Origin: Spirochaetes bacterium ADurb.Bin218
GTDB taxonomy: Bacteria > Spirochaetota > UBA4802 > UBA5550
Length of the DNA: 60,460 nucleotides
Direction: 5' to 3'
Assembly: GCA_002069965.1 (NCBI GenBank)
Contig: MWCI01000012.1
Span: 1 to 60,460 of the forward strand
Shown here: positions 1 through 60,460 of the stretch, piece after piece
Position numbering within the stretch: the stretch's first letter is position 1
How the letters are laid out: each line of letters opens with the position of its first letter
Notes under the pieces: model-generated
What the model was told of the DNA's origin: nothing
Seen by the model: only the letters and a program-made list of their open reading frames with translations
The model's database searches: none
Program-made: the position numbers and the translations under genes

Positions 1-141
1 TTGCTTATGACCGTTATGCTAATTATTCTTGGGGTGCTTTTTATACAGATGGGTATAATAGCAGAGATAATGATAAGGATTTACCATGAATCGCAAAAGC
101 TGCCACCATACAGAGTAAGGGAGACAGTAAATATTGAGTAG
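1..141 (+). CDS. Glycosyltransferase family 2 (GtrB/ArnC-like), C-terminal end only
   Basis: The reading frame is open from the window edge to a TAG at 139-141, so only the last 46 residues are visible. They form a hydrophobic segment (MLIILGVLFIQMGIIAEI) followed by a basic tail containing RIYHESQKLPPYRV. This matches the end of bacterial GtrB/DPM1-like family 2 glycosyltransferases, where the last membrane helix runs into a GEYxxRIYxExxxRPxY motif. Those enzymes load a sugar onto undecaprenyl phosphate at the inner membrane. The conserved GEY is changed to IAE here, and the catalytic domain lies outside the window, so the family call is an inference from the tail alone. Confidence 0.55.
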   Translation: MLMTVMLIILGVLFIQMGIIAEIMIRIYHESQKLPPYRVRETVNIE

Positions 142-170
142 ATTACTATGAGGTTTTGCAAATTTAAATC

Positions 171-587
171 ATGAAACTTTGCAGCGCCTGTTTACTGGGA
201 ATTAAATGTAGATATGATGGACAAATTGTGTCAAATGAGAAAGTTCTTTCTCTTTTAGAGCAAGAAATTCTCATACCAATTTGTCCTGAACAATTAGGAG
301 GGTTGCCAACTCCCAGAGAATCTTCTGAAATACATGGAGATGAGGTTATAACAAAATCTGGTAAGATCGTAACAGAATATTTTAAAACAGGAGCTTTTGA
401 GGTTTTTAAAATTGCTAAATTGTATAATATCACAGAAGCCATATTAAAGCAGAGGAGCCCTTCCTGTGGTTGCGGGCAGATTTATGATGGAAGCTTTTCT
501 GGGAAAGTCATTGAAGGGTATGGCATAACAGCTCAGCTGCTTAAAGAAAATGGAATAAAGATTTTATCAGAAGAAGATTTGCTTTAA
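171..587 (+). CDS. DUF523 family protein (YbbK-like)
   Basis: A 138-residue protein covering the whole DUF523 domain. Conserved cysteines are visible at residues 4, 7 and 13 (CSACLLGIKCRYDG), 38 (PICPEQLGGLPTPR), and 99 and 101 (RSPSCGCGQIYDG). This spacing is diagnostic for the family and suggests metal or Fe-S binding. The biochemical role of the family is not established. There is no convincing Shine-Dalgarno sequence in front of the ATG. It lies 29 bases after the upstream glycosyltransferase and may be read from the same transcript. It converges on the Mla operon, with only 47 bases between the stops. Confidence 0.85.
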   Translation: MKLCSACLLGIKCRYDGQIVSNEKVLSLLEQEILIPICPEQLGGLPTPRESSEIHGDEVITKSGKIVTEYFKTGAFEVFKIAKLYNITEAILKQRSPSCGCGQIYDGSFSGKVIEGYGITAQLLKENGIKILSEEDLL

Positions 588-634
588 AAATTTTATGAAC
601 TTATTATCAGTTAAGCTTGATCTTTTTTTTACTA

Positions 635-1345
635 TTATTTCTCCTCCTCTTCTTTTTTGCCTTTTAGCATAAATCCGATAGGTCTTTCTTTAAATTCCTT
701 GGCAATTTCTTGAGCTAAGGCTGCTGTGTTCCTCAGGGACTGCAATATAGCAGGAATATCTTTTTGAGAATCTGCAAGAATCGAATTTACCCCTGCCACG
801 CTTGTTCTTAGATCAGAAAGTAATCCTAAGATATTTTCTCTACTGCCTAAGGAGAGGTCTTTCATTATAACAACGGTCTCTGTAACAGTGTTGAGAAGTT
901 TATGGACGTCAGTTAGAATCGCCTCAAGGTTTACGTATTCAAGGCCTTCTATTACATCTCCATCAAGTAAGGGAGCACCTTTTATGTCAGGGTTGCGTAT
1001 TTCTATTACAGTGTCACCAATAATATTTTGATTTAATATAAGGGCAGTGCAGTTTTCATATAGTTCAATGTCTTTTTTTATCCTCATGGTCGCAAGGAAG
1101 TGGAGAGATGGCTTATATACTGGTTTAAGCTCAACAACTCTACCAATGTCATACCCCTTGAGTTTTATAGCTGTTCCTTTTTTTATTGCAGATATGTTGT
1201 CAATTTTAAGATAAACATCAATAGTAGAACCAGATAAGGAATAACCTAATTTAAGTATGATAAAGAGAATAAGTATAATTACAGGTATTAAAATAAATAA
1301 ACCCACTCTGAATTCGTTTGGATTTTTAAGAGTAAATTTTTTCAT
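635..1345 (-). CDS. MlaD-type MCE-domain lipid-binding protein
   Basis: A 236-residue protein with one N-terminal membrane helix (about residues 14-34) followed by an MCE domain (about 38-115; contains IKKGTAIKLKGYDIGRV) and a helical C-terminal tail ending in a highly charged KGKKEEEEK. MCE proteins are the periplasmic substrate-binding part of Mla-type phospholipid transporters between inner and outer membrane. It is the last gene of a three-gene minus-strand operon (permease, ATPase, MCE). Its ATG overlaps the stop of the ATPase gene in an ATGA junction at 1342-1345, which indicates translational coupling. The family is clear; the direction of lipid transport is not shown by sequence. Confidence 0.88.
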   Translation of the reverse strand: MKKFTLKNPNEFRVGLFILIPVIILILFIILKLGYSLSGSTIDVYLKIDNISAIKKGTAIKLKGYDIGRVVELKPVYKPSLHFLATMRIKKDIELYENCTALILNQNIIGDTVIEIRNPDIKGAPLLDGDVIEGLEYVNLEAILTDVHKLLNTVTETVVIMKDLSLGSRENILGLLSDLRTSVAGVNSILADSQKDIPAILQSLRNTAALAQEIAKEFKERPIGFMLKGKKEEEEK

Positions 1346-2103
1346 AAAATCACCATAGGACCTTCAGGATTATTTGTCTTATATTGTATCAAATAAGGAT
1401 TCTGGGAATATAAAAATTCATCCTTTGATCCTTCAAATACAATTCTGCCATTAAAAAACATAATGAATCTATTGGCAATATCAATAAAATTTTCTGGCCT
1501 GTATGTAACTATTATGAGAGACTTATCTTTTCTTGCAATTCTCTTTTTTAAAATATCAAAGATTGTGATTATGTTGAGATAGCATTGATTTTCAAAGGCA
1601 TGCTCAAGATAGAGTAGATCTGGTTCATTGGCAATGGAGCGAGCAAAGGCTGTTTTAAGAATTTCTGATCTGCTCAGTTGAAATGGTCGCAGCTTTTTAC
1701 AGTGGTCTAAGTTTAAATCAAATATCAGCTTATTTACATAGTTTTTAATCTCTGCTCCCGAAAGGGATGAGTGATATTCCAGCGGCAGAGAGATGTTTTG
1801 TTCCACAGATAAATTGCTGATAAGCCCATAATCACCATGGAGATATCCTATTTCTTCTTTGTATTCCATCAAGCTAAAGTAATCCAGTTCCTTTATGCTA
1901 CTGCCTTTGTATAAAACATCTCCCTCAAAAGAAACATCCCCTCTGATTATAACATCAAATAGATGGGATATACCAGAATCCTCTGTCCCAAAAATTACCA
2001 TAGCTTCCCCTTTTTTTAGTGAAAAGGAGATATTGTTCAGTAAAGTGACTCCATCACGTGTATACTTTACGTTTTTTACCTCAAGAATTAATTCTTCCAA
2101 CAT
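1342..2103 (-). CDS. MlaF-like ABC ATPase with degenerate catalytic motifs
   Basis: It sits where the MlaF ATPase is expected and has ABC-ATPase architecture over 253 residues, but every catalytic motif is altered. The Walker A position reads GTEDSGISH at residues 39-47, with Ile45 replacing the ATP-binding Lys. The Q-loop region reads IGYLHGDYG without Gln. The signature is LSRSE (143-147) instead of LSGGQ. Walker B ends in LEHA (166-169) instead of LDEP, so Asp and the catalytic Glu are both lost. The H-loop is TYRP with Tyr201 for His. The frame is intact and tightly packed with its neighbours, so this is not simple decay. The ATG at 2103 was chosen because it follows the permease stop and has GAGG just upstream; an ATG at 2139 has no ribosome site. 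It probably binds ATP poorly or not at all. Confidence 0.8.
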   Translation of the reverse strand: MLEELILEVKNVKYTRDGVTLLNNISFSLKKGEAMVIFGTEDSGISHLFDVIIRGDVSFEGDVLYKGSSIKELDYFSLMEYKEEIGYLHGDYGLISNLSVEQNISLPLEYHSSLSGAEIKNYVNKLIFDLNLDHCKKLRPFQLSRSEILKTAFARSIANEPDLLYLEHAFENQCYLNIITIFDILKKRIARKDKSLIIVTYRPENFIDIANRFIMFFNGRIVFEGSKDEFLYSQNPYLIQYKTNNPEGPMVIL

Positions 2104-2107
2104 AGCC

Positions 2108-2899
2108 TCATATAAGATAAAATATGGTAGATATTGCAATATTAACTATAATAGCAACAAATAAAGTTCTGATTACAGCCTTAGATACAAAAATAGGAAT
2201 TTCAAATTTAGAGTTAGGCTTAAATCCATAGTAACAGCAAATTAATGGAACTGCTATGCCAAAGAGAATGCTTTTGGCTAAAGCTGCAGTGATATCCTTA
2301 AAAGTAAAAGAGTCAATAAGTGTCTGTCCAAAGGTATCCATTGGTATGTAAATTACTGTAAGAGCTATTAGATAACCGCCAATGAAGGCAACTACATCGA
2401 ATATTATAATAAGCCCCATAATGGAAAGTATTGATGCAATGATCCTCGGGAATACAATGAAGAGCTTTGTGTCAATACCCATAAGCTCCATGGCAAGTAT
2501 TTCCTTTGACCATTTTTGAACAGAAATTTCAGTGGCAATTGCAGAACCTGATCTGGCTATTACTATTAGAGTTGTTGCAAGAGGTCCCAACTCCCTTGCA
2601 ATTATTATAACAAGGAGATTGCCGAGAAATCCTTCAACTCCAAATTTTGGCAAAGATGTTAAGGCCTGGATTATTACAGTTGCCCCAAGTAAAAGGGCTA
2701 TTATTATAACTATGGAGAGAGCATCAACTCCAGTAAACCTTGTCTGATTTATTATGATTGTATAGAGAGATCGAAATCTTATATATCGTAAAGATTTAAA
2801 AGAGGTAACAATAGATTTTATAAACAAAGAAAAATCTTTAACCCCATTGCGGATGTCAATGGCCCAGCTGCCTATTTTTATTACTGTATTTTCTATCAT
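2108..2899 (-). CDS. MlaE family ABC transporter permease
   Basis: A 263-residue integral membrane protein with the MlaE/YrbE permease core. The family-typical stretches are visible: IIARELGPLATTLIVIARSG, then SAIATEISVQKWSKEILAME and LMGIDTKLFIVFPRIIASIL. About five hydrophobic segments follow an amphipathic N-terminus. It is the first gene of the minus-strand operon with the MlaF-like and MCE proteins, and should form the inner-membrane channel of a phospholipid transporter. The ribosome site before the ATG is weak (TTGAAACA). The 160 bases upstream hold no recognisable gene. Confidence 0.88.
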   Translation of the reverse strand: MIENTVIKIGSWAIDIRNGVKDFSLFIKSIVTSFKSLRYIRFRSLYTIIINQTRFTGVDALSIVIIIALLLGATVIIQALTSLPKFGVEGFLGNLLVIIIARELGPLATTLIVIARSGSAIATEISVQKWSKEILAMELMGIDTKLFIVFPRIIASILSIMGLIIIFDVVAFIGGYLIALTVIYIPMDTFGQTLIDSFTFKDITAALAKSILFGIAVPLICCYYGFKPNSKFEIPIFVSKAVIRTLFVAIIVNIAISTIFYLI

Positions 2900-3054
2900 T
2901 GTTTCAAGATTTATCCTCTTGAATTCAATTTAAATATGAATATTAAACATATCAAGTAGAAATTTTCATGGAAGGAAAATCAAGTCCACAAGAAAATTTT
3001 TATAATAATTTTGCACTCTATCAACAGAGAGAAATTAATAAAGAGAATTTTAGA

Positions 3055-3073
3055 GCAGGTTTACTCAACCTGC
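3055..3073 (-). terminator. Possible terminator hairpin of the protease-inhibitor operon
   Basis: A perfect 7-bp stem (GCAGGTT / AACCTGC) with a 5-base loop overlaps the end of the inhibitor gene. On the minus strand it is followed by TCTAAAATTCTCTTT, a broken U tract, so termination may be weak. Confidence 0.35.
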
Positions 3074-3423
3074 ACTAAAATTCTTGCTGTCTTTATATAG
3101 GATGGATTTTGTTTCCAGTGCTCACCATATTTAAAAACAATTATCCCCCCTGATTTATTGCTTTTAAATACAAATTCCTGAATATCAAAGCCTCCTGTCT
3201 TTTCACTTTCTTCTGTGCGTATAATTTCCTTAATCACAGCCATGTCTTGTGGAATTTCTGTTATCTTCCAACTGTAACCAGTTGAAAGTTGAGAGGCAAG
3301 TTTTACAGAAAATGTTTTTCCTGGCTTTGCTTTAATAACAGATTCCCCCTCAGAAAGAAAGATAGAAGGAGATGAGGCGCAAGAAAATATAAAAACACTT
3401 AGTAAAAGAAAAAATTTTTTCAT
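3061..3423 (-). CDS. Chagasin-type (I42) cysteine protease inhibitor lipoprotein
   Basis: A 120-residue lipoprotein: signal peptide with a lipobox-like IFSC (Cys15), then a single chagasin domain. The three inhibitor loops of family I42 can be placed: STGYSW (residues 47-52, matching the NPTTGYxW loop), GGF at 77-79 with its following strand, and YGEHW at 99-103 in place of RPW. Chagasins block papain-family cysteine proteases by inserting these loops into the active-site cleft. The gene lies only 11 bases downstream of a secreted papain-family protease on the same strand and has a good ribosome site (AAGGATGGTTAT-ATG). It is therefore most likely the cognate membrane-anchored inhibitor of its neighbour. 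Confidence 0.82.
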   Translation of the reverse strand: MKKFFLLLSVFIFSCASSPSIFLSEGESVIKAKPGKTFSVKLASQLSTGYSWKITEIPQDMAVIKEIIRTEESEKTGGFDIQEFVFKSNKSGGIIVFKYGEHWKQNPSYIKTARILVQVE

Positions 3424-3434
3424 ATAACCATCCT

Positions 3435-4673
3435 TTATTCAGAGACTACCACTACCCATGCTGCACCATATCCTATATTGTTACAGCCATATTCAACCCA
3501 TATATATCCTCCTTCACCCCATGCAGGCCCCCATGAATTTTTAACAAGGTAAGCCTTTTTGTTGTCGTCCCAGCCAACTATTGTAATTGCATGATTGACA
3601 TCATTTGGCCCTGAAACCTTTGCGTGTTCATCAAATATTCCGCTTTTGTAGGCCTGAAAGGCAGGAGTTACTTTCACTGTTGCTGCAATTGCTCCATATT
3701 TTACAATAGCCTCTTTCATTTCCTGGACAGAAGGGATTCCTGCATCTCTTCTGATGTAGCCCCATTTAATTATTTTGTAATTGGATTTTTTCTGAACAGC
3801 GCAAAATCCTTCTTTACCTTTGTATGGCATGTCGCTTTCAAGGAAAGCTCCATTTTGCATGAGATAGTCAAAGACTCCTCCATACCATCCTCCGTCACAG
3901 CTTCCGGCATCATTTCCATATTTATCTTTGGCGCAGTCCAGAAAGAATTGTTCTGATATATCCAGTATTTTATTATTTTTCATCTTGTAGTTTGCTTCAT
4001 AAACTGCAGCTGAGGTAAAGGCCCAGCAGCTTCCGCATATACCCTGATATTGGACCTTGGAAAGTAGCCCTGAGTCTCTCCAGTTAAATGCAACTAAATC
4101 TATGGATGGTGTTATTTCAGCAGGAATATTTCGATCCATCATTTCTTCTTTTTTCATTTCATCCTGACGTTTCTTTTCTTCCTGTTTACGCCTCTCCTCT
4201 TCCTGTCTTCTCATTTCTTCCTGTTTTTTTTGATTCTGCTCACGCTCTATTTCCTCTTCTCTCTTTTTGCGTTGCTCCTCCTGGCGTCTTAATTCTTCCT
4301 GTCGCTTTTTTTCTCTTTGCTGGCGTTCCAGTTCTTCTTTTTTGCGTCTCTCTTCCTCTTTCTTTTTCAGCTCATCTTCTGCTGGAGGCTTTGTTCCTGC
4401 TATTTGAGAGATTTGGTATTTCATCATCTCGTTAAGTTCAACAGTAAATTTGAGGTTTCGTTTCTTTATATCATCCACAACTGTTTTCATCATTGCTTTC
4501 ATCTCTTCCGGACTACGGAGAACAGCTTCTTTATCTTGTTTATATCGCTTTAGTATTTCACTTTTTGTGGTCCTGGCAGATAGCTGAAGATTTTCAGGGG
4601 ATGATGAGAGAAAGAGCAAAAGCAAAGATAAAGTCAAAATTAAAGAATAGAAAGAAGAGGTTTTTCTTAACAT
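3435..4673 (-). CDS. Secreted papain-family (C1A) cysteine protease with coiled-coil pro-region
   Basis: A 412-residue protein with a signal peptide (about 1-26), a helical pro-region, a long Glu/Lys/Arg/Gln-rich segment (about 100-178, likely a single alpha helix or coiled coil) and a complete C1A peptidase domain (about 190-412). Catalytic residues are intact: oxyanion Gln210 and Cys216 in QGICGSCWAF, His361 in NHAITIVGWDD, and Asn379 in VKNSWGPAWGEGGY. The segment CDGGW follows the usual disulfide pattern. The ribosome site AAGGAGCTCTCC precedes the ATG. It heads a two-gene operon with a chagasin-type inhibitor. Expected location is the periplasm, outer membrane or outside the cell. The substrate is unknown. 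The charged segment replaces the usual I29 propeptide and is unusual. Confidence 0.9.
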   Translation of the reverse strand: MLRKTSSFYSLILTLSLLLLFLSSSPENLQLSARTTKSEILKRYKQDKEAVLRSPEEMKAMMKTVVDDIKKRNLKFTVELNEMMKYQISQIAGTKPPAEDELKKKEEERRKKEELERQQREKKRQEELRRQEEQRKKREEEIEREQNQKKQEEMRRQEEERRKQEEKKRQDEMKKEEMMDRNIPAEITPSIDLVAFNWRDSGLLSKVQYQGICGSCWAFTSAAVYEANYKMKNNKILDISEQFFLDCAKDKYGNDAGSCDGGWYGGVFDYLMQNGAFLESDMPYKGKEGFCAVQKKSNYKIIKWGYIRRDAGIPSVQEMKEAIVKYGAIAATVKVTPAFQAYKSGIFDEHAKVSGPNDVNHAITIVGWDDNKKAYLVKNSWGPAWGEGGYIWVEYGCNNIGYGAAWVVVVSE

Positions 4674-4901
4674 GGAGAGCTCCTTAAGCTTTTTAAGATA
4701 TTTTTGAAGATATTTAAACTTTTATAAAGTATAAAGTAAAAATAGCTAAGAAAGTCAAGAAACAATTACAACTTTAGAGTAAACTTTTAGTGGTAGAATT
4801 TTATTACTTTTAAAGATAACCGAAGAAATATTTGGGAATCTTAAAAAAATATTTGAAATAAATAGGCTCTATTCCCCTTTGTAGATTCAAAGGAGTTATA
4901 T

Positions 4902-6842
4902 ATGGGATTTAGTCTTAAGAGATTTTTTCATGTCAATATTGCAGGTTTTGCCAATTTAATTTTATGGTCGCTGGCTTTTACTTTTTATTTGCTTATAGAT
5001 AGATACAGTGGTTCTTTTGACATTGAGCTTTTTCTTCTTGGGGTATATATCTTTTTTTCAATAGTTTTTCTTAATGCGCTCTTCTTTTTTATATTCAAAG
5101 CTTTTTTTATCTACTTTAGATATAGAAGTGCAATGGCCTATTTACTGTCAAATTTAATAGTGACAGTGGTTTTTGTTATTAACAATATGTCTGTAGCTGT
5201 TTATGGAAAGCAGCTTGGCATGGAAGGGCTGGTTATGGCTCTAAGAGGCTGGCAGGGTGGAGAGATGGGCAATTTTACAGCTACAGTTTTACAGGTTTTT
5301 CTTGTTATTGCAATTTATCTATTTCTGTATTTTTTTACATATATGTTCTTGAATAGACTTTTTTCTGGCAGACCATTCTCTCATGCTTTTTTTGGACTTC
5401 TTGTTTGTGTGATTTCATTGGTTCTTGTTTTTGTGCATTTTAAATTAGTTGGAATGGCTGACTCTGACTGGAAGATGAACAGTATGAAGCATAAGATTCC
5501 ATGGCAATCTCTCACTGGTTTCCCAGATGATCTTGTTAGAGTAGATGAGGATGGGAAGAAGGGAACAGCTATCCCGCCACTTTTTTCTGAAAGATTAATT
5601 TTAAGTGAAAAGAAAGAAATTGAGCAACTGAAGAGAATGGGAATATATGGCAAAAAGATTCTTTCAGGTGAAATCTCAACACATCATCCATATAACATTC
5701 TTTTTATCAATGTAGAGGGATTGCGCAGGGATATGCTTAACCCAGAGAATATGCCTTTTTTATATAGATTTGCCTCAGACAAGGCTTTTATTTTAAAGAA
5801 ACACTACAGCACTGGGAACAATACCCCAGGAAGCCTCTATGGAATGCTCACAGGGCTTGCTCCTTATTATTTTGAGCCCTTAAGGCAGAATAAGTTGCCA
5901 AACATGGCCCTTGAGGTGCTCAAAAAGGCAGGATACAGGCAGTCTGTATATTACAATTCTCCAAGGAATTATGAGCATATTTATGAGGATATTCTGGTAA
6001 AAACTGAACATAAATTTGTTAGAGCAGCAGGAACATGGGAAGATGACTATGCTCCACGAGACAGATGGCTTTTTGAAAATTATATCCAGGAGTTGAAAAA
6101 GGAGAGTAACACTTCAAAGAGATTTGATTATATTCTTGTTAATGTTACTCACTTTAATTATTACTATCCTCCAGAATTCAAAAAATACACACCAGATTTT
6201 AGATCTGATTTTAAGATTATAAGTGGGCCTCAGAGTGGTTTTAGAAAAAACAAAGAAGAGCTTATGAACAGATATAAAAACTCAGTTTATTATGCAGATT
6301 ATCTCCTCAAAAATCTTCTTACAGAAATGGAGGCTATGGGAAGGCTTAAAAATACGATAATTGTTATTGCAGGTGATCACGGAGAGGAGTTCTGGGAGCA
6401 TGGAAGTTTTGGTCACACATGGGGGCTGAATGATATTCAGATTGGTCCAGCAGCTATAATCTATTATCCAAATATAAAAAACACTGATATAAAATATAAG
6501 TATACATCCCATCAGGATTTTTTACCAACTGTATTTGATATCATTGGTATAAATGTTGACTATAAGTATTTCACAACAGGAAAATCTTTGTTGAAATACT
6601 CTCCAGAAAAAGATTATGCCATATCCTCTCTGGGGATACTTGTTAGCTTTAAAAGAAATGGCTATGCAATTATTGGGAATGGATATAAGGTTTTATATAG
6701 AAATAATATGGACTTAAATAGCTCTCCCTATGCAATTTATGATGACAATGATCAGCCTATTGAGGAATTTAACAAAAATGCAGTGTCAGATCTACTCCTT
6801 AAGGCAATGAATGCTAAATCTCTGGAAGTGCCTATGTATTAA
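4902..6842 (+). CDS. Membrane-anchored sulfatase-superfamily hydrolase (PbgA/YejM- or LtaS-like)
   Basis: A 646-residue protein with about five N-terminal membrane helices (residues 12-180), a linker, and an extracytoplasmic alkaline-phosphatase/sulfatase domain (about 262-600). Metal and active-site elements are visible: Glu272 in INVEGLRRD, the candidate nucleophile Thr308 in NNTPGSLYG, Asp492-His493 in AGDHGEEFWEHG, and His505 in FGHTWG. The layout matches lipoteichoic acid synthase, phosphoethanolamine transferases and the PbgA/YejM group, which act on lipid headgroups or control LPS. No Gram-positive lipoteichoic acid is expected here, so a role with outer-membrane lipids or glycans is the better guess. 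The start has a strong AAAGGAG site. It converges with the M14 peptidase gene, overlapping by 4 bases. Confidence 0.8.
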   Translation: MGFSLKRFFHVNIAGFANLILWSLAFTFYLLIDRYSGSFDIELFLLGVYIFFSIVFLNALFFFIFKAFFIYFRYRSAMAYLLSNLIVTVVFVINNMSVAVYGKQLGMEGLVMALRGWQGGEMGNFTATVLQVFLVIAIYLFLYFFTYMFLNRLFSGRPFSHAFFGLLVCVISLVLVFVHFKLVGMADSDWKMNSMKHKIPWQSLTGFPDDLVRVDEDGKKGTAIPPLFSERLILSEKKEIEQLKRMGIYGKKILSGEISTHHPYNILFINVEGLRRDMLNPENMPFLYRFASDKAFILKKHYSTGNNTPGSLYGMLTGLAPYYFEPLRQNKLPNMALEVLKKAGYRQSVYYNSPRNYEHIYEDILVKTEHKFVRAAGTWEDDYAPRDRWLFENYIQELKKESNTSKRFDYILVNVTHFNYYYPPEFKKYTPDFRSDFKIISGPQSGFRKNKEELMNRYKNSVYYADYLLKNLLTEMEAMGRLKNTIIVIAGDHGEEFWEHGSFGHTWGLNDIQIGPAAIIYYPNIKNTDIKYKYTSHQDFLPTVFDIIGINVDYKYFTTGKSLLKYSPEKDYAISSLGILVSFKRNGYAIIGNGYKVLYRNNMDLNSSPYAIYDDNDQPIEEFNKNAVSDLLLKAMNAKSLEVPMY

Positions 6843-7636
6843 TTGTAATCGTAATTGATGGCCTCAAGGAGAGATAGAATTACTTTATTGTAATCTGGCT
6901 CTCTGTCTATTCTTCCCAGTTCATAGGTAATGCCTATTATTGAGTATTCCTGATCGGATTTGAAGCTTCCAAGGGAACCAGGTGTTTTATATCCTATGTC
7001 AAATGATATAGAAAATCCAGAGATATCTGACATTTTTTCAATTAAGTCATTGGGTGCTTTTGAATCAGGGTAAAGAGCAGCAAAGGGTTGATGGAGCTGA
7101 ATGATCATTACAGGCTGATACTTATCCATAATTTCTATGGCAACTACAGTCTCTGGCTCTGATGCAGGCAAAGGTCCTGGATTATTGTAATGTTTTGTGT
7201 AGTCAAATTCCCATGTGGAGGAGGGAAAATTTCTGTTGAGATCAATCTTATGGCCATTGGTTCTTCTGCCAGCTCTGAGTCCGTCAGGGTTAAGGCATGG
7301 CACAATGATAACTCTGTTTTTTATTGAGGCTGAATTTTTTTCCAGATACTTTGCAAGATAAATTGCGGAGGTTACGCTTGCAGGCTCATCACCATGAATG
7401 CCCCCAATTATCAGTATATTTTTTCCTCTGTTGCCATATTCCTTGAGCAGAATTTTATTTTTCCAGTTGGAGTAACCAGCGATTGTCCAGCTTTTGTCCT
7501 TTTCTAAATTTTTAAGCATAGATATGGCTTTTTTTATAATTAAATCATGTCTTTTATAAGATAGGGAAGATGCATTTTTATAATTTTCTATTATAATTAG
7601 AAAGCAGCATAGAATTATAAGCAAAAATTTTTTCAT
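6839..7636 (-). CDS. Secreted M14-family zinc carboxypeptidase (MpaA-like)
   Basis: A 265-residue protein with an N-terminal signal or anchor segment (about 3-17) and an M14 domain. Zinc ligands His81 and Glu84 (GGIHGDEPAS) and His182 (IQLHQP), the substrate-binding NRNFP at 134-138, and the catalytic Glu239 (GITYELGR) are all present. The family includes murein tripeptide amidase MpaA, which cuts diaminopimelate-containing peptides, so a cell-wall or periplasmic peptide substrate is likely. The stop overlaps the end of the sulfatase gene on the other strand. The ribosome site TGTGAG is acceptable. Confidence 0.83.
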   Translation of the reverse strand: MKKFLLIILCCFLIIIENYKNASSLSYKRHDLIIKKAISMLKNLEKDKSWTIAGYSNWKNKILLKEYGNRGKNILIIGGIHGDEPASVTSAIYLAKYLEKNSASIKNRVIIVPCLNPDGLRAGRRTNGHKIDLNRNFPSSTWEFDYTKHYNNPGPLPASEPETVVAIEIMDKYQPVMIIQLHQPFAALYPDSKAPNDLIEKMSDISGFSISFDIGYKTPGSLGSFKSDQEYSIIGITYELGRIDREPDYNKVILSLLEAINYDYN

Positions 7637-7766
7637 TTTTTCTCACAATGTATTTTTCTTGTAAATAATCCCTTAGTTAGATCCTTTGGCTATTATGTAT
7701 AGCATATAAATAAGGCAGGTCAAGACAATTGAATAATTTTTTTAACTTTTTGAAGGGGGAGTTTTT

Positions 7767-8273
7767 ATGAAATCCCTTGAGCTTTATAGTAAACTTATAG
7801 TGAACATCGATGAATATGAGAAAAAGATTCTTGCAGCCTTTTCTAAGGAGATTAAATGTAAAAAGGGCTGTGATGAGTGCTGCATATTAACATCAGTCTT
7901 TCCTGTTGAGGCTTATGTTATTTATAAAAGCGCTGTAAGTGAGAACCTCTCTTTGCCAGAGAATTTTACTAAAGATAAATGCGTTTTTTTGTATAATGGG
8001 CAATGCTCAATATACAAAAGTAGACCAATTATTTGCAGAACCCATGGCTATCCTATTTTTTACGATGGAAGAGTTGATTTTTGTCCAAAGAATTTTACAG
8101 AGATAAAAACAATGGATTCTGGATTTATGTTAAATCTTGATGCAGTAAATAGGACAATTGCTTCCATAAATATTATATTTGTAAAAGAGGTAGATGATCC
8201 TTTTTTCCGTAAGGAAAGAATTTCTTTGACAGAATTATATGAGTATATATCAAAAACTCAGAGAGTGTGTTAG
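7767..8273 (+). CDS. YkgJ family cysteine-cluster protein
   Basis: A 168-residue protein with the CxxCCxxC-type cluster of the YkgJ/UPF0153 family. The pattern reads CKKGCDECC near residue 31, then CVFLYNGQCSIYKSRPIICR around 72-92, followed by HGYP and a final Cys in DFCPKNF. These cysteines are thought to hold zinc or an Fe-S cluster; the function is not known. A strong AAGGGGGAG ribosome site precedes the ATG. The stop codon directly abuts the ATG of the next gene, so the two are probably translated together. Confidence 0.85.
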   Translation: MKSLELYSKLIVNIDEYEKKILAAFSKEIKCKKGCDECCILTSVFPVEAYVIYKSAVSENLSLPENFTKDKCVFLYNGQCSIYKSRPIICRTHGYPIFYDGRVDFCPKNFTEIKTMDSGFMLNLDAVNRTIASINIIFVKEVDDPFFRKERISLTELYEYISKTQRVC

Positions 8274-9167
8274 ATGATAGATAGAGTTCTACTTGATAAG
8301 TTGTATGATAGCATTAGAAAAGTGAATTTTAATGGAGATGATTCAATTATTCCTTTATCAGATCAGTTCATAAGGGATTTTGTCTCTGCTGAAGGGTATA
8401 GTGAGTCAGAGGTAAAGCAGGCGCTTATAGTTTTAAGTGAAGTTCATAGGCTCTTTATTATAACAATAGTCAGGGATAATCCTGCTAAAAATATTCAAAA
8501 GCTTGAGGGATATGTAGTTGCAGAGATAGATGTTGTTTCAAACCTCAAGAGGCTTTATCAGAAAAGACTTACAGATGTATACAATAAGGAGAATCATAGC
8601 AATAAAATTTATCAGCAGATATACCATGACATTATTGGAAATTTAGGAAGTGTTTCAAATACAAATATAGGTAGATTAGCCAATATTGCTATTATGCTCA
8701 ATGAATACGAAAACCTCATGAATAGGTATCCAGAGGAATTTACATATAACTGGAGAGAGGCAAAATTGAAAGAGTTGTTTTCCTCTGGAACCATTGTGGA
8801 AGAGAAAGAAAGTGAACCCCTGGATAATAAAGTAGAATTTTCCACCCGAAGCAGAAGAGCAGTTGATCAACCTCAATTTGAATCTTTTTCAAATGACACA
8901 AAAAAATTGCCACCAGAAAAATTAATACAGATATATGGGGTTGATTTTTTCTTTAGAGTTAAGCTACGAAGATATGAGTTTGATGAGCTCCTGGAACTTA
9001 TAAGAGACGGCCATATAAAGAGAAGAGCTGATCTGTTATTATTGAGAGATATGGTAAAGAAAATTAAAAATAATTTTGACAGGGACACAGAGCTTTCCGG
9101 ACATTTTGAGGATATATTCCGTCTTGATAGAGAAATTTCAAAGAGATTATTTTTTCTCAACAGGTGA
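8274..9167 (+). CDS. Conserved-looking cytoplasmic protein of unknown function
   Basis: A 297-residue soluble protein that I do not recognise. The N-terminal 80 residues look like a compact helical region with a winged-helix feel (VEQALIVLSEVHRLFII-like pattern; the actual text is VKQALIVLSEVHRLFIITIV). A strongly helical middle follows (90-165), then a low-complexity charged stretch (175-215), and a helical C-terminal domain (225-297). No signal peptide or membrane segment is visible. The ATG directly follows the stop of the YkgJ-type gene, and the TonB gene begins 3 bases after its end, so these three genes form one operon. The context does not reveal a clear function. Confidence 0.6.
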   Translation: MIDRVLLDKLYDSIRKVNFNGDDSIIPLSDQFIRDFVSAEGYSESEVKQALIVLSEVHRLFIITIVRDNPAKNIQKLEGYVVAEIDVVSNLKRLYQKRLTDVYNKENHSNKIYQQIYHDIIGNLGSVSNTNIGRLANIAIMLNEYENLMNRYPEEFTYNWREAKLKELFSSGTIVEEKESEPLDNKVEFSTRSRRAVDQPQFESFSNDTKKLPPEKLIQIYGVDFFFRVKLRRYEFDELLELIRDGHIKRRADLLLLRDMVKKIKNNFDRDTELSGHFEDIFRLDREISKRLFFLNR

Positions 9168-9170
9168 AAG

Positions 9171-9716
9171 GTGAATTTTAGAAAAAGTTTACTGGTTTCA
9201 ATCCTTTTACATTTATTTTTTTTCTGCCTTTTATATTTTTATAATGAGGCAGGTTTTTTTATCTCAAAAGATCATAACGTCAGGCTCTATCTCGCCTTTG
9301 ACAGGGGCTTTGCAGCTTCTATGGAACATTCGGGGTATTCAGGCAAAGGTAGAGGAGATTTTGATGGACACCGCGGTAATTCCAACTCAAAGGGAAAAGG
9401 CGATGAAGCGGATTCATCTGGCCTTGCGGGTGTTGTTGGAGCTCTTGTCAATGCAGCCTATAAAAATAGCCCCCCACAATATCCAGCCATTGCGCGCATG
9501 ATGGGATATGAAGGAAGAGTTTCTCTCTTAATAGAAGTTTTGCCAGATGGCAGGTGCGGACGCGTAGAGGTTTTCAGAAGCTCTGGATACGGAATCCTTG
9601 ACAGAGCAGCTGTAAATGCAGCACGGAGATGGATTTTTTTTGCTGAAAATCAGATATCCCTTTCATCATCAGTTAAGGTTTTGCAAGATGTAGTTTTTGT
9701 TTTAAAACTGCAATAA
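9171..9716 (+). CDS. TonB family energy-transducing protein
   Basis: A 181-residue protein starting with GTG, with an N-terminal membrane anchor (about 5-24), a short linker and a TonB C-terminal domain (about 98-181; PPQYPAIARMMGYEGRV, then LDRAAVNAARRWIF). TonB couples the ExbB/ExbD proton motor to outer-membrane receptors. The linker is Gly/Ser/Asp-rich instead of Pro-rich, and short. The gene is followed by a cobalamin riboswitch and a BtuB-like receptor, so vitamin B12 uptake is a likely client. A matching ExbB/ExbD pair lies at 17309-18340. It begins 3 bases after the upstream gene and is probably in that operon. Confidence 0.85.
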   Translation: MNFRKSLLVSILLHLFFFCLLYFYNEAGFFISKDHNVRLYLAFDRGFAASMEHSGYSGKGRGDFDGHRGNSNSKGKGDEADSSGLAGVVGALVNAAYKNSPPQYPAIARMMGYEGRVSLLIEVLPDGRCGRVEVFRSSGYGILDRAAVNAARRWIFFAENQISLSSSVKVLQDVVFVLKLQ

Positions 9717-9759
9717 ATTTTGCTTGAATAAAAAGAGAGTCTTTTTTTAATAGAAAAAA

Positions 9760-9850
9760 CAGGTTTATTCATGGAACAGGGTGCAAATCCCTGGCTGTCC
9801 CGCAACTGTGATCATCATTATGATGTAAGCCAGATCTTTGATTAAACCTG
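9760..9850 (+). promoter_or_regulatory. Compact cobalamin (B12) riboswitch
   Basis: The conserved cobalamin riboswitch core is visible: GGTGCAAATCCC near 9780-9791, the CTGTCCCGCAACTGT segment at 9795-9809, a small hairpin (ATCAT-CATT-ATGAT, 9811-9824), and the B12-box-like AAGCCAGATC at 9827-9836. The ends close with a perfect 8-bp P1 stem, CAGGTTTA (9760-9767) with TAAACCTG (9843-9850). At about 91 bases it is short for the class, so peripheral helices are reduced. A possible promoter lies upstream (TTGAAT at 9724-9729, TAATAG at 9748-9753). It should repress the BtuB-like receptor downstream when cobalamin is plentiful. Confidence 0.9.
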
Positions 9851-9886
9851 AAACCGCTATTACTTTCGAGGAAGGGGAGGTTTAAA

Positions 9887-9928
9887 ATGCTACGATTTAT
9901 AATCCTGCATCATATTTTCTTCTACTGA
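9887..9928 (+). CDS. Possible 13-residue leader peptide between riboswitch and receptor gene
   Basis: An ATG with an unusually strong ribosome site (GGAAGGGGAGG ending 6 bases before it) opens a frame encoding MLRFIILHHIFFY and then TGA. It lies 36 bases after the riboswitch P1 stem and about 150 bases before the receptor start. The strong start site is the only support; no homolog is known to me. It could be a leader peptide tied to riboswitch output, or the purine-rich tract could serve another purpose. Confidence 0.3.
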   Translation: MLRFIILHHIFFY

Positions 9929-10075
9929 ATTTATCTTATTTGAGCTAATTCATCTATATTGGCTTTGCAAGCCTTTGTTCTTAAGACTCTTGATGATTTT
10001 AAAAAGAGGGCAAAGGTCTGTTTAGAAACAAATTTTATTAAAAACTTATCACCATTAATTTTAAGAGGAGAATAT

Positions 10076-11989
10076 ATGAAGATTAAAATATCATTATTTA
10101 TGATAGCTTTTTTGTGTCTTAACGCTACGTTTTCTTTTGCTGAAGATGTATTTACCAATGACCCTATTGTTGTAACTGCAACAAGGTATGAATCTTCAGT
10201 TTCAAAAGAGGGCAAAGCAATTACAGTTGTAACAGAGGATGAGATTAAAAGGAGTGGTAAAAAGACTCTCGCTGATGTTTTAGAGACAGTGGCAGGGGTT
10301 ACTGTGACAAGATATGGTACAGAGGGAAGTCTTTCTTATGTGTATATAAGAGGTTCAAAAAGTGGAAATGTCTTAATAATGATCGATGGTGTAAAGATAA
10401 GCGATCCAATGTCGATTGGTAATATGTATGATATTTCAAGCATCATGACCTCTGACATAGAGAGGATTGAGATTGTAAAAGGAGCAATGAGCAGTATCTA
10501 CGGAGCAGAGGCCTCAGGGGGTGTGATAAATATCATAACAAAGAAAGGGAAAGATAGAAAGGTTGTTATAAAAGGAGAGATTGGCTCTAATAAAAGCTTT
10601 GCTGAATCTGTTTCAGTAAGTGATTATAATGGAACAAGCAGTTTTTATTTTTCTGGCTCTCATTATAAAACAGATGGCATCTCAAGTGCCAAGAAGAGAG
10701 GAACCTCTGATTTTGACAGTGACAGCTTTGAAAATATAACAGCCTCAGGCAAGATGGAGTCAAAGCTTTCAGATAAGGCTTCAATTCTTTTTTCTATGAA
10801 TTATACAGATTCAAAGCTTGATAGCGACGATGGTTCTTTTGAGGATGATCCAAATAATATATATACAAGTAAGCTTTTTACATCCAGAGGGGAGTTTTCT
10901 CATTCACTCTTTAAGTGGTGGAATTATAAGCTTGGAGCATCTTGCATGTCCTTTGTGAGGGAAAATATAGATCCAGCTGATTCTATAGATACAACTGAAA
11001 ATTCAGTATATACATATAATGGCTCTAACTATAGACTTGATTTTTCTAATAAGTTCAATCTTTTTGATATAAATGTCCTTACAGTTGGATTTGATCTGGT
11101 AAATGATAAAGGCAGAAGTACTTCTGCTTATTATGATGAAGGGTCAAGTGTCAATAGCATTTCAATATTTAATGATAAATCTATTTTTACAAGGAGCTTT
11201 TTTGTTCACGATTCTCTCACTCTCTTTGATGTATTGAATATAAATGCAGGGGCAAGGCTTGATGATAATGACGTATTTGGGCAGCACTGGACATGGGATA
11301 GTTCTGCTTCAATTATAGTTTCTGCTACAGGGACAAAATTCCATGGCTCAACAGGAACAGGTTTCAGAGCTCCATCGCTTTTTGAGCTTTATGGTCAGTG
11401 GGGAGGGAATAAGAATTTGAATCCTGAAAAAAGCTTTGTTTATGATGGAGGTATTTATCAAGAACTGTTTGGTGGAGCCTTTTTCTTTGATTTGACCTAT
11501 TTTGTCCAGGAGTATAAGGATAAGATTATATGGATCTCCTCTAAATATGATAACCTTGAAGGTAAGGTAAAAAATAGTGGAGTGGAACTTTCTTCTGGAA
11601 TTAAAATACTCTCTTTTTTAAGAACCAACTACAGTTACACATATATTAAATATGATGAAACAAATGATTCAAGTGCCACATTAAAGAGACCGGCTCATAA
11701 ACACGCAGCCTCTGTTACAGTGATTCCTCTCGAGGGGCTTGATATTACAGCCTCTTATATATATTCGGATGAAAGAAAGGATGTGTATTACGATCCTGCA
11801 ACATGGAGTCAATCTATTGTGACTCTTGCATCCTATCATAAATTTGATCTTAATATAAGATATTCTTTAAATGACACAGTTACCTTTACCTTTAAGGGAG
11901 AAAACCTTACAGATGAGGATTACATGGAGACCTATGGGTATAACACAAAAGGTAGAAGTTTTTATGGAGGTGCAGAGATTACATTGTAG
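10076..11989 (+). CDS. btuB: TonB-dependent outer-membrane receptor, BtuB-like (cobalamin)
   Basis: A 637-residue receptor from the ATG at 10076, chosen because it has AAGAGGAG upstream and begins a clean signal peptide (MKIKISLFMIAFLCLNATFSFA). A TonB box follows (DPIVVTATRYE, close to the BtuB type), then a plug domain (about 40-160; VYIRGSKSGNVLIMIDGVKI and ITKKG) and a 22-strand-type barrel ending in an aromatic-rich C-terminal strand. The total length matches BtuB (about 600). A cobalamin riboswitch lies 225 bases upstream, which is the main reason for the B12 assignment. The TonB gene is just before it. No BtuFCD genes are in the window. A terminator hairpin follows. Confidence 0.85.
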   Translation: MKIKISLFMIAFLCLNATFSFAEDVFTNDPIVVTATRYESSVSKEGKAITVVTEDEIKRSGKKTLADVLETVAGVTVTRYGTEGSLSYVYIRGSKSGNVLIMIDGVKISDPMSIGNMYDISSIMTSDIERIEIVKGAMSSIYGAEASGGVINIITKKGKDRKVVIKGEIGSNKSFAESVSVSDYNGTSSFYFSGSHYKTDGISSAKKRGTSDFDSDSFENITASGKMESKLSDKASILFSMNYTDSKLDSDDGSFEDDPNNIYTSKLFTSRGEFSHSLFKWWNYKLGASCMSFVRENIDPADSIDTTENSVYTYNGSNYRLDFSNKFNLFDINVLTVGFDLVNDKGRSTSAYYDEGSSVNSISIFNDKSIFTRSFFVHDSLTLFDVLNINAGARLDDNDVFGQHWTWDSSASIIVSATGTKFHGSTGTGFRAPSLFELYGQWGGNKNLNPEKSFVYDGGIYQELFGGAFFFDLTYFVQEYKDKIIWISSKYDNLEGKVKNSGVELSSGIKILSFLRTNYSYTYIKYDETNDSSATLKRPAHKHAASVTVIPLEGLDITASYIYSDERKDVYYDPATWSQSIVTLASYHKFDLNIRYSLNDTVTFTFKGENLTDEDYMETYGYNTKGRSFYGGAEITL

Positions 11990-12018
11990 CTAAGACTTGG
12001 GTTATTTATTTTCTATTG

Positions 12019-12050
12019 AAAGGCTCTGTGGTATAGACAGGGCCTTTTTT
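12019..12050 (+). terminator. Rho-independent terminator after the receptor gene
   Basis: A stem of AAAGGCTCTGT with ACAGGGCCTTT (one bulge or wobble) and an 7-base loop runs into a T tract. It lies 30 bases after the receptor stop. Confidence 0.8.
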
Positions 12051-12173
12051 ATAAAAATTATTTGCCTTTTGGGTTTTTGATATTATATTATATTAGAAAA
12101 TTGTGAATTGGCCACTTCCCCATCTGTTGGAGAGGGGGTGATATAATATAAATAGATATTTTGAGAGAAAATC

Positions 12174-14249
12174 ATGGCAGAAATAGAAAAACAATTACCA
12201 GAGAGCATCTATAGGGATTTTTTTGAAAGCGCACGTTTTCCTATGCTCCTTATTGATGAGGATAGAACTATTTTGTTATGCAATAAGGCCTTTGAGAATC
12301 TTTCTGGATACTCAAGATATGAGCTTGAGGGAAAGAGAAAATGGGACATAATTGTTGCACTTAACGATGAGCTTGAAAGGATGATTAATTTCCATATTAA
12401 AAGAAGAATTGATCCCACTTTGGCTCCAGGTGAATATGAGTTTAAGCTTAAGGATGCCTCTGGCAATGTCAAAGATATAGCCTTGAATATAAATATGCTT
12501 CCAGGGACAAAGATGAGCCTGGCCTTTTTGCAGGACATTACAGAAAAGAAACAAACAGAGACCTGGTATAAGGCTGTCTTTGAAAATACAGGCCTTCCAT
12601 CAATTATAATTGCACCTGATACAACAATTGTAAAGGCAAATACAGAATGGGCTTTGCTTTCTGGTTATTCAATTGAAGAAAATGAGGGCAAGCTTAGCTG
12701 GACTCAGTTTGTGGACAAAGATGACCTTGAAAAAATGAAGAAATATCATCAGGCAAGAAGAGATGATGCTTCTTCTGCTCCACGGAAGTATGAGTTTAAG
12801 TTTATTCGCCGCAATGGAGAGGTGCGGAATATTATAAACAGTGTCACAATGATTCCAGATTCTCCATACAGCATAGCATCTCTTATGGATATAACTGATT
12901 TGAGAGAAGCTGAGGCAGAGAGAAAAAAATTAGAAGATCAACTTCAACAGGCTCGGAAGTTAGAGTCCATAGGTCAGCTCGCAGGAGGGGTTGCCCATGA
13001 CTTTAATAACATGCTTGCAGCTATTCTTGGCTATTCTCAGATGGTGCAGATTAAGCTTAAGAATCTTGCAGCCTCCCTTGCAAATAAAAAGGGCGAGATC
13101 GCTCAGACCCTTGATAATTTATGGAAAGATGGAGAGAGTTCTACAGGTAGAAGAGAATCCTTTTTTGGAAATGTCATATCCAGCATGATGGATTTTCTTG
13201 ATAAGATAGACCTTGAAATTGAGAACTTGAAAAGCTCAGATGAAATGATAGATGAGGTTATAAAGGCTTCCAAAAGAGCGGGAGAGCTTACCAAACAGCT
13301 TCTGGCCTTTGCAAGAAAGCAGACACTTGAATTAAAGCCAATAAATATAAATTCAGTTATAGAGAATTTTGAAAAGATGCTAAGGAGAACAATCAGGGAG
13401 AATATACAAATAGAACTTCATCTTTCTGAGGGTATAGAGACTATTGAGGCAGATACAGGTCAGATAGAACAGGTTATTTTAAATCTTGCCCTTAATGGCC
13501 AGGACGCAATGCCAGATGGTGGAAAGTTGATAATAAGGACAGAAAACAAAATGCTTGACTCATCTTATGCCAATTCTCATGAAGGTGTTTTCCCTGGAAG
13601 ATATGTAATGCTTGAAATAAGCGATACAGGTGTTGGCATGGATAAGGATATCCAGAGCAAGATCTTTGAACCATTTTTTACAACTAAAGAAAAAGGCATG
13701 GGAACAGGCCTTGGGCTTGCAACTGTTTATGGAATAGTAAAGCAGCATGCAGGGAGTATATGGCTTTATAGCGAAAAAGGTAAAGGGACGAGTTTTCATA
13801 TTTATTTCCCTATCTCTGCAAAAAAAGTTAATTCTGGTGAATGTTTACTTTATGATATAAATAACTATGGGACAGAAACAATTCTTGTTGTTGAGGATCA
13901 GGAGCAGGTTCGCAAAATGACCTCTGTAATGCTCAGGCAGAAGGGATATAAGGTTTTTGATGCTGCAACAGGGGATGAGGCTTTAAAGATTGCATCATCT
14001 TGCAGAGAAAAAATTGATTTAGTTATAACTGATGTTGTAATGCCTGGCATGAATGGGAAGGAGCTTTACAATGAAATAGCAAAAATTATACCGGATGTGG
14101 ATGTGCTTTTTGTATCTGGTTATCCAATGGAGATTATATCTCATCATGGAATCCTGGAGGAAGGGCTTAACTTTTTATCAAAGCCTGTTACAATTGATGA
14201 TTTTACAAAAAAAATTAGAGATATTCTTGATAAGAAAAAATGTCTCTGA
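12174..14249 (+). CDS. Hybrid sensor histidine kinase (PAS-PAS-HisKA-HATPase-REC)
   Basis: A 691-residue cytoplasmic sensor kinase with two PAS domains (about 10-125 and 130-245), a DHp domain with phospho-His275 ([11 protein letters not shown]), an ATPase domain (about 395-548; N-box [11 protein letters not shown]1 DTGVGM, G2 GTGLGL) and a C-terminal receiver (about 568-690; acceptor Asp620 in VITDVVMPG). No membrane segment is present, so the signal is probably sensed inside the cell. An extra stretch of about 60 residues (291-355) is inserted between the two DHp helices. No separate response regulator is adjacent. The next gene on the opposite strand is a second kinase of related type, and the two converge. 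Confidence 0.9.
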
Positions 14250-14256
14250 TATATGA

Positions 14257-16104
14257 TTATTCCTCCTCTTCATGAATAAAAGGTAGGTATATGTGAAATA
14301 CGGTTCCATATCCTGTTTTGCTTTCCACCTCAATTGTGCCATTGTGTTTTTTTATTATGTCGTAGACAGCTGCCAGTCCCAGGCCTGTGCCCTGGCCCGG
14401 AGGTTTTGTTGTAAAGAATGGTTCAAATATTTTTGAGAGATTTTCAGGAGCTATTCCAGAGCCAGTATCTGATATGCTTATTTGAATATATTCTTCATTC
14501 CTGGAATTTCTTAGAGTCTTTATTGCGTTTTCTGGAAGCAGGATAGTTTTAGTTGCAAAGGTTATTTCCCCTCCCTCTGGCATTGCATCTCTTGCATTGA
14601 TCCCAATATTGAGTAGGCAGTTTTCAATTAAAGCTGGATCTCCTTTTATCATTGTTTTGGGAGAATTTAGTTTTAGAGTTATTTTTATGTTTTTGCTCAA
14701 AGTATGAGAGAGTATCTCAGCTGTTGATTTTATTGTATTGTGTATGTCAAAGATTTTTAAAACAGCATTATCTTTTCTGGAAAATATTAAGAGCTTTTTG
14801 ATTAAGCTTGCTCCTTTTTCTGCAGTATCAATGATACGCTGAATATGTTTTGCCTCTTCAGGATCTTTGCATCTGATATGCATAATTCCTGCAGTTCCAG
14901 TTATAACAGAGAGCAGGTTATTGAAGTCATGGACAAGACCGCCAGTTAGTTTTCCAATAACCTCCATCTTTTGTGAATGGCGTAGTTGTTCTTCCAGAGT
15001 CCTTTCTTCTGTTACATCAACTATCATTTTTAGCAGAGAACTTCTCCCTTGATAGTTTATAGGAACAACAGAATAAAAAATGTCTCTTTTACCGTTATTC
15101 TTTGTTAAAATAATAGAGGTAATTTTTTCAGCTACTTTAAAGTATTTTATATTTTCTTCAACAGCCCGTGCTTCTTCATCGCTAATAATATGTATTTCCT
15201 GATATCCGATAAAATCATCAGGGGAATAGCCAGTCATAGACCAGAAGGCATTATTTGCGGTGATTATTTCTTTGCTTTGTTCATCTGTTATTACTATTGC
15301 ATGAGGGCTTTTTTCAAAGATGCTGCGGAATAGCTCTTCTCTGATTCGGAGATTTTTTTCACTTTCAATTAGAAGTTCCTGAGAGAGCTTTTCTTTTTTT
15401 CTAAGAACATAAGCATTATGGGATATAATAAGTGATATTAAGGCAGATAAAATTCCTACAAGGAGAGAGATAATAGCAAAATAATTTTTCCATGAGGCAA
15501 TTTCCATCTCTGCCTCGTCTATATATATCCCTGTGCCTATAACCCATCCCCATGGCTTGAAGAGCTTAACATAGGCAATTTTAGGACCTACTTTGTTTAT
15601 TTCATCTCTCCTATTCCAGATGTAAGATATTGTTCCTCCCTCTGGATTATCTTTTGCGATTTCTGTCATCTCTGCCATAAGCTTTGCAAGTATCTGACCA
15701 TCTGGACCTGTAATAGCAGAGGGATCTTTATTTTCTATATCAACTCTGAAGGGATGCATTAAAATTCTGCCGTCATCTTTTATAATCCAGAAATAGTCTT
15801 TACTGATGTTTCCAAAGCGAAGATTTCTTATTCTTGTGGTTGCTCTTCTTTGAGCTTCCTGTAAGGTAACCTTGCCCTCAATTACTTCAGAGTTAAGGGA
15901 GGTGAGATAATCTATAACAATCTGGACAAGGTATTTGCAAGAGTTTGATTTATGCTGAATGTGAAGATTTCTAAAATGAGGTATAAAAAAGAAAAAAATG
16001 GTAACTATAAATATAAAAAGTATAGCTGTAGATGGAAACAGTAGCTTAATGAAATTTTTAAGCATTAAGCCTTTTTCGCCATTTATTAATTCTCTTGTTT
16101 GCAT
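14257..16104 (-). CDS. Cache-PAS sensor histidine kinase
   Basis: A 615-residue membrane kinase: helix 1 (about 20-42), an extracytoplasmic single-Cache domain (about 45-200; contains [18 protein letters not shown] and [15 protein letters not shown]), helix 2 (about 208-228), a PAS domain (about 255-370), a DHp domain with phospho-His392 ([11 protein letters not shown]) and an ATPase domain to the end ([27 protein letters not shown]). Cache domains of this type bind small ligands such as organic acids. It has no receiver and no adjacent response regulator; the hybrid kinase next door could be a partner. An internal start at residue 14 is also possible. Confidence 0.9.
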
Positions 16105-16361
16105 AGAATCTCTCTAAAGTTTAAGTCTCCATTTTAGAAAAATAGTGTAATAGTTTTTGCAAATCAACTTGTTTTTATTTTGAATCAATATTTATTCCTT
16201 AACTTCTAATATTTTCTTGATTTTACACTAAAAGATATTCCTCGGTTTTTATAACAGAAAGCCTTTACAAATAGCCGCTTTAAAGAATTTATTACTTAAT
16301 TGACAAATAAAATCCCGGCAGATTTTATGTTGTCCATATTTTTTAATACTATGGAGCTATT

Positions 16362-17171
16362 ATGAGTGATTTTTTAGTGGCAATAATACTTGGGATAACA
16401 GAGGGCATTACGGAGTTTTTGCCAATTTCCTCCACTGGGCACCTTATAATTTTAAACGAATTTTTGAGCTTTACAGGCAAATTTGCCATTATGTTTGATG
16501 TTGTCATACAATTGGGGGCAATCTTATCTGTAGTGGTCTATTTCAGGAAAAAGCTTTTTCCTTTTTTTTATAAAAGGAGTAAAGAGGAAAAGTTGCAGGT
16601 ATGGAATCTATGGTTTAAGGCTGTTGCAGGAGTTTTACCAGCCCTTGCAATAGGATATGTAACTGCTGATTTTATGGAAGAGCATTTATTTAAGCCAGAG
16701 GTTGTGGCTTTTTCTCTTATTATCTGGGGTGTTTTTTTGATAATAGTAGAAAGAAAGGTTCACAATATAAAGATAAATTCAGTTCATGAGCTTACATATC
16801 GCCTTGCAATTTTGATAGGATTTATCCAGTGTCTTGCTATAATACCTGGAACATCACGATCTGCTGCAACAATTATAGGAGCAATGCTTCTTGGAGCCTC
16901 AAGGTCTGTTGCTGCTGAGTTTTCTTTTTTCCTTGCAATCCCAACAATGGTAGCAGCCTCAGGTTATTCTTTTTTAAAGCATGGAGTTTATATGACTGCA
17001 CATCAGTCTTTAGTTCTTGCCCTGGGCTTTGTTGTATCTTTTGTTGTGGCTCTGGCTGTGATAGCATTTTTTATGAACTATATAAGAAAGCATGATTTTA
17101 AGCTTTTTGGCTATTATAGAATAATTCTTGGAATTTTTGTGCTTGTATATTTTTGTATCATTATTAAATAA
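16362..17171 (+). CDS. uppP: Undecaprenyl-diphosphatase UppP/BacA
   Basis: A 269-residue polytopic membrane protein of the BacA family. The two active-site motifs are clear: EGITEFLPISSTGH near the N-terminus and PGTSRSAATIIGAM at about 165-178. It removes a phosphate from undecaprenyl diphosphate so that the lipid carrier can be reused for peptidoglycan and O-antigen synthesis. Its length is normal for the family. It appears monocistronic, preceded by about 260 AT-rich bases without another gene. Confidence 0.95.
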   Translation: MSDFLVAIILGITEGITEFLPISSTGHLIILNEFLSFTGKFAIMFDVVIQLGAILSVVVYFRKKLFPFFYKRSKEEKLQVWNLWFKAVAGVLPALAIGYVTADFMEEHLFKPEVVAFSLIIWGVFLIIVERKVHNIKINSVHELTYRLAILIGFIQCLAIIPGTSRSAATIIGAMLLGASRSVAAEFSFFLAIPTMVAASGYSFLKHGVYMTAHQSLVLALGFVVSFVVALAVIAFFMNYIRKHDFKLFGYYRIILGIFVLVYFCIIIK

Positions 17172-17308
17172 AATTTGTCAAAATTATTAATATTAATTTC
17201 CTAATCCTTATAAGGAATAAAATGCAGACATTTAAAATAGTATTTATTACAGTAAAAAATATCGTCAGGAATTATTACTGAAAATTTATAAAAAAATAGG
17301 AACAATTT

Positions 17309-17932
17309 ATGTTTGAAGGTAAGAGTATTATTTCCATTTTAAACTCAGGGGGAGGAGTAATGTATGTTCTAATATTTTGCTCTATCCTTACAGTGGCTGT
17401 AATTTTACAAAAGCTTTTCATATTTAGAAAATTAAAAAAGATCAACAGATTTGCCTTACTGGATTCAGTAAAGTCAAAGGTTATTGAGGGAGATATAAAT
17501 GGTGCTATAGAACTCTGCCAAAAAGAAAGCAACCCCTACTGTTCAGTGCTCCTTGCAGGGCTTTTGCAACAGGGTAAGGGTGAGATGGCAGTGGAAAGCG
17601 CTATGGAGAGAGCTGTTGCAGAGGAGGCAATAAAGCTTGAGGAGTATACAGGCATTGTTGGGACCATAGGAAACACAGCTGTGTATATAGGACTTTTTGG
17701 AACAGTAATAGGAATTATGCGAGCCTTTCACGATATAGCAACAATGGGTCAGGGAGGAATGAATACAGTTATTGTTGGAGTCTCTGAGGCTCTCATAGCA
17801 ACAGCAACAGGGCTTCTTGTGGCAATACCCTCTGTTGTAGCCTTTAATTATTTTATCACAAGAATTGATCGCATTGTGCGTGAGATGGAGTTGTGCGCTT
17901 CTGAATTATATGATTGTATAAAACACAGGTAG
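17309..17932 (+). CDS. exbB: MotA/TolQ/ExbB proton-channel protein
   Basis: A 207-residue protein with three membrane helices (about 10-30, 110-135, 155-178) and the ExbB/TolQ core (GTIGNTAVYIGLFGTVIGIM, then VSEALIATATGLLVAIPSVV). It forms the inner-membrane proton channel that powers TonB or TolA. The stop is 3 bases before the ExbD/TolR gene. Whether it serves TonB or a Tol system cannot be settled; no tolA, tolB or pal is nearby, while a tonB and a TonB receptor lie 8 kb upstream, so ExbB is favoured. Confidence 0.87.
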   Translation: MFEGKSIISILNSGGGVMYVLIFCSILTVAVILQKLFIFRKLKKINRFALLDSVKSKVIEGDINGAIELCQKESNPYCSVLLAGLLQQGKGEMAVESAMERAVAEEAIKLEEYTGIVGTIGNTAVYIGLFGTVIGIMRAFHDIATMGQGGMNTVIVGVSEALIATATGLLVAIPSVVAFNYFITRIDRIVREMELCASELYDCIKHR

Positions 17933-17935
17933 CAG

Positions 17936-18340
17936 ATGAAGATAAAAGGTTATAAAAGTTCTGCAATAAAATCAGAGATAAACATAACTCCTTTTACAGA
18001 TGTTGTCCTTGTTCTTCTTATAATATTTATGATTACAACTCCAATCATTATTCAGTCCAGTATAACTGTGAGTCTGCCAAAGTCAAAGTATGGAGAGCAG
18101 GGCACTGTTGAGCAATTTAACGTAACAATAAAAAACGAGCAAGAAATCTATTTTAATAACAAAATAGTGGATGTTGCCTCTTTAAAAAATGAGCTAAGTG
18201 ATTATGTTAAAAAAAATCCAGAGGCCCCACTTGTTATAAAAGCTGATAAGGATATAAAGTATTTTCTCATCATAGAGATAATGGATATGGCAAAGGAGGC
18301 AGGAGTCGGTAAAATCTCACTTAATGTTGAGAAGCGTTAA
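17936..18340 (+). CDS. exbD: ExbD/TolR biopolymer transport protein
   Basis: A 134-residue protein with one membrane helix (about 22-42) bearing the proton-carrying Asp of the family (INITPFTDVVLVLLIIFMI) and a small periplasmic domain. It starts 3 bases after the ExbB-like stop, forming a two-gene operon. With ExbB it turns proton flow into movement of TonB. The downstream NifX-like gene begins 36 bases later and could share the transcript. Confidence 0.88.
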   Translation: MKIKGYKSSAIKSEINITPFTDVVLVLLIIFMITTPIIIQSSITVSLPKSKYGEQGTVEQFNVTIKNEQEIYFNNKIVDVASLKNELSDYVKKNPEAPLVIKADKDIKYFLIIEIMDMAKEAGVGKISLNVEKR

Positions 18341-18376
18341 TGGATTTATAATTTTATTTTTTAGGAGATAAAAAAT

Positions 18377-18736
18377 ATGAAAATAGCATTACCAACAGCA
18401 AATAGGCAAATAGACGATCACTTTGGGCATTGTGATTACTATACAATTTATACTGTTAGTGGAAATAATGAGATAGTATCTACAGATGTATTAAAGTCTC
18501 CAAAGGGATGCGGATGTAAATCTGATATAGCAAAGGTTTTGTCTGATATGGGAGTAAAAGTAATGCTTGCAGGCAATATGGGAGAAAGTGCCTTAAATCT
18601 GCTGAAAAGTCATGGAATTGAGGTTGTAAGAGGATGCTCTGGCGATGTTAAGGATGTGGCAGTGAAATATCTTGCAGGTGAGCTGAGGGATTCAGGGGAA
18701 GGCTGCAGTTCCCATGGACATGAATGCTCTCACTAA
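18377..18736 (+). CDS. NifX/NifB-type dinitrogenase cofactor-binding domain protein
   Basis: A 119-residue protein with the Nitro_FeMo-Co domain (MKIALPTANRQIDDHFGHCD, with further GCGCKSDIAKVL and VRGCSGDVKD). Members bind metal clusters; outside nitrogen fixers most have no proven role. It carries extra cysteines and a His/Cys-rich tail (GCSSHGHECSH) that may bind metal. No nitrogenase genes are in the window, so a nitrogen-fixation role is not supported. The ribosome site AGGAGATAAAAAAT is good. A palindromic terminator follows. Confidence 0.82.
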   Translation: MKIALPTANRQIDDHFGHCDYYTIYTVSGNNEIVSTDVLKSPKGCGCKSDIAKVLSDMGVKVMLAGNMGESALNLLKSHGIEVVRGCSGDVKDVAVKYLAGELRDSGEGCSSHGHECSH

Positions 18737-18758
18737 AATTTCTTAGAAAATAGGGAAT

Positions 18759-18790
18759 AAAAAAAAGACACTTAAGTGTCTTTTTTTTAT
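18759..18790. terminator. Bidirectional terminator between the NifX-like gene and 5S rRNA
   Basis: A perfect palindrome GACACTTAAGTGTC (18767-18780) is flanked by A tracts on the left and T tracts on the right, so it can end transcription from both the NifX-like gene (plus) and the 5S gene (minus). Confidence 0.8.
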
Positions 18791-18797
18791 TTTATTT

Positions 18798-18919
<122 letters not shown>

Positions 18920-18942
18920 ATGTTTCTTTCCTTGATGAGACA

Positions 18943-18971
18943 TTTCTAAAACATATATGTTTTTTGGTCAA
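18943..18971 (-). promoter_or_regulatory. Promoter of the 5S rRNA gene
   Basis: On the minus strand TTGACC (18971-18966) and TAGAAA (18948-18943) are separated by 17 bases, and the expected start lies about 25-30 bases before the mature 5S end. AT-rich DNA upstream would suit a strong rRNA promoter. Confidence 0.5.
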
Positions 18972-19000
18972 CAAAATTTTAAAAAAAATAAAAAAATTTT

Positions 19001-20386
19001 TTATTTTTTGGCATTATTTTTATATTTACCTGTTTTTAAAAAAACACCAAAAAAGCAAAGGATAGCAAATATAATAAATATAGTTTTTGAGCTTTTTAAA
19101 AATAGATCGCTATATTCAGGAGAAATCTTTTTCTGGTGCATAATTAAAGAAAATACAGTCATTGCAATAGCCATGCTAAACATCTGACCCAGAAGTCTCA
19201 TTGTCCCAAGAAAGCTACTGGCAACGCCATAGTATTTCTTTTCTACTGAGTTCATTGCAGCTGTTGTATTGGGAGATGAAAAAAATGCAAATCCTGTGCC
19301 AAGCAGTGCAAGGGTAGCGATTATAAAAGCAATTGAGGTATCCCTATTGAGGAATATAAAAAGAAATAATCCAAAAGCAGTAAGGGCCATGCCAAAGGAT
19401 GCAATGCTTTGAGGTTCTCTTTTATCCGCAAGCCTGCCAGTAAAAGGAGAAAGAATAGTTTGAAAAATTGGCTGAATGAGCATAATTGTGCCGGCCTGAA
19501 GAGGGCTCATGGCTTTAACTGTCTGAAGGTATAGGCTTAAGAGAAAGCTTACTCCAAATGTGGCACTATAGTTTATTAGAGCCGATGTAGTTGCAAGGCT
19601 ATATGTGAGGTTATCTCTGAATATTTTGAAATTGAGCACAGGATGTGTTTGTCTTAGCTCGTATAAGGCAAAGGCTACAAATAGTATAATGCCAGTTACT
19701 ATGAGAAAAAATCCAAAAAGGGTTGGAATCATGGAAAAACCACGCATAAGAGCAAGCAGGGATATCCCATATAAAATAGAACCAATAAAATCAAAATCCT
19801 CGCCCTTTGCATCTGCCCATTCTCCTTTTAGCTTAGAGAAAACAAATACTGTGAGCATAAAGCTTAGAATTGCAGTGATAAAGAAAATGCTCCTCCATGT
19901 AAAATGCTGAGAAAGAATTCCTCCAGCAAAGGGACCAATGGCAAGGCCAAGATAGACAGATGATACATTTATACCAAGAACCTTTCCTCTTTCCTCTGGA
20001 GGGAAAACTGATATTATGATCGTCATACCTGTGCCAAATATCATGGCGCTACCCATTCCCTGAAGAAATCGCAACGTTAGGAGGATTGAGGAATTGGTTG
20101 GTATTGAGGCAATTGCCAGAGTAAAAATGCTAAATAGAAATATTCCTATGGTAAATATTTTTTTTCTTCCAACTATATCAGAAAGCCTTCCAAAGGGAAC
20201 AAGAAATATAGCAGAAGAGAGAATATATGAAGTGACAACCCATCCAGTTTCTACAGCGTTTAATTCAAAGTCCCTTGCCATGGCAGGTAAAACTATATTT
20301 GTTGATGAAACCATAAAGGGGGTTATAAATCCGCTTATAATAGCAGCTATGAGAGCAACTCTTTGTAAAGATTTATTACTTTCCAT
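19001..20386 (-). CDS. MFS drug exporter (DHA2/EmrB-QacA type)
   Basis: A 461-residue transporter of the 14-helix DHA2 family. Family motifs include the N-terminal PFMVSSTNIVLPAMARDF region, motif A (GRLSDIVGRKKIF) and motif C (GLAIGPFAGGILSQHFTWR). It should export lipophilic compounds in exchange for protons. The ATG at 20386 was chosen because AGGAG lies 8 bases before it; the GTG nine bases upstream overlaps that site. The EamA-type exporter gene is 21 bases upstream on the same strand, so the two probably form an operon. Confidence 0.88.
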   Translation of the reverse strand: MESNKSLQRVALIAAIISGFITPFMVSSTNIVLPAMARDFELNAVETGWVVTSYILSSAIFLVPFGRLSDIVGRKKIFTIGIFLFSIFTLAIASIPTNSSILLTLRFLQGMGSAMIFGTGMTIIISVFPPEERGKVLGINVSSVYLGLAIGPFAGGILSQHFTWRSIFFITAILSFMLTVFVFSKLKGEWADAKGEDFDFIGSILYGISLLALMRGFSMIPTLFGFFLIVTGIILFVAFALYELRQTHPVLNFKIFRDNLTYSLATTSALINYSATFGVSFLLSLYLQTVKAMSPLQAGTIMLIQPIFQTILSPFTGRLADKREPQSIASFGMALTAFGLFLFIFLNRDTSIAFIIATLALLGTGFAFFSSPNTTAAMNSVEKKYYGVASSFLGTMRLLGQMFSMAIAMTVFSLIMHQKKISPEYSDLFLKSSKTIFIIFAILCFFGVFLKTGKYKNNAKK

Positions 20387-20407
20387 GAAAAACACTCCTT
20401 TGGTAGA

Positions 20408-21280
20408 TTAACCCTTTTGACTTATATATACTCCAATAAAAACAAGGCCACATCCCATGTATTGAAAGGCGTTCATTGTTTCATTGAGAAGTAACCAGCC
20501 CCAGAAAAGTGTAAATACAGGTATGAGATTTACAAAGGCAGCAGCAGTTGAAGCCTTTACCTTGCTGATCCCAAGGCTATATAGGCCATAAGCACCTATT
20601 GTAACTATAAGCCCAAGATATATTATTGAAAGGGCAGGGAAGGGTTCAAAACTTCCTGGAAATCCTTTGCTACCAATAAAGATGAGAGGGAAAAAGAAAA
20701 AGGTTCCAACAAAGCATTGAATGGCTGTAAGGAAAAAGGGATTATATCTTGAACTTAATTTTTTTAATGTAATAGTGTACCCTGTGGCGCAGACCATTGC
20801 CATGAATTCAAGAAAGTTTCCAAGCATGGGGTTTGGCGCTTCTTCTGTGGCAGTGCTAAATCCGCTTAAAATAACAGCTCCTGTAATTGCAGTAACAAAG
20901 CCAATCCATGTGAGAGATGTTGTTTTTTCTTTAAGAACAAAAAAAGCAGCAATTGCAACAAGCAAAGGGAGCATAGAGGTAAGCATACCAGCCTGTGAGG
21001 CACTTGTATTTACAAGGGCCATCGCTTCAAAGATGAAGTAAAGGCATGGTTCAAAAAGAGACATAAGTAAAAGCAGTTTAAGATCTCCTTTCTGGTAGGT
21101 GCAGCTTTTCCACAATTTTTTTATAACAAAGAGAAAGGCTGTTGCTGCAATTATCTGCCTTGCCCATATTACAAACATTGGATCATAGGAACGAAAGGAT
21201 ATCTTAAGAGCAACAAAGGATGTTGACCATATTATCATTGCAACTAAAAGTGCAATTTTTGCTTTGAATTGACTTTTCAT
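20408..21280 (-). CDS. EamA/DMT family transporter
   Basis: A 290-residue protein with ten membrane helices arranged as two EamA repeats (about 8-138 and 152-288; second repeat ends with LNETMNAFQYMGCGLVFIGV). These drug/metabolite transporters usually export amino acids or other small metabolites; the substrate here is not evident. It is the first gene of a two-gene operon with an MFS exporter. An AGGAT ribosome site precedes the ATG. Confidence 0.87.
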   Translation of the reverse strand: MKSQFKAKIALLVAMIIWSTSFVALKISFRSYDPMFVIWARQIIAATAFLFVIKKLWKSCTYQKGDLKLLLLMSLFEPCLYFIFEAMALVNTSASQAGMLTSMLPLLVAIAAFFVLKEKTTSLTWIGFVTAITGAVILSGFSTATEEAPNPMLGNFLEFMAMVCATGYTITLKKLSSRYNPFFLTAIQCFVGTFFFFPLIFIGSKGFPGSFEPFPALSIIYLGLIVTIGAYGLYSLGISKVKASTAAAFVNLIPVFTLFWGWLLLNETMNAFQYMGCGLVFIGVYISQKG

Positions 21281-21466
21281 GTTAAATTATCCTGAGAGTT
21301 ATGTCTCAAAATATTTCTGGCTTACATATTGGCAAGATAAATTTTTTCAAAAAATTGAAGAGTTGTTATAAAAAATTTTGTCAGATGCTTAGAAAGCATT
21401 ATAATTATAATATCTATTCTTAAGTTTTTTGGGATAGGATATATGAGTGAAAAGATTTAAAAATTA

Positions 21467-21495
21467 TTGACAGGGGTTTGTTTTAAAATTAAAAT
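21467..21495 (+). promoter_or_regulatory. Sigma-70 promoter upstream of the aldolase gene
   Basis: TTGACA (21467-21472) and TAAAAT (21490-21495) are 17 bases apart, about 90 bases before the aldolase ATG. The rest of the 306-base gap (21281-21586) is AT-rich and shows no gene. Confidence 0.65.
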
Positions 21496-21586
21496 ACCAA
21501 CTCGTTTTTATTTTAAAAATCTGCTAAGTAATTAAAAGAAAGAATGTTACTCAAAAAACAGGCAGACATTTTTATGGAGGACAGCA

Positions 21587-22549
21587 ATGATAAACTATAA
21601 GGATTTAGGACTTGTCAACACAAGAAATCTTTTTAAGAAGGCAGTTAAAGGTGGATATGCAATACCAGCTTATAATTTTAATAATATGGAGCAACTACAG
21701 GCAATCATAATGGCCTGTGTTGAGACAAGCTCTCCTGTAATATTGCAGGTATCTGCAGGTGCGCGCAAATATGCAAATCAGACTTTGCTTCGTTATATGG
21801 CAGAGGGAGCTGTGCAATATGCAAAGGATCTTGGGAAAAAAATTCCAATTGTTCTTCACCTTGACCATGGGGACTCCTATGAGTTGTGCAAAAGTTGTAT
21901 TGATACAGGTTTTTCCTCTGTTATGATAGATGGCTCTCATCTTTCCTATGAGGAAAATGTAAAGCTTACAAAAAAGGTAGTGGCCTATGCTCATAAACAC
22001 GATGTAACTGTAGAGGGAGAGCTTGGGGTTTTAGCTGGTGTTGAAGATGATGTCCATGCGGAGGAACATGTTTTTACAAGACCTGATGAGGTTGAAGATT
22101 TTGTGAGCCGCACAGGTGTAGATTCCCTTGCAATAGCAATAGGCACTTCCCATGGAGCATATAAATTCAAGCCAGGGACAGAACCGAAGATAAGACTTGA
22201 TATACTGCACGAGATTGAAAAGAGAATTCCAGGATTCCCTATTGTTCTCCATGGTTCCTCATCAGTTCCACCGGAGCTTGTTACTGAGATAAATAAATAT
22301 GGTGGGAAGATGGATGATGCTGTAGGCATACCAGAAAGTCAACTTCGCGAGGCAGCAAAGTCTGCGGTTTGCAAAATAAATATAGATTCAGATGGAAGGC
22401 TTGCAATGACTGCTGCAATAAGAAAGGTGTTGTACGAAAATCCTTCTGAGTTTGATCCAAGAAAATATCTTGGACCTGCAAGGGATGCGCTTAAAGAGCT
22501 TTACAAACATAAGAATATAAATGTCCTCGGCTCTGCCGGGAAGGCATAA
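21587..22549 (+). CDS. fba: Class II fructose-bisphosphate aldolase
   Basis: A 320-residue zinc-dependent aldolase of glycolysis and gluconeogenesis. Visible motifs are YNFNNMEQ, VLHLDHGDSYE (zinc and catalytic residues), the glycine-rich VEGELGVLAG, the zinc-ligand region IGTSHGAYKF, and VLHGSSSVP. The length matches the shorter class II type found in many bacteria. Start has GGAGG seven bases upstream. The small secreted protein gene begins 18 bases after its stop, and the next two genes follow closely, so fba may lead a four-gene operon to 24473. Confidence 0.93.
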   Translation: MINYKDLGLVNTRNLFKKAVKGGYAIPAYNFNNMEQLQAIIMACVETSSPVILQVSAGARKYANQTLLRYMAEGAVQYAKDLGKKIPIVLHLDHGDSYELCKSCIDTGFSSVMIDGSHLSYEENVKLTKKVVAYAHKHDVTVEGELGVLAGVEDDVHAEEHVFTRPDEVEDFVSRTGVDSLAIAIGTSHGAYKFKPGTEPKIRLDILHEIEKRIPGFPIVLHGSSSVPPELVTEINKYGGKMDDAVGIPESQLREAAKSAVCKINIDSDGRLAMTAAIRKVLYENPSEFDPRKYLGPARDALKELYKHKNINVLGSAGKA

Positions 22550-22567
22550 TAATAAAAGGAGGTCTCA

Positions 22568-23008
22568 ATGAAAAAAAGAGCAGCAGCTTTCCTGTTTTTT
22601 ATTTTTTTCTCATTTGCAGCCTTTGCAAGTGACATGCAGTTGCAGGCCATAGGAGCATCTACTGCATCAAATCTTTATCTTTCCTATCTTTCCATAGGAG
22701 TTATTGCAGATTCCTATACAAAGAAGGTTTATGAAAAAGAACAAACTGTAATCTTTGTAAACTCAGTTGTGGCTCAGGCTGGGGTTCAAAAGGAGTATCT
22801 TAGAAAGATGATGGAATCCGGAGATATCCCAGAAAACGAACACTATTTTGTGGAAAAGCTTATAAAGTGCTATGAGTTGCTCATGGATGAGGGAAATAAT
22901 CTTGTTGACTATGTAAAGACAGGTAGTAATTCCTCATTGATGAAATATGACAATAAGCGAAAAGAGGCCTGGTCTCTTATAAGTGAGATTATGGGCTTTA
23001 ATAATTAA
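22568..23008 (+). CDS. Secreted helical protein of unknown function
   Basis: A 146-residue protein with a clear signal peptide (about 1-20, ending SFAAFAS) and a mostly helical mature part without cysteines apart from one in IKCYELL. I do not recognise a family. The ribosome site AAAGGAGG is perfect. It lies between the aldolase and another unknown gene with gaps of 18 and 11 bases, so it is very likely co-expressed. Expected location is the periplasm. Confidence 0.65.
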   Translation: MKKRAAAFLFFIFFSFAAFASDMQLQAIGASTASNLYLSYLSIGVIADSYTKKVYEKEQTVIFVNSVVAQAGVQKEYLRKMMESGDIPENEHYFVEKLIKCYELLMDEGNNLVDYVKTGSNSSLMKYDNKRKEAWSLISEIMGFNN

Positions 23009-23019
23009 AAGAGGACGTT

Positions 23020-23679
23020 ATGTTTGATATCAGAGAGTATTATAATATAAGCGGTTTGTCAAAGCACGGTTTTGACCATGAAGTTTCAGAGGTGGATACT
23101 GAACTTGTCTCTGATATCGATTCTCTTTTGTCTCAGAAACAGGATGAGCTTTACAAAACAGTAAAGTTCAAAAATGGCGATTATTCCATTGATATAATAT
23201 ATCCTGCCCTTGGATATCCTGGGAATTCATCACTTATAATGACTCCAGATAGAGTTCGTTTTTTGCTTTCCTTTTATCCTTACAAAAATGATTTTTTGAA
23301 AGTGGAAAAGATTTTGCTTCGACCACGATATATAGAAACAGGAAACATAGAACTGGCTGCTCTTTTTATAAAAAAGGTAAGGACACTTGTTTTGTATCTA
23401 ACTCATTCTGATATGCAGAGTGACTCCCTAAAAGATAATGATCGTTTTATCTCCATAGAGCTTGAACATATAATGGATACCAAAGTCATAGAATCCTCCA
23501 TTGATAAAAGCAAACAGGGAGGTGCAAGGGTCCCTTTGCTGTGGAATATTCTTGCTGTAATAAACCCCGATGGGGATGAAAGGCTGGATAAATTTTTTAT
23601 AAGAAGAGATAAAATCGACAATAAAGAATACCTATCCCTGAATGATATTTCTTACTATTACTACAGACACGGATATTAA
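23020..23679 (+). CDS. Cytoplasmic protein of unknown function
   Basis: A 219-residue soluble protein with mixed alpha/beta character and no recognised motif. It has no signal peptide or membrane helix and ends in an aromatic tail (ISYYYYRHGY). An AGAGGAC ribosome site precedes the ATG. The stop is 2 bases before the PHP-family phosphatase gene, so translational coupling with that gene is likely; a shared pathway is possible but not shown. Confidence 0.6.
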   Translation: MFDIREYYNISGLSKHGFDHEVSEVDTELVSDIDSLLSQKQDELYKTVKFKNGDYSIDIIYPALGYPGNSSLIMTPDRVRFLLSFYPYKNDFLKVEKILLRPRYIETGNIELAALFIKKVRTLVLYLTHSDMQSDSLKDNDRFISIELEHIMDTKVIESSIDKSKQGGARVPLLWNILAVINPDGDERLDKFFIRRDKIDNKEYLSLNDISYYYYRHGY

Positions 23680-23681
23680 AA

Positions 23682-24473
23682 ATGGTAAATTATCACAATC
23701 ACACAAATCTCTGTGGCCATGCCAGTGGCACAATGGAAGATTATGTCTCATCAGCAATAAACAAATCTTTGCAGGAATTTGGTTTTTCTGATCACGCTCC
23801 TGTGCCTTTACATCTGAGAGATGGTATTTCCATGAACCCAGAGGAGACAGAAAGCTATATAAATGAGGCAGTGAGGCTTAAGGAGCTTTATAGAGATAAA
23901 ATTGCTGTAAGGGTAGGCTTTGAGGTGGATTACCCTATCTTTGATACCTTTGATAACAGATATTTTTTTGATGAGAGAATTGATTTTGTAATAGGATCTG
24001 TTCATTACATAAAAGACTGGGGATTTGATAATCCAGATAATATTGAGAGGTTCAATGAGCGGCCAATTGATGATATATATTCTGATTACTACTCAGTGCT
24101 TGAGTCCCTTGTGGAATCCAATCTTGTTGATATTATAGGGCATTTTGATCTTATAAAAAAGTTTGGTCATAGAGCCAATGGGGATTTTACCAGTAGAATT
24201 ACCACAATTGCCAAAAAGATGGCAGAGAAAGGAATTGTTGCAGAGATAAACACCTCTGGCCTTTATAAACCAGTGAAGGAGATCTATCCATCGAAAGAGA
24301 TTGTAGATATTCTTTTTAAGGAAAATGTCCCTGTAACTTTAGGATCTGATTCTCACTCTCCTGATGAGGTTTGCAGAGGGTACGACATAGCTATTGCAAT
24401 GTTAAAGGCTGCAGGGTATAGAAAGGTTTCTGGATTTATGGCAAGGAAAAGATATGATCTATCTCTTCTGTGA
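23682..24473 (+). CDS. PHP-family histidinol-phosphatase (HisJ-like)
   Basis: A 263-residue PHP metal-dependent phosphatase. The metal motif NYHNHTNLCGHASG at the start, the FSDHAP segment, GFEVDY, GSVHYI, GHFDLIKKF and SDSHSPDEV all match the HisJ/HisK type. The family removes phosphate from L-histidinol phosphate in histidine synthesis, but no other his genes are nearby, so another sugar or polyol phosphate substrate remains possible. It begins 2 bases after the preceding unknown gene. Confidence 0.85.
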   Translation: MVNYHNHTNLCGHASGTMEDYVSSAINKSLQEFGFSDHAPVPLHLRDGISMNPEETESYINEAVRLKELYRDKIAVRVGFEVDYPIFDTFDNRYFFDERIDFVIGSVHYIKDWGFDNPDNIERFNERPIDDIYSDYYSVLESLVESNLVDIIGHFDLIKKFGHRANGDFTSRITTIAKKMAEKGIVAEINTSGLYKPVKEIYPSKEIVDILFKENVPVTLGSDSHSPDEVCRGYDIAIAMLKAAGYRKVSGFMARKRYDLSLL

Positions 24474-24513
24474 CTTTGATTTTACAATGGACAATTTCCA
24501 TTGATATTGAAAT

Positions 24514-25299
24514 TTATGTAAAAAGGAATTTTTTTATAGATGGTTTCCATATATCTGGAGACCACACAGAAAATATATGAACCCTTCTGCGGATGCGGTT
24601 TGGAGGCTCTTCAAGTAATCTTTCCATGCATTTAAAAATTTCTTTACAATTATCTGTTGTAATATCATTACCATGGGGTAACAGAATTGTTTTTACATCA
24701 AGAGTCCCAAGCTTTTTGTAGGAGTTTCTCATTTTGTTTTTAAAGATTACAGGTAGTGGTAAATAGAATCTATTTTTTATATTTATTATGCTGTCTCCAC
24801 AGTAGAGAAGTCTTTCTTTTTCATTAAAAAGTGCAATGTCATGGCTTGTATGGCCAGGAGTGTGAATAACAGACCAGTCGTTGAAAAAGGGTAGCTGCTG
24901 CCCGTCTTTTAAGAGAAAGTCTGGTGAAGTTATTCTTTGGCTGAAAACCTTACGAATCTTTGTCTTGTTTCGCCAGGCTACAATTTGTGCCATAAAGCAA
25001 TCCAGCTTATGTTGAAGCCATCCAGAGGGGCCAGAATACCATCTATCAATATTGTGGAAAGCAGCAATTTTTATGCCATATTTTTTTCTTAAAATAGGTG
25101 CAGCGCCTGAGTGATCTGGATGCATATGAGACACAACAGAGAGCATAAATTCCCCAACGTCCCTTTTTAGTGTATTTTTGCAAAAATCTTCAATGAGTTC
25201 CACATCAGCAGGAGAGCCTCCGTCCATGAGCAGAAGTCCATGGTCATATTCAGCTATAAATACAGAATTTATATAACCCTTTATTTTATGTATTTTCAT
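24514..25299 (-). CDS. MBL-fold metallohydrolase
   Basis: A 261-residue metallo-beta-lactamase-fold protein. The metal-binding SHMHPDHSGA motif, the HTPGHTSHDIAL segment and LYCGDSI are present, followed by LLPHGNDI. Such enzymes include glyoxalase II-like thioester hydrolases, lactonases and RNases; the lack of further domains does not allow a precise call. It is transcribed alone, against its neighbours. CAGGATACAGCC lies before the ATG. Confidence 0.83.
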   Translation of the reverse strand: MKIHKIKGYINSVFIAEYDHGLLLMDGGSPADVELIEDFCKNTLKRDVGEFMLSVVSHMHPDHSGAAPILRKKYGIKIAAFHNIDRWYSGPSGWLQHKLDCFMAQIVAWRNKTKIRKVFSQRITSPDFLLKDGQQLPFFNDWSVIHTPGHTSHDIALFNEKERLLYCGDSIINIKNRFYLPLPVIFKNKMRNSYKKLGTLDVKTILLPHGNDITTDNCKEIFKCMERLLEEPPNRIRRRVHIFSVWSPDIWKPSIKKFLFT

Positions 25300-25498
25300 G
25301 GCTGTATCCTGAACAAAGTATTATTCTCTAAACAATGTTTAATATAATAAATAAAGTTTAAAAAGTCAAATATTATTCAAAATTTTAAATTAAATTTTTC
25401 AAAAATATTTTTCTCTTGCAAAGTGGGGCTAAATTTTACTATAAAGCTTTGAGAATATTTTTGACATAAGAATTAAAATTGGGTGTTTTTGAAGGAAT

Positions 25499-26107
25499 AT
25501 GACAGAACCAACAAAATTTACAGATATAAAAGAGCAGGAGCGCATTCAAAAGCGCAATCTCATACTTGATGTTGCGGAAAAGGTTTTTTCTCAGAAGACC
25601 TTTGATGATGTAAACATGAGAGAGCTTGCTCGTGAGGTGGGTATATCCCCAGGGGCTATTTATACCTATTTCCCTGATAAAGAGAGCCTCTATGTAGCAG
25701 TATCTCTAAGGGGCTTTCAGAGAGCTGTGGATATCATGAGGGAGATGATCAATTCAGGAGATGATACCCTTGATAAAATAGCAGTGCGATATATGGAAGA
25801 GATGATAGATAACTATGATTATATGAGAATAGTGCAGCACTGCATAATGGATGGAAAATTTAAGACTGAAGAGTCCATTGAACAGCTAAAAGAAATTTCA
25901 AGGGAACTCTTTTCAATATTTGATTCTATACTATTAAAAGAAATAGATGTAAAGAATATAAGGCCTGTGACTCATCTTATCTTTTCTGTTTTAAATGGAA
26001 TTGTTTTTACCTTTGGCAAATACCCTGGAAGAACAAGAGAAGAGGGAGTGGAGCACATGAAAAAGTTAGCCAGATTATTTATAGCTCTGTTGAATAAGGG
26101 GATATAG
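25499..26107 (+). CDS. TetR/AcrR family transcriptional regulator
   Basis: A 202-residue repressor-type protein with an N-terminal helix-turn-helix (about 20-65; AEKVFSQKTFDDVNMRELA, then GISPGAIYTYFPDKESLY) and a helical ligand-binding domain. No transporter lies next to it, and no clear TetR palindrome was seen just upstream, so the target genes are unknown. The nearest candidate is the adjacent PgeF gene 52 bases downstream. Confidence 0.9.
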   Translation: MTEPTKFTDIKEQERIQKRNLILDVAEKVFSQKTFDDVNMRELAREVGISPGAIYTYFPDKESLYVAVSLRGFQRAVDIMREMINSGDDTLDKIAVRYMEEMIDNYDYMRIVQHCIMDGKFKTEESIEQLKEISRELFSIFDSILLKEIDVKNIRPVTHLIFSVLNGIVFTFGKYPGRTREEGVEHMKKLARLFIALLNKGI

Positions 26108-26159
26108 CTTAAATTAAAGACTTTTGCTAACTAACTGCTGAAATTTACTGGATAAAAAT

Positions 26160-26879
26160 ATGTATACATTGATTAAAAGTGAAAAAGGGAATTTTTCTCT
26201 AAGACCTGCTCCACCTGGATTAAATTTAGGAGTTGCAGGTCGCAGGATTAACAATTTTGACTATGGCAATAAAGATAAAGTTAGGTTTAAGGAAAAGTCT
26301 TTGCTAAAAGAACTCACAGGCATTGATAGTGCTTCAATATTGATGCTGGAACAGGTCCATGGTGATTCCATTATACACGTAGTTGCAAAGCCCTCCAGTG
26401 ATAGCCCTGCTGTTGCAGAGGCCGATGGTTTTATTACTGCAATCCCTGATATATGTCTTGTTATTAGAACAGCAGATTGTGTGCCAGTTTTTATATACGA
26501 TCACAAAGAGAAAATTCTCGGCGCTGTGCACTCTGGCTGGAAAGGAACTTATCTTAACATATCTGGCAGGTGTGTGAGAGATATGATAGAGTATTATGGC
26601 TGTAATCCAGAAAATATATCTGCCTTTATTTTGCCCTCTATTGGCCCTCAATCTTATGAGGTAAAAGAGGATGTTGCTTCAAAATTTCCTGAGGATTTCA
26701 TTGAGTTTAATGGAAGGCTTTTTTTAAATCTATGGCAAAGTATAGAGAGATCTTTAAAAAGAGAGGGAATAACAAATATCTTTAATTGCTATATGTGTAA
26801 TAAAATGCTTTCCCATGAGTTTTTTTCCCATAGAAATGGGGATTTGGGCAGAAATCTCAACTATGCCTTCATAAGCTAA
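26160..26879 (+). CDS. pgeF: Peptidoglycan editing factor PgeF (YfiH/LACC1 family)
   Basis: A 239-residue protein of the former multicopper polyphenol oxidase family. The key elements are visible: LEQVHGD, ADGFIT, RTADCVPVFIYD with the zinc/catalytic Cys, AVHSGWKGT with the His, and the end motif CYMCNKMLSHEFFSHR followed by GDLGRNLNYAFI. Known members hydrolyse wrongly incorporated L-Ser from peptidoglycan precursors or act on purine nucleosides. The gene appears to stand alone or follow the TetR gene. Confidence 0.87.
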   Translation: MYTLIKSEKGNFSLRPAPPGLNLGVAGRRINNFDYGNKDKVRFKEKSLLKELTGIDSASILMLEQVHGDSIIHVVAKPSSDSPAVAEADGFITAIPDICLVIRTADCVPVFIYDHKEKILGAVHSGWKGTYLNISGRCVRDMIEYYGCNPENISAFILPSIGPQSYEVKEDVASKFPEDFIEFNGRLFLNLWQSIERSLKREGITNIFNCYMCNKMLSHEFFSHRNGDLGRNLNYAFIS

Positions 26880-26926
26880 AATTTCATGTCAAATTTAAAT
26901 TTTTGTTTTTGTCAGGTAACAATATC

Positions 26927-26958
26927 TTGACATCAGAGGTCTATTAAATAGATATAGG
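26927..26958 (+). promoter_or_regulatory. Promoter region with palindrome upstream of nifU
   Basis: TTGACA (26927-26932) is followed by a perfect palindrome TCTATT-A-AATAGA (26940-26952) lying where the spacer and -10 should be; the -10 itself is unclear (GATATA or TATAGG). This placement would suit a repressor of Fe-S assembly genes such as an Rrf2/IscR-type protein, but the binding protein is unknown. Confidence 0.35.
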
Positions 26959-27007
26959 AAGCTATAGGCTTTTTATGAGTTAATTAAATTTACCATAGAG
27001 GTTTTTT

Positions 27008-27841
27008 ATGTGGGAATACACAGAAAAGGTAAAAGAGCTTTATACAAATCCAAAGAACGTTGGTAAAATAGAAGATGCTGACGGTGTTGGTCATGTGGGA
27101 AGTGTTGTCTGTGGCGATGCTCTCACTTTATATATAAAAGTGGAAAATGGCATAATCACAGATGCCAAGTTTGAAACTTTTGGATGTGGAAGTGCCATTG
27201 CCTCATCCTCTGCTCTTACAGAGATGATAAAGGGCAAGACTGTTGAGGAGGCAGAGAAAATTACAAATCAGGATATTGTTGAGTATCTTGGAGGTCTTCC
27301 TGAGCAAAAAATACACTGCTCTGTTATGGGTAGAGAGGCTTTAATAAATGCAATAGCAGATTACAGAGGGGAAAAGCCTCCAATAGAGGATGAGCCCCAT
27401 GGGGAGATTATATGCCATTGCATGAATGTAACAGATGAGGATATACGAAAGGCTGTCCATGAAAAGGGAGTTACAAATCTTGAGGATATGATGCAGCTTA
27501 CAGGAGCAGGGACAGTGTGCGGAACATGTATTCCAAGGATTGAAGATATAATAGAAGAGGAAAAATCACGTTGTAGCGTTACTCCATCCTGCTGTGATGA
27601 GCCTATGACAAATCTCCAGAAGATAAGAAAGATAGAGGAAACCATAAATGCAGTGGTGCGACCTGCCTTAAAGAGAGATGGTGGTGATATTGAGCTTATT
27701 GATATAAATGGAGATGATGTCTTTGTTAGATTAAGAGGAGCATGCTCAACATGCATGACTGCGCAGGTGACTCTGGAAAACTTTGTTCAGGAAGAGCTGA
27801 GGAAGAATGTTTCCCCTAAGCTTAATATAAAACTTGCATAA
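27008..27841 (+). CDS. nifU: NifU-type iron-sulfur cluster scaffold
   Basis: A 277-residue three-domain NifU: an IscU-like scaffold (about 1-122) with Cys35 (VVCGDAL), Cys60 (TFGCGSA) and Cys104 (IHCSVMG); a BFD-type [2Fe-2S] domain (about 132-182) with Cys136, Cys138, Cys171 and Cys174; and a C-terminal Nfu domain (about 205-277) with CSTC at 246-249. It builds Fe-S clusters using sulfur from NifS, whose gene starts 9 bases downstream. No nitrogenase is nearby; in such bacteria this pair often serves general Fe-S assembly. Confidence 0.93.
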   Translation: MWEYTEKVKELYTNPKNVGKIEDADGVGHVGSVVCGDALTLYIKVENGIITDAKFETFGCGSAIASSSALTEMIKGKTVEEAEKITNQDIVEYLGGLPEQKIHCSVMGREALINAIADYRGEKPPIEDEPHGEIICHCMNVTDEDIRKAVHEKGVTNLEDMMQLTGAGTVCGTCIPRIEDIIEEEKSRCSVTPSCCDEPMTNLQKIRKIEETINAVVRPALKRDGGDIELIDINGDDVFVRLRGACSTCMTAQVTLENFVQEELRKNVSPKLNIKLA

Positions 27842-27850
27842 GGAGGAAAC

Positions 27851-29035
27851 ATGGAAAGAGTGGTATATCTTGATAATAACGCAACAACAATGGTTGCCCC
27901 TGAGGTTCTGGATGCAATGCTGCCCTTTTTTAAAGATAGGTATGGCAATCCTTCAAGCATGCATTCCTTTGGAGGGCTTGTTGCAAAGGATATGCTCAGG
28001 GCTAGAGAGCAGGTTGCAAGGCTTCTTGGTGCAGATAATGATTTTGAAATAACCTTTACAGGCACTGCCACAGAAAGCGATAATATTGCCATAAGAGGAA
28101 TTCTTGGTTACTACAAAGAAAAGAAGCATGTTATAACATCCACAACAGAGCATCCAGCAGTGCTCAATCTTTGCAAACAGCTGGAAAAAGAGGGCTATAG
28201 AGTTACCTTTGTCCCTGTTGGGAGTGATGGAGTTGTTGATGTTGAGTTTCTTAAAAATTCAGTAACAGAGGATACTGCAATTGTTTCTATTATGCATGCA
28301 AATAACGAAACAGGGGTTATAAATCCTGTTGAGGAGATTGGTGCTTTTTTAAAGGAGAGAGGAATACCCTTTCATGTTGACGGAGTTCAGGCTGCAGGAA
28401 AAATTCCTGTGGATGTAAATAAAATAAACTGTGATCTTTATTCAATATCTGCCCATAAATTTCATGGCCCAAAGGGAGTAGGAGCTTTGTATGTCCGCAA
28501 AGGCACACGCATGAGACCGCTTATTTATGGAGGCCATCAGGAAAAGGGAAGGCGTCCTGGGACAGAGAATGTTTCTGGGGTTGTTGGAATGGGAAAGGCT
28601 GCAGAGCTTGCACTCCTTCACCTTAAGGATATGCCAAAAGTAGCAGCTCTGAGGGATAAATTGCAAAAGGGAATTCTGGAGAAAATAAAAACAGCAAGCA
28701 TAAACGGAGCAATAGAGAAAAGAACTCCAAACACGCTGAATGCCTCCTTTGAGTTTATTGAGGGTGAGTCCATATTGCTTTACCTTGATCGAAAGGGGAT
28801 TTGTGTTTCCACAGGATCTGCCTGCTCCAGTGGCTCTCTTGAGCCTTCCCATGTTTTAAGGGCAATGAATATACCTTTTTCTAAGATACATGGATCTGTG
28901 AGGTTTAGCCTCAGCAGGTATACAACTGAAGAGGATATTGATTATACTCTTCAGGAATTGCCAGGAGTTATAGAAACCTTGCTCACTATATCTCCTTTCT
29001 GGGATAACGAAAAAAAAGTTGGGAAGATTTTTTAA
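27851..29035 (+). CDS. nifS: Cysteine desulfurase NifS
   Basis: A 394-residue PLP-dependent enzyme that takes sulfur from cysteine for cluster assembly. The PLP lysine is Lys203 in SISAHKFHGPKG, with the cofactor-binding THPAV-type TTEHPAVLN and HVDGVQAAGK, and the catalytic Cys325 lies in STGSACSSGS. It follows nifU by 9 bases with an AAGGAGG ribosome site, forming a nifUS operon. A terminator hairpin overlaps its stop. Confidence 0.94.
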   Translation: MERVVYLDNNATTMVAPEVLDAMLPFFKDRYGNPSSMHSFGGLVAKDMLRAREQVARLLGADNDFEITFTGTATESDNIAIRGILGYYKEKKHVITSTTEHPAVLNLCKQLEKEGYRVTFVPVGSDGVVDVEFLKNSVTEDTAIVSIMHANNETGVINPVEEIGAFLKERGIPFHVDGVQAAGKIPVDVNKINCDLYSISAHKFHGPKGVGALYVRKGTRMRPLIYGGHQEKGRRPGTENVSGVVGMGKAAELALLHLKDMPKVAALRDKLQKGILEKIKTASINGAIEKRTPNTLNASFEFIEGESILLYLDRKGICVSTGSACSSGSLEPSHVLRAMNIPFSKIHGSVRFSLSRYTTEEDIDYTLQELPGVIETLLTISPFWDNEKKVGKIF

Positions 29036-29049
29036 TCTTCCTAACTTTT
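29016..29049. terminator. Terminator of the nifUS operon
   Basis: A 14-bp stem AAGTTGGGAAGATT / AATCTTCCTAACTT (one G-U pair) with a 4-base T loop overlaps the nifS stop and ends in a short T tract. It has A residues upstream, so it may work in both directions. Confidence 0.75.
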
Positions 29050-29390
29050 AATCAAAAACCATCCAAAATCTAAAAATACTTTTTCTTTATTTTTTAATCT
29101 GAGCTCTCTTGAACATCCAAGCACTTCAAACTTGAAGTAGTCAGTATTACTTAGACAACTAAAAGAAAGTAGCAAAATTTTTATAATAAAAAGAGAAATT
29201 TTAAAAATTTTCCTAAGCCATAGAAAAATAATTCCCGAAAAGTAAAAATAAGGGAAAATATGCATTATTATGAGAAAAATAGGTATTTTAATATTATATT
29301 TTAATATAAATGACTATAAATAGATATAAATACATATAATCTACTATATTTGACTTCAATTTAATCCTCAAAGATCCCGACTATTGAAAC

Positions 29391-29459
29391 GTCAGGGAGT
29401 AGAATCTGACAATCAGGGCAAGGAAGCCAGATTAAGATTAAACGATTCAGGGAGGAATC
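29391..29459 (+). promoter_or_regulatory. Structured mRNA leader of flagellin 1 with GGA-loop hairpins (possible CsrA sites)
   Basis: Three short hairpins stand in a row before the first flagellin. Hairpin 1 (29391-29410): GTCAG / CTGAC with GGA at the start of its loop. Hairpin 2 (29411-29433): AATC..GGC / GCC..GATT with the hexaloop AAGGAA. Hairpin 3 (29444-29459): GATTC / GAATC with the hexaloop AGGGAG, which is also the Shine-Dalgarno sequence. GGA within an ANGGAN hexaloop is the known CsrA/RsmA recognition form. The remaining 29050-29390 stretch is AT-rich and holds no gene; no clear sigma-28 or sigma-70 promoter could be fixed. Confidence 0.5.
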
Positions 29460-29461
29460 TT

Positions 29462-30307
29462 ATGATAATTAACCACAATATGTCCGCTATTAATACCAAT
29501 AGGGTATTAAAATTTCAACATTGGAATGTAGACAAGAACATGGAAGCTCTTTCCTCAGGTATGAGGATAAACAGAGCTGGTGATGATGCTTCTGGTCTTG
29601 CTGTTTCTGAAAAGATGAGATCTCAGGTTAATGGTCTCAGGCAGGCAGAGAGAAATACAGAGGATGGTATGTCTCTCATTCAGACAGCAGAGGGCTATCT
29701 TGAAGAAGTTACAAATATCGTTCAGAGAATGAGAGTTCTTGCTATTCAATCATCTAACGGTATTTACACTCTTGAAGATAGACAGCTCATTCAGGTTGAG
29801 ATTTCTCAGCTGGTTGATGAGGTGGACAGGCTTGCTTCTCAGGCAGAGTTCAACAAGATGAAACTCCTGCAGGGGGATTTTGGAAGAGTGAGCACAACTG
29901 CATCTATGTGGATACATATGGGTGCTAATATGCATCAGAGGGAAAGGCTTTACATTCAGACAATGACTGCTAAGGCTCTTGGTCTTAAGAATATGATAGG
30001 CAACCCTATGACTCTTTCAACTGCATCTGAAGCTAACAGGAACATAGGCGTTCTTGACAATGCTCTTCATATCCTTTCAAAGCAGAGAGCAGACCTTGGA
30101 GCATATTACAACAGAATGGAACATGCAGCTAAGGGGCTTATGACTGCTTATGAAAATATTCAGGCATCTGAAAGCCGAATCAGAGATGCTGATATGGCAG
30201 AAACAATGGTTAACTTTACAAAGAATCAAATTCTTGTTCAAAGTGGAACTGCGATGCTGGCTCAGGCTAATGCAAAATCTCAGGGAGTATTACAATTGCT
30301 CAGGTAG
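29462..30307 (+). CDS. flaB: Periplasmic flagellar core protein FlaB (copy 1)
   Basis: A 281-residue flagellin from the ATG at 29462, chosen since it starts the canonical [18 protein letters not shown] and has GGGAGG 6 bases upstream. Conserved N-terminal D0/D1 ([40 protein letters not shown]) and C-terminal D1/D0 ([40 protein letters not shown]) regions flank a very short centre. Absence of the exposed D2/D3 domains is typical of spirochaete FlaB, which sits in periplasmic filaments. No signal peptide; export is by the flagellar type III system. Copy 2 follows 251 bases downstream. Confidence 0.96.
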
Positions 30308-30328
30308 TTTTATAATTGGTTTCATTCC

Positions 30329-30532
30329 TTGGCAGGCTTGGGAGAGCCTGCCAAACCCGTTTCTTTAGATCTTTGAAAACTGAAAAGTATTAACAGCGAG
30401 CATGGATATTAGCCCTTTCCTGATATTCATGGTCGCTGTTAAAAAGGTGGCTGTATTCCCTATTTATATAACCTGGTATTAAAACCCTGATAGGGAGATC
30501 AGGGTGTTTCTGCTTTGTAGGAGAAGCGGAAA
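30329..30532 (+). promoter_or_regulatory. Structured leader of flagellin 2 with four hairpins (possible CsrA sites)
   Basis: Four hairpins lie between the two flagellin genes. A: TTGGCAGGCT / AGCCTGCCAA (30329-30354), loop TGGGAG; it may also end the first transcript, but has no T run. B: AACAGCGA / TCGCTGTT with inner ATGGATAT / ATATTCAT (30392-30440). C: ACCCTGAT / ATCAGGGT (30484-30505), hexaloop AGGGAG. D: TTTCTGCTT / AAGCGGAAA (30507-30532), loop TGTAGGAG. The Shine-Dalgarno AAAGGAG follows at 30544-30550. The AGGGAG hexaloop is the same as in the leader of copy 1. Confidence 0.5.
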
Positions 30533-30558
30533 CGAAAACAAACAAAGGAGTGTTTAAT

Positions 30559-31407
30559 ATGATTATCAATCACAATATGAGTGCAATTAACGCCAATAAG
30601 GTTGTTAAGTTCAAGCACTGGGATGTTGAGAAGTCAATGGAGACTCTTTCCTCTGGTATGAGGATCAACAAGGCTGGTGATGATGCCTCTGGTCTTGCTG
30701 TATCTGAAAAGATGAGAGCTCAGATAAATGGCCTCAGACAGGCAGAGAGAAATACAGAAGACGGTATGTCTTTTGTTCAGACTACAGAAGGCTATCTCAA
30801 CCAGACCACAGAGATTCTGCAAAGGATTAGAGTTCTTGCTGTTCAGGCTTCTAACGGTATCTATACAGATCAGGACAGGCAGCTCATTCAGGTTGAGGTT
30901 TCTGCTCTGGTAGATGAAGTTGACAGAATAGCTTCTCAGGCTGAATTTAACAAGTTTAAATTGCTTCAGGGAGACTTTGCCAAGACCAATGCAAAGGCCA
31001 GCATGTGGTTTCACATGGGAGCCAATATGCACCAGAGGGAGAGAGTGTATATTGGGACAATGACCGCACAGGGTCTTGGATTGAGAGAGAAAACAGGCGC
31101 CTTTATAGCTGATCTGGCTACAGCTGACAGCGCAAACAGAACAATTGGTGTTATTGATGAGGCACTTCACAAGATCTCCAAGCAAAGAGCAGATCTTGGT
31201 GCTTACTATAACAGACTTGAATATGCTGCAAAAGGTCTAATGACTGCTTATGAAAATATACAGGCCTCAGAAAGCCGGATCAGAGATGCTGATATGGCTG
31301 AATCTATGGTAAATCTGACAAAGGATCAGGTCCTTGTGCAGAGTGGTACTGCGATGCTGGCTCAGGCTAATGCAAAGACTCAGTCAGTTTTACAACTTTT
31401 GAGGTAA
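30559..31407 (+). CDS. flaB: Periplasmic flagellar core protein FlaB (copy 2)
   Basis: A 282-residue flagellin from the ATG at 30559 (AAAGGAG upstream; the in-frame ATG nine bases earlier would overlap that site). It is very similar to copy 1 along its length, with the same [11 protein letters not shown] start, [14 protein letters not shown] and [17 protein letters not shown] blocks, and a short variable centre around residues 165-190. Spirochaetes often carry several FlaB proteins that mix in one filament. Each copy has its own leader, suggesting separate control. A strong terminator follows at 31459. Confidence 0.96.
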
Positions 31408-31458
31408 GCCATAAGCAGGGCGTTTTACCTTAAAAATAGCCGCAAGATAGGGAATACA

Positions 31459-31491
31459 AAAATCCCGCCTCCAGAGGCGGGATTTTTTTTT
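31459..31491 (+). terminator. Strong rho-independent terminator after flagellin 2
   Basis: AATCCCGCCTC / AGGCGGGATT forms a GC-rich 10-bp stem with a tiny loop followed by nine T residues. The convergent barrel gene ends at 31510, so it mainly serves the flagellin side. Confidence 0.92.
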
Positions 31492-31509
31492 GGGAGTTTA
31501 TTGTTAATC

Positions 31510-32127
31510 TTAATAAGAAGAAAGCTCAAGAGGGAAGCTTACACCTGCACGGACAATTGGACCAGACATGTCAAGTTGCAGATTGTTACTGTTGTCTACT
31601 TCAGCACTTCTCCAGCCAGCTTCTACTATGAACATCATATTTGAGCCAGAACCAAGTAAAAAAGACACTCCTCCAACAACCTGCCATGTAAATCCAGAAA
31701 ATGTTTTGTCAAATTCATCTGGTAGATCTGGATTATCAAAGATAGTCCATGAGTATCCAGCGCCTCCTGTTACATAGGGCATAAATCCATATTGCTCCTT
31801 CATATCTGCAAGCCTTATAGTTGCTACAGCAAGAAGTGGGAAGCTGTAGAGATTTGTTTTATCCACTTCCTGAAGAGGAACTCCATCAATTTCTGTGGCA
31901 GCTCCGCTGTCTTTCCATTTTACCCAGCCAAAACCAGCCTCTACGCCTATTGTGAAGTATTTATCTGCTCCAAAGTTAAAGGATATTGCAGAATCAAATC
32001 CTGTTTTATCAGGAGCATCAGGGAACTGGGCGCCAACTTTAAAATTAATGTTTGATTCCTCTGCAAAGGCAAAGGTTGAAGCTAAGATAAAAGCAAAAAC
32101 TAATGTTAGTTTTTTTAAGGATTTCAT
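31510..32127 (-). CDS. Outer-membrane beta-barrel protein
   Basis: A 205-residue protein from the ATG at 32127, which has AAGGAG upstream and opens a typical signal peptide (MKSLKKLTLVFAFILASTFAFA). The mature part shows alternating hydrophobic strands with glycine and aromatic residues (IGVEAGFGWVKWK, PYVTGGAGYSWTIF, GVSFLLGSGSNMMFIVEAGW), as in small eight-stranded barrels of the OmpW/OmpX or PorT type. The exact family cannot be named. It stands alone between convergent flagellin genes and divergent purE. Confidence 0.75.
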   Translation of the reverse strand: MKSLKKLTLVFAFILASTFAFAEESNINFKVGAQFPDAPDKTGFDSAISFNFGADKYFTIGVEAGFGWVKWKDSGAATEIDGVPLQEVDKTNLYSFPLLAVATIRLADMKEQYGFMPYVTGGAGYSWTIFDNPDLPDEFDKTFSGFTWQVVGGVSFLLGSGSNMMFIVEAGWRSAEVDNSNNLQLDMSGPIVRAGVSFPLELSSY

Positions 32128-32309
32128 TACTTTCTCCTTGAATTTTATTATTAAAATAAAATATATAAAATCATTATGGATAGTCAAGCAACAAATATTT
32201 TATTATTTTAGAGCATAACTCTTTTAAATAATTGACATATTTTTATGATTTTATTTTGTAACTCTTTTCAAAATGTTGCATTTTAAATTTTTTTAAAAGA
32301 GGTAATAAA

Positions 32310-32843
32310 ATGCCTTTAATAGGTATAATTCTTGGCAGCGATTCAGATTTACCAAAGGTAAAGGAGTGTTTTGAGACTCTTGATAGCTTTGAGGTGGCTT
32401 ATGAAGTGATTGTTTCATCTGCTCATAGAAGTCCAGAAAAGACTCTTGAATGGGTAAAAAGTGCCTCAGAGAGAGGGATTAAGGTTATTATAGCAATTGC
32501 AGGGGGAGCTGCACATCTCCCGGGAGTTGTTGCCTCTCATACAACCTTGCCTGTTATAGGTATTCCAATTGAAACAAATATCGCAGGAGGCCTTGACTCT
32601 ATACTTTCTATTTTACAGATGCCATCAGGTGTTCCTGTGGCAACTATGGCTGCTGGAAGGTCTGGAGGTGTTAATGCTGCACTTTTTGCTTTGAGTATTC
32701 TCTCTACATCTGATGAGACAATTGCAGAAAAGCTCAGAGCTTATAGAAAAAAGGTTGCAGAAAAGATTGAGGAGAAAAACAAAATAATAGCAGAGACAGG
32801 TCTTGCGGCTTATATAAAAAAATTAGAGGGTAAAAATGATTGA
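32310..32843 (+). CDS. purE: 5-(carboxyamino)imidazole ribonucleotide mutase PurE
   Basis: A 177-residue PurE of purine synthesis. The nucleotide-binding GSDSDLPKV, the catalytic [10 protein letters not shown], the glycine-rich [16 protein letters not shown] and PVIGIPI segments are all present. PurE normally works with PurK, which is not in the window. An AGAGG ribosome site precedes the ATG. It overlaps guaA by 8 bases, so the two purine genes are translated together. Confidence 0.94.
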
Positions 32844-34401
32844 ACATAATCTGAGCGTTCCTTCAGAGAGAGTTCTGGTTCTTGATTTTGGTTCTCAGTA
32901 TACACAGCTCATTGCAAGGCGTATAAGAGAGCTTAAGGTTTATACAGAGATTATTCCATATCACACTCCCATTGAGGATATAAAGAGAGAAAATCCATCA
33001 GCTGTTATACTTTCAGGTGGACCTTCTTCTTTTTATGAGGAAGATGCTCCTAAAATTTCTAAGGAGATCTTTAACCTTGGAGTTCCAGTCCTTGGTATAT
33101 GTTATGGCCTTTATGTGGTTGTAAATGCCTTTGGCGGAGAAAGCGGCGGAGCAACATCAAGGGAGTATGGAAGAGCCTTTATCAGTGTAAACTCCAATTC
33201 AAGGCTACTTAAGGGACTTGGGCAAAAGGAACAGGTCTGGATGAGTCATGGAGACAAGGTTTTGCAAATGCCTGAGGGCTTTGTTGTGACAGCCTCTTCA
33301 GATAATGCTGAGATTGCAGCAATAGAAAACCATAATGTCAATGTCTATGGCGTTCAATTTCATCCAGAGGTTTACCATACAACAAATGGATTAAAGGTCC
33401 TGGAAAATTTTGTTTTTGATATATGTAATTTAAAGCCAACATGGACCATGGAGTCTTTTATTGACTCATCAGTTGATGCTATTGCAAAAGAGGTTGGCAA
33501 TGGAACAGTTCTCCTTGGCCTTTCAGGTGGTGTGGATTCTTCTGTAACTGCTGTGCTTCTTCAGAAGGCAATAGGCGATAGGCTTTATTGTGTATTCGTT
33601 AATAATGGCCTGTTGCGCAAGGATGAGGAAAAGCAGGTTGTTGAGAGATTTAAAAAGTACATGAATCTCAACCTCATATATGTTGATGCCTCAGAGAGAT
33701 TTCTTGCCAGACTTAAAGGTGTGGAGGATCCTGAACAGAAGAGAAGAATTATTGGTAAGGAATTTATAGATGTATTCATGGAAGAGGCTCAAAAAATTGG
33801 TAGATTTGATTTTCTGGCCCAGGGGACTCTTTATCCTGATGTAATAGAGTCTGTTTCAACAAAGGGACCTTCTGATACAATTAAGAGTCATCACAACCGT
33901 GTCCCTGAAGTCATAAAGCTTATAAAAAGCGGTAAGGTTATTGAGCCTTTAAAGGAACTTTTTAAGGATGAGGTAAGAGAGCTTGGCGTAAAGCTTGGAA
34001 TGCCAGAGGAACTCATTTACAGGCATCCTTTCCCTGGTCCTGGCCTTGCCATAAGGATTATAGGAGAGGTTACAAAAGAAAGAATAAAGATTTTGCAGCA
34101 TGCAGATGATATTATTGTTCAGGAAGTAAAGGATGCGGGGCTTTACAGAAATCTCTGGCAGGTTTTTGGTGTATTTTTGCCAGTAAAATCCGTAGGAGTT
34201 ATGGGTGACAAGCGCACCTATGAGAACGTCGTTGCTGTTCGTGCTGTTACCTCTGTTGATGCAATGACAGCAGATTGGGCTTATTTGCCAGAGGATTTGC
34301 TCAGGAGAATTTCCAACAGAATAATAAATGAGGTTAAGGGCGTAAACAGAGTTGTCTATGATATATCTTCAAAGCCCCCTTCAACTATAGAATGGGAATA
34401 G
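32836..34401 (+). CDS. guaA: GMP synthase (glutamine-hydrolysing)
   Basis: A 521-residue enzyme converting XMP to GMP. It has the class I amidotransferase domain (about 10-200; nucleophile in GICYGL, and the QFHPEVYHT His/Glu pair), the ATP pyrophosphatase domain ([24 protein letters not shown]) and the dimerisation domain with [12 protein letters not shown] and the terminal KPPSTIEWE. Length is normal. The start lies inside purE with AGAGGG upstream. A 12-bp perfect hairpin follows the stop. Confidence 0.96.
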
Positions 34402-34412
34402 CCCTTTAAATA

Positions 34413-34440
34413 ATACAGCAAGGGTTTCCCCTTGCTGTAT
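34413..34440 (+). terminator. Hairpin terminator after guaA
   Basis: ATACAGCAAGGG / CCCTTGCTGTAT is a perfect 12-bp stem with a TTTC loop starting 11 bases after the guaA stop. The T tract is poor, so efficiency is uncertain. Confidence 0.65.
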
Positions 34441-34479
34441 ACTCATAAATGTTTGTTTTAAGATAATTTTTATGTTTTT

Positions 34480-34635
34480 TTATTTTCTCTTATCTTCTGA
34501 GAAAAAGCCCTTTTCTACCTGCACTGTAGTATTTGAGTTGCTTACTTTTTGTGCATCCATTGCCTTGTGGTGCAGATCATAAGTTGTTGTGCCAGAAAAG
34601 AGTAGTAAACCTGTGATTAAAATAAAGCTTTCCAT
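34480..34635 (-). CDS. 51-residue secreted or membrane-anchored peptide
   Basis: The ATG at 34635 has an ideal ribosome site (AAGGAGAACAAAT) and encodes 51 residues: a hydrophobic segment (about 3-17) followed by a polar tail (YDLHHKAMDAQKVSNSNTT). The first part could be a signal peptide or an anchor. An in-frame ATG 15 codons upstream lacks a ribosome site. Its own promoter with a palindromic operator lies 58-86 bases upstream. I do not recognise a family. It faces guaA convergently. Confidence 0.6.
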   Translation of the reverse strand: MESFILITGLLLFSGTTTYDLHHKAMDAQKVSNSNTTVQVEKGFFSEDKRK

Positions 34636-34692
34636 ATTTGTTCTCCTTAAATTTTGGTATTTTGTTTCCAACAAACACATTTATTGGTTAAC

Positions 34693-34721
34693 TATATAAT
34701 TATTGGTAAACCAATTGTCAA
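34693..34721 (-). promoter_or_regulatory. Promoter with palindromic operator for the 51-residue peptide
   Basis: On the minus strand TTGACA (34721-34716) and TATATA (34698-34693) are 17 bases apart. A perfect palindrome ATTGGTAAACCAAT (34702-34715) fills the spacer. A second related half, ATTGGTTAAC (34683-34692), lies just after the -10. Such placing is expected for a repressor site. The rest of 34722-34949 is very AT-rich with no gene, and includes the upstream region of the OmpA-domain gene. Confidence 0.6.
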
Positions 34722-34949
34722 GTAAGTTACAAAATAAATTAAATTTTTTTAAAAAAATTTTCTAAAAAATTTTTACTATTTATATATTGCTACAAATATA
34801 TATATTTTTTTTATTATAAAATTTTTAGTATTTTTGCCCTAATTTATTGTAAAAATCTATCAATGCTTGACAATTCTATTGCCAGATGAGACTTTTATTT
34901 GTCTTTGTATTGTTTATTTAAGAGAGTTTTTTAACAGAAAGGTTTATTC

Positions 34950-37559
34950 ATGAGATTATGCAAATTTTTTGTAATAATATTTTTTTTAATCATTCCTATT
35001 GCTGGATCTGCAACTCTTGAGAGCCCTTTTTTTATTTCAAGCTCAACTTCTATAATTGGTAAATCTAACACAGGGGTTGCCTCTCCCAGGGCTGATGCTT
35101 TTTTGCTTAATCCTGCTTCTGTGGCATTAACTGATTCTTTGTTTTTTTCTGCCAATTATGGCTCTCTTGATAACACTTTTATCCTGCCATCCCTTATGAG
35201 TGCTATTCCCTTTAGCTATGGCGTTTTGGCTATGAGTTTTTCTTATTTTTCAAAGGATTCTGATTTGAATAAAATTTCTGGCTACTATTTTTCTGCTGGA
35301 TTTGGAAAGGAGATTAACTCCAGACTTACTTCTGGTATTGCTCTGGATATCTCCTCTATGGATGCAGGGGATAATTTTTATTATGGTTCTTTAAGACCTG
35401 GTTTTCTTTACTTTTTTGGCAGCAGGTCCTTTGGCGGAGGTTTTGGGCTTTATGATTTTTCTGCTGGTATTTCTGCTAATCTTGGCTTTTCATCCTCTGA
35501 TGAGCTTTCTTATAATTCTTTAAAGGGTGGGATCGAATTTGTATTTTATAGAGATTCTCAGTGGGAGCTCTCTCTTGCGCAGGATGCCAGCTATTTTATG
35601 CATGAGGCTAATTTTTCTTATTCCACCGGCATTGAGGCTTTGATCTTAAACACTTATTATTTACGCTGTGGCATTGCATATCCCAATAGCTATTATCTCT
35701 TGAGTTATTCTCTTGGTGCGGGATATAAAATTGATAAGAGCTTTTTTTCTGGTGTCATAAACTATTCATTAGTTCATTCAGATTTAGGTTATGATCATTT
35801 CCTTGGCCTGAGCTTTAGACTGGAGGGTGAGGATCACAATCCTCCTGTAACATCCATAGAACCAGATATTTTTTATATATCTCCAAATTATGATGGGGTT
35901 AATGACTATCTTATTTTCAAGACAGAGGTTTCTGATGGAAGCTCTATAGCTGGATGGAAATTGCAGATTGTAGATGGAAATGATAATGTAGTGAGAGAAT
36001 ACAGTATCACAGAAAGGGACATGGAAAGTGAGCTTACCTTAAAGACCTTTATTACTCGTTTTATAAGTAAAAAGGAGTCTCTTGTTGTTCCAGAAAGGAT
36101 TTTATGGGATGGTTCAGATAGATCTGGCAAGAAGCTCCCAGATGGTGAGTATAAATTTTATTTTTTTGCCTGGGACTCAAAGGACAATATTTCTCCTGTT
36201 AAATCTGGATATGTTTATATTGACAATACGGCTCCATCTGTTTCTGTAAAAGTAGATTCTCTTATATTTTCTCCAAATGGTGATAGGAAAAAAGACACTC
36301 TCATTATTCATCAGGATATTATAACCTCCGAAGAGGATATATGGATAGGTGAGATAAAAGATATTTCAGGGAAAACTGTTTTTTCTCGTCAATGGCAGGG
36401 AAGAGATGTCCCAAAAAAATTTGAATGGGACGGAAGTGATCTTAATGGCAATCTCTTGCCCGATGGATTGTATTATTATACAATTACCTCCACAGATAAA
36501 GCTGGCAATGCAACCAGAGCAGAGATACAGGAGATAATACTTACAACTGCTATGGAGACTGTTGATGTCAGGGGTGAGTCGTTTTACTTTTCTTACAAAA
36601 GTGGTAAAAGTAGCATAAGGTTTTTCCCAGAAGTCTCATCGCGAAAAGGCATAGAAAAGTGGGAGCTTTTGATCTACAGTGATGAAGATAAGCCTTTGAG
36701 AGTTATTACTGGTCAAGAAATTCCTGGATTTATTGATTGGGATTGCACAGATCAAAAGGGCAAGACCTTAGATGATGGGGTTTACTTTTATAAGCTTATA
36801 GTTACTTATGTAAGTGGTAATGCCCCTTCTTCCTTTCCAAAAAAGATTATTGTTGATTCAACTCCCCCTGTTGTGAAGATTTCCCATGAGCCAGATCTCT
36901 TTTCACCAGATGGCGATGGTGAGAATGATTATCTCACCTTTAGAATAACTTCAAAAGAAGAATTTAACATTTCCTCATGGGAAATTGCAATTTATAGTGA
37001 AACAGGTGTTTTGTTTAAAAAGATGGCGGGTTCTGGAACTCCTCCTGAAACTCTTAACTGGGATGGCCTTGGAGATAATGGTGAGCTTGTGGAGTCTGCT
37101 TCTGATTACCAGGCAAGGATTACCTGCAAGGATATGGCTGGGAATGTTTCAGAGACAGCCTTTGATAAAATTTCAGTGGATGTTCTTGTTATGGTTACAG
37201 AGCGTGGATTGAAGATGAGGATTAGCAATATTGAATTTGCCTTTGACAGTGCTCTTTTGAAAAAGAGAGGCATTCAGATACTCGATAGGGTTTATCAAAT
37301 ACTGGAAAAATACAACTCCTATGAGATTATAATCGAAGGGCACACAGATGATGTGGGTGCAGAGGAATATAATCTAAGCCTATCAGAAAAGAGGGCAAAG
37401 GCTGTGAGAGATTATCTTGTTAAAAAAGGAACAAATCCCGAAAGGCTTAAGTTTATAGGGATGGGAGAGACTATGCCCTTTTATCCAAATACCAATGACG
37501 AAAACAGAAGAAGAAACAGGCGTGTGGAGTTTCTCCTTGTTAAGAAGAAGTATGAGTAA
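34950..37559 (+). CDS. Large envelope protein: barrel-like N-terminus, FlgD-type Ig repeats, OmpA domain
   Basis: An 869-residue protein with a signal peptide (about 1-21), a region resembling PorV/UPF0164-type outer-membrane barrels (about 25-295), about four FlgD-like Ig repeats (each with the pattern FSPNGDRKKD or FSPDGDGENDY followed by WDG and DGxYxY), and a C-terminal OmpA peptidoglycan-binding domain (about 750-865; IIIEGHTDDVGAEEYNLSLS, then ENRRRNRRVEF). The Asp-rich SPDGDGxND turns may bind calcium. It probably links outer membrane and peptidoglycan. The next gene overlaps its stop by 8 bases. Confidence 0.82.
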   Translation: MRLCKFFVIIFFLIIPIAGSATLESPFFISSSTSIIGKSNTGVASPRADAFLLNPASVALTDSLFFSANYGSLDNTFILPSLMSAIPFSYGVLAMSFSYFSKDSDLNKISGYYFSAGFGKEINSRLTSGIALDISSMDAGDNFYYGSLRPGFLYFFGSRSFGGGFGLYDFSAGISANLGFSSSDELSYNSLKGGIEFVFYRDSQWELSLAQDASYFMHEANFSYSTGIEALILNTYYLRCGIAYPNSYYLLSYSLGAGYKIDKSFFSGVINYSLVHSDLGYDHFLGLSFRLEGEDHNPPVTSIEPDIFYISPNYDGVNDYLIFKTEVSDGSSIAGWKLQIVDGNDNVVREYSITERDMESELTLKTFITRFISKKESLVVPERILWDGSDRSGKKLPDGEYKFYFFAWDSKDNISPVKSGYVYIDNTAPSVSVKVDSLIFSPNGDRKKDTLIIHQDIITSEEDIWIGEIKDISGKTVFSRQWQGRDVPKKFEWDGSDLNGNLLPDGLYYYTITSTDKAGNATRAEIQEIILTTAMETVDVRGESFYFSYKSGKSSIRFFPEVSSRKGIEKWELLIYSDEDKPLRVITGQEIPGFIDWDCTDQKGKTLDDGVYFYKLIVTYVSGNAPSSFPKKIIVDSTPPVVKISHEPDLFSPDGDGENDYLTFRITSKEEFNISSWEIAIYSETGVLFKKMAGSGTPPETLNWDGLGDNGELVESASDYQARITCKDMAGNVSETAFDKISVDVLVMVTERGLKMRISNIEFAFDSALLKKRGIQILDRVYQILEKYNSYEIIIEGHTDDVGAEEYNLSLSEKRAKAVRDYLVKKGTNPERLKFIGMGETMPFYPNTNDENRRRNRRVEFLLVKKKYE

Positions 37560-38352
37560 AATTATGAAAGCGATTTTTTTCTCTGATGTTGATGGGACTC
37601 TTCTTGATGATAATTATAGTTATGAGAAAGCTCTTTCTGGAATAAATCTTTTAAAAGAGAGAGGCATTCCTCTTTGTCTTATATCAAGCAAGACCTTTGA
37701 TGAGATGACAGAGCTTTGTGGTGAGCTTGATTTATATTTCCCCTTTGGATTTGAAAATGGTGCTGGCATTGCCTATCCTCAAAGGGATGGTTTTTCTTTT
37801 GAACTTTTTTCTGATATTACAGATCTCATGGATGAGGTAATCCCTCTAATAGAAAGGTTTTCTGGTGAGAAGATCTTTCCCTTAAAGACTTTATCTGTGG
37901 CAGAGATTGCAAGGCTTACGGGACTTTCCTCCAAGAGGGCATCTCTTGCAAAGGAAAGAAAAACCTCTGTTCCCTTTGTAACTTCTTGTGGAGGCAAACT
38001 GCCTCATGATGTTTTTGATGAGATAAATCTCTTGCTTGCAAGCTATGATCTTGTAATTACCAGTGGCGCTCGTTTTAATCATATTCTTAAAAAAGGAATA
38101 GACAAGGGATTTGCAGTAAAAAAAATAGAGGAGTTTTACTGTAATTGTGTGGAATTTCCACTAACTGCTGCAGCTGGTGACAGTCACAATGATGTGCCCA
38201 TGTTGCTTGCTGTTAAAAAGGCCTATGTCGTTCGCAGGAGTGATGGAACTTATATGGATACATATAAAAATTTTATTTTCACAGAGCAAATTGGGCCATG
38301 GGGTTTTTCTGAGGCTGTGAGAGATTTTATGTCTTTAATAAACTTTTATTGA
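37552..38352 (+). CDS. HAD-family phosphatase, mannosyl-3-phosphoglycerate phosphatase type
   Basis: A 266-residue HAD hydrolase of the Cof/MPGP branch. Motif I FSDVDGTLLDD, motif II LISSKTFDE, the family's FENGAGIAYP, and motif IV GDSHNDVPML are present. MPGP removes phosphate from mannosyl-3-phosphoglycerate to make the compatible solute mannosylglycerate, but the synthase gene is not in the window, so the substrate is tentative. The start ATG overlaps the end of the OmpA-domain gene (ATGAGTAA), which indicates coupling. Confidence 0.82.
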   Translation: MSKIMKAIFFSDVDGTLLDDNYSYEKALSGINLLKERGIPLCLISSKTFDEMTELCGELDLYFPFGFENGAGIAYPQRDGFSFELFSDITDLMDEVIPLIERFSGEKIFPLKTLSVAEIARLTGLSSKRASLAKERKTSVPFVTSCGGKLPHDVFDEINLLLASYDLVITSGARFNHILKKGIDKGFAVKKIEEFYCNCVEFPLTAAAGDSHNDVPMLLAVKKAYVVRRSDGTYMDTYKNFIFTEQIGPWGFSEAVRDFMSLINFY

Positions 38353-38372
38353 AAACTTTTTAGGTGGTTTAT

Positions 38373-38816
38373 ATGAATTGGCTAAGTGATATTTTATTTT
38401 CAATTGGATCTTTTATAGGTTCTCTTCTTAAAATGATATTGCAGTGGTTTCAGGATCTTGATTTTTACGATAAGCTTATTGTAATAAATACCCTTACAGC
38501 ATTTTTAGCTGTTATTCTGCCAGTTGGTAAATATTATATTTTTGAAGCCTGGTTTTCAATTAACAATCCACTGGCTGTATATATGATTTTAATTGTGGCG
38601 TTGATGTGGGTTCTGATTTTTAAAAAATTCACTTTCCTATACCTTGCTGTTGTTGTTATATCTCTGTGCTATATGTTTTATATGATATATTTAATTTTTT
38701 CCCATGGATTTTCTCATGCCCCATATAATCTGAGTTATGGAATTTTTTTTAATATAGCCGCACCTATTGTTTTTTGTGCAATTTCTATCATGTCTATGCT
38801 GAGGGGATATAATTAA
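38373..38816 (+). CDS. Small polytopic membrane protein, unknown function
   Basis: A 147-residue protein with about four hydrophobic helices separated by short loops, and no charged active-site motif that I recognise. The ATG at 38373 is preferred over the GTG at 38364 because AGGTGG lies in between at the right distance. It follows the HAD phosphatase gene by 20 bases and could share its transcript. It precedes the promoter of the bactofilin gene. Confidence 0.6.
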   Translation: MNWLSDILFSIGSFIGSLLKMILQWFQDLDFYDKLIVINTLTAFLAVILPVGKYYIFEAWFSINNPLAVYMILIVALMWVLIFKKFTFLYLAVVVISLCYMFYMIYLIFSHGFSHAPYNLSYGIFFNIAAPIVFCAISIMSMLRGYN

Positions 38817-38837
38817 AAAAAGAGCAGTGAATTGATG

Positions 38838-38867
38838 TTGACATTATTTAGCTCTTGTTTTTATATT
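38838..38867 (+). promoter_or_regulatory. Promoter of the bactofilin gene
   Basis: TTGACA (38838-38843) is followed after 18 bases by TATATT (38862-38867), 45 bases before the bactofilin ATG. An imperfect AAGAGC / GCTCTT pair surrounds the -35. Confidence 0.6.
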
Positions 38868-38911
38868 TTATTGTGCTTAACTTACAAAGATTGACATAAG
38901 GAGAATTGGAG

Positions 38912-39361
38912 ATGGCAATTGTTAAAGGAGCAGGAGACCTTTCAAATAACGTAATAGGAGAGAAATCATATTTTTGTGGTTCCTTTATAATCAATGGCTC
39001 TTTGCGTATAGATGGATGTTTTGAAGGGAAGAATCTCAAGGCAGATCAGCTTTATATAGGTGTTGATGGCAAGGTAAAGACTAATATTGAAGCAGTCTCT
39101 GTAATAGTTGAAGGCCTCATTATGGGTAATATAAATGCTACAAGCAGAGTTCTTCTTATGCCAACGGCAAAAGTTTATGGAGATATAAGAACTCCTGAGC
39201 TTATAATTCAAAATGGTGTTCTTCTTGAGGGAAGATGCACAATAGCCAATGATCTTCGCACCTCTGCTGGCGATGTTATAAAGGCAGAATATGAAAAGAA
39301 TAAGATTAATCCAGATGAGATATTTAAAAGCTCAGAAAAAAAGATTAAAAGAGAAATCTAA
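38912..39361 (+). CDS. Bactofilin family cytoskeletal protein
   Basis: A 149-residue protein with the bactofilin (DUF583) beta-helix. The typical start GEKSYFCGSFIINGSLRIDG and repeating G-rich strands (GVDGKVKTNIEAVSVIVEGL, MGNINATSRVLLMPTAKVYG) are clear. Bactofilins polymerise without nucleotide and shape the cell or position envelope enzymes; in helical bacteria they affect cell shape. ATG at 38912 has AAGGAG at the right distance. It has its own promoter and converges with a lipoprotein gene, overlapping it by 4 bases. Confidence 0.88.
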   Translation: MAIVKGAGDLSNNVIGEKSYFCGSFIINGSLRIDGCFEGKNLKADQLYIGVDGKVKTNIEAVSVIVEGLIMGNINATSRVLLMPTAKVYGDIRTPELIIQNGVLLEGRCTIANDLRTSAGDVIKAEYEKNKINPDEIFKSSEKKIKREI

Positions 39362-39762
39362 AAATTCCATTGCAGATTTTTAATTCTTCTGGTGATTTCA
39401 ATAGACATGTTTTCTATTGAGTCACCACTGAGCTCTATGAATTTAGAATCAATTAATTTATCATTTTTTGTGATTTTTAGCAAAAGAGAAATTTTCATTT
39501 TATCGCTATAACTTGTTACTGTATCTGCTTCATCTATTGATAGAGTTTCTTTCCCTGAAGAAAATTTGTATATTGCTATCTCAAGTGTGTATGGAGAGGA
39601 CTCTGTTGTTGGAATTTTATCAATAAGCAAATTGAAATCTTTATTGCCTTGATTTATATGAGGAGCAACAGAGAGCAAGATTTTATTAAAGCCTGGATAG
39701 TCACTTCTGCAGGAGGAGACTCCAGATATTATGACAAGTGCTATTATAATAACTCGCTTCAT
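39358..39762 (-). CDS. Lipoprotein of unknown function
   Basis: A 134-residue protein with a lipoprotein signal (about 1-18; GVSSC with Cys18). The mature part is alpha/beta with a strand-rich middle (YTLEIAIYKFSSG and KISLLLKITKND) and a helical end (SIENMSIEITRRIKNLQ). This looks somewhat like LpoB- or LptE-type small envelope lipoproteins, but I cannot assign it. It is transcribed toward the bactofilin gene. Confidence 0.6.
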   Translation of the reverse strand: MKRVIIIALVIISGVSSCRSDYPGFNKILLSVAPHINQGNKDFNLLIDKIPTTESSPYTLEIAIYKFSSGKETLSIDEADTVTSYSDKMKISLLLKITKNDKLIDSKFIELSGDSIENMSIEITRRIKNLQWNF

Positions 39763-39896
39763 GTTTTCTTTTTTTATCTCCGATGGTTAGTTGCTCTTTT
39801 AAATAAATCTTCCTTGACTTTTATAACTAAAATCATACTTTAAATATTAGTAAAATTTTTTATAAATAATTTAATCCAATTAACTTAAGGGGAAAT

Positions 39897-40454
39897 ATGA
39901 AGTCAATTCGTTTAATAATTCATGCTATTTCTTTTTTATCTATAATTGCTTTTTTAAGCTGCCAGAGTGTCACTCCATCAAAAGGATTGGATGATTTTGC
40001 CGCAAAAGTACAAAAGGAAAATGAGGAATTTTTGCATCCAGATAAAAAAAGTGGTGAGCTTTTTAGGGTCTTAATTACAGCTGATGAGTATAAGGTTGTT
40101 CAATGCAAAAACGAGGAAACTATAGTCCGTGTTCCAGATGAAGGTGGGGATAAATATATTATAGGTGAGATAGATAAACTCTCCATAATTGATGAGGTTA
40201 GATATGGAGTTGTCTCTGTGTGGCTTTACCCTGATTCTGGAAGGATAATGAAAATAAGATCTCAAAGACCAACTTATTTTAAAGAGATTGATGCTCTTCT
40301 TAATGATGATATAATGCGCTGGAATTTTATATTTCCAAAAAAAGTAGTAGAGCCCACAACCTTTGATATAAAATATAGAATAGTGCTCACCAAGAAAAAG
40401 AGCGATGAAGAGATAATTAAGACAATGCAAGAAAGGCTAAAGGAAGGAAATTGA
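39897..40454 (+). CDS. Lipoprotein with a TonB C-terminal-like domain
   Basis: A 185-residue lipoprotein: signal peptide with FLSC lipobox (Cys22), a polar linker, then an alpha/beta domain. The second half (GVVSVWLYPDSGRIMKIRSQ, LLNDDIMRWNFIFP and FDIKYRIVLTKK) follows the strand-helix-strand plan and RW-F-P signature of TonB C-terminal domains, although it lacks a TonB anchor helix. This is an inference from pattern only. A strong AAGGGG ribosome site precedes the ATG. An IS66 remnant was inserted 20 bases after its stop. Confidence 0.6.
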   Translation: MKSIRLIIHAISFLSIIAFLSCQSVTPSKGLDDFAAKVQKENEEFLHPDKKSGELFRVLITADEYKVVQCKNEETIVRVPDEGGDKYIIGEIDKLSIIDEVRYGVVSVWLYPDSGRIMKIRSQRPTYFKEIDALLNDDIMRWNFIFPKKVVEPTTFDIKYRIVLTKKKSDEEIIKTMQERLKEGN

Positions 40455-40473
40455 ATGAAATTAAATCCATTTT

Positions 40474-40485
40474 GTAACTACTCAG
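40474..40485 (+). repeat. Left terminal inverted repeat of the IS66 remnant
   Basis: GTAACTACTCAG, the exact reverse complement of 41547-41558. It is preceded by TCCATTTT. Confidence 0.85.
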
Positions 40486-40553
40486 GTAAAAAAAATTCAA
40501 GGGGAATGAAATTTTGCTATTAATTTTAGAGGCATAGTATAGATTATGTCTCT

Positions 40554-40852
40554 ATGAAACGGGAAGAAATCGAAAAGATATATGATCTCAGGGCAAAGAT
40601 GCTGTAGTTGCTTTAATTCTTCAATTATTTGACAGAATAGAAAAACTTGAAGCCCAGCTCAAGAAAAATAGCCATAACAGCAACAAGCCGCCATCAAGCG
40701 ATGGGCTCAAGAAAAAGAAAAGGACAAAAAGCCTTCGGAGAAAAACAGGCAAGAAAAGCGGCGGGCAAAAAGGGCATGAGGGGAAAACTCTTGAAATGAC
40801 AGACACTCCGGATAAGACGATAAAGCTGACGGTTGCTTCACTGGATTCATAG
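40554..40852 (+). pseudogene. IS66 transposase N-terminal fragment (frameshifted)
   Basis: From the ATG at 40554 the frame reads MKREEIEKIYD and then breaks at about 40587, where two extra bases shift it. The proper continuation (QGKDAVVALILQLFDRIEKL, then SHNSNKPPSSDG and GGQKGHEG) runs in another frame to a TAG at 40850-40852. This is the leucine-zipper and zinc-finger-like N-terminal part of IS66 transposases. The catalytic core that should follow is missing, and the deletion joint is near 40830. Confidence 0.85.
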
Positions 40853-41546
40853 CGCTAGCACACCCCTTTTGACGTCATATATAGTGCATAAAAAAAGAGG
40901 GGCTGCGGCATGTGACGCAATGGGCATATTACCGGCATTTAAGGGCCGGGCGGTACATGATCACTGGTCACCATATTTCAAGTATGAGTGTGATCATGTC
41001 CTGTGTAATGCTCATCATTTGAGGGAATTGACCTTTGTTTATGAGCACTACGGGCAATCATGGGCTCAAAAGATGATAGGATTTCTCTGTGAAGTAAAAA
41101 ACGATAGCGAGGAGCGCAGAAAAAAGGGTAAAGCAGTCGATTTGGAACAGCTTAAAAGGTATGAGAGAAAATATAACCGAATAGTGAGCGAGGGATTCAA
41201 GGCAAATCCGCCTCCACTGTCAGAGAAAATCAAAAAGCGCGGAAGAGAAAAGAAGGGCAAGGTGTTAAGCCTTTTAGAACGACTGCGTGATCACAGAAAA
41301 GAAACGCTATCGTTTATGTATGACTTTACTATACCGTTTGATAATAATCTTGCGGAAAGAGATATTCGCATGATGAAGTTTCAGCAGAAGGTATCAGGAT
41401 TATTCAGGACCTTTAGTGGTGCAGAGCAATTCTGTATAATCAGGAGTTTCATTTCAACTGTCAAGAAGCAGGACTTCAGTGTTATTGATGCTCTGGAAAA
41501 GGTTCTTAAAGGGAAACAGGTGTTTCTCGAATTTAATTGCAGATAG
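40833..41546 (+). pseudogene. IS66 transposase C-terminal fragment
   Basis: A 237-residue open frame with only a TTG at its start. It begins inside the transposase (HWIHSAST) and runs through GILPAFKGRAVHDHW, DHVLCNAHHLRELTF and PFDNNLAERDIRMMK to the normal end. The last motif carries the catalytic Glu of the DDE triad and the HDHW motif carries the second Asp; the region with the first Asp is deleted. It could still be translated, but a working transposase is not possible. Confidence 0.87.
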
Positions 41547-41558
41547 CTGAGTAGTTAC
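41547..41558 (+). repeat. Right terminal inverted repeat of the IS66 remnant
   Basis: CTGAGTAGTTAC, the exact reverse complement of 40474-40485. It is followed by TTCATTTT, one base different from the left flank. Confidence 0.85.
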
Positions 41559-41583
41559 TTCATTTTTTTATGGAGGTACCTAA

Positions 41584-43437
41584 ATGTTTGAAGGCATTGC
41601 TGTCCAGACTATTATTTTTAGTATAATATTTGGTGCTATTGGTATTGCTTTTTCTGATAAATTTAAAATACCAGGAATTTTATTGTTCTTTTTTATGGGG
41701 ATACTTTTTAGCCCAAATTTTTTAGATATAATAAATCCCTCTGCCCTTGGGCAAGGGTTGAATATAATGATTGCAATCTTTGTTATCATTATACTTTTTG
41801 AAGGTGGCATGTCTCTTAATATGAGGCATGTTCGCTCCCTATGGATGCCGTTATTTAAAGATATATCATTAAGCATAATTGTAATGATCTGTGTGGGATT
41901 TTTTGCTGCTAGATTTATTGTAGGGCTTCCATGGGAGGTTTCGATTGTTTTCAGCTCAATTATTATTGTGACTGGTCCAACTGTAATAAAGCCTATTATA
42001 CGTTATATCCCTCTTGATAGTAAGGTGAAAAATTTTTTAAACGGCGAGTCTGTTCTTATAGATGCTGTTGGAGCAATTCTCACAATTATAGTTTTGCAGT
42101 TTGTCCTTACCAGCAATGAATTAAGTCATTCTATTTTAGGATTCATAAGATCTCTTTTTATAGGAGTAGTCTCTGGCGTTTTATTTGGTCTTTTTATACG
42201 CCTTTTTATTAATAAAACAAAAATTTTAACTCCAGCCAACAATGGCTTCTTGGTTCTTGCTGTTGTATTTATTTCTTATATTGCATCTGAAATTTTGCAG
42301 CCAGAATCTGGTCTTTTAACAGTTGTAATTGTTGGGCTGATACTCAGTACAATTGATTTTAAGTATAGAGATAATATTTTTAATTTTATAGAACAGATTA
42401 CAAGAATTTTTATATCAATCTTATTTGTGTTGCTTGCAGCCAATTTTAACCTCAAAAATGTTACTACATATTTGGTAGACGGTTCTATTATAATAGGTTT
42501 AATTATTCTTTCAAGATTTATTATAATATTTTTAAGTACTGCCAAAAGTACTTTTACATTTAGAGAAAAAATCTTCATATCTTGGCTTGGTCCTAGAGGA
42601 ATAGTGGCTCTCTCTATTGCATCAATAGCAGGAATTAAGCTATCTGCCGCAGGGGTTGAAAATGCTCATGCGATAGAAACATTGGTATTTATGCTTATCT
42701 CTGTAACTGTTTTATTACAGGGTATGTCTGCAACCTGGGTTGCAGAAAAATTAAAAATAGTAAAAAAAGGTGATGGAAATATCATTATACTTGGAGTGAA
42801 TAATATTTCTCTTGCTATAGCAGAGAAATGGAGAGATGATAAAACAGATGTGATTTTTATAGACTCTAACAAAAAAAATTGTAAGCTTGCTGAACAAAAG
42901 GGATTCCCTTGCAGTGAGGGTAATGGGCTTGAACCTGTCACATATAGTTCAATTCTTATGGATAACTATACATCTGCTCTTGCTACTTCTGAAAATAATG
43001 AAATAAATGTTTTATTCTGTTCTTTTCTAAAGGAGAATTTTGGCATAGAGAATTTATATACAATCCTTAATGAAAAGGCAAGTGTAGAATTAGCAGAGAT
43101 GATGGATTATAAAGATATAAAATTAGCATTTGTGGCAAGAAATAGAAAAGAGGAGAATTTGTCAGTAGAAGGGTTTCTTTCAAAACTTAAAGGCTTATTT
43201 TCCTATAAAGAAGAAAGTATAGCTGCAATAGTTCCTGTTACCAATAGAAATTTTTTAAGCTATAAGCCAGGTACTTATCCTTTTCCTGATGATGTAATAA
43301 TATTGGCTGTATTGAGAAATAATACAGAGCGTTATATATATCACACAAGCTTTCAATTGCAGTTGGATGATAAGCTTTATGTAATGGGTTTGCCAGAAAG
43401 CGTTAAAAATCTCAAAACATTGCTTTCTATAGATTAA
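41584..43437 (+). CDS. Cation/proton antiporter (CPA1, NhaP2-like) with RCK/TrkA domains
   Basis: A 617-residue protein. About 12 membrane helices (1-395) carry the CPA exchanger core (FEGGMSLNMRHVR, TGPTVIKPI, LNGESVLIDAVGAIL, WLGPRGIVALSIASIAGI). A nucleotide-binding RCK domain follows (about 398-510; NIIILGVNNISLAIAEKWRD) and a TrkA_C-type domain (about 535-617). It probably exchanges K+ or Na+ for H+ under control of a bound nucleotide. The ribosome site TGGAGG is strong. It begins 25 bases after the IS66 remnant, so that insertion landed in its promoter region. Confidence 0.88.
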   Translation: MFEGIAVQTIIFSIIFGAIGIAFSDKFKIPGILLFFFMGILFSPNFLDIINPSALGQGLNIMIAIFVIIILFEGGMSLNMRHVRSLWMPLFKDISLSIIVMICVGFFAARFIVGLPWEVSIVFSSIIIVTGPTVIKPIIRYIPLDSKVKNFLNGESVLIDAVGAILTIIVLQFVLTSNELSHSILGFIRSLFIGVVSGVLFGLFIRLFINKTKILTPANNGFLVLAVVFISYIASEILQPESGLLTVVIVGLILSTIDFKYRDNIFNFIEQITRIFISILFVLLAANFNLKNVTTYLVDGSIIIGLIILSRFIIIFLSTAKSTFTFREKIFISWLGPRGIVALSIASIAGIKLSAAGVENAHAIETLVFMLISVTVLLQGMSATWVAEKLKIVKKGDGNIIILGVNNISLAIAEKWRDDKTDVIFIDSNKKNCKLAEQKGFPCSEGNGLEPVTYSSILMDNYTSALATSENNEINVLFCSFLKENFGIENLYTILNEKASVELAEMMDYKDIKLAFVARNRKEENLSVEGFLSKLKGLFSYKEESIAAIVPVTNRNFLSYKPGTYPFPDDVIILAVLRNNTERYIYHTSFQLQLDDKLYVMGLPESVKNLKTLLSID

Positions 43438-43442
43438 ATACA

Positions 43443-43610
43443 CCCGGATGTGCCGTTAAGTCAAGGGTTTTGAACCTGGTAAACCAGGTGGGTTCCCTCA
43501 CGCTATATCAAGCCTTCTCAGAAACTGAGCATGACTATTTAGAGCAGATATTGAGATCCCTTTTTTTTCTTAGGCTCAAAACTCTGCGAGACAATCACGA
43601 GCACCCCAGG
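43443..43610 (-). ncRNA. ssrS: 6S RNA (SsrS)
   Basis: The minus-strand RNA of about 168 bases folds as a 6S RNA. The ends pair as CCTGGG-GTGC (5') with GCAC-A-TCCGGG (3'). The 5' arm has GGTGCTCGTGA and TTTTGAGCCTAAG; the 3' arm has CATGCTCAGTTTCTGAGAAG, the TTGA segment and AACCCTTGACTTAACGGCAC. These line up in order with E. coli 6S blocks (GAGCATGCTC, GAGAAGCC, CAAGGGTT, GCGGCATCT). 6S RNA mimics an open promoter and holds RNA polymerase in stationary phase. It lies antisense-oriented between the antiporter and PadR genes, with no ORF over it. Confidence 0.78.
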
Positions 43611-43687
43611 CTAGTACAATAAAAATAAAAATGGCTTTTTGCGGCAAGAAAAATTTTTTAACTTTTTTTTACTAAAATCGATAATGA

Positions 43688-43725
43688 TTGACAAAATCGA
43701 AATTAGTAATTAAGTTGCCTTAATT
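43688..43725 (+). promoter_or_regulatory. Promoter and palindrome upstream of padR
   Basis: TTGACA (43688-43693) is followed after 17 bases by a weak -10 (TAAGTT, 43711-43716). A perfect inverted repeat AATTAAG-TTGC-CTTAATT (43708-43725) covers this -10. It may be the operator for the PadR-type repressor encoded just downstream, giving autoregulation. It does not match the ATGT-N8-ACAT form known for some PadR proteins. Confidence 0.45.
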
Positions 43726-43741
43726 TTTTTGGGGAAATATT

Positions 43742-44065
43742 ATGAGCGATTACATAAGAAAAAGATTGTTTCAGGGATTCATATGCTTGCATATTTTGCA
43801 TCATGCTGTGGAGGAATCTGTTTATGGCAGTGCTATGATTGAAGAGTTAAGCCGCCATGGGTATAAGTTAAGCCCTGGAACATTGTATCCAATACTACAT
43901 AGTCTTGAAAAGGAAGGATTTTTGGAGAGTTTCCAGGAGAACGTTTCTGGGAAAATAAGAAAATACTATAGGGCAACTCAAAAGGGATTAGATGAGTTGC
44001 AGAATGTAAAAAAATATTTAAAAGAGCTTGTTAATGAAATAGTTGTGGATGAGAAAAATGAATAA
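43742..44065 (+). CDS. PadR family transcriptional regulator
   Basis: A 107-residue winged-helix regulator. The PadR signature is clear: LHILHHAVEESVYGSAMIEE, LSPGTLYPILHSLEKEGFLE and RKYYRATQKGLDEL. PadR proteins usually repress a nearby transporter in response to a small toxic molecule. The MFS transporter gene begins inside its last codons (ATGAATAA), a typical repressor-exporter pair. GGGGAAA lies before the ATG. Confidence 0.92.
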   Translation: MSDYIRKRLFQGFICLHILHHAVEESVYGSAMIEELSRHGYKLSPGTLYPILHSLEKEGFLESFQENVSGKIRKYYRATQKGLDELQNVKKYLKELVNEIVVDEKNE

Positions 44066-45245
44066 ATCAAAGAATGAAATTGCAGATTTTTTTGGCCTTA
44101 ATAGGAGTATGGTAACAATGCTTTTTATGGTGATTCTCCTTGGCCTTGGGGAAAAAATGGGAGAGCGTTTTTTGCCTGTATATATAATGGCCATCGGGGG
44201 GTCTGCTTATGTTGTTGGTTTTTTAAATGCAATGGATAATTTTCTCAGTGCAATTTATTCATTTATTGGTGGATTTATTTCTGATCGAATTGGATATAAA
44301 AATGCTTTAATTATTTTTACAATATTATCTATGGTTGGATATTTGGTGGTAATAGTATTTCCTTTTTGGGAAGCTGTTATTTTTGGTGCAGTTTTTTTTA
44401 TTTCATGGACAGCTCTATCTTTGCCGGCAATTCTTTCACTTGTATCAGCAACTGTGAGATTTGAAAAGCAAACCATGGGTGTTACAATGCACTCCCTTGT
44501 TCGAAGAATCCCAATGGCCATTGGACCTGTGCTTGGAGGAATTTTGATTTCTTTTTATGGCATAGAAAAAGGTGCTCGACTGGCATTTGCAGTGGCCTTT
44601 GTTTTTGGTATTATTGCACTGTGGTTTATATGGAAATATATAGAGCAGAAACAGGAACCTTATCAACCTTTGCGTATTGGTGAATCCTTTAAAAAAATGT
44701 CTCCTGAGCTTCGATGGCTTTTATTGAGTGATATTTTTGTGAGATTTGCAGAACAGATACCATATGCCTTTGTTGTTGTATGGGTTATGGATGTTAATAA
44801 ATTTTCGGCAATGGATTTTAGTTTTCTTACAGTGGTAGAGATGGTTGTTGCAATATTAATATATATACCAGTTGCATGGCTTTCAGAAAGAGTAGCGAAT
44901 AAAAATATAGTTGCAATTACCTTTGGCTTTTTTACCTTGTTCCCATTTGCTCTTATGTTGTCTCACACAATGCCAATGCTTATTTTTGCTTTTGTAATCA
45001 GAGGTTTAAAAGAATTTGGTGAACCAACAAGAAAGGCTCTAATAGTTAAACTTGCTCCTGAAGGGGCTAAGGCTTCTGTATATGGAACTTATTATTTATT
45101 ACGAGATATTTTTGTTTCAATGGCTGCTTTGTCAAGTGCTTGGTTATGGCTTAAGTCTCCAGAGGTGAATTTTATTACTGCAGGTTGTTTTGGTATGCTC
45201 GGGACGCTCATTTTTATAATGTATGGTAAAGATAGTAGATCTTAA
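44058..45245 (+). CDS. MFS transporter
   Basis: A 395-residue, 12-helix major facilitator. Motif A is visible (GGFISDRIGYKNALI), along with GPVLGGILISFYG. The ATG at 44058 overlaps the padR stop; ATG 44049 is another option. The pairing with PadR suggests export of a drug or phenolic-type compound, but the substrate is unknown. A bidirectional hairpin terminator follows immediately. Confidence 0.85.
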   Translation: MNKSKNEIADFFGLNRSMVTMLFMVILLGLGEKMGERFLPVYIMAIGGSAYVVGFLNAMDNFLSAIYSFIGGFISDRIGYKNALIIFTILSMVGYLVVIVFPFWEAVIFGAVFFISWTALSLPAILSLVSATVRFEKQTMGVTMHSLVRRIPMAIGPVLGGILISFYGIEKGARLAFAVAFVFGIIALWFIWKYIEQKQEPYQPLRIGESFKKMSPELRWLLLSDIFVRFAEQIPYAFVVVWVMDVNKFSAMDFSFLTVVEMVVAILIYIPVAWLSERVANKNIVAITFGFFTLFPFALMLSHTMPMLIFAFVIRGLKEFGEPTRKALIVKLAPEGAKASVYGTYYLLRDIFVSMAALSSAWLWLKSPEVNFITAGCFGMLGTLIFIMYGKDSRS

Positions 45246-45278
45246 ATAGAAGGAGGTTGATTACCCCCTTCTATTTAA
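45242..45278. terminator. Bidirectional terminator between MFS and nitroreductase genes
   Basis: TTAAATAGAAGG / CCTTCTATTTAA is a perfect 12-bp stem with a GGTTGATTACCC-rich loop, overlapping the MFS stop codon and reaching to 8 bases before the convergent nitroreductase gene. Confidence 0.75.
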
Positions 45279-45285
45279 GTTATTT

Positions 45286-46104
45286 TTATCTCCAGTCTAT
45301 AGTGATACTTCTTTTAGGTATTCTGCTGTATTTAAATAGCGGATATCCCAAAAGCATAGTGCCCTGGATAATGTTACCTTCTGGCATAGCTAAAGCTTCT
45401 TTGAGAGGACCATAGGTCATGGCACACCATGTGAAAAAACCTCCCCAGCAGGCACCAAGTCCCAGAGATGGAGCAATGAGTTCCATATGAGCTAACGCTA
45501 TGGAACAGGCTGCTGCAGTATTGGGATTTGACTTCTTTCCATGGGCAATTGCCAATACAGGGCAGTTATGAGTAATTACATCAATTCCAAAGTCCCAGGC
45601 TTTAGTTATCATGTCAAAGTGCATGGATTTTGCAATTTCAGGGGAAGATTCCTCCATTGACTTCATCCACTGAATTACAAGTGATACTAAGGATTTGATT
45701 TTTTCCCTTTCTGTATATATAATCCATTCAACAGGTCTTGAGTTGTGACCTGATGGGGCAAAGGCTGTTATCTCCATGAGCTTTTCGAGTTTTTCTCTTT
45801 CAACATTATCCTTGCGAAATCTTCTAACAGATCTTCTGGCTTTGAAGTAATTTTCAATTACATTCACTCCAGGATTCCAGTTTTTATCAATGGGATCGCA
45901 GTCTTCAGCTTTCATTGTTGTAAGGCTTAGAGCTCCTGTTGGGCATACTGCAACACAGTGTCCACAGTTTATGCAGATTGACTCAGCCTTTGGGGATACT
46001 TCAGGGAATTCCCCTTCCTTCATGGTTATAATCTGCATTGGGCATTCCATAACACATATTTTATCCTGTTTGCATTTTGAGTTATCAATAGTTATTAAGG
46101 CCAT
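45286..46104 (-). CDS. Ferredoxin-nitroreductase fusion protein
   Basis: A 272-residue protein with an N-terminal 2[4Fe-4S] ferredoxin domain (about 1-60; CKQDKICVMECP and CINCGHCVAVCP) and an FMN-dependent nitroreductase domain (about 85-272; ARRSVRRFRKDNVERE, FAPSGHNSRPVEW, and GLGACWGGFF). The fused ferredoxin can feed electrons directly to the flavin. Such fusions occur mostly in anaerobes and reduce nitro compounds, quinones or unknown substrates. An AAGAGG ribosome site precedes the ATG. Confidence 0.9.
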   Translation of the reverse strand: MALITIDNSKCKQDKICVMECPMQIITMKEGEFPEVSPKAESICINCGHCVAVCPTGALSLTTMKAEDCDPIDKNWNPGVNVIENYFKARRSVRRFRKDNVEREKLEKLMEITAFAPSGHNSRPVEWIIYTEREKIKSLVSLVIQWMKSMEESSPEIAKSMHFDMITKAWDFGIDVITHNCPVLAIAHGKKSNPNTAAACSIALAHMELIAPSLGLGACWGGFFTWCAMTYGPLKEALAMPEGNIIQGTMLLGYPLFKYSRIPKRSITIDWR

Positions 46105-46417
46105 ATATACCTCTTAAAGTTTGATTTTTGCTTTTTTTAAAGTCCTATGGTTTTCTGTCTATAATAAATTGCATTTTATATTTTGCTTTTATCCTTGACT
46201 GATGGCAGTGCACTTTGTAATTTTATTAAATCAGTAAGAATCTTTAAAAATACTTCTTGGTATAAAGTAATAAATTTATAAAAACTCTTGGCCTGAGCAT
46301 AAGCATTTTTTTGTATAAAAAATTTAAGGAAGAAATTCTGTTATTCCATATAAAGATTAAGGAATTAACATTGATTGAATATAGATTTTTATGAAAAAAT
46401 ATTTTTCTGGAGATTTT
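46105..46417. other. Intergenic region, no gene seen
   Basis: This 313-base AT-rich gap separates the divergent nitroreductase and CoA-transferase genes and should contain both promoters. I could not place a convincing -35/-10 pair, RNA gene or repeat in it. Confidence 0.5.
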
Positions 46418-47596
46418 ATGAGTGCTCCTCTTGAAGGTATAAAAATACTTGATTTGACTCGTTATCTGCCTGGACCTTTTGCTACACAGCTTCTTGCTGA
46501 CTTTGGAGCAACAGTGATAAAAGTTGAAGAACCTGGAGGAGAGCTTGGGAGAGCTTTACCGCCCTTTGTCAGTGGCTATGGCACAAGATTTGCATCTGTA
46601 AACAGGAATAAAAAGAGCATAACTCTTAACCTTAAAAATGAAAAGGCAAGAGAAATTTTTTCTAAGTTAGTCTCAGAGTCAGATGTTCTTGTGGAGCAGT
46701 TCAGGCCTGGGGTTATGGACAAACTTGGCCTTGGATATGAGGATTTAAAAAAAATAAATGCAGGTCTTGTTTACTGTGCAATAACAGGCTATGGTCTCAC
46801 TGGCCCATGGAGGGAAAAGGCAGGTCATGATATTAACTATCTTAGTCTTTCTGGTGTTACAGCCCTTACAGCAACAAGAAATGGAGAACCAGTTATGTCC
46901 TCTGTCCAGATTGCAGATGTTGCAGGTGGAAGCCTTTATGCTGTAATAGCAATTTTGCTTGCACTTTTTAATAGAACCAGGACAGGGAAGGGGCAGCTTT
47001 GCGATATTTCAATGATGGATGGTGCTTTAAGTCTCCTTGCCTATACATTTGGGGAATGGAGTGGTAATGATAAACTTCCTTTGCCCGGGAGGGAGTTTTT
47101 GACAGGCGGTTTTGCAATGTATAATATATATAAATGCAAGGATGGCTCTTACGTGAGTCTTGGAGCAATTGAGCAAAAATTCTGGCATGGATTTTGTTCA
47201 AAACTAAAGAGAGAGGATCTCATTCCTTTACAATATATTCCGGAAAAACAGGATTATGTTATTGAAGAGCTTAGTAGTATATTTCTGGAGAAAACAAGGG
47301 ATGAGTGGGTTGCCTTTTTTGAAAGGGATGATATTTGCTTTACGCCAGTGCTTCGCCTTGATGAGGTTCCTCAGCAAGAGCAGGTTGCAGCTCGGGAGAT
47401 GATTATTAAAAGCCTTGACTTTATGGGAAGTGGCAAAGATATATTTATAACAGGAAATCCTGTAAAACTCAGCGATAGCCCCTGTAACATAAATATGACA
47501 TTCCCTGCAGTTGGAGAGCATAGTGAGGATATTTTACTGTCCCTTGGATATAGCCAGGAGGATATTGAAGATTTTAGAAGAGAAGGAGTTATTTAA
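46418..47596 (+). CDS. CaiB/BaiF family CoA-transferase
   Basis: A 392-residue class III CoA-transferase. The family start LEGIKILDLTRYLPGPFATQ, the LLADFGATVIKVEEPG block, NRNKKSITLNLK, FRPGVMDKLGLGY and the IADVAGG segment fit well. It moves CoA between carboxylic acids or racemises acyl-CoAs; no partner gene indicates the substrate. ATG 46418 was chosen for its GGAGATTTT; an upstream ATG at 46391 lacks a site. It converges with the Omp85-like gene, 1 base apart. Confidence 0.88.
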   Translation: MSAPLEGIKILDLTRYLPGPFATQLLADFGATVIKVEEPGGELGRALPPFVSGYGTRFASVNRNKKSITLNLKNEKAREIFSKLVSESDVLVEQFRPGVMDKLGLGYEDLKKINAGLVYCAITGYGLTGPWREKAGHDINYLSLSGVTALTATRNGEPVMSSVQIADVAGGSLYAVIAILLALFNRTRTGKGQLCDISMMDGALSLLAYTFGEWSGNDKLPLPGREFLTGGFAMYNIYKCKDGSYVSLGAIEQKFWHGFCSKLKREDLIPLQYIPEKQDYVIEELSSIFLEKTRDEWVAFFERDDICFTPVLRLDEVPQQEQVAAREMIIKSLDFMGSGKDIFITGNPVKLSDSPCNINMTFPAVGEHSEDILLSLGYSQEDIEDFRREGVI

Positions 47597-47597
47597 G

Positions 47598-48914
47598 CTA
47601 AAAGCTCATCCCAATATTTACGCTGAATTCGTTATATCCACTGTGGAGATTTTTTGCAATATTAAAACCCATGGCTGGAAGGGCGATATTTTTGAGATAG
47701 ACAAGAGTGCCTATCCCTGGTCCATAGTAGTGCGATGTTTCGTAATCATTTTTGTAAAATCCCTCTTCAAAAAAAGCAAGGGCAGTTACAACTCCCCATT
47801 TGAATTTAAGAACTGTTTGCTCAAAAGATAGTGTCCAGTTTATAAAATCATCTGCACAGAGAATATCTGCAGGAAGAGTTCGTGCTCCGTTCTTTCCTCC
47901 TATGACCTCTTCAAAGACCAATGGTTTGTTGCCATATTCACCCGATGAGAAAAAGCTAAGCCTTGACTGTTGGCTAACTTTATGATTGTATTCTGCCTTG
48001 TAGGAGCTAACATTGAAATAGTCAGAATTGCTGTTCATTGGAATATAGCCTATTGTCTTTACTTCTAATTTAGTTCCAAAATATAGATATTCATTGTGAT
48101 ATGTATTTTCGTATTTAGCAATTATTCCTGTAAGATAATTACTCATACCTTCAGGAATATTTAACCCTTCATTGTAGGAATAATCAACATTTGCTTTCCA
48201 TAAACCAGTGGTTGCAAAAATTTTTATGGTATCAGTGAAGCTGTAGCCCCCATCTACTCTTAAGAGGGTTTTTGATGCCTTATACTTGCTGAATATATTA
48301 TAGTCTGAATCACCCTTTTGATATATCTCATCTTTATGGCTTAGAAATATGGCTCCTCTAAAGTTTGAGTTAAGTATAGATTGATCAATATATCCAATAA
48401 TGAGCTTTTTGCTCTCTGGGGAGTAGATCCCACCGGTGAAGATTGTTTTACCATAGCCAAGAAAGTTGGTCTCCATAAGATATAATCCATAGGATGTTCC
48501 ATGTTTGTTACTGGAATACATTGGGATTGGAATTAAGGTCCACTTTTCTTTAAGGGAAATGATAATATCAACAGAATCGCCATTTCGATTATAGGAGATT
48601 GTAATATCGCTGAATAGATTTGTTTTTTTTAAATTATTAACTGCATCATAGGGATTAAAAGCAGATAGGGGATCTCCATTTTTTATCGTTATTCGAGAGA
48701 GGATCACAGAGGGGGATGTTTTTTTTATTCCATGAATTACTATTTCATTTACAGGTAGGTCTCCATTTTGAATAATAAATTTTTCCTTTTCATTGTTAAG
48801 AAATATGGCATCATAATTATTATCATTATCCAGAGTCTCTGCACTTAAAGAGGTATAAGCAATTAAAGATATAATTAAAACAGAGAGAGCTTTTATAATT
48901 CTTTTAATCTTCAT
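47598..48914 (-). CDS. Omp85/BamA-related outer-membrane protein with one POTRA domain
   Basis: A protein of 438 residues: signal peptide (about 1-23), a POTRA-like domain (about 48-122; VIHGIKKTSPSVILSRITIK and NLKKTNLFSDITI), and a C-terminal barrel ending in the Omp85-type aromatic strand. The barrel shows alternating strands (YGLYLMETNFLGYGKTIFTG). One POTRA instead of five means it is not the main BamA; it could assemble or translocate specific partners. The start ATG at 48914 overlaps the end of the mtaB gene (ATGAAGATTAA), suggesting coupling; an upstream ATG at 48944 is also possible. Confidence 0.75.
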   Translation of the reverse strand: MKIKRIIKALSVLIISLIAYTSLSAETLDNDNNYDAIFLNNEKEKFIIQNGDLPVNEIVIHGIKKTSPSVILSRITIKNGDPLSAFNPYDAVNNLKKTNLFSDITISYNRNGDSVDIIISLKEKWTLIPIPMYSSNKHGTSYGLYLMETNFLGYGKTIFTGGIYSPESKKLIIGYIDQSILNSNFRGAIFLSHKDEIYQKGDSDYNIFSKYKASKTLLRVDGGYSFTDTIKIFATTGLWKANVDYSYNEGLNIPEGMSNYLTGIIAKYENTYHNEYLYFGTKLEVKTIGYIPMNSNSDYFNVSSYKAEYNHKVSQQSRLSFFSSGEYGNKPLVFEEVIGGKNGARTLPADILCADDFINWTLSFEQTVLKFKWGVVTALAFFEEGFYKNDYETSHYYGPGIGTLVYLKNIALPAMGFNIAKNLHSGYNEFSVNIGMSF

Positions 48915-50160
48915 AGACACGGGCCGTGAGTTTATATTTTTCACATGCAGTGATTTTTATTTTATAAAATTCATTTTTCTTAAGATACCCTTCGATCTCT
49001 ACAGGGATATAATATTCTGTAAAGCCAGTTGTAGCTTTTCCGTTGAATTTTTCACTAAGGAGGATTCCATCTCTTCCACAAAATCTTTTATAAAAATGCT
49101 CTTTTTGTTTCATGTAAATATTTATGATTTTTTTGCTACGTTCACTCTTTATGTTCTCTGCAATTGAGTCAGGGAAAGAGGCTGCTGCTGTTCCAGGCCT
49201 TGGCGAATACCTGAAGGTGTGTATATGAGAAAATCCAACTTCTTGTATAAGAGAAATGGAATCTGCAAACTCCTCATCACTCTCACCTGGGAAACCAACA
49301 ATTAAGTCAGTTGTGAAGTTGAAGTCAGGCACAATTTTCTTTAGCTTTTCAGTGACAGAGATATAAAGATTTCTATCATAGGGTCGGTTCATTCTTTTAA
49401 GGACTGAGTCACTTCCGCTTTGAAGAGACAGGTGAAGGTGCTTTACCATTTTTTCATGGCCAAAGAGAGATATTAGTCTATCATCTGCGCATTCAGGATC
49501 AAGAGAAGTAAGATGAAGCCTGAAATTGCCATTGAGATTTAAGATCTTTTCTGTGAGATGGCCTAAGGTGCATCCTTCATAATTGTATTTGCCAATGTTT
49601 ACCCCTGTTAGAATTATTTCTTTGTATCCATTATCAAGTAGAGTTTTAAACTCATCCAATATATCACAGTCAGATCTGCTTTGGGGCTTTCCTCTTGTGT
49701 ATGGAATAATGCAGTAAGAGCAGAAGTTATCGCATCCATCCTGAATCTTGAGGTTGATTCTGTTAATAGAAGATTTAACAGCAGCTTCAAAATTAAATCT
49801 TGCAGGAGCAGAAGCCGAAATTTTAGTTCTTTTGGTGATTATATCAGGTATGAGGTATTTATGGTCATTGGAAACATATATTATATCATTAATTTGTTTT
49901 ACGGAATCAGTGGCACATCCTGTGACTATTATTTGTCCTTTGCCTGAATTTTTTTCTATCTGGTCCATGGCTCTATATATGAGCTGGCGCGTCTTTCTTT
50001 CGCTTCTGAGGGTCACAGCGCATGAGTTTATAATATAAATATCAGCATCTCCCTCAAAGACTATTGAGTGGCCCATATTCTGCAAGGTTGTGGATATAGA
50101 TTCAATTTCAGACTGGTTGAGCCTGCATCCAAGAGATTCTATTTTGATTTTCAATTTCAC
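48904..50160 (-). CDS. mtaB: tRNA methylthiotransferase MtaB
   Basis: A 418-residue radical-SAM enzyme that adds a methylthio group to t6A37 of tRNA. It has the N-terminal MTTase domain (ESLGCRLNQSEIESI with the first cluster Cys, INSCAVT, VTGCATD), the radical-SAM core with CDNFCSYC (Cys x3), and a C-terminal TRAM domain. SLGCRLN identifies the MtaB branch over MiaB. The GTG at 50160 has GGGG just upstream; a TTG nine bases earlier is also open. Two Fe-S clusters are required, consistent with the nifUS genes in the window. Confidence 0.9.
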   Translation of the reverse strand: MKLKIKIESLGCRLNQSEIESISTTLQNMGHSIVFEGDADIYIINSCAVTLRSERKTRQLIYRAMDQIEKNSGKGQIIVTGCATDSVKQINDIIYVSNDHKYLIPDIITKRTKISASAPARFNFEAAVKSSINRINLKIQDGCDNFCSYCIIPYTRGKPQSRSDCDILDEFKTLLDNGYKEIILTGVNIGKYNYEGCTLGHLTEKILNLNGNFRLHLTSLDPECADDRLISLFGHEKMVKHLHLSLQSGSDSVLKRMNRPYDRNLYISVTEKLKKIVPDFNFTTDLIVGFPGESDEEFADSISLIQEVGFSHIHTFRYSPRPGTAAASFPDSIAENIKSERSKKIINIYMKQKEHFYKRFCGRDGILLSEKFNGKATTGFTEYYIPVEIEGYLKKNEFYKIKITACEKYKLTARVYED

Positions 50161-50292
50161 AAACCCCAAAAAATTTTTAAATAAAAGCTTTTTTATGGAA
50201 TTTATTTGTCAAGTTATCTTTGATTCTTAAATTATATATTGACATTATATTTTTAAAAGAGTTATCTAAACAAAAAAACAAGAGAGAAATTT

Positions 50293-50478
50293 ATGCCACC
50301 GAATATGCAACCACAATACAACAGGGTTATAGAGTTAGATCGCTCTTTACGTAAAAGTATAGCTGAGTATTATTTTGCACTTAAAGGACTTAATGATCCA
50401 GTTAAAGCAGTAGAACTTCTTGCAAGTCATGTTGCCATCATGGTTGAGATGATTAAGGATCTCAAAAGTAGTGAATAA
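50293..50478 (+). CDS. 61-residue helical protein, unknown function
   Basis: A short soluble protein that is almost wholly helical (IELDRSLRKSIAEYYFAL, then AVELLASHVAIMVEMIKDL). An AGAGAG ribosome site precedes the ATG, a good stem-loop follows the stop, and the codon use resembles its neighbours, all of which support a real gene. I cannot name a family. It stands between divergent mtaB and a convergent acetyl-CoA transferase gene. Confidence 0.6.
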   Translation: MPPNMQPQYNRVIELDRSLRKSIAEYYFALKGLNDPVKAVELLASHVAIMVEMIKDLKSSE

Positions 50479-50488
50479 GATTTTGGTA

Positions 50489-50518
50489 AAATAGCTGACC
50501 CCGGAGGGCCAGCTATTT
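50489..50518. terminator. Terminator between the 61-residue protein and the CoA-transferase
   Basis: AAATAGCTG / CAGCTATTT is a perfect 9-bp stem around ACCCCGGAGGGC, which can pair further (CCC/GGG). It lies between convergent stops. Confidence 0.7.
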
Positions 50519-50527
50519 CTGGCTGTG

Positions 50528-52720
50528 TCAAAGTTTTTTGTGGTTTCTAAGGGCAAATACTACCATTTTCCTGAGTATGCGCTCTTTAACAGACGAGGGC
50601 TTTGCAAGTTCCATCATTTCCAGATATTTTGCTGCTTGCTTTGGAATAGGCCTGAAGAGCTCGAGGAATAGTCCACTTACAAGTTTTAGAGGATGACCTG
50701 TAGCAAGGGCCTTCATAGCCTTTAAAGATCCACCAAGTGCAATTTCGTTTTCTGTAAGATCTGTTCCAAATGGGAATGGTTGGAAGTAGCCTTGAGCCTG
50801 GTATGGCTTAAGTAGAGATTCATATTTCTCAGGATAGTTATTCCTGTATTCTGGAGGTATCTCATAATGAGCAGGAACCTTTCCAGCAGCTTTTGCCTGC
50901 TTCAAGAGTTCATCCTGGAATCTTGAATCTGCGACTTTTATCATTTCCATTATAACATCTTTGTCTGGTTTGCCACGGAGATCTGCAATTCCATATTCAG
51001 TTACAATAATATCTCTAAGGTGCTTTGGAATTGAGCAGTGTCCATATTTAAACACGATATTGGATTTCAAGGTTTTTCCTGTTCCCCTTGTGCTTCTTAT
51101 CATCATAATAAGTCGTCCATCAGGCAGAGCGTGTGCCATTGATACAAAGTTATACTGTCCACCAATCCCGCTTATGACTCTTCCATCTTCCAGTTGATCA
51201 GAGGCAACTGCACCAAATACGTTTGCAATCATTCCAGCATTGACAAATCGGCCGTCTTTTCTCTGTAAGGCTCTAAGCTCTTCTCCACCATAGAGTTGGT
51301 TTACCTTTTCTACTCCGGACATGCCAAATTGTGATCTCTCTTCTTCGCTCATCTCGTTGAGAGCATTATAGAAAGCGCGTGGTCCTATAAAAAATGCTCC
51401 CAGTATAACCTTTCCACCATGGAGCTTTTTGCCCAGGAGCTTTTTAATTTCTGAAAGATTTTTTGAATCGCTTAGGTCACATGAATATTTTGTTCCGTTA
51501 TCATCAATGTGATCTCCATTGAAACTAAGGCCTGCTTTCAAGATTCCAAAGTCACAGAGGAATTTAAAATCTTCTTCATTTAGTTTATAGTGTATTGCCT
51601 TCATATCAAGGAGCATTTCTATGATATTAGAAGGTATATTCTCTGGATCAAGCTTTTCAGCATTGATGAGTTTCATCAAAGGAATGCTATCAAATACCTT
51701 TCGCTTTAGTATGCCCTTTTTGTACATCTGCATAAAGGCATCAACGAACATCTCAGAGGAGCCATATAGTCCTTTATTAAAGTGTCCGGTATCGCCATAT
51801 TCTGTTATGAGCTTTTCGTATCGCTTTGTAATGCCAGCTTTTTCAAGAATCTCCTGATAAATATCATGATGGTCATTTCGCATAACAAGCCCAGAAACAA
51901 TTGCATCACCAAGGGAACCTATTCCCACCTGTATGGTGCCTCCGTCTTTTATGAGGGTGCTTACGTGTAATCCTATCATGTGGTCACGGAGAGGAACAGC
52001 ATCCTTTGGAGGTCCAAAGAGAGGGTAGTCATATTGTGGACCTGTAAGGAGTATATCCACTTCACTTCCATCAAATATGGCGTCTCCATACATAAAAGGC
52101 ATGTTCTTGTTTACCTCAGCAACTACAGCAACCTTTTCACCCTTTGCTCTCTTTTTCTTTAGTTCTGCCATAGCGCCAATTGTTATGTCAGTGTTGCATC
52201 CAAGGGAATACATCATCTTGCCATCAATTTCTCTACAACCAAGCAAAAGCCCAAGAACATTAACCCCAAAAGCAATGGCATCGCGCACAACATGAGTATA
52301 ATTTGAATTGAGATGATTTTGCTGAGCCTCTGGAGTATGGAGATAACCACCCGCTTTGTTAAAAAACTCATAAACTGCAACATTTTTTGGCAATTTACCA
52401 GCTCTAAAATCGAGCATGTAGTCAAACTCTGGAGTACCTTCAAAAACTCTATCTGCCAGAGGTCCCAAAAATCTTTTTTCCAGTTCAGAATGCCCCCTGG
52501 GTTTTTCCAGAGCCAGAGCTGTTACTATATCAAGCTTAATCTCTGGATCCTCCTTTGCCCTGCGATAAAGTTCATTGATAAGAAGAATTGGTTTTCCAAG
52601 AGCAAGAGTCATACCAAATTTGATATCCTTACCAACATGAGCAATAATCTCATCAACTGTTTTCTTGACATCATCTGTTACAACCCCTGTTCCTGAAGGT
52701 AGGCCTGCATTAAGATTCAT
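50528..52720 (-). CDS. Acetyl-CoA hydrolase/transferase family protein
   Basis: A 730-residue member of the acetyl-CoA hydrolase / 4-hydroxybutyrate CoA-transferase family. The N-terminal half has the CoA-transferase fold (LLLGCREIDGKMMYSLGCN, KDGGTIQVGIGSLGDAI); the C-terminal half carries GIGGQYNFV and DIIVTEYGIADLRGK, the standard family signatures. It is longer than the usual 430-650 residues, like some proteobacterial relatives. Role: moving CoA between acetate and other acids, probably in fermentation. A strong GGGGGG ribosome site precedes the ATG. Confidence 0.85.
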   Translation of the reverse strand: MNLNAGLPSGTGVVTDDVKKTVDEIIAHVGKDIKFGMTLALGKPILLINELYRRAKEDPEIKLDIVTALALEKPRGHSELEKRFLGPLADRVFEGTPEFDYMLDFRAGKLPKNVAVYEFFNKAGGYLHTPEAQQNHLNSNYTHVVRDAIAFGVNVLGLLLGCREIDGKMMYSLGCNTDITIGAMAELKKKRAKGEKVAVVAEVNKNMPFMYGDAIFDGSEVDILLTGPQYDYPLFGPPKDAVPLRDHMIGLHVSTLIKDGGTIQVGIGSLGDAIVSGLVMRNDHHDIYQEILEKAGITKRYEKLITEYGDTGHFNKGLYGSSEMFVDAFMQMYKKGILKRKVFDSIPLMKLINAEKLDPENIPSNIIEMLLDMKAIHYKLNEEDFKFLCDFGILKAGLSFNGDHIDDNGTKYSCDLSDSKNLSEIKKLLGKKLHGGKVILGAFFIGPRAFYNALNEMSEEERSQFGMSGVEKVNQLYGGEELRALQRKDGRFVNAGMIANVFGAVASDQLEDGRVISGIGGQYNFVSMAHALPDGRLIMMIRSTRGTGKTLKSNIVFKYGHCSIPKHLRDIIVTEYGIADLRGKPDKDVIMEMIKVADSRFQDELLKQAKAAGKVPAHYEIPPEYRNNYPEKYESLLKPYQAQGYFQPFPFGTDLTENEIALGGSLKAMKALATGHPLKLVSGLFLELFRPIPKQAAKYLEMMELAKPSSVKERILRKMVVFALRNHKKL

Positions 52721-53001
52721 TTTATATTTCCCCCCATATATTTTTTGATTTTAATTTGATTAAAACCTTTTCGGTTCTTAATTTAAAATGTATGATTTTG
52801 ATTTTACCATTAATCTTTGCATATTATTGAGTATAATATAACTAAACATTTTAAAAAAATATACAATTTTTTTAGAAATTGAAAAATTTTTTTATAATTT
52901 ATAAGAAAAATAATACAAATTTTGTTATTTTGTTTTATTTTTATGTTATTTTTTTACTAAGAGTTAAATTTATAATAGTTTTATTTTTAAGGACTTTGTT
53001 T
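52721..53001. other. AT-rich intergenic region
   Basis: A very AT-rich gap with long runs of T and A. On the plus strand a consensus TATAAT lies at 52971-52976, 25 bases before a short hydrophobic ORF; a -35 is not clear. No other gene was seen. Confidence 0.45.
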
Positions 53002-53058
53002 ATGAGGGTTTTATTTGGTTTGTTGTTGCTCTTAATTTGCCTTTTATCTCTGAAGTAG
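53002..53058 (+). CDS. Possible 18-residue hydrophobic peptide
   Basis: The frame encodes MRVLFGLLLLLICLLSLK and then TAG. AAGGA lies 7 bases before the ATG and a consensus TATAAT is 26 bases upstream, so both transcription and translation are plausible. A single basic end-residue at each side and a fully hydrophobic centre resemble small membrane peptides such as Ibs/Sib-type or other type I toxins. No antisense RNA could be identified. It converges on the large signalling gene with a 1-base gap. Confidence 0.35.
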   Translation: MRVLFGLLLLLICLLSLK

Positions 53059-53059
53059 C

Positions 53060-56000
53060 TTATTTTATATCAATGGCAACTAAGGTAATATCATCGCCAA
53101 AGTCATTTTGACCTGATGAAAGTGTTTTAAGTTCTTCTACAGTTTTCGATATAAACTCCTTTGCTGATTGGTCTTTATATTTTTTTATAAGATTTTTAAA
53201 ATTTTTCTTTTCACCAGGATTATCTTTGTCAAAAAAATCAGATATACCATCTGTATAGAGAATTATACGATCACCACTTTTAAGTGAGATTTCCTTCAAT
53301 TCATAATTGGGCTCTGTTGAAAAACCAATGAGTTTACCTTTTGGCATAAATTCGTGGATAATATCATCACAGCGCCTGTGTATGAATAGAGGCTCATGAC
53401 CAGCTCGGGCTACCTTAAGTAGCTTTAATTCAAAATCTATATATATACACATTGCAGTTAAAAATCTGTCATATAGATTTTTATTTAAGGCTGTATTTAT
53501 ATTTTTTAAAAATAATACAGGGTTGTTTATAAATTGATGACTAATGTTAAATATAGATTTAAGCATTGAGGCTATTAAAGCAGCAGGCATCCCATGGCCT
53601 AAAACGTCTCCAATAAAAATACCTATCCTGTCTTCATCTATTGTAGCAAAATCATAGTAATCGCCACCAACTTTGTCCATTGGTATATAAAGGTGTGCTA
53701 TTTCAAATTTATCTGATTTAGGAGCATCTTGAGGTATCAGGGACTGTTGTATCTCTCTGGCAATATCAAGCTCTCTCTCAATCTGGGAAACTCTCTTAAT
53801 ACTGTTTACAGCATCCTTTAGTTGTAGTTGTGTTTTTAGTCGCGATACAATTTCATAGATATAAAAGGGTTTGTTTAGATAATCGTTTGCCCCTGACTCA
53901 AAACTGGCCATTGTGTTTTCAGGCTCTCCTAATGAAGATATAACTATTATTGGCAATTCTGCAATAGAGAATTTTTTCCGTATTTTGCTTATTACCTCCA
54001 GAGAGTTAATTCTGGGTAACAGGGCATCAATTATTACAGCATCAACAGGAACAGCCGATTCAATAATATCAATAACTTGTTGGCCATCATTGGCTATAAT
54101 TACATTATAGCCCTCAATAGTTAGGTTATTTTCTATAGCCTTAAGCAAAATTTGGTCGTTATCTGCAAGTACAATATTTTTCCTGGACTCCTTTTCTTGA
54201 TGAATTGTTTCTGCTTTTTTGTGTTCTTCTCTCTGTATTTCAAATTCAGGATATTCAAAAGCAGTGAATTTTGGGACAGTGGAATTGATACTTGAGGCCT
54301 TTGCAATACTTAGCTTAAAGGTTATAATTGTCCCTTGGTCTTTCTTTGTTTCTATAAGTATTTTGCTTCCATGTAGCTCAATTATCTGTTTTGCTATGAT
54401 TAGTTCTATTCCACTGAGGGAAGATCCATTATAGACCGATTTTATCATTGGAGACTCTGTTTCTATAAGTGAGTCAATAATATAATTAAGAGTTCCCTCT
54501 CTCTCTTCCTGTATAATAAAACATGCCTTTGTGAGATCCTGTGAATCAATTTTTGACTTTATCTTAATTTTAATTTCAGGGTTTAGTTTACTTATATTGT
54601 AAAGGAGATTAAAAATAGCTTGAGTTAATCTATCTTTGTCTGCAATAACAAAAGGGAAGTTCTCTGGAATTTTATTAATTATTTCCACTGAAGATGAATT
54701 CTGTAGTTTATTTATTACATCTATTAAAATATCGACAATGGGTTTTATGTCCACAGGGGACAGATTTAATTGAGTTTCTTCATTTTTAAGCTGAGTGTAG
54801 TCTATAAAATTTTGTATAATTCTTGATAATCTCTTGGTGCTTACAAGTATTAGTTTGAGGTTATAGGTTACCTTGTTGCTTAAGGATATGTCTTTGTCCA
54901 CAAGAAGTGATTCTGTAATGCCAATTATGCTGGATAGGGGTGTTTTTAATTGGCTTGATGTTGTTTTAATCAGGTCATCTTTAAAGGCGCTAATCTGATT
55001 TAAGTTTTCAATTAGGGATTTTTGAACCTGAGAGAGTTCTTTTTCTTTTTCGATAATGATATTTTGTGCTTTACTGTGTTCTTTTTGAATTATATAGTAT
55101 TGATCTGAAATAGCAATTGATAAAAAGAAAATTACCAGTATGGAACCAATCTCTATTGAATAAAGAGTAAGTGTATTGCTTGGGAATAGTCCAAATCCCC
55201 TTATGGCAAAAACTGTGACTGATAGAAAAAAGAAGGCCCATCCTGCGATAAAAAATCTGGCAGAGCGATAGCCATGCAATAGTGAAGATATTCCAGCTAT
55301 GAAATTTGCAAATGACCATATTATGCCAAATCCAGAGAAGATTTTAATCATCAAAGACATACTACTGAAGGGTAAAGAGGCTATAAATGAAAGGCATAGA
55401 GCTATAATTATTTTTAAAACTTTATCTATTGTTGGAAGATTTTCAGAAGTTTTTAAAAAGTATATAGCAAATAATGTGGAAAAGATATAAACAAAGAGTC
55501 CAGAAGTTATGTAAGTGGCAAGTAGATGTTTTACAGGAAACCATGGGGCAATCATCCAGAAAGTTCCGTTTTGTAGAGAAACAAACAGTCCAAAGGAGAT
55601 TATATACAGGGAAGCAAAAACGCTGCTGTAATGTCTTATGGTTCCATAGAAAAAAATATTAAATAGAAACATAACAAATATTATGCCCAAATAAATTCCA
55701 TTTAAAAGCACTCTTGCAGTTAGACTTTTATTCAGGTAATTTAAACTGCATATTGCAAGAGGAAAGCGCATGGTGGTTCTTGTTTTTAATTGCACATAGT
55801 ATTCCTCCTTCTGGTTTTTGATTGGATTTATGCTAAAGATTCTGCCTGGATAAGATATTTCCACAGGGGGAAAGATTTTGTTGTGAGAGACCTCTCCTAT
55901 AAGTTCCAGTGAATTATTTTGTTGTTTATATACCTTTATATTTTCAATCATAGGGTAGTCAAGAATCAAAAACCACTTATCTGAGCTTGATAAGTCTTTA

Positions 56001-56257
56001 ACAGAAAAGCGTAGCCAGTAGGTGCTTGTTGTAAAACCATAGTTTATTTTATTTTTTTTTGGTCTTTGAAATTGCAGTTGGATATCAGATTTTAGTAAAT
56101 CATCCGGGCTTAGATCGTTTGATTTATCCTCAAGATAAGATATATAGTTTGTTATGTCAATTTTGCTCCCACCGTCTTTGAGTTCTACAAAGTTTGAGGA
56201 GCTTAGGGCAATTGAAGGGGAAAGCAAAAAAATTATTACAATTATCCTGAGTATCAT
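53060..56257 (-). CDS. 7TM-DISM sensor with pseudokinase core, receiver and SpoIIE phosphatase
   Basis: A 1065-residue protein: signal peptide (1-19), 7TMR-DISMED2 sensor domain (about 25-175), seven membrane helices (about 183-390), coiled coil (390-425), a histidine-kinase-like core (425-652), a receiver domain (about 693-815) and a PP2C/SpoIIE phosphatase (about 850-1065). The DHp motif reads SSQLKTPL (434-441) so Ser435 replaces the phospho-His. The ATPase N-box is NLLYNISK, but the G1 (EREGTLN) and G2 (SLSGIEL) boxes are lost. The receiver is intact (Asp744, Lys796), as is the phosphatase (GGDYYDF, GDVLGHGMPA, YTDGISD, DDITLV). The output is probably dephosphorylation of an anti-sigma-factor antagonist, controlled by a separate kinase. 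Confidence 0.88.
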   Translation of the reverse strand: MILRIIVIIFLLSPSIALSSSNFVELKDGGSKIDITNYISYLEDKSNDLSPDDLLKSDIQLQFQRPKKNKINYGFTTSTYWLRFSVKDLSSSDKWFLILDYPMIENIKVYKQQNNSLELIGEVSHNKIFPPVEISYPGRIFSINPIKNQKEEYYVQLKTRTTMRFPLAICSLNYLNKSLTARVLLNGIYLGIIFVMFLFNIFFYGTIRHYSSVFASLYIISFGLFVSLQNGTFWMIAPWFPVKHLLATYITSGLFVYIFSTLFAIYFLKTSENLPTIDKVLKIIIALCLSFIASLPFSSMSLMIKIFSGFGIIWSFANFIAGISSLLHGYRSARFFIAGWAFFFLSVTVFAIRGFGLFPSNTLTLYSIEIGSILVIFFLSIAISDQYYIIQKEHSKAQNIIIEKEKELSQVQKSLIENLNQISAFKDDLIKTTSSQLKTPLSSIIGITESLLVDKDISLSNKVTYNLKLILVSTKRLSRIIQNFIDYTQLKNEETQLNLSPVDIKPIVDILIDVINKLQNSSSVEIINKIPENFPFVIADKDRLTQAIFNLLYNISKLNPEIKIKIKSKIDSQDLTKACFIIQEEREGTLNYIIDSLIETESPMIKSVYNGSSLSGIELIIAKQIIELHGSKILIETKKDQGTIITFKLSIAKASSINSTVPKFTAFEYPEFEIQREEHKKAETIHQEKESRKNIVLADNDQILLKAIENNLTIEGYNVIIANDGQQVIDIIESAVPVDAVIIDALLPRINSLEVISKIRKKFSIAELPIIVISSLGEPENTMASFESGANDYLNKPFYIYEIVSRLKTQLQLKDAVNSIKRVSQIERELDIAREIQQSLIPQDAPKSDKFEIAHLYIPMDKVGGDYYDFATIDEDRIGIFIGDVLGHGMPAALIASMLKSIFNISHQFINNPVLFLKNINTALNKNLYDRFLTAMCIYIDFELKLLKVARAGHEPLFIHRRCDDIIHEFMPKGKLIGFSTEPNYELKEISLKSGDRIILYTDGISDFFDKDNPGEKKNFKNLIKKYKDQSAKEFISKTVEELKTLSSGQNDFGDDITLVAIDIK

Positions 56258-56448
56258 ATATTCACATAATTTATTTTTTAATATTAAAAATAATGTTTAT
56301 TTAACTATCTGTGTCAAGTTTTTCAAAAAATTTAGCTGCTATTTTTTGATTTATCTCATGAAAAAAGTTCAGGTTCAAGCCCATGAGTAAACATACTATA
56401 TATAAAATTCTTATTTGCTACTTTAATTATTTTTTATTTCATAGGTCA

Positions 56449-57387
56449 TCATTTATAGTCATCATTTATAAAAGATAATATTTGGATGGATATTTCTTCT
56501 GGTGATTCATTTTGAGGGCAGTGCGCACTATTGTTGATTGTTACTAAATATGAGTTTTGTAGTTTTTCTTTAAATACTCTGGCTACATCAAGTGTAATTA
56601 CTCTGTCATATCTTCCCCATAAAATTAAAACAGGCATCTTTAATTCATTTATTTTTGGCAAAAGATCATAATCAGTGTCATTTTTTATGGCAGGAATAAC
56701 AGAGTTAAATATAAATTCTCTGTTGCGGTTAAAGTCACTAATCATCATTTCAATTTCTCTATCTGTTGATATGGGTGGTGAATAATAACCATATTTTAAG
56801 GCCTCGATCATCTCTGCTTTTGATTCTATTTTTTTATTATATCCACTATAGGCATGATTTCCCTTTACTGATATTCCTGCAGAGTTTATCAGTATGAGTT
56901 TTTTTGTCTTTTCCGGGAATCTCAGGGCAAAGGAAAGGGCTATATGGCCTCCCATGGAATTCCCTCCTATTATGATGGAGTCAATGCCTTTTTGAGAGAG
57001 GAATTTGTTTATTAGCTTTGCCTGAGCGGATATGCCATAGTCAATTGTGGGCAATTTTTCGTTTTCTCCATGGCCAGCAAGATCTGGTAGTATTATGTTA
57101 ATGTTTTGTGGAATATAGGATGCCATTTTTAAAAAATCGTTTTTGTTCCCTGAAATTCCATGAAGCAGCATAAGAGTTCTCTCACATCTATTTATTCTTT
57201 CATAATAGGAAATATTATAGCCATCCACAGAGATATTTTTTTTGACAACGCCAGCATCCTTTGCCATTTTTGCATAAATTGCACTGGGATCTCTCTGGTT
57301 GTGATAATTTTTTATAATAATTATTGCCAGAGCAATAATTATGCACAGTGCAGCTATGAGGTATTTTTTTGAAATTTTGTTCATCAT
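56449..57387 (-). CDS. Membrane-anchored alpha/beta hydrolase
   Basis: A 312-residue protein with an N-terminal membrane anchor (about 7-25) and an alpha/beta-hydrolase domain. The oxyanion LLHGISGNK, nucleophile elbow GGNSMGGH, acid in LWGRYDRVI and the final His in NSAHCPQNE are all visible, so it should be active. It resembles lipases and esterases of the MhpC type. The ATG at 57387 was taken because a TTG precedes it. It has no clear ribosome site. It is divergent from the methyltransferase gene. Confidence 0.82.
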   Translation of the reverse strand: MMNKISKKYLIAALCIIIALAIIIIKNYHNQRDPSAIYAKMAKDAGVVKKNISVDGYNISYYERINRCERTLMLLHGISGNKNDFLKMASYIPQNINIILPDLAGHGENEKLPTIDYGISAQAKLINKFLSQKGIDSIIIGGNSMGGHIALSFALRFPEKTKKLILINSAGISVKGNHAYSGYNKKIESKAEMIEALKYGYYSPPISTDREIEMMISDFNRNREFIFNSVIPAIKNDTDYDLLPKINELKMPVLILWGRYDRVITLDVARVFKEKLQNSYLVTINNSAHCPQNESPEEISIQILSFINDDYK

Positions 57388-57423
57388 CAATTAATAAATA
57401 AAAATTTAACAGGATAGTCAATT

Positions 57424-58053
57424 ATGAATGAAAAAAAAAGGAATTTTGATCAGGCAGCAAAAACATGGGATAGCAATGAGCGCAGACAGGGGCTTGCTGA
57501 CGGAGTTTTTTGCGCTATAAAAGATAATGTTGCAATTGATAAAAATATGAGAGCTCTTGATTTTGGATGTGGAACAGGTCTTGTTTCATTAAAGATTCAG
57601 CCTCTTGTTCGTGAGATTGTTTGTGCAGACTCATCCATGGGTATGCTGGAAGTTCTTCAGTCAAAGATTCGTGCTTCGGATTTGGATAACATATCAACTC
57701 TTTATTTGCCGGAGGGTGAGCTCTCTGTTATATCTGGCAATTATGATCTGATTTTCTCCAGTATGACATTGCACCATATAAATAATCTGGAAGAGCTTTT
57801 TTTAAAATTTGGTGAATTGCTTGCGGAGAATGGATATTTGTGCCTTGCAGATTTAGATAGTGATGATGGACTTTTTCATGAAGACAATAGTGGGGTCTAC
57901 CATAATGGATTTGATAGAAGTGAATTGATTTCTCTCCTTAAAAAGTGCGGATTTAAATATCTTAGAGATCTTACTGCTGTGGAGATTGAAAAGGAAATTC
58001 AATCTGGCATCAAAAGAAAGTTTACCATTTTTCTAATTATTTGCAGAAAATAA
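57424..58053 (+). CDS. Class I SAM-dependent methyltransferase
   Basis: A 209-residue methyltransferase. SAM motif I is LDFGCGTGLVSL, followed by VCADSSMGMLEVLQ and the typical LIFSSMTLHHINNLEELF. No substrate-specific domain is visible. It begins with FDQAAKTWDS, common to UbiE/BioC-like enzymes, but the substrate is unknown. It lies between a divergent hydrolase and the promoter of the symporter operon. Confidence 0.85.
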   Translation: MNEKKRNFDQAAKTWDSNERRQGLADGVFCAIKDNVAIDKNMRALDFGCGTGLVSLKIQPLVREIVCADSSMGMLEVLQSKIRASDLDNISTLYLPEGELSVISGNYDLIFSSMTLHHINNLEELFLKFGELLAENGYLCLADLDSDDGLFHEDNSGVYHNGFDRSELISLLKKCGFKYLRDLTAVEIEKEIQSGIKRKFTIFLIICRK

Positions 58054-58073
58054 TCCTCATTTTTTAATTTTTC

Positions 58074-58119
58074 TTGACATAAAAATCTATCCGACTATAT
58101 AGTCGCCGACTAATCAGTC
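58074..58119 (+). promoter_or_regulatory. Promoter with tandem operator palindromes for the symporter operon
   Basis: TTGACA (58074-58079) and TATAGT (58098-58103) with an 18-base spacer make a strong promoter. Two related 12-bp palindromes, GACTATATAGTC (58093-58104) and GACTAATCAGTC (58108-58119), overlap the -10 and the start region, 3 bases apart. They share GACT-N4-AGTC. This is what a dimeric repressor site looks like. The regulator is not encoded next to it. Confidence 0.7.
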
Positions 58120-58136
58120 AAAAAAGAGGTGTTTTT

Positions 58137-58322
58137 ATGCTTGGTTTAGGAAGCTTGGGCGTTTTTTTAGCCTATGTGATGTCAATCATTGCTGGGGCTT
58201 TATGCGTTGTTTATGGTCTTAAGAATTGGAATATCCCTTCTGATTCAGAAGTGGAAAAAGAAGTAAGTGAAGAAATTGAATGGGAAAAAAGAGATCCTGA
58301 AAATGAGGGGGGATTGTTCTGA
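58137..58322 (+). CDS. Symporter small accessory protein
   Basis: A 61-residue protein with one membrane helix (about 4-28; SLGVFLAYVMSIIAGALCVV) and an acidic cytoplasmic tail rich in Glu. It is the short partner often found before sodium:solute symporters, starting LGLG and containing CVVYGLKNWN. Its TGA overlaps the ATG of the symporter (TGATG), a sign of coupled translation. An AGAGGTG ribosome site precedes the ATG. Confidence 0.8.
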   Translation: MLGLGSLGVFLAYVMSIIAGALCVVYGLKNWNIPSDSEVEKEVSEEIEWEKRDPENEGGLF

Positions 58323-59929
58323 TGAATATTCTATTGATTACTATTGTTACCTTAATCTATCTCATAATCACTGCATTTCTTGGATACCTTGGCTGGAGAA
58401 ATACATCCAATGCAACTGACTTTCTCCTTGCAGGTCGTAAAACTCATCCCTTTGTGATGGCGGTATCTTATGGTTCTACTTTTATAAGCACATCTGCTAT
58501 TATTGGATTTGGTGGTGCAGCAGCTGTTTTTGGCATGGGAATTCTGTGGCTTACATTTCTTAATATCGCTATTGGTATATTTATAGCCTTTGTTATATTT
58601 GGCAAAAGAACAAGAAAAATGGGTCACAACCTTGATGCTCATACCTTTCCAGAGCTCATAGGAAAGAGATTTGATTCAAGGCTGCTTCAGTCTGCCTCCG
58701 GGCTTATGATTTTTATAGCAATGCCTCTTTATGCTGGATCTGTAATACTTGGAGGGGCTCAGTTTATATCACAAACTCTAAGCATATCCTATGAGGCTGC
58801 TCTATTTTCTTTTGTAACAATAGTGGCTATTTATGTAATAATGGGAGGTCTTAAGGGAGTTTTGTACACTGATGCCTTTCAGGGTGTGATAATGTTTGTT
58901 GGCATGTTTATACTTCTTGTTGCAACTTATTATATACTGGGAGGAGTAATTGACTCTCACAGGGCTCTTACAAATCTTGCACCAGAGGCGGTAAAGATAT
59001 GGGGTAAGATGGGACACACAGGCTGGACATCCATGCCAGAGACTGGTTCTGTTTTCTGGTGGCAGCTTGTTTCAACAATAGTGCTTGGCGTTGGTATAGG
59101 AGTTCTTGCTCAGCCTCAGCTTGCAGTTCGTTTTATGACTGTAAAAAGTGATAGGGAACTCAATAGAGGTGTTCTTATTGGAGGGGTTTTTATTCTCATG
59201 ATGACTGGGGTTGCCTTTGTTGTTGGAGCTCTCTCTAATGTATATTTTTTTAATCACCCTGCCTTTGGGAAAATTTCAATTCTTGCAGTTGAGAAAAAGG
59301 TGGATAATATAATACCACTTTTTATTAATACAGCTATGCCTCAGTGGTTTACAGCTCTGTTTATGGTAACGATGCTTGCTGCTGCTATGTCAACTTTAAG
59401 TGCGCAGTTTCATACAATGGGATCCGCCTTTGGTAGGGATTTTTTAGAGCAGGGAATAAATATTAAAACCAGAAGCACAGTTTTAACAACAAAGCTTGCT
59501 ATGGGGGTGGCTATTATAATAAGCACATTTCTTGCTTATTTCTTGCCAAGATTTTTTGAACAGGGTTCAGCAATTATTGCCATAGGAACATCTATATTTT
59601 TTGGACTCTGCGCAGCTACATTTTTGCCTCTTTATTTTGGTGGGCTATTTTTTAAGAGAATAACAAAAACTGGAGCTCTGGCTGGATTTTTTTCCGGGCT
59701 TTTGGCTGCATCTTTCTGGATAATCTTTGTTCATACAAAGGAGGCTGCTCCTTTGGGAATATGCAAAGCACTATTTGGTGTTCCTACTCTTGCTGGTCAA
59801 TCTACACTGCAGTTTGTAGATCCAATAGTAATAGCTTTACCTGTTTCTGTTATTATAACAGTTGTTGTAAGCATTTTCTCTAAATCTCCCGACAGTAAGC
59901 ATGTTGAAAAATGCTTTGCAGGACTCTGA
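58322..59929 (+). CDS. Sodium:solute symporter (SSS family)
   Basis: A 535-residue transporter with about 13 membrane helices and SSS family motifs (GWRNTSNATDFLLAGRK, MAVSYGSTFISTSAIIGFGG, VYVIMGGLKGVLYTDAFQG, and QPQLAVRFMT with the sodium site region). The substrate may be a carboxylate, amino acid or sugar; sequence alone does not decide. It forms an operon with the small accessory protein under a palindromic operator. A hairpin terminator follows. Confidence 0.9.
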   Translation: MNILLITIVTLIYLIITAFLGYLGWRNTSNATDFLLAGRKTHPFVMAVSYGSTFISTSAIIGFGGAAAVFGMGILWLTFLNIAIGIFIAFVIFGKRTRKMGHNLDAHTFPELIGKRFDSRLLQSASGLMIFIAMPLYAGSVILGGAQFISQTLSISYEAALFSFVTIVAIYVIMGGLKGVLYTDAFQGVIMFVGMFILLVATYYILGGVIDSHRALTNLAPEAVKIWGKMGHTGWTSMPETGSVFWWQLVSTIVLGVGIGVLAQPQLAVRFMTVKSDRELNRGVLIGGVFILMMTGVAFVVGALSNVYFFNHPAFGKISILAVEKKVDNIIPLFINTAMPQWFTALFMVTMLAAAMSTLSAQFHTMGSAFGRDFLEQGINIKTRSTVLTTKLAMGVAIIISTFLAYFLPRFFEQGSAIIAIGTSIFFGLCAATFLPLYFGGLFFKRITKTGALAGFFSGLLAASFWIIFVHTKEAAPLGICKALFGVPTLAGQSTLQFVDPIVIALPVSVIITVVVSIFSKSPDSKHVEKCFAGL

Positions 59930-59952
59930 CAGAATAACTCTGTCAATTTTAT

Positions 59953-59980
59953 AAAGCTCCCTTATAGGGGGCTTTTTTTT
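59953..59980 (+). terminator. Terminator after the symporter gene
   Basis: AAAGCTCCC / GGGGGCTTT (one G-U pair) with a short TTATA loop runs into a T tract of eight, 23 bases after the stop codon. Confidence 0.85.
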
Positions 59981-60197
59981 GACTCTTTTGTTTTATTTCA
60001 ATAATAACTTGACAGATCTTTGTTTAGTATATTTTTGTTTATATTAAAATCTCCAGAGACTTTATATTTAAAATGTGAATAGTTATTGCAAATTTTTTTT
60101 AATTTTCGTAATTGAATTTTTTATATCAGAAGGCAACCTGTCCGTATATTAGGTAGTTCAGAATTTAAGCATACAATTTTATAACAACGAGGTTGAA

Positions 60198-60460
60198 ATG
60201 GCTGTTCAGAAGGAATTAAATGCAAAGAATCAGGCAATAGATGCTGCAATGTTGCAGATAGAAAAGCAGTTCGGCAAAGGTTCAATCATGCGACTGGGAG
60301 ACAACCCTTCAAAAGGTGAGATCTCAGCCATATCTACTGGCTCTCTGGAACTGGATATAGCTTTAGGTGTAGGAGGCGTTCCAAGGGGTAGAATAGTAGA
60401 AATATATGGACCTGAGTCATCAGGTAAAACTACATTGACTCTGCATATAATAGCAGAGGC
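60198..60460 (+). CDS. recA: RecA recombinase, N-terminal part (runs off the window)
   Basis: The first 87 residues of RecA are visible: an N-terminal helix ([20 protein letters not shown]), MRLGDN, the [20 protein letters not shown] segment and the Walker A motif GPESSGKTT. RecA binds single-stranded DNA, catalyses homologous pairing and triggers the SOS response. The ribosome site is a modest GAGGTTGAA. A clear LexA box could not be identified in the 200 bases upstream. Confidence 0.95.

What the first reader, a model, noticed from the sequence alone, without database searches (positions are those of the whole stretch)
3061..4673. Papain-family protease paired with a chagasin-type inhibitor lipoprotein
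A C1A cysteine protease with an intact Cys216-His361-Asn379 triad is followed after 11 bases by a lipoprotein carrying a single chagasin (I42) domain with recognisable inhibitor loops. Both gene families are known, but an enzyme-inhibitor operon with a membrane-bound inhibitor suggests a self-protection module: the protease is exported and the lipoprotein guards the envelope. The protease also has a long Glu/Lys/Arg/Gln-rich segment (about residues 100-178) in place of a normal propeptide, so the inhibitor may replace propeptide control.
Basis: partly seen in the sequence, partly recalled or inferred. Interest (0 to 1): 0.65.

Follow-up and report, generated by a model that had tools for sequence, protein, structure and literature searches.

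The report
Papain-like protease with membrane-anchored inhibitor
An uncultured spirochaete-phylum bacterium, like nearly all of its relatives that carry these genes, makes an exported papain-type protease directly followed by a lipid-anchored chagasin-type inhibitor, most likely a self-protection pair that would give bacterial chagasins a testable job.

Summary
The window holds a C1A papain-family protease (4673..3435, minus strand, 412 aa, Pfam E 2.7e-47, intact Q210/C216/H361/N379). An I42/chagasin lipoprotein follows 11 bases later (3423..3061, Pfam E 6.4e-12); its predicted fold matches chagasin and amoebiasin structures. They are the only C1 and the only I42 hit in this genome.

In the order (46 genomes held), 28 of the 29 I42 genes whose upstream side is present lie directly downstream of a C1 gene, same strand, mostly 9-35 bases apart. 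All 28 have a lipoprotein-like signal peptide. The exception is a second copy. Linkage also occurs in other families, twice with reversed gene order and a different C1 type.

The Glu/Lys/Arg/Gln segment does not replace a propeptide. It is a variable spacer, here with single-alpha-helix salt-bridge spacing. It follows a conserved ~65-residue pro-region that related proteases without I42 also carry. Homology of that region to I29 was not shown.

Best reading: an exported protease with an envelope-tethered cognate inhibitor, working like staphopain/staphostatin and, closest, Bacteroides Bfp/Bfi. Inhibition was not tested. No bacterial C1A-I42 operon turned up in the open-access library searched.

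The parts
3435..4673 (-). C1A (papain-family) protease precursor, 412 aa, with Q210, C216, H361, N379
   Evidence: PF00112 E 2.7e-47; catalytic residues invariant in 29 of 29 relatives; only C1 hit in the genome
4575..4673 (-). Sec signal peptide of the protease (about residues 1-33), no lipobox Cys
   Evidence: hydrophobic N-terminus read from the sequence; relatives end in AxA-Q-like cleavage sites; no predictor run
4374..4571 (-). conserved pro-region (residues ~35-100), probable propeptide
   Evidence: alignment A1; HMM finds it also in C1 relatives without I42 next door; no Pfam or PDB match
4140..4376 (-). Glu/Lys/Arg/Gln-rich spacer (residues ~100-178), probable single alpha-helix
   Evidence: E-K/R pairs enriched at i+3 and i+4, like charges avoided there; length and sequence vary in relatives
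3477..4088 (-). C1A catalytic domain (residues 196-399)
3424..3434 (-). 11-base gap AGGATGGTTAT with ribosome-binding-like AGGA
3061..3423 (-). I42 (chagasin-family) inhibitor lipoprotein, 120 aa
   Evidence: PF09394 E 6.4e-12; fold matches chagasin/ICP structures; only I42 hit in the genome
3379..3423 (-). lipoprotein signal peptide with lipobox-like FIFSC, Cys15
   Evidence: motif present in all 28 pairs of the order; judged by motif only

Best explanation
This is a two-gene unit that makes a secreted papain-like protease and its cognate inhibitor. The protease is made as a pre-pro-enzyme: signal peptide, helical pro-region, charged spacer, C1A catalytic domain. It is exported by Sec and possibly moved on through the genome's type II secretion system. 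The chagasin-type inhibitor is translated from the same message, lipidated at Cys15 and anchored in the envelope. There it would block active protease before it damages the cell's own envelope proteins, by putting its L2/L4/L6 loops into the active-site cleft as chagasin does. The pro-region would give ordinary zymogen control independent of the inhibitor, and the charged segment is a spacer. Shown here: domains, intact active site, inhibitor fold and loop positions, signal and lipobox-like sequences, conserved pairing, conserved pro-region, presence of a T2SS gene cluster. Inferred: co-transcription, lipidation and which membrane, inhibition, pro-region function, secretion route, substrate.
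For: Only C1 and only I42 hit in the genome, adjacent. 28 of 29 testable I42 genes in the order directly downstream of C1, same strand, short gaps. Co-occurrence across 46 genomes Fisher p 4e-9 (not corrected for phylogeny). Linkage also in other families, twice with reversed gene order and another C1 type. Lipobox-like signal in all 28 pairs. Terminator-like hairpins just after the inhibitor in several relatives. Active-site residues invariant and L2 TG/W, L4 G, L6 aromatic kept. Chagasin fold. Chagasins are known inhibitors of C1A enzymes (PMC2607524, PMC7863939). T2SS cluster in the genome. Protein pair divergence correlates, r 0.72, as co-inheritance alone would also give.
Against: No inhibition, binding or complex model. 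Conserved chagasin residues are partly replaced in the window (NPTTG to QLSTG, RPW to EHW), so affinity is unknown. One relative (G006) keeps this C1 type without I42, and C1s with the same pro-region in other families have none next door, so the inhibitor is not obligatory. The G221 partner seems secreted without a lipobox. No terminator-like site was found after the window's own inhibitor. Export past the outer membrane is not shown.
Confidence: 0.7

Rival explanations
1. Tether rather than guard: the lipoprotein holds the protease at the envelope as an inhibited, releasable reservoir or helps it fold, and release is the regulated step.
For: Same genetic evidence as the main model: obligate pairing with a lipid-anchored binder; a long spacer could separate domain and anchor point.
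Against: Nothing in the sequence points to release; simple protection needs fewer assumptions.
Confidence: 0.15
2. The lipoprotein is aimed at foreign C1 proteases (predators, protists, neighbours) and lies next to the protease by descent only.
For: Many Spirochaetota carry an unlinked I42 with no C1 seen nearby; Pseudomonas Cip1 inhibits plant proteases (PMC5014320).
Against: 28 of 29 adjacency and strong co-occurrence in the order; linkage arose also in other families with other gene order.
Confidence: 0.07
3. Toxin-immunity pair for competition: the protease is an antibacterial effector and the lipoprotein its immunity protein.
For: Enzyme followed by an envelope-located neutraliser is the usual layout of such pairs (own knowledge).
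Against: The pair is kept at the same place in the gene order across an order and looks vertically inherited; no polymorphic toxin modules or delivery domains in the protease.
Confidence: 0.05
4. One reading: no propeptide, the charged segment takes its place and the inhibitor supplies all control.
For: Pfam finds no I29 in the N-terminal region, and profile comparison with I29 is not significant (probability 0.5%, P 0.11).
Against: A conserved pro-region precedes the spacer and is present in C1 proteins without I42 next door; the spacer varies from charged to Pro/Lys-rich.
Confidence: 0.03

Closest known systems
Bacteroides fragilis C10 proteases Bfp1/Bfp4 with Bfi inhibitors (PMC2873492)
   Same: Exported cysteine protease with adjacent inhibitor genes within 35 bp, co-transcribed; Bfi1B and Bfi4 are predicted lipoproteins; a protective role was proposed.
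   Different: Protease family C10 instead of C1A; inhibitors are staphostatin-like instead of I42; there the proteases are predicted lipoproteins too.
Staphopain/staphostatin (C47/I57) and SpeB/Spi
   Same: Secreted papain-fold protease with a juxtaposed specific inhibitor gene (PMC2873492, PMC7863939).
   Different: Other protease and inhibitor families; staphostatin binds substrate-like, and those inhibitors are not lipoproteins (own knowledge).
Chagasin/ICP family I42: T. cruzi chagasin, Entamoeba EhICP2, PaICP, P. syringae Cip1
   Same: Same fold and loop positions; inhibitors of C1A proteases.
   Different: Protozoan chagasins have no signal peptide and Pseudomonas ones mostly lack a C1A partner in the genome (PMC5014320); this one is lipobox-bearing and encoded next to its likely target, with QL for NP in L2 and EH for RP in L6.
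Papain-family zymogens with I29 propeptide (cathepsins L, S, H, papain)
   Same: Catalytic domain and active site; an N-terminal helical pro-region.
   Different: The pro-region is not recognisable as I29, and a ~70-135 residue charged or Pro/Lys-rich spacer separates it from the catalytic domain.

Membership tests
Peptidase family C1A (papain) | C1 catalytic domain above the curated Pfam score | tested here: met
   162.1 bits against 20.7
Peptidase family C1A (papain) | Gln, Cys, His, Asn active-site residues | tested here: met
   Q210, C216, H361, N379, invariant in 29 of 29
Peptidase family C1A (papain) | Proteolytic activity | not testable with these tools
   needs an assay
I29 propeptide | I29 domain or ERFNIN-type propeptide | tested here: inconclusive
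   no Pfam I29, no PDB match, hhalign probability 0.5%, P 0.11
I42 chagasin family | I42 domain above the curated score and chagasin fold | tested here: met
   46 bits against 27.2; profile E 1e-11 to 1e-15 to solved members; AF2 fold matches only I42/ICP at E up to 0.001
I42 chagasin family | NPTTG, GxGG and RPW loop motifs | tested here: inconclusive
   window has QLSTGYSW, TGGFD and EHW: TG/W, G and W kept, NP and RP replaced
I42 chagasin family | Inhibition of C1A proteases | not testable with these tools
   needs an assay
Protease-inhibitor operons (staphopain/staphostatin, Bfp/Bfi kind) | Adjacent, same-strand genes conserved in relatives | tested here: met
   28 of 29 testable cases in the order
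Protease-inhibitor operons (staphopain/staphostatin, Bfp/Bfi kind) | Co-transcription and cognate inhibition | not testable with these tools
   short gaps and terminator-like hairpins in some relatives only suggest it
Bacterial lipoprotein (inhibitor) | Signal peptide with lipobox Cys | tested here: met
   FIFSC at residues 11-15, lipobox-like motif in all 28 pairs of the order; by motif only

The most novel reading that the evidence does not exclude
A so far undescribed bacterial protease-control system: C1A papain proteases with a new propeptide type and a helical spacer, each guarded by a lipid-anchored chagasin with its own loop signature. It arose more than once in Spirochaetota and would show that chagasins in bacteria primarily restrain the cell's own proteases, possibly the role from which the protozoan inhibitors came.
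Probability: 0.3. Interest if true: 0.62.

Novelty: new variant of a known kind. Interest (0 to 1): 0.47.

Why it matters
The role of bacterial chagasins has been called not yet elucidated (PMC5014320), because the best-studied ones sit in Pseudomonas genomes that mostly lack a C1A target. Here is a whole order in which the chagasin almost always comes with, and lies next to, a C1A protease. That names a cognate target and makes the self-versus-foreign question directly testable with two small proteins. It also offers a conserved pro-region, not recognised by Pfam, that may be a new kind of propeptide.

Tried and rejected
AF2 of the exported protease with four sequences failed (pLDDT 52, pTM 0.34) and was not interpreted, except as weak support for helices in the pro-region and spacer. 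A fused protease-inhibitor chain read through the stop of L003 was aligned but not folded: the tool returns no coordinates, so an interface could not be read, and the inhibitor rows misaligned in the deeper alignment; the second fold job went to the inhibitor alone. The mirror-tree correlation is reported but not relied on. Phage-like contigs: 48 papain-type genes, none with an I42-like motif nearby, and no I42 relative found there. Literature searches for a bacterial C1A-chagasin operon found none; Rigden 2002, cited for bacterial chagasins, is not held.

Full report
What is there. The protease ORF runs 4673..3435 on the minus strand (412 aa) and the inhibitor ORF 3423..3061 (120 aa), separated by AGGATGGTTAT. 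Pfam assigns Peptidase_C1 (E 2.7e-47) and Inhibitor_I42 (E 6.4e-12). The nearest solved proteases are procathepsin H and cathepsin S at E ~1e-35. A single-sequence search with the inhibitor finds solved chagasins only marginally, but a ten-member profile finds amoebiasin-2 (1.3e-15), PaICP, T. brucei ICP and chagasin (about 1e-11 to 1e-12). The AF2 model of the window's inhibitor domain is good for three sequences (pLDDT 86, pTM 0.78, eight strands), and its 11 PDB matches with E up to 0.001 are all I42/ICP-family chains.

Conservation. The genome (3.03 Mb, 160 contigs) has one C1 and one I42 hit, these two. A search of the order (46 genomes) gives 30 I42 places in 29 genomes. Comparing coordinates with the C1 hits, 28 of 30 lie directly downstream of a C1 gene on the same strand. 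Of the other two, G038 ends at the contig edge on the side where C1 would be, and G004:C16 is a second, unlinked copy in a genome that also has a pair. I42 is present in 28 of 30 C1-positive genomes and 1 of 16 C1-negative ones (Fisher p 4e-9; not corrected for phylogeny). Gaps are -28 to 113 bases, mostly 9-35. The C1-positive genomes without I42 are G006, where a chemotaxis gene lies convergently downstream, and G043, where the contig ends.

Other families. In an even sample of 393 genomes of the phylum, pairs with the same gene order (C1 then I42) occur in G089, G155 and G221, and pairs with I42 first and a ~750-residue C1 of different architecture in G054 and G066. Linkage therefore appears to have arisen more than once. 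Many genomes of other families carry I42 without a C1 seen nearby; those whose loop could be read have N at the first L2 position (mostly NPTTG) and an RPW/RSW-type L6, whereas copies linked to this C1 type have Q, K or R there. This may reflect lineage rather than function.

Lipoprotein and export. All 28 paired I42 proteins of the order start with a hydrophobic signal and a lipobox-like Cys. This was judged by motif only. For G014, G022 and G039 the script picked a different Cys from the one that fits best by eye (FITC, WMSC, FSAC), and G020 has CAGC. In the window the residue after the Cys is Ala, and by eye none of the pairs has Asp there, which by the E. coli rule would not mean inner-membrane retention; that rule is not reliable for spirochaetes. 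The protease has a Sec-like signal and no lipobox. The genome holds a type II secretion cluster (GspC, D, E, F, G, J, K, M), so secretion across the outer membrane is possible but not shown.

Residues 100-178 are E/K/R/Q-rich with E/D-K/R pairs at i+3 (21 vs 11.1 expected) and i+4 (17 vs 10.9), and like charges avoided at those spacings (6 and 6 vs ~21): the signature of a single alpha-helix. In relatives the spacer ranges from ~70 to 135 residues and can be Pro/Lys-rich (G026), so it is a spacer and not a conserved inhibitory element. Before it lies a conserved region (residues ~35-100; pattern IKxRNxKFxVELNEMxKYxIxxITG). An HMM of it finds the region in C1 proteins outside the training set at E 1e-11 to 1e-17, including G140, G148, G176, G179, G205 and G107, in which no I42 was seen next door (the G179 contig ends about 0.9 kb downstream). 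It also finds it at ~3e-8 in two large paralogues of the window's genus that have no I42 hit nearby. It is therefore a trait of the protease clade and does not depend on the inhibitor. The resemblance to the end of I29 propeptides (NLKFTVELNE vs NNSYWLGLNV) is suggestive only: hhalign probability 0.5%, P 0.11.

Mechanism. The best reading is an exported, self-dangerous C1A protease whose envelope-anchored chagasin protects the producer. The loops by which chagasin contacts its target are kept in position: TG and Trp of L2, Gly of L4, the aromatic of L6. Mutations of T31 in L2 or W93 in L6 change chagasin affinity depending on the enzyme (PMC2607524), so the replaced residues here (NP to QL, RP to EH) mean that affinity must be measured. 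The co-divergence of the two proteins (r 0.72) is what vertical co-inheritance alone would give.

Place among known systems. [quoted passage not shown] Bacterial chagasins are best known from Pseudomonas, where targets appear foreign and the role was called not yet elucidated (PMC5014320); a role against a bacterium's own proteases had been proposed in general terms (PMC2784779). A C1A-chagasin operon with a lipoprotein inhibitor was not found in the open-access library, which lacks most subscription papers. Hence a new variant of a known kind.

Limits. No assay, no complex model and no transcript evidence. The comparison genomes are mostly draft assemblies in many contigs. The survey covers Spirochaetota only.

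Noticed in passing
L064-L087: Other Spirochaetota families carry I42 genes with classical NPTTG/RPW-type loops and no C1 motif within 1.5 kb; their targets are unknown.
   Followed up: partly
L089-L136: 48 phage-like contigs of IMG/VR encode exported papain-family proteases, several with lipoprotein-like signals, none with an I42-like motif nearby.
   Followed up: partly
L140 and L141 (G140:C83, G148:C54): C1 genes with the same pro-region are followed not by I42 but by a FecR-like repeat/anchor-type exported protein, judged by eye from the sequence.
   Followed up: no
L147 (G066:C105) and L014/L063 (G054:C12): Reversed pairs: I42 first, then a ~750-residue C1 protein of different architecture without the pro-region.
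   Followed up: partly
window 635-2899 (minus): MlaE permease, ABC ATPase and MCE/MlaD genes (lipid transport) lie downstream of the inhibitor on the same strand after a ~160-base gap.
   Followed up: no
window 4902-6842 (plus): Divergent neighbour: membrane-bound sulfatase-family protein (YejM/PbgA- and phosphoethanolamine-transferase-like), followed by an MpaA-like carboxypeptidase at 6839-7636.
   Followed up: no
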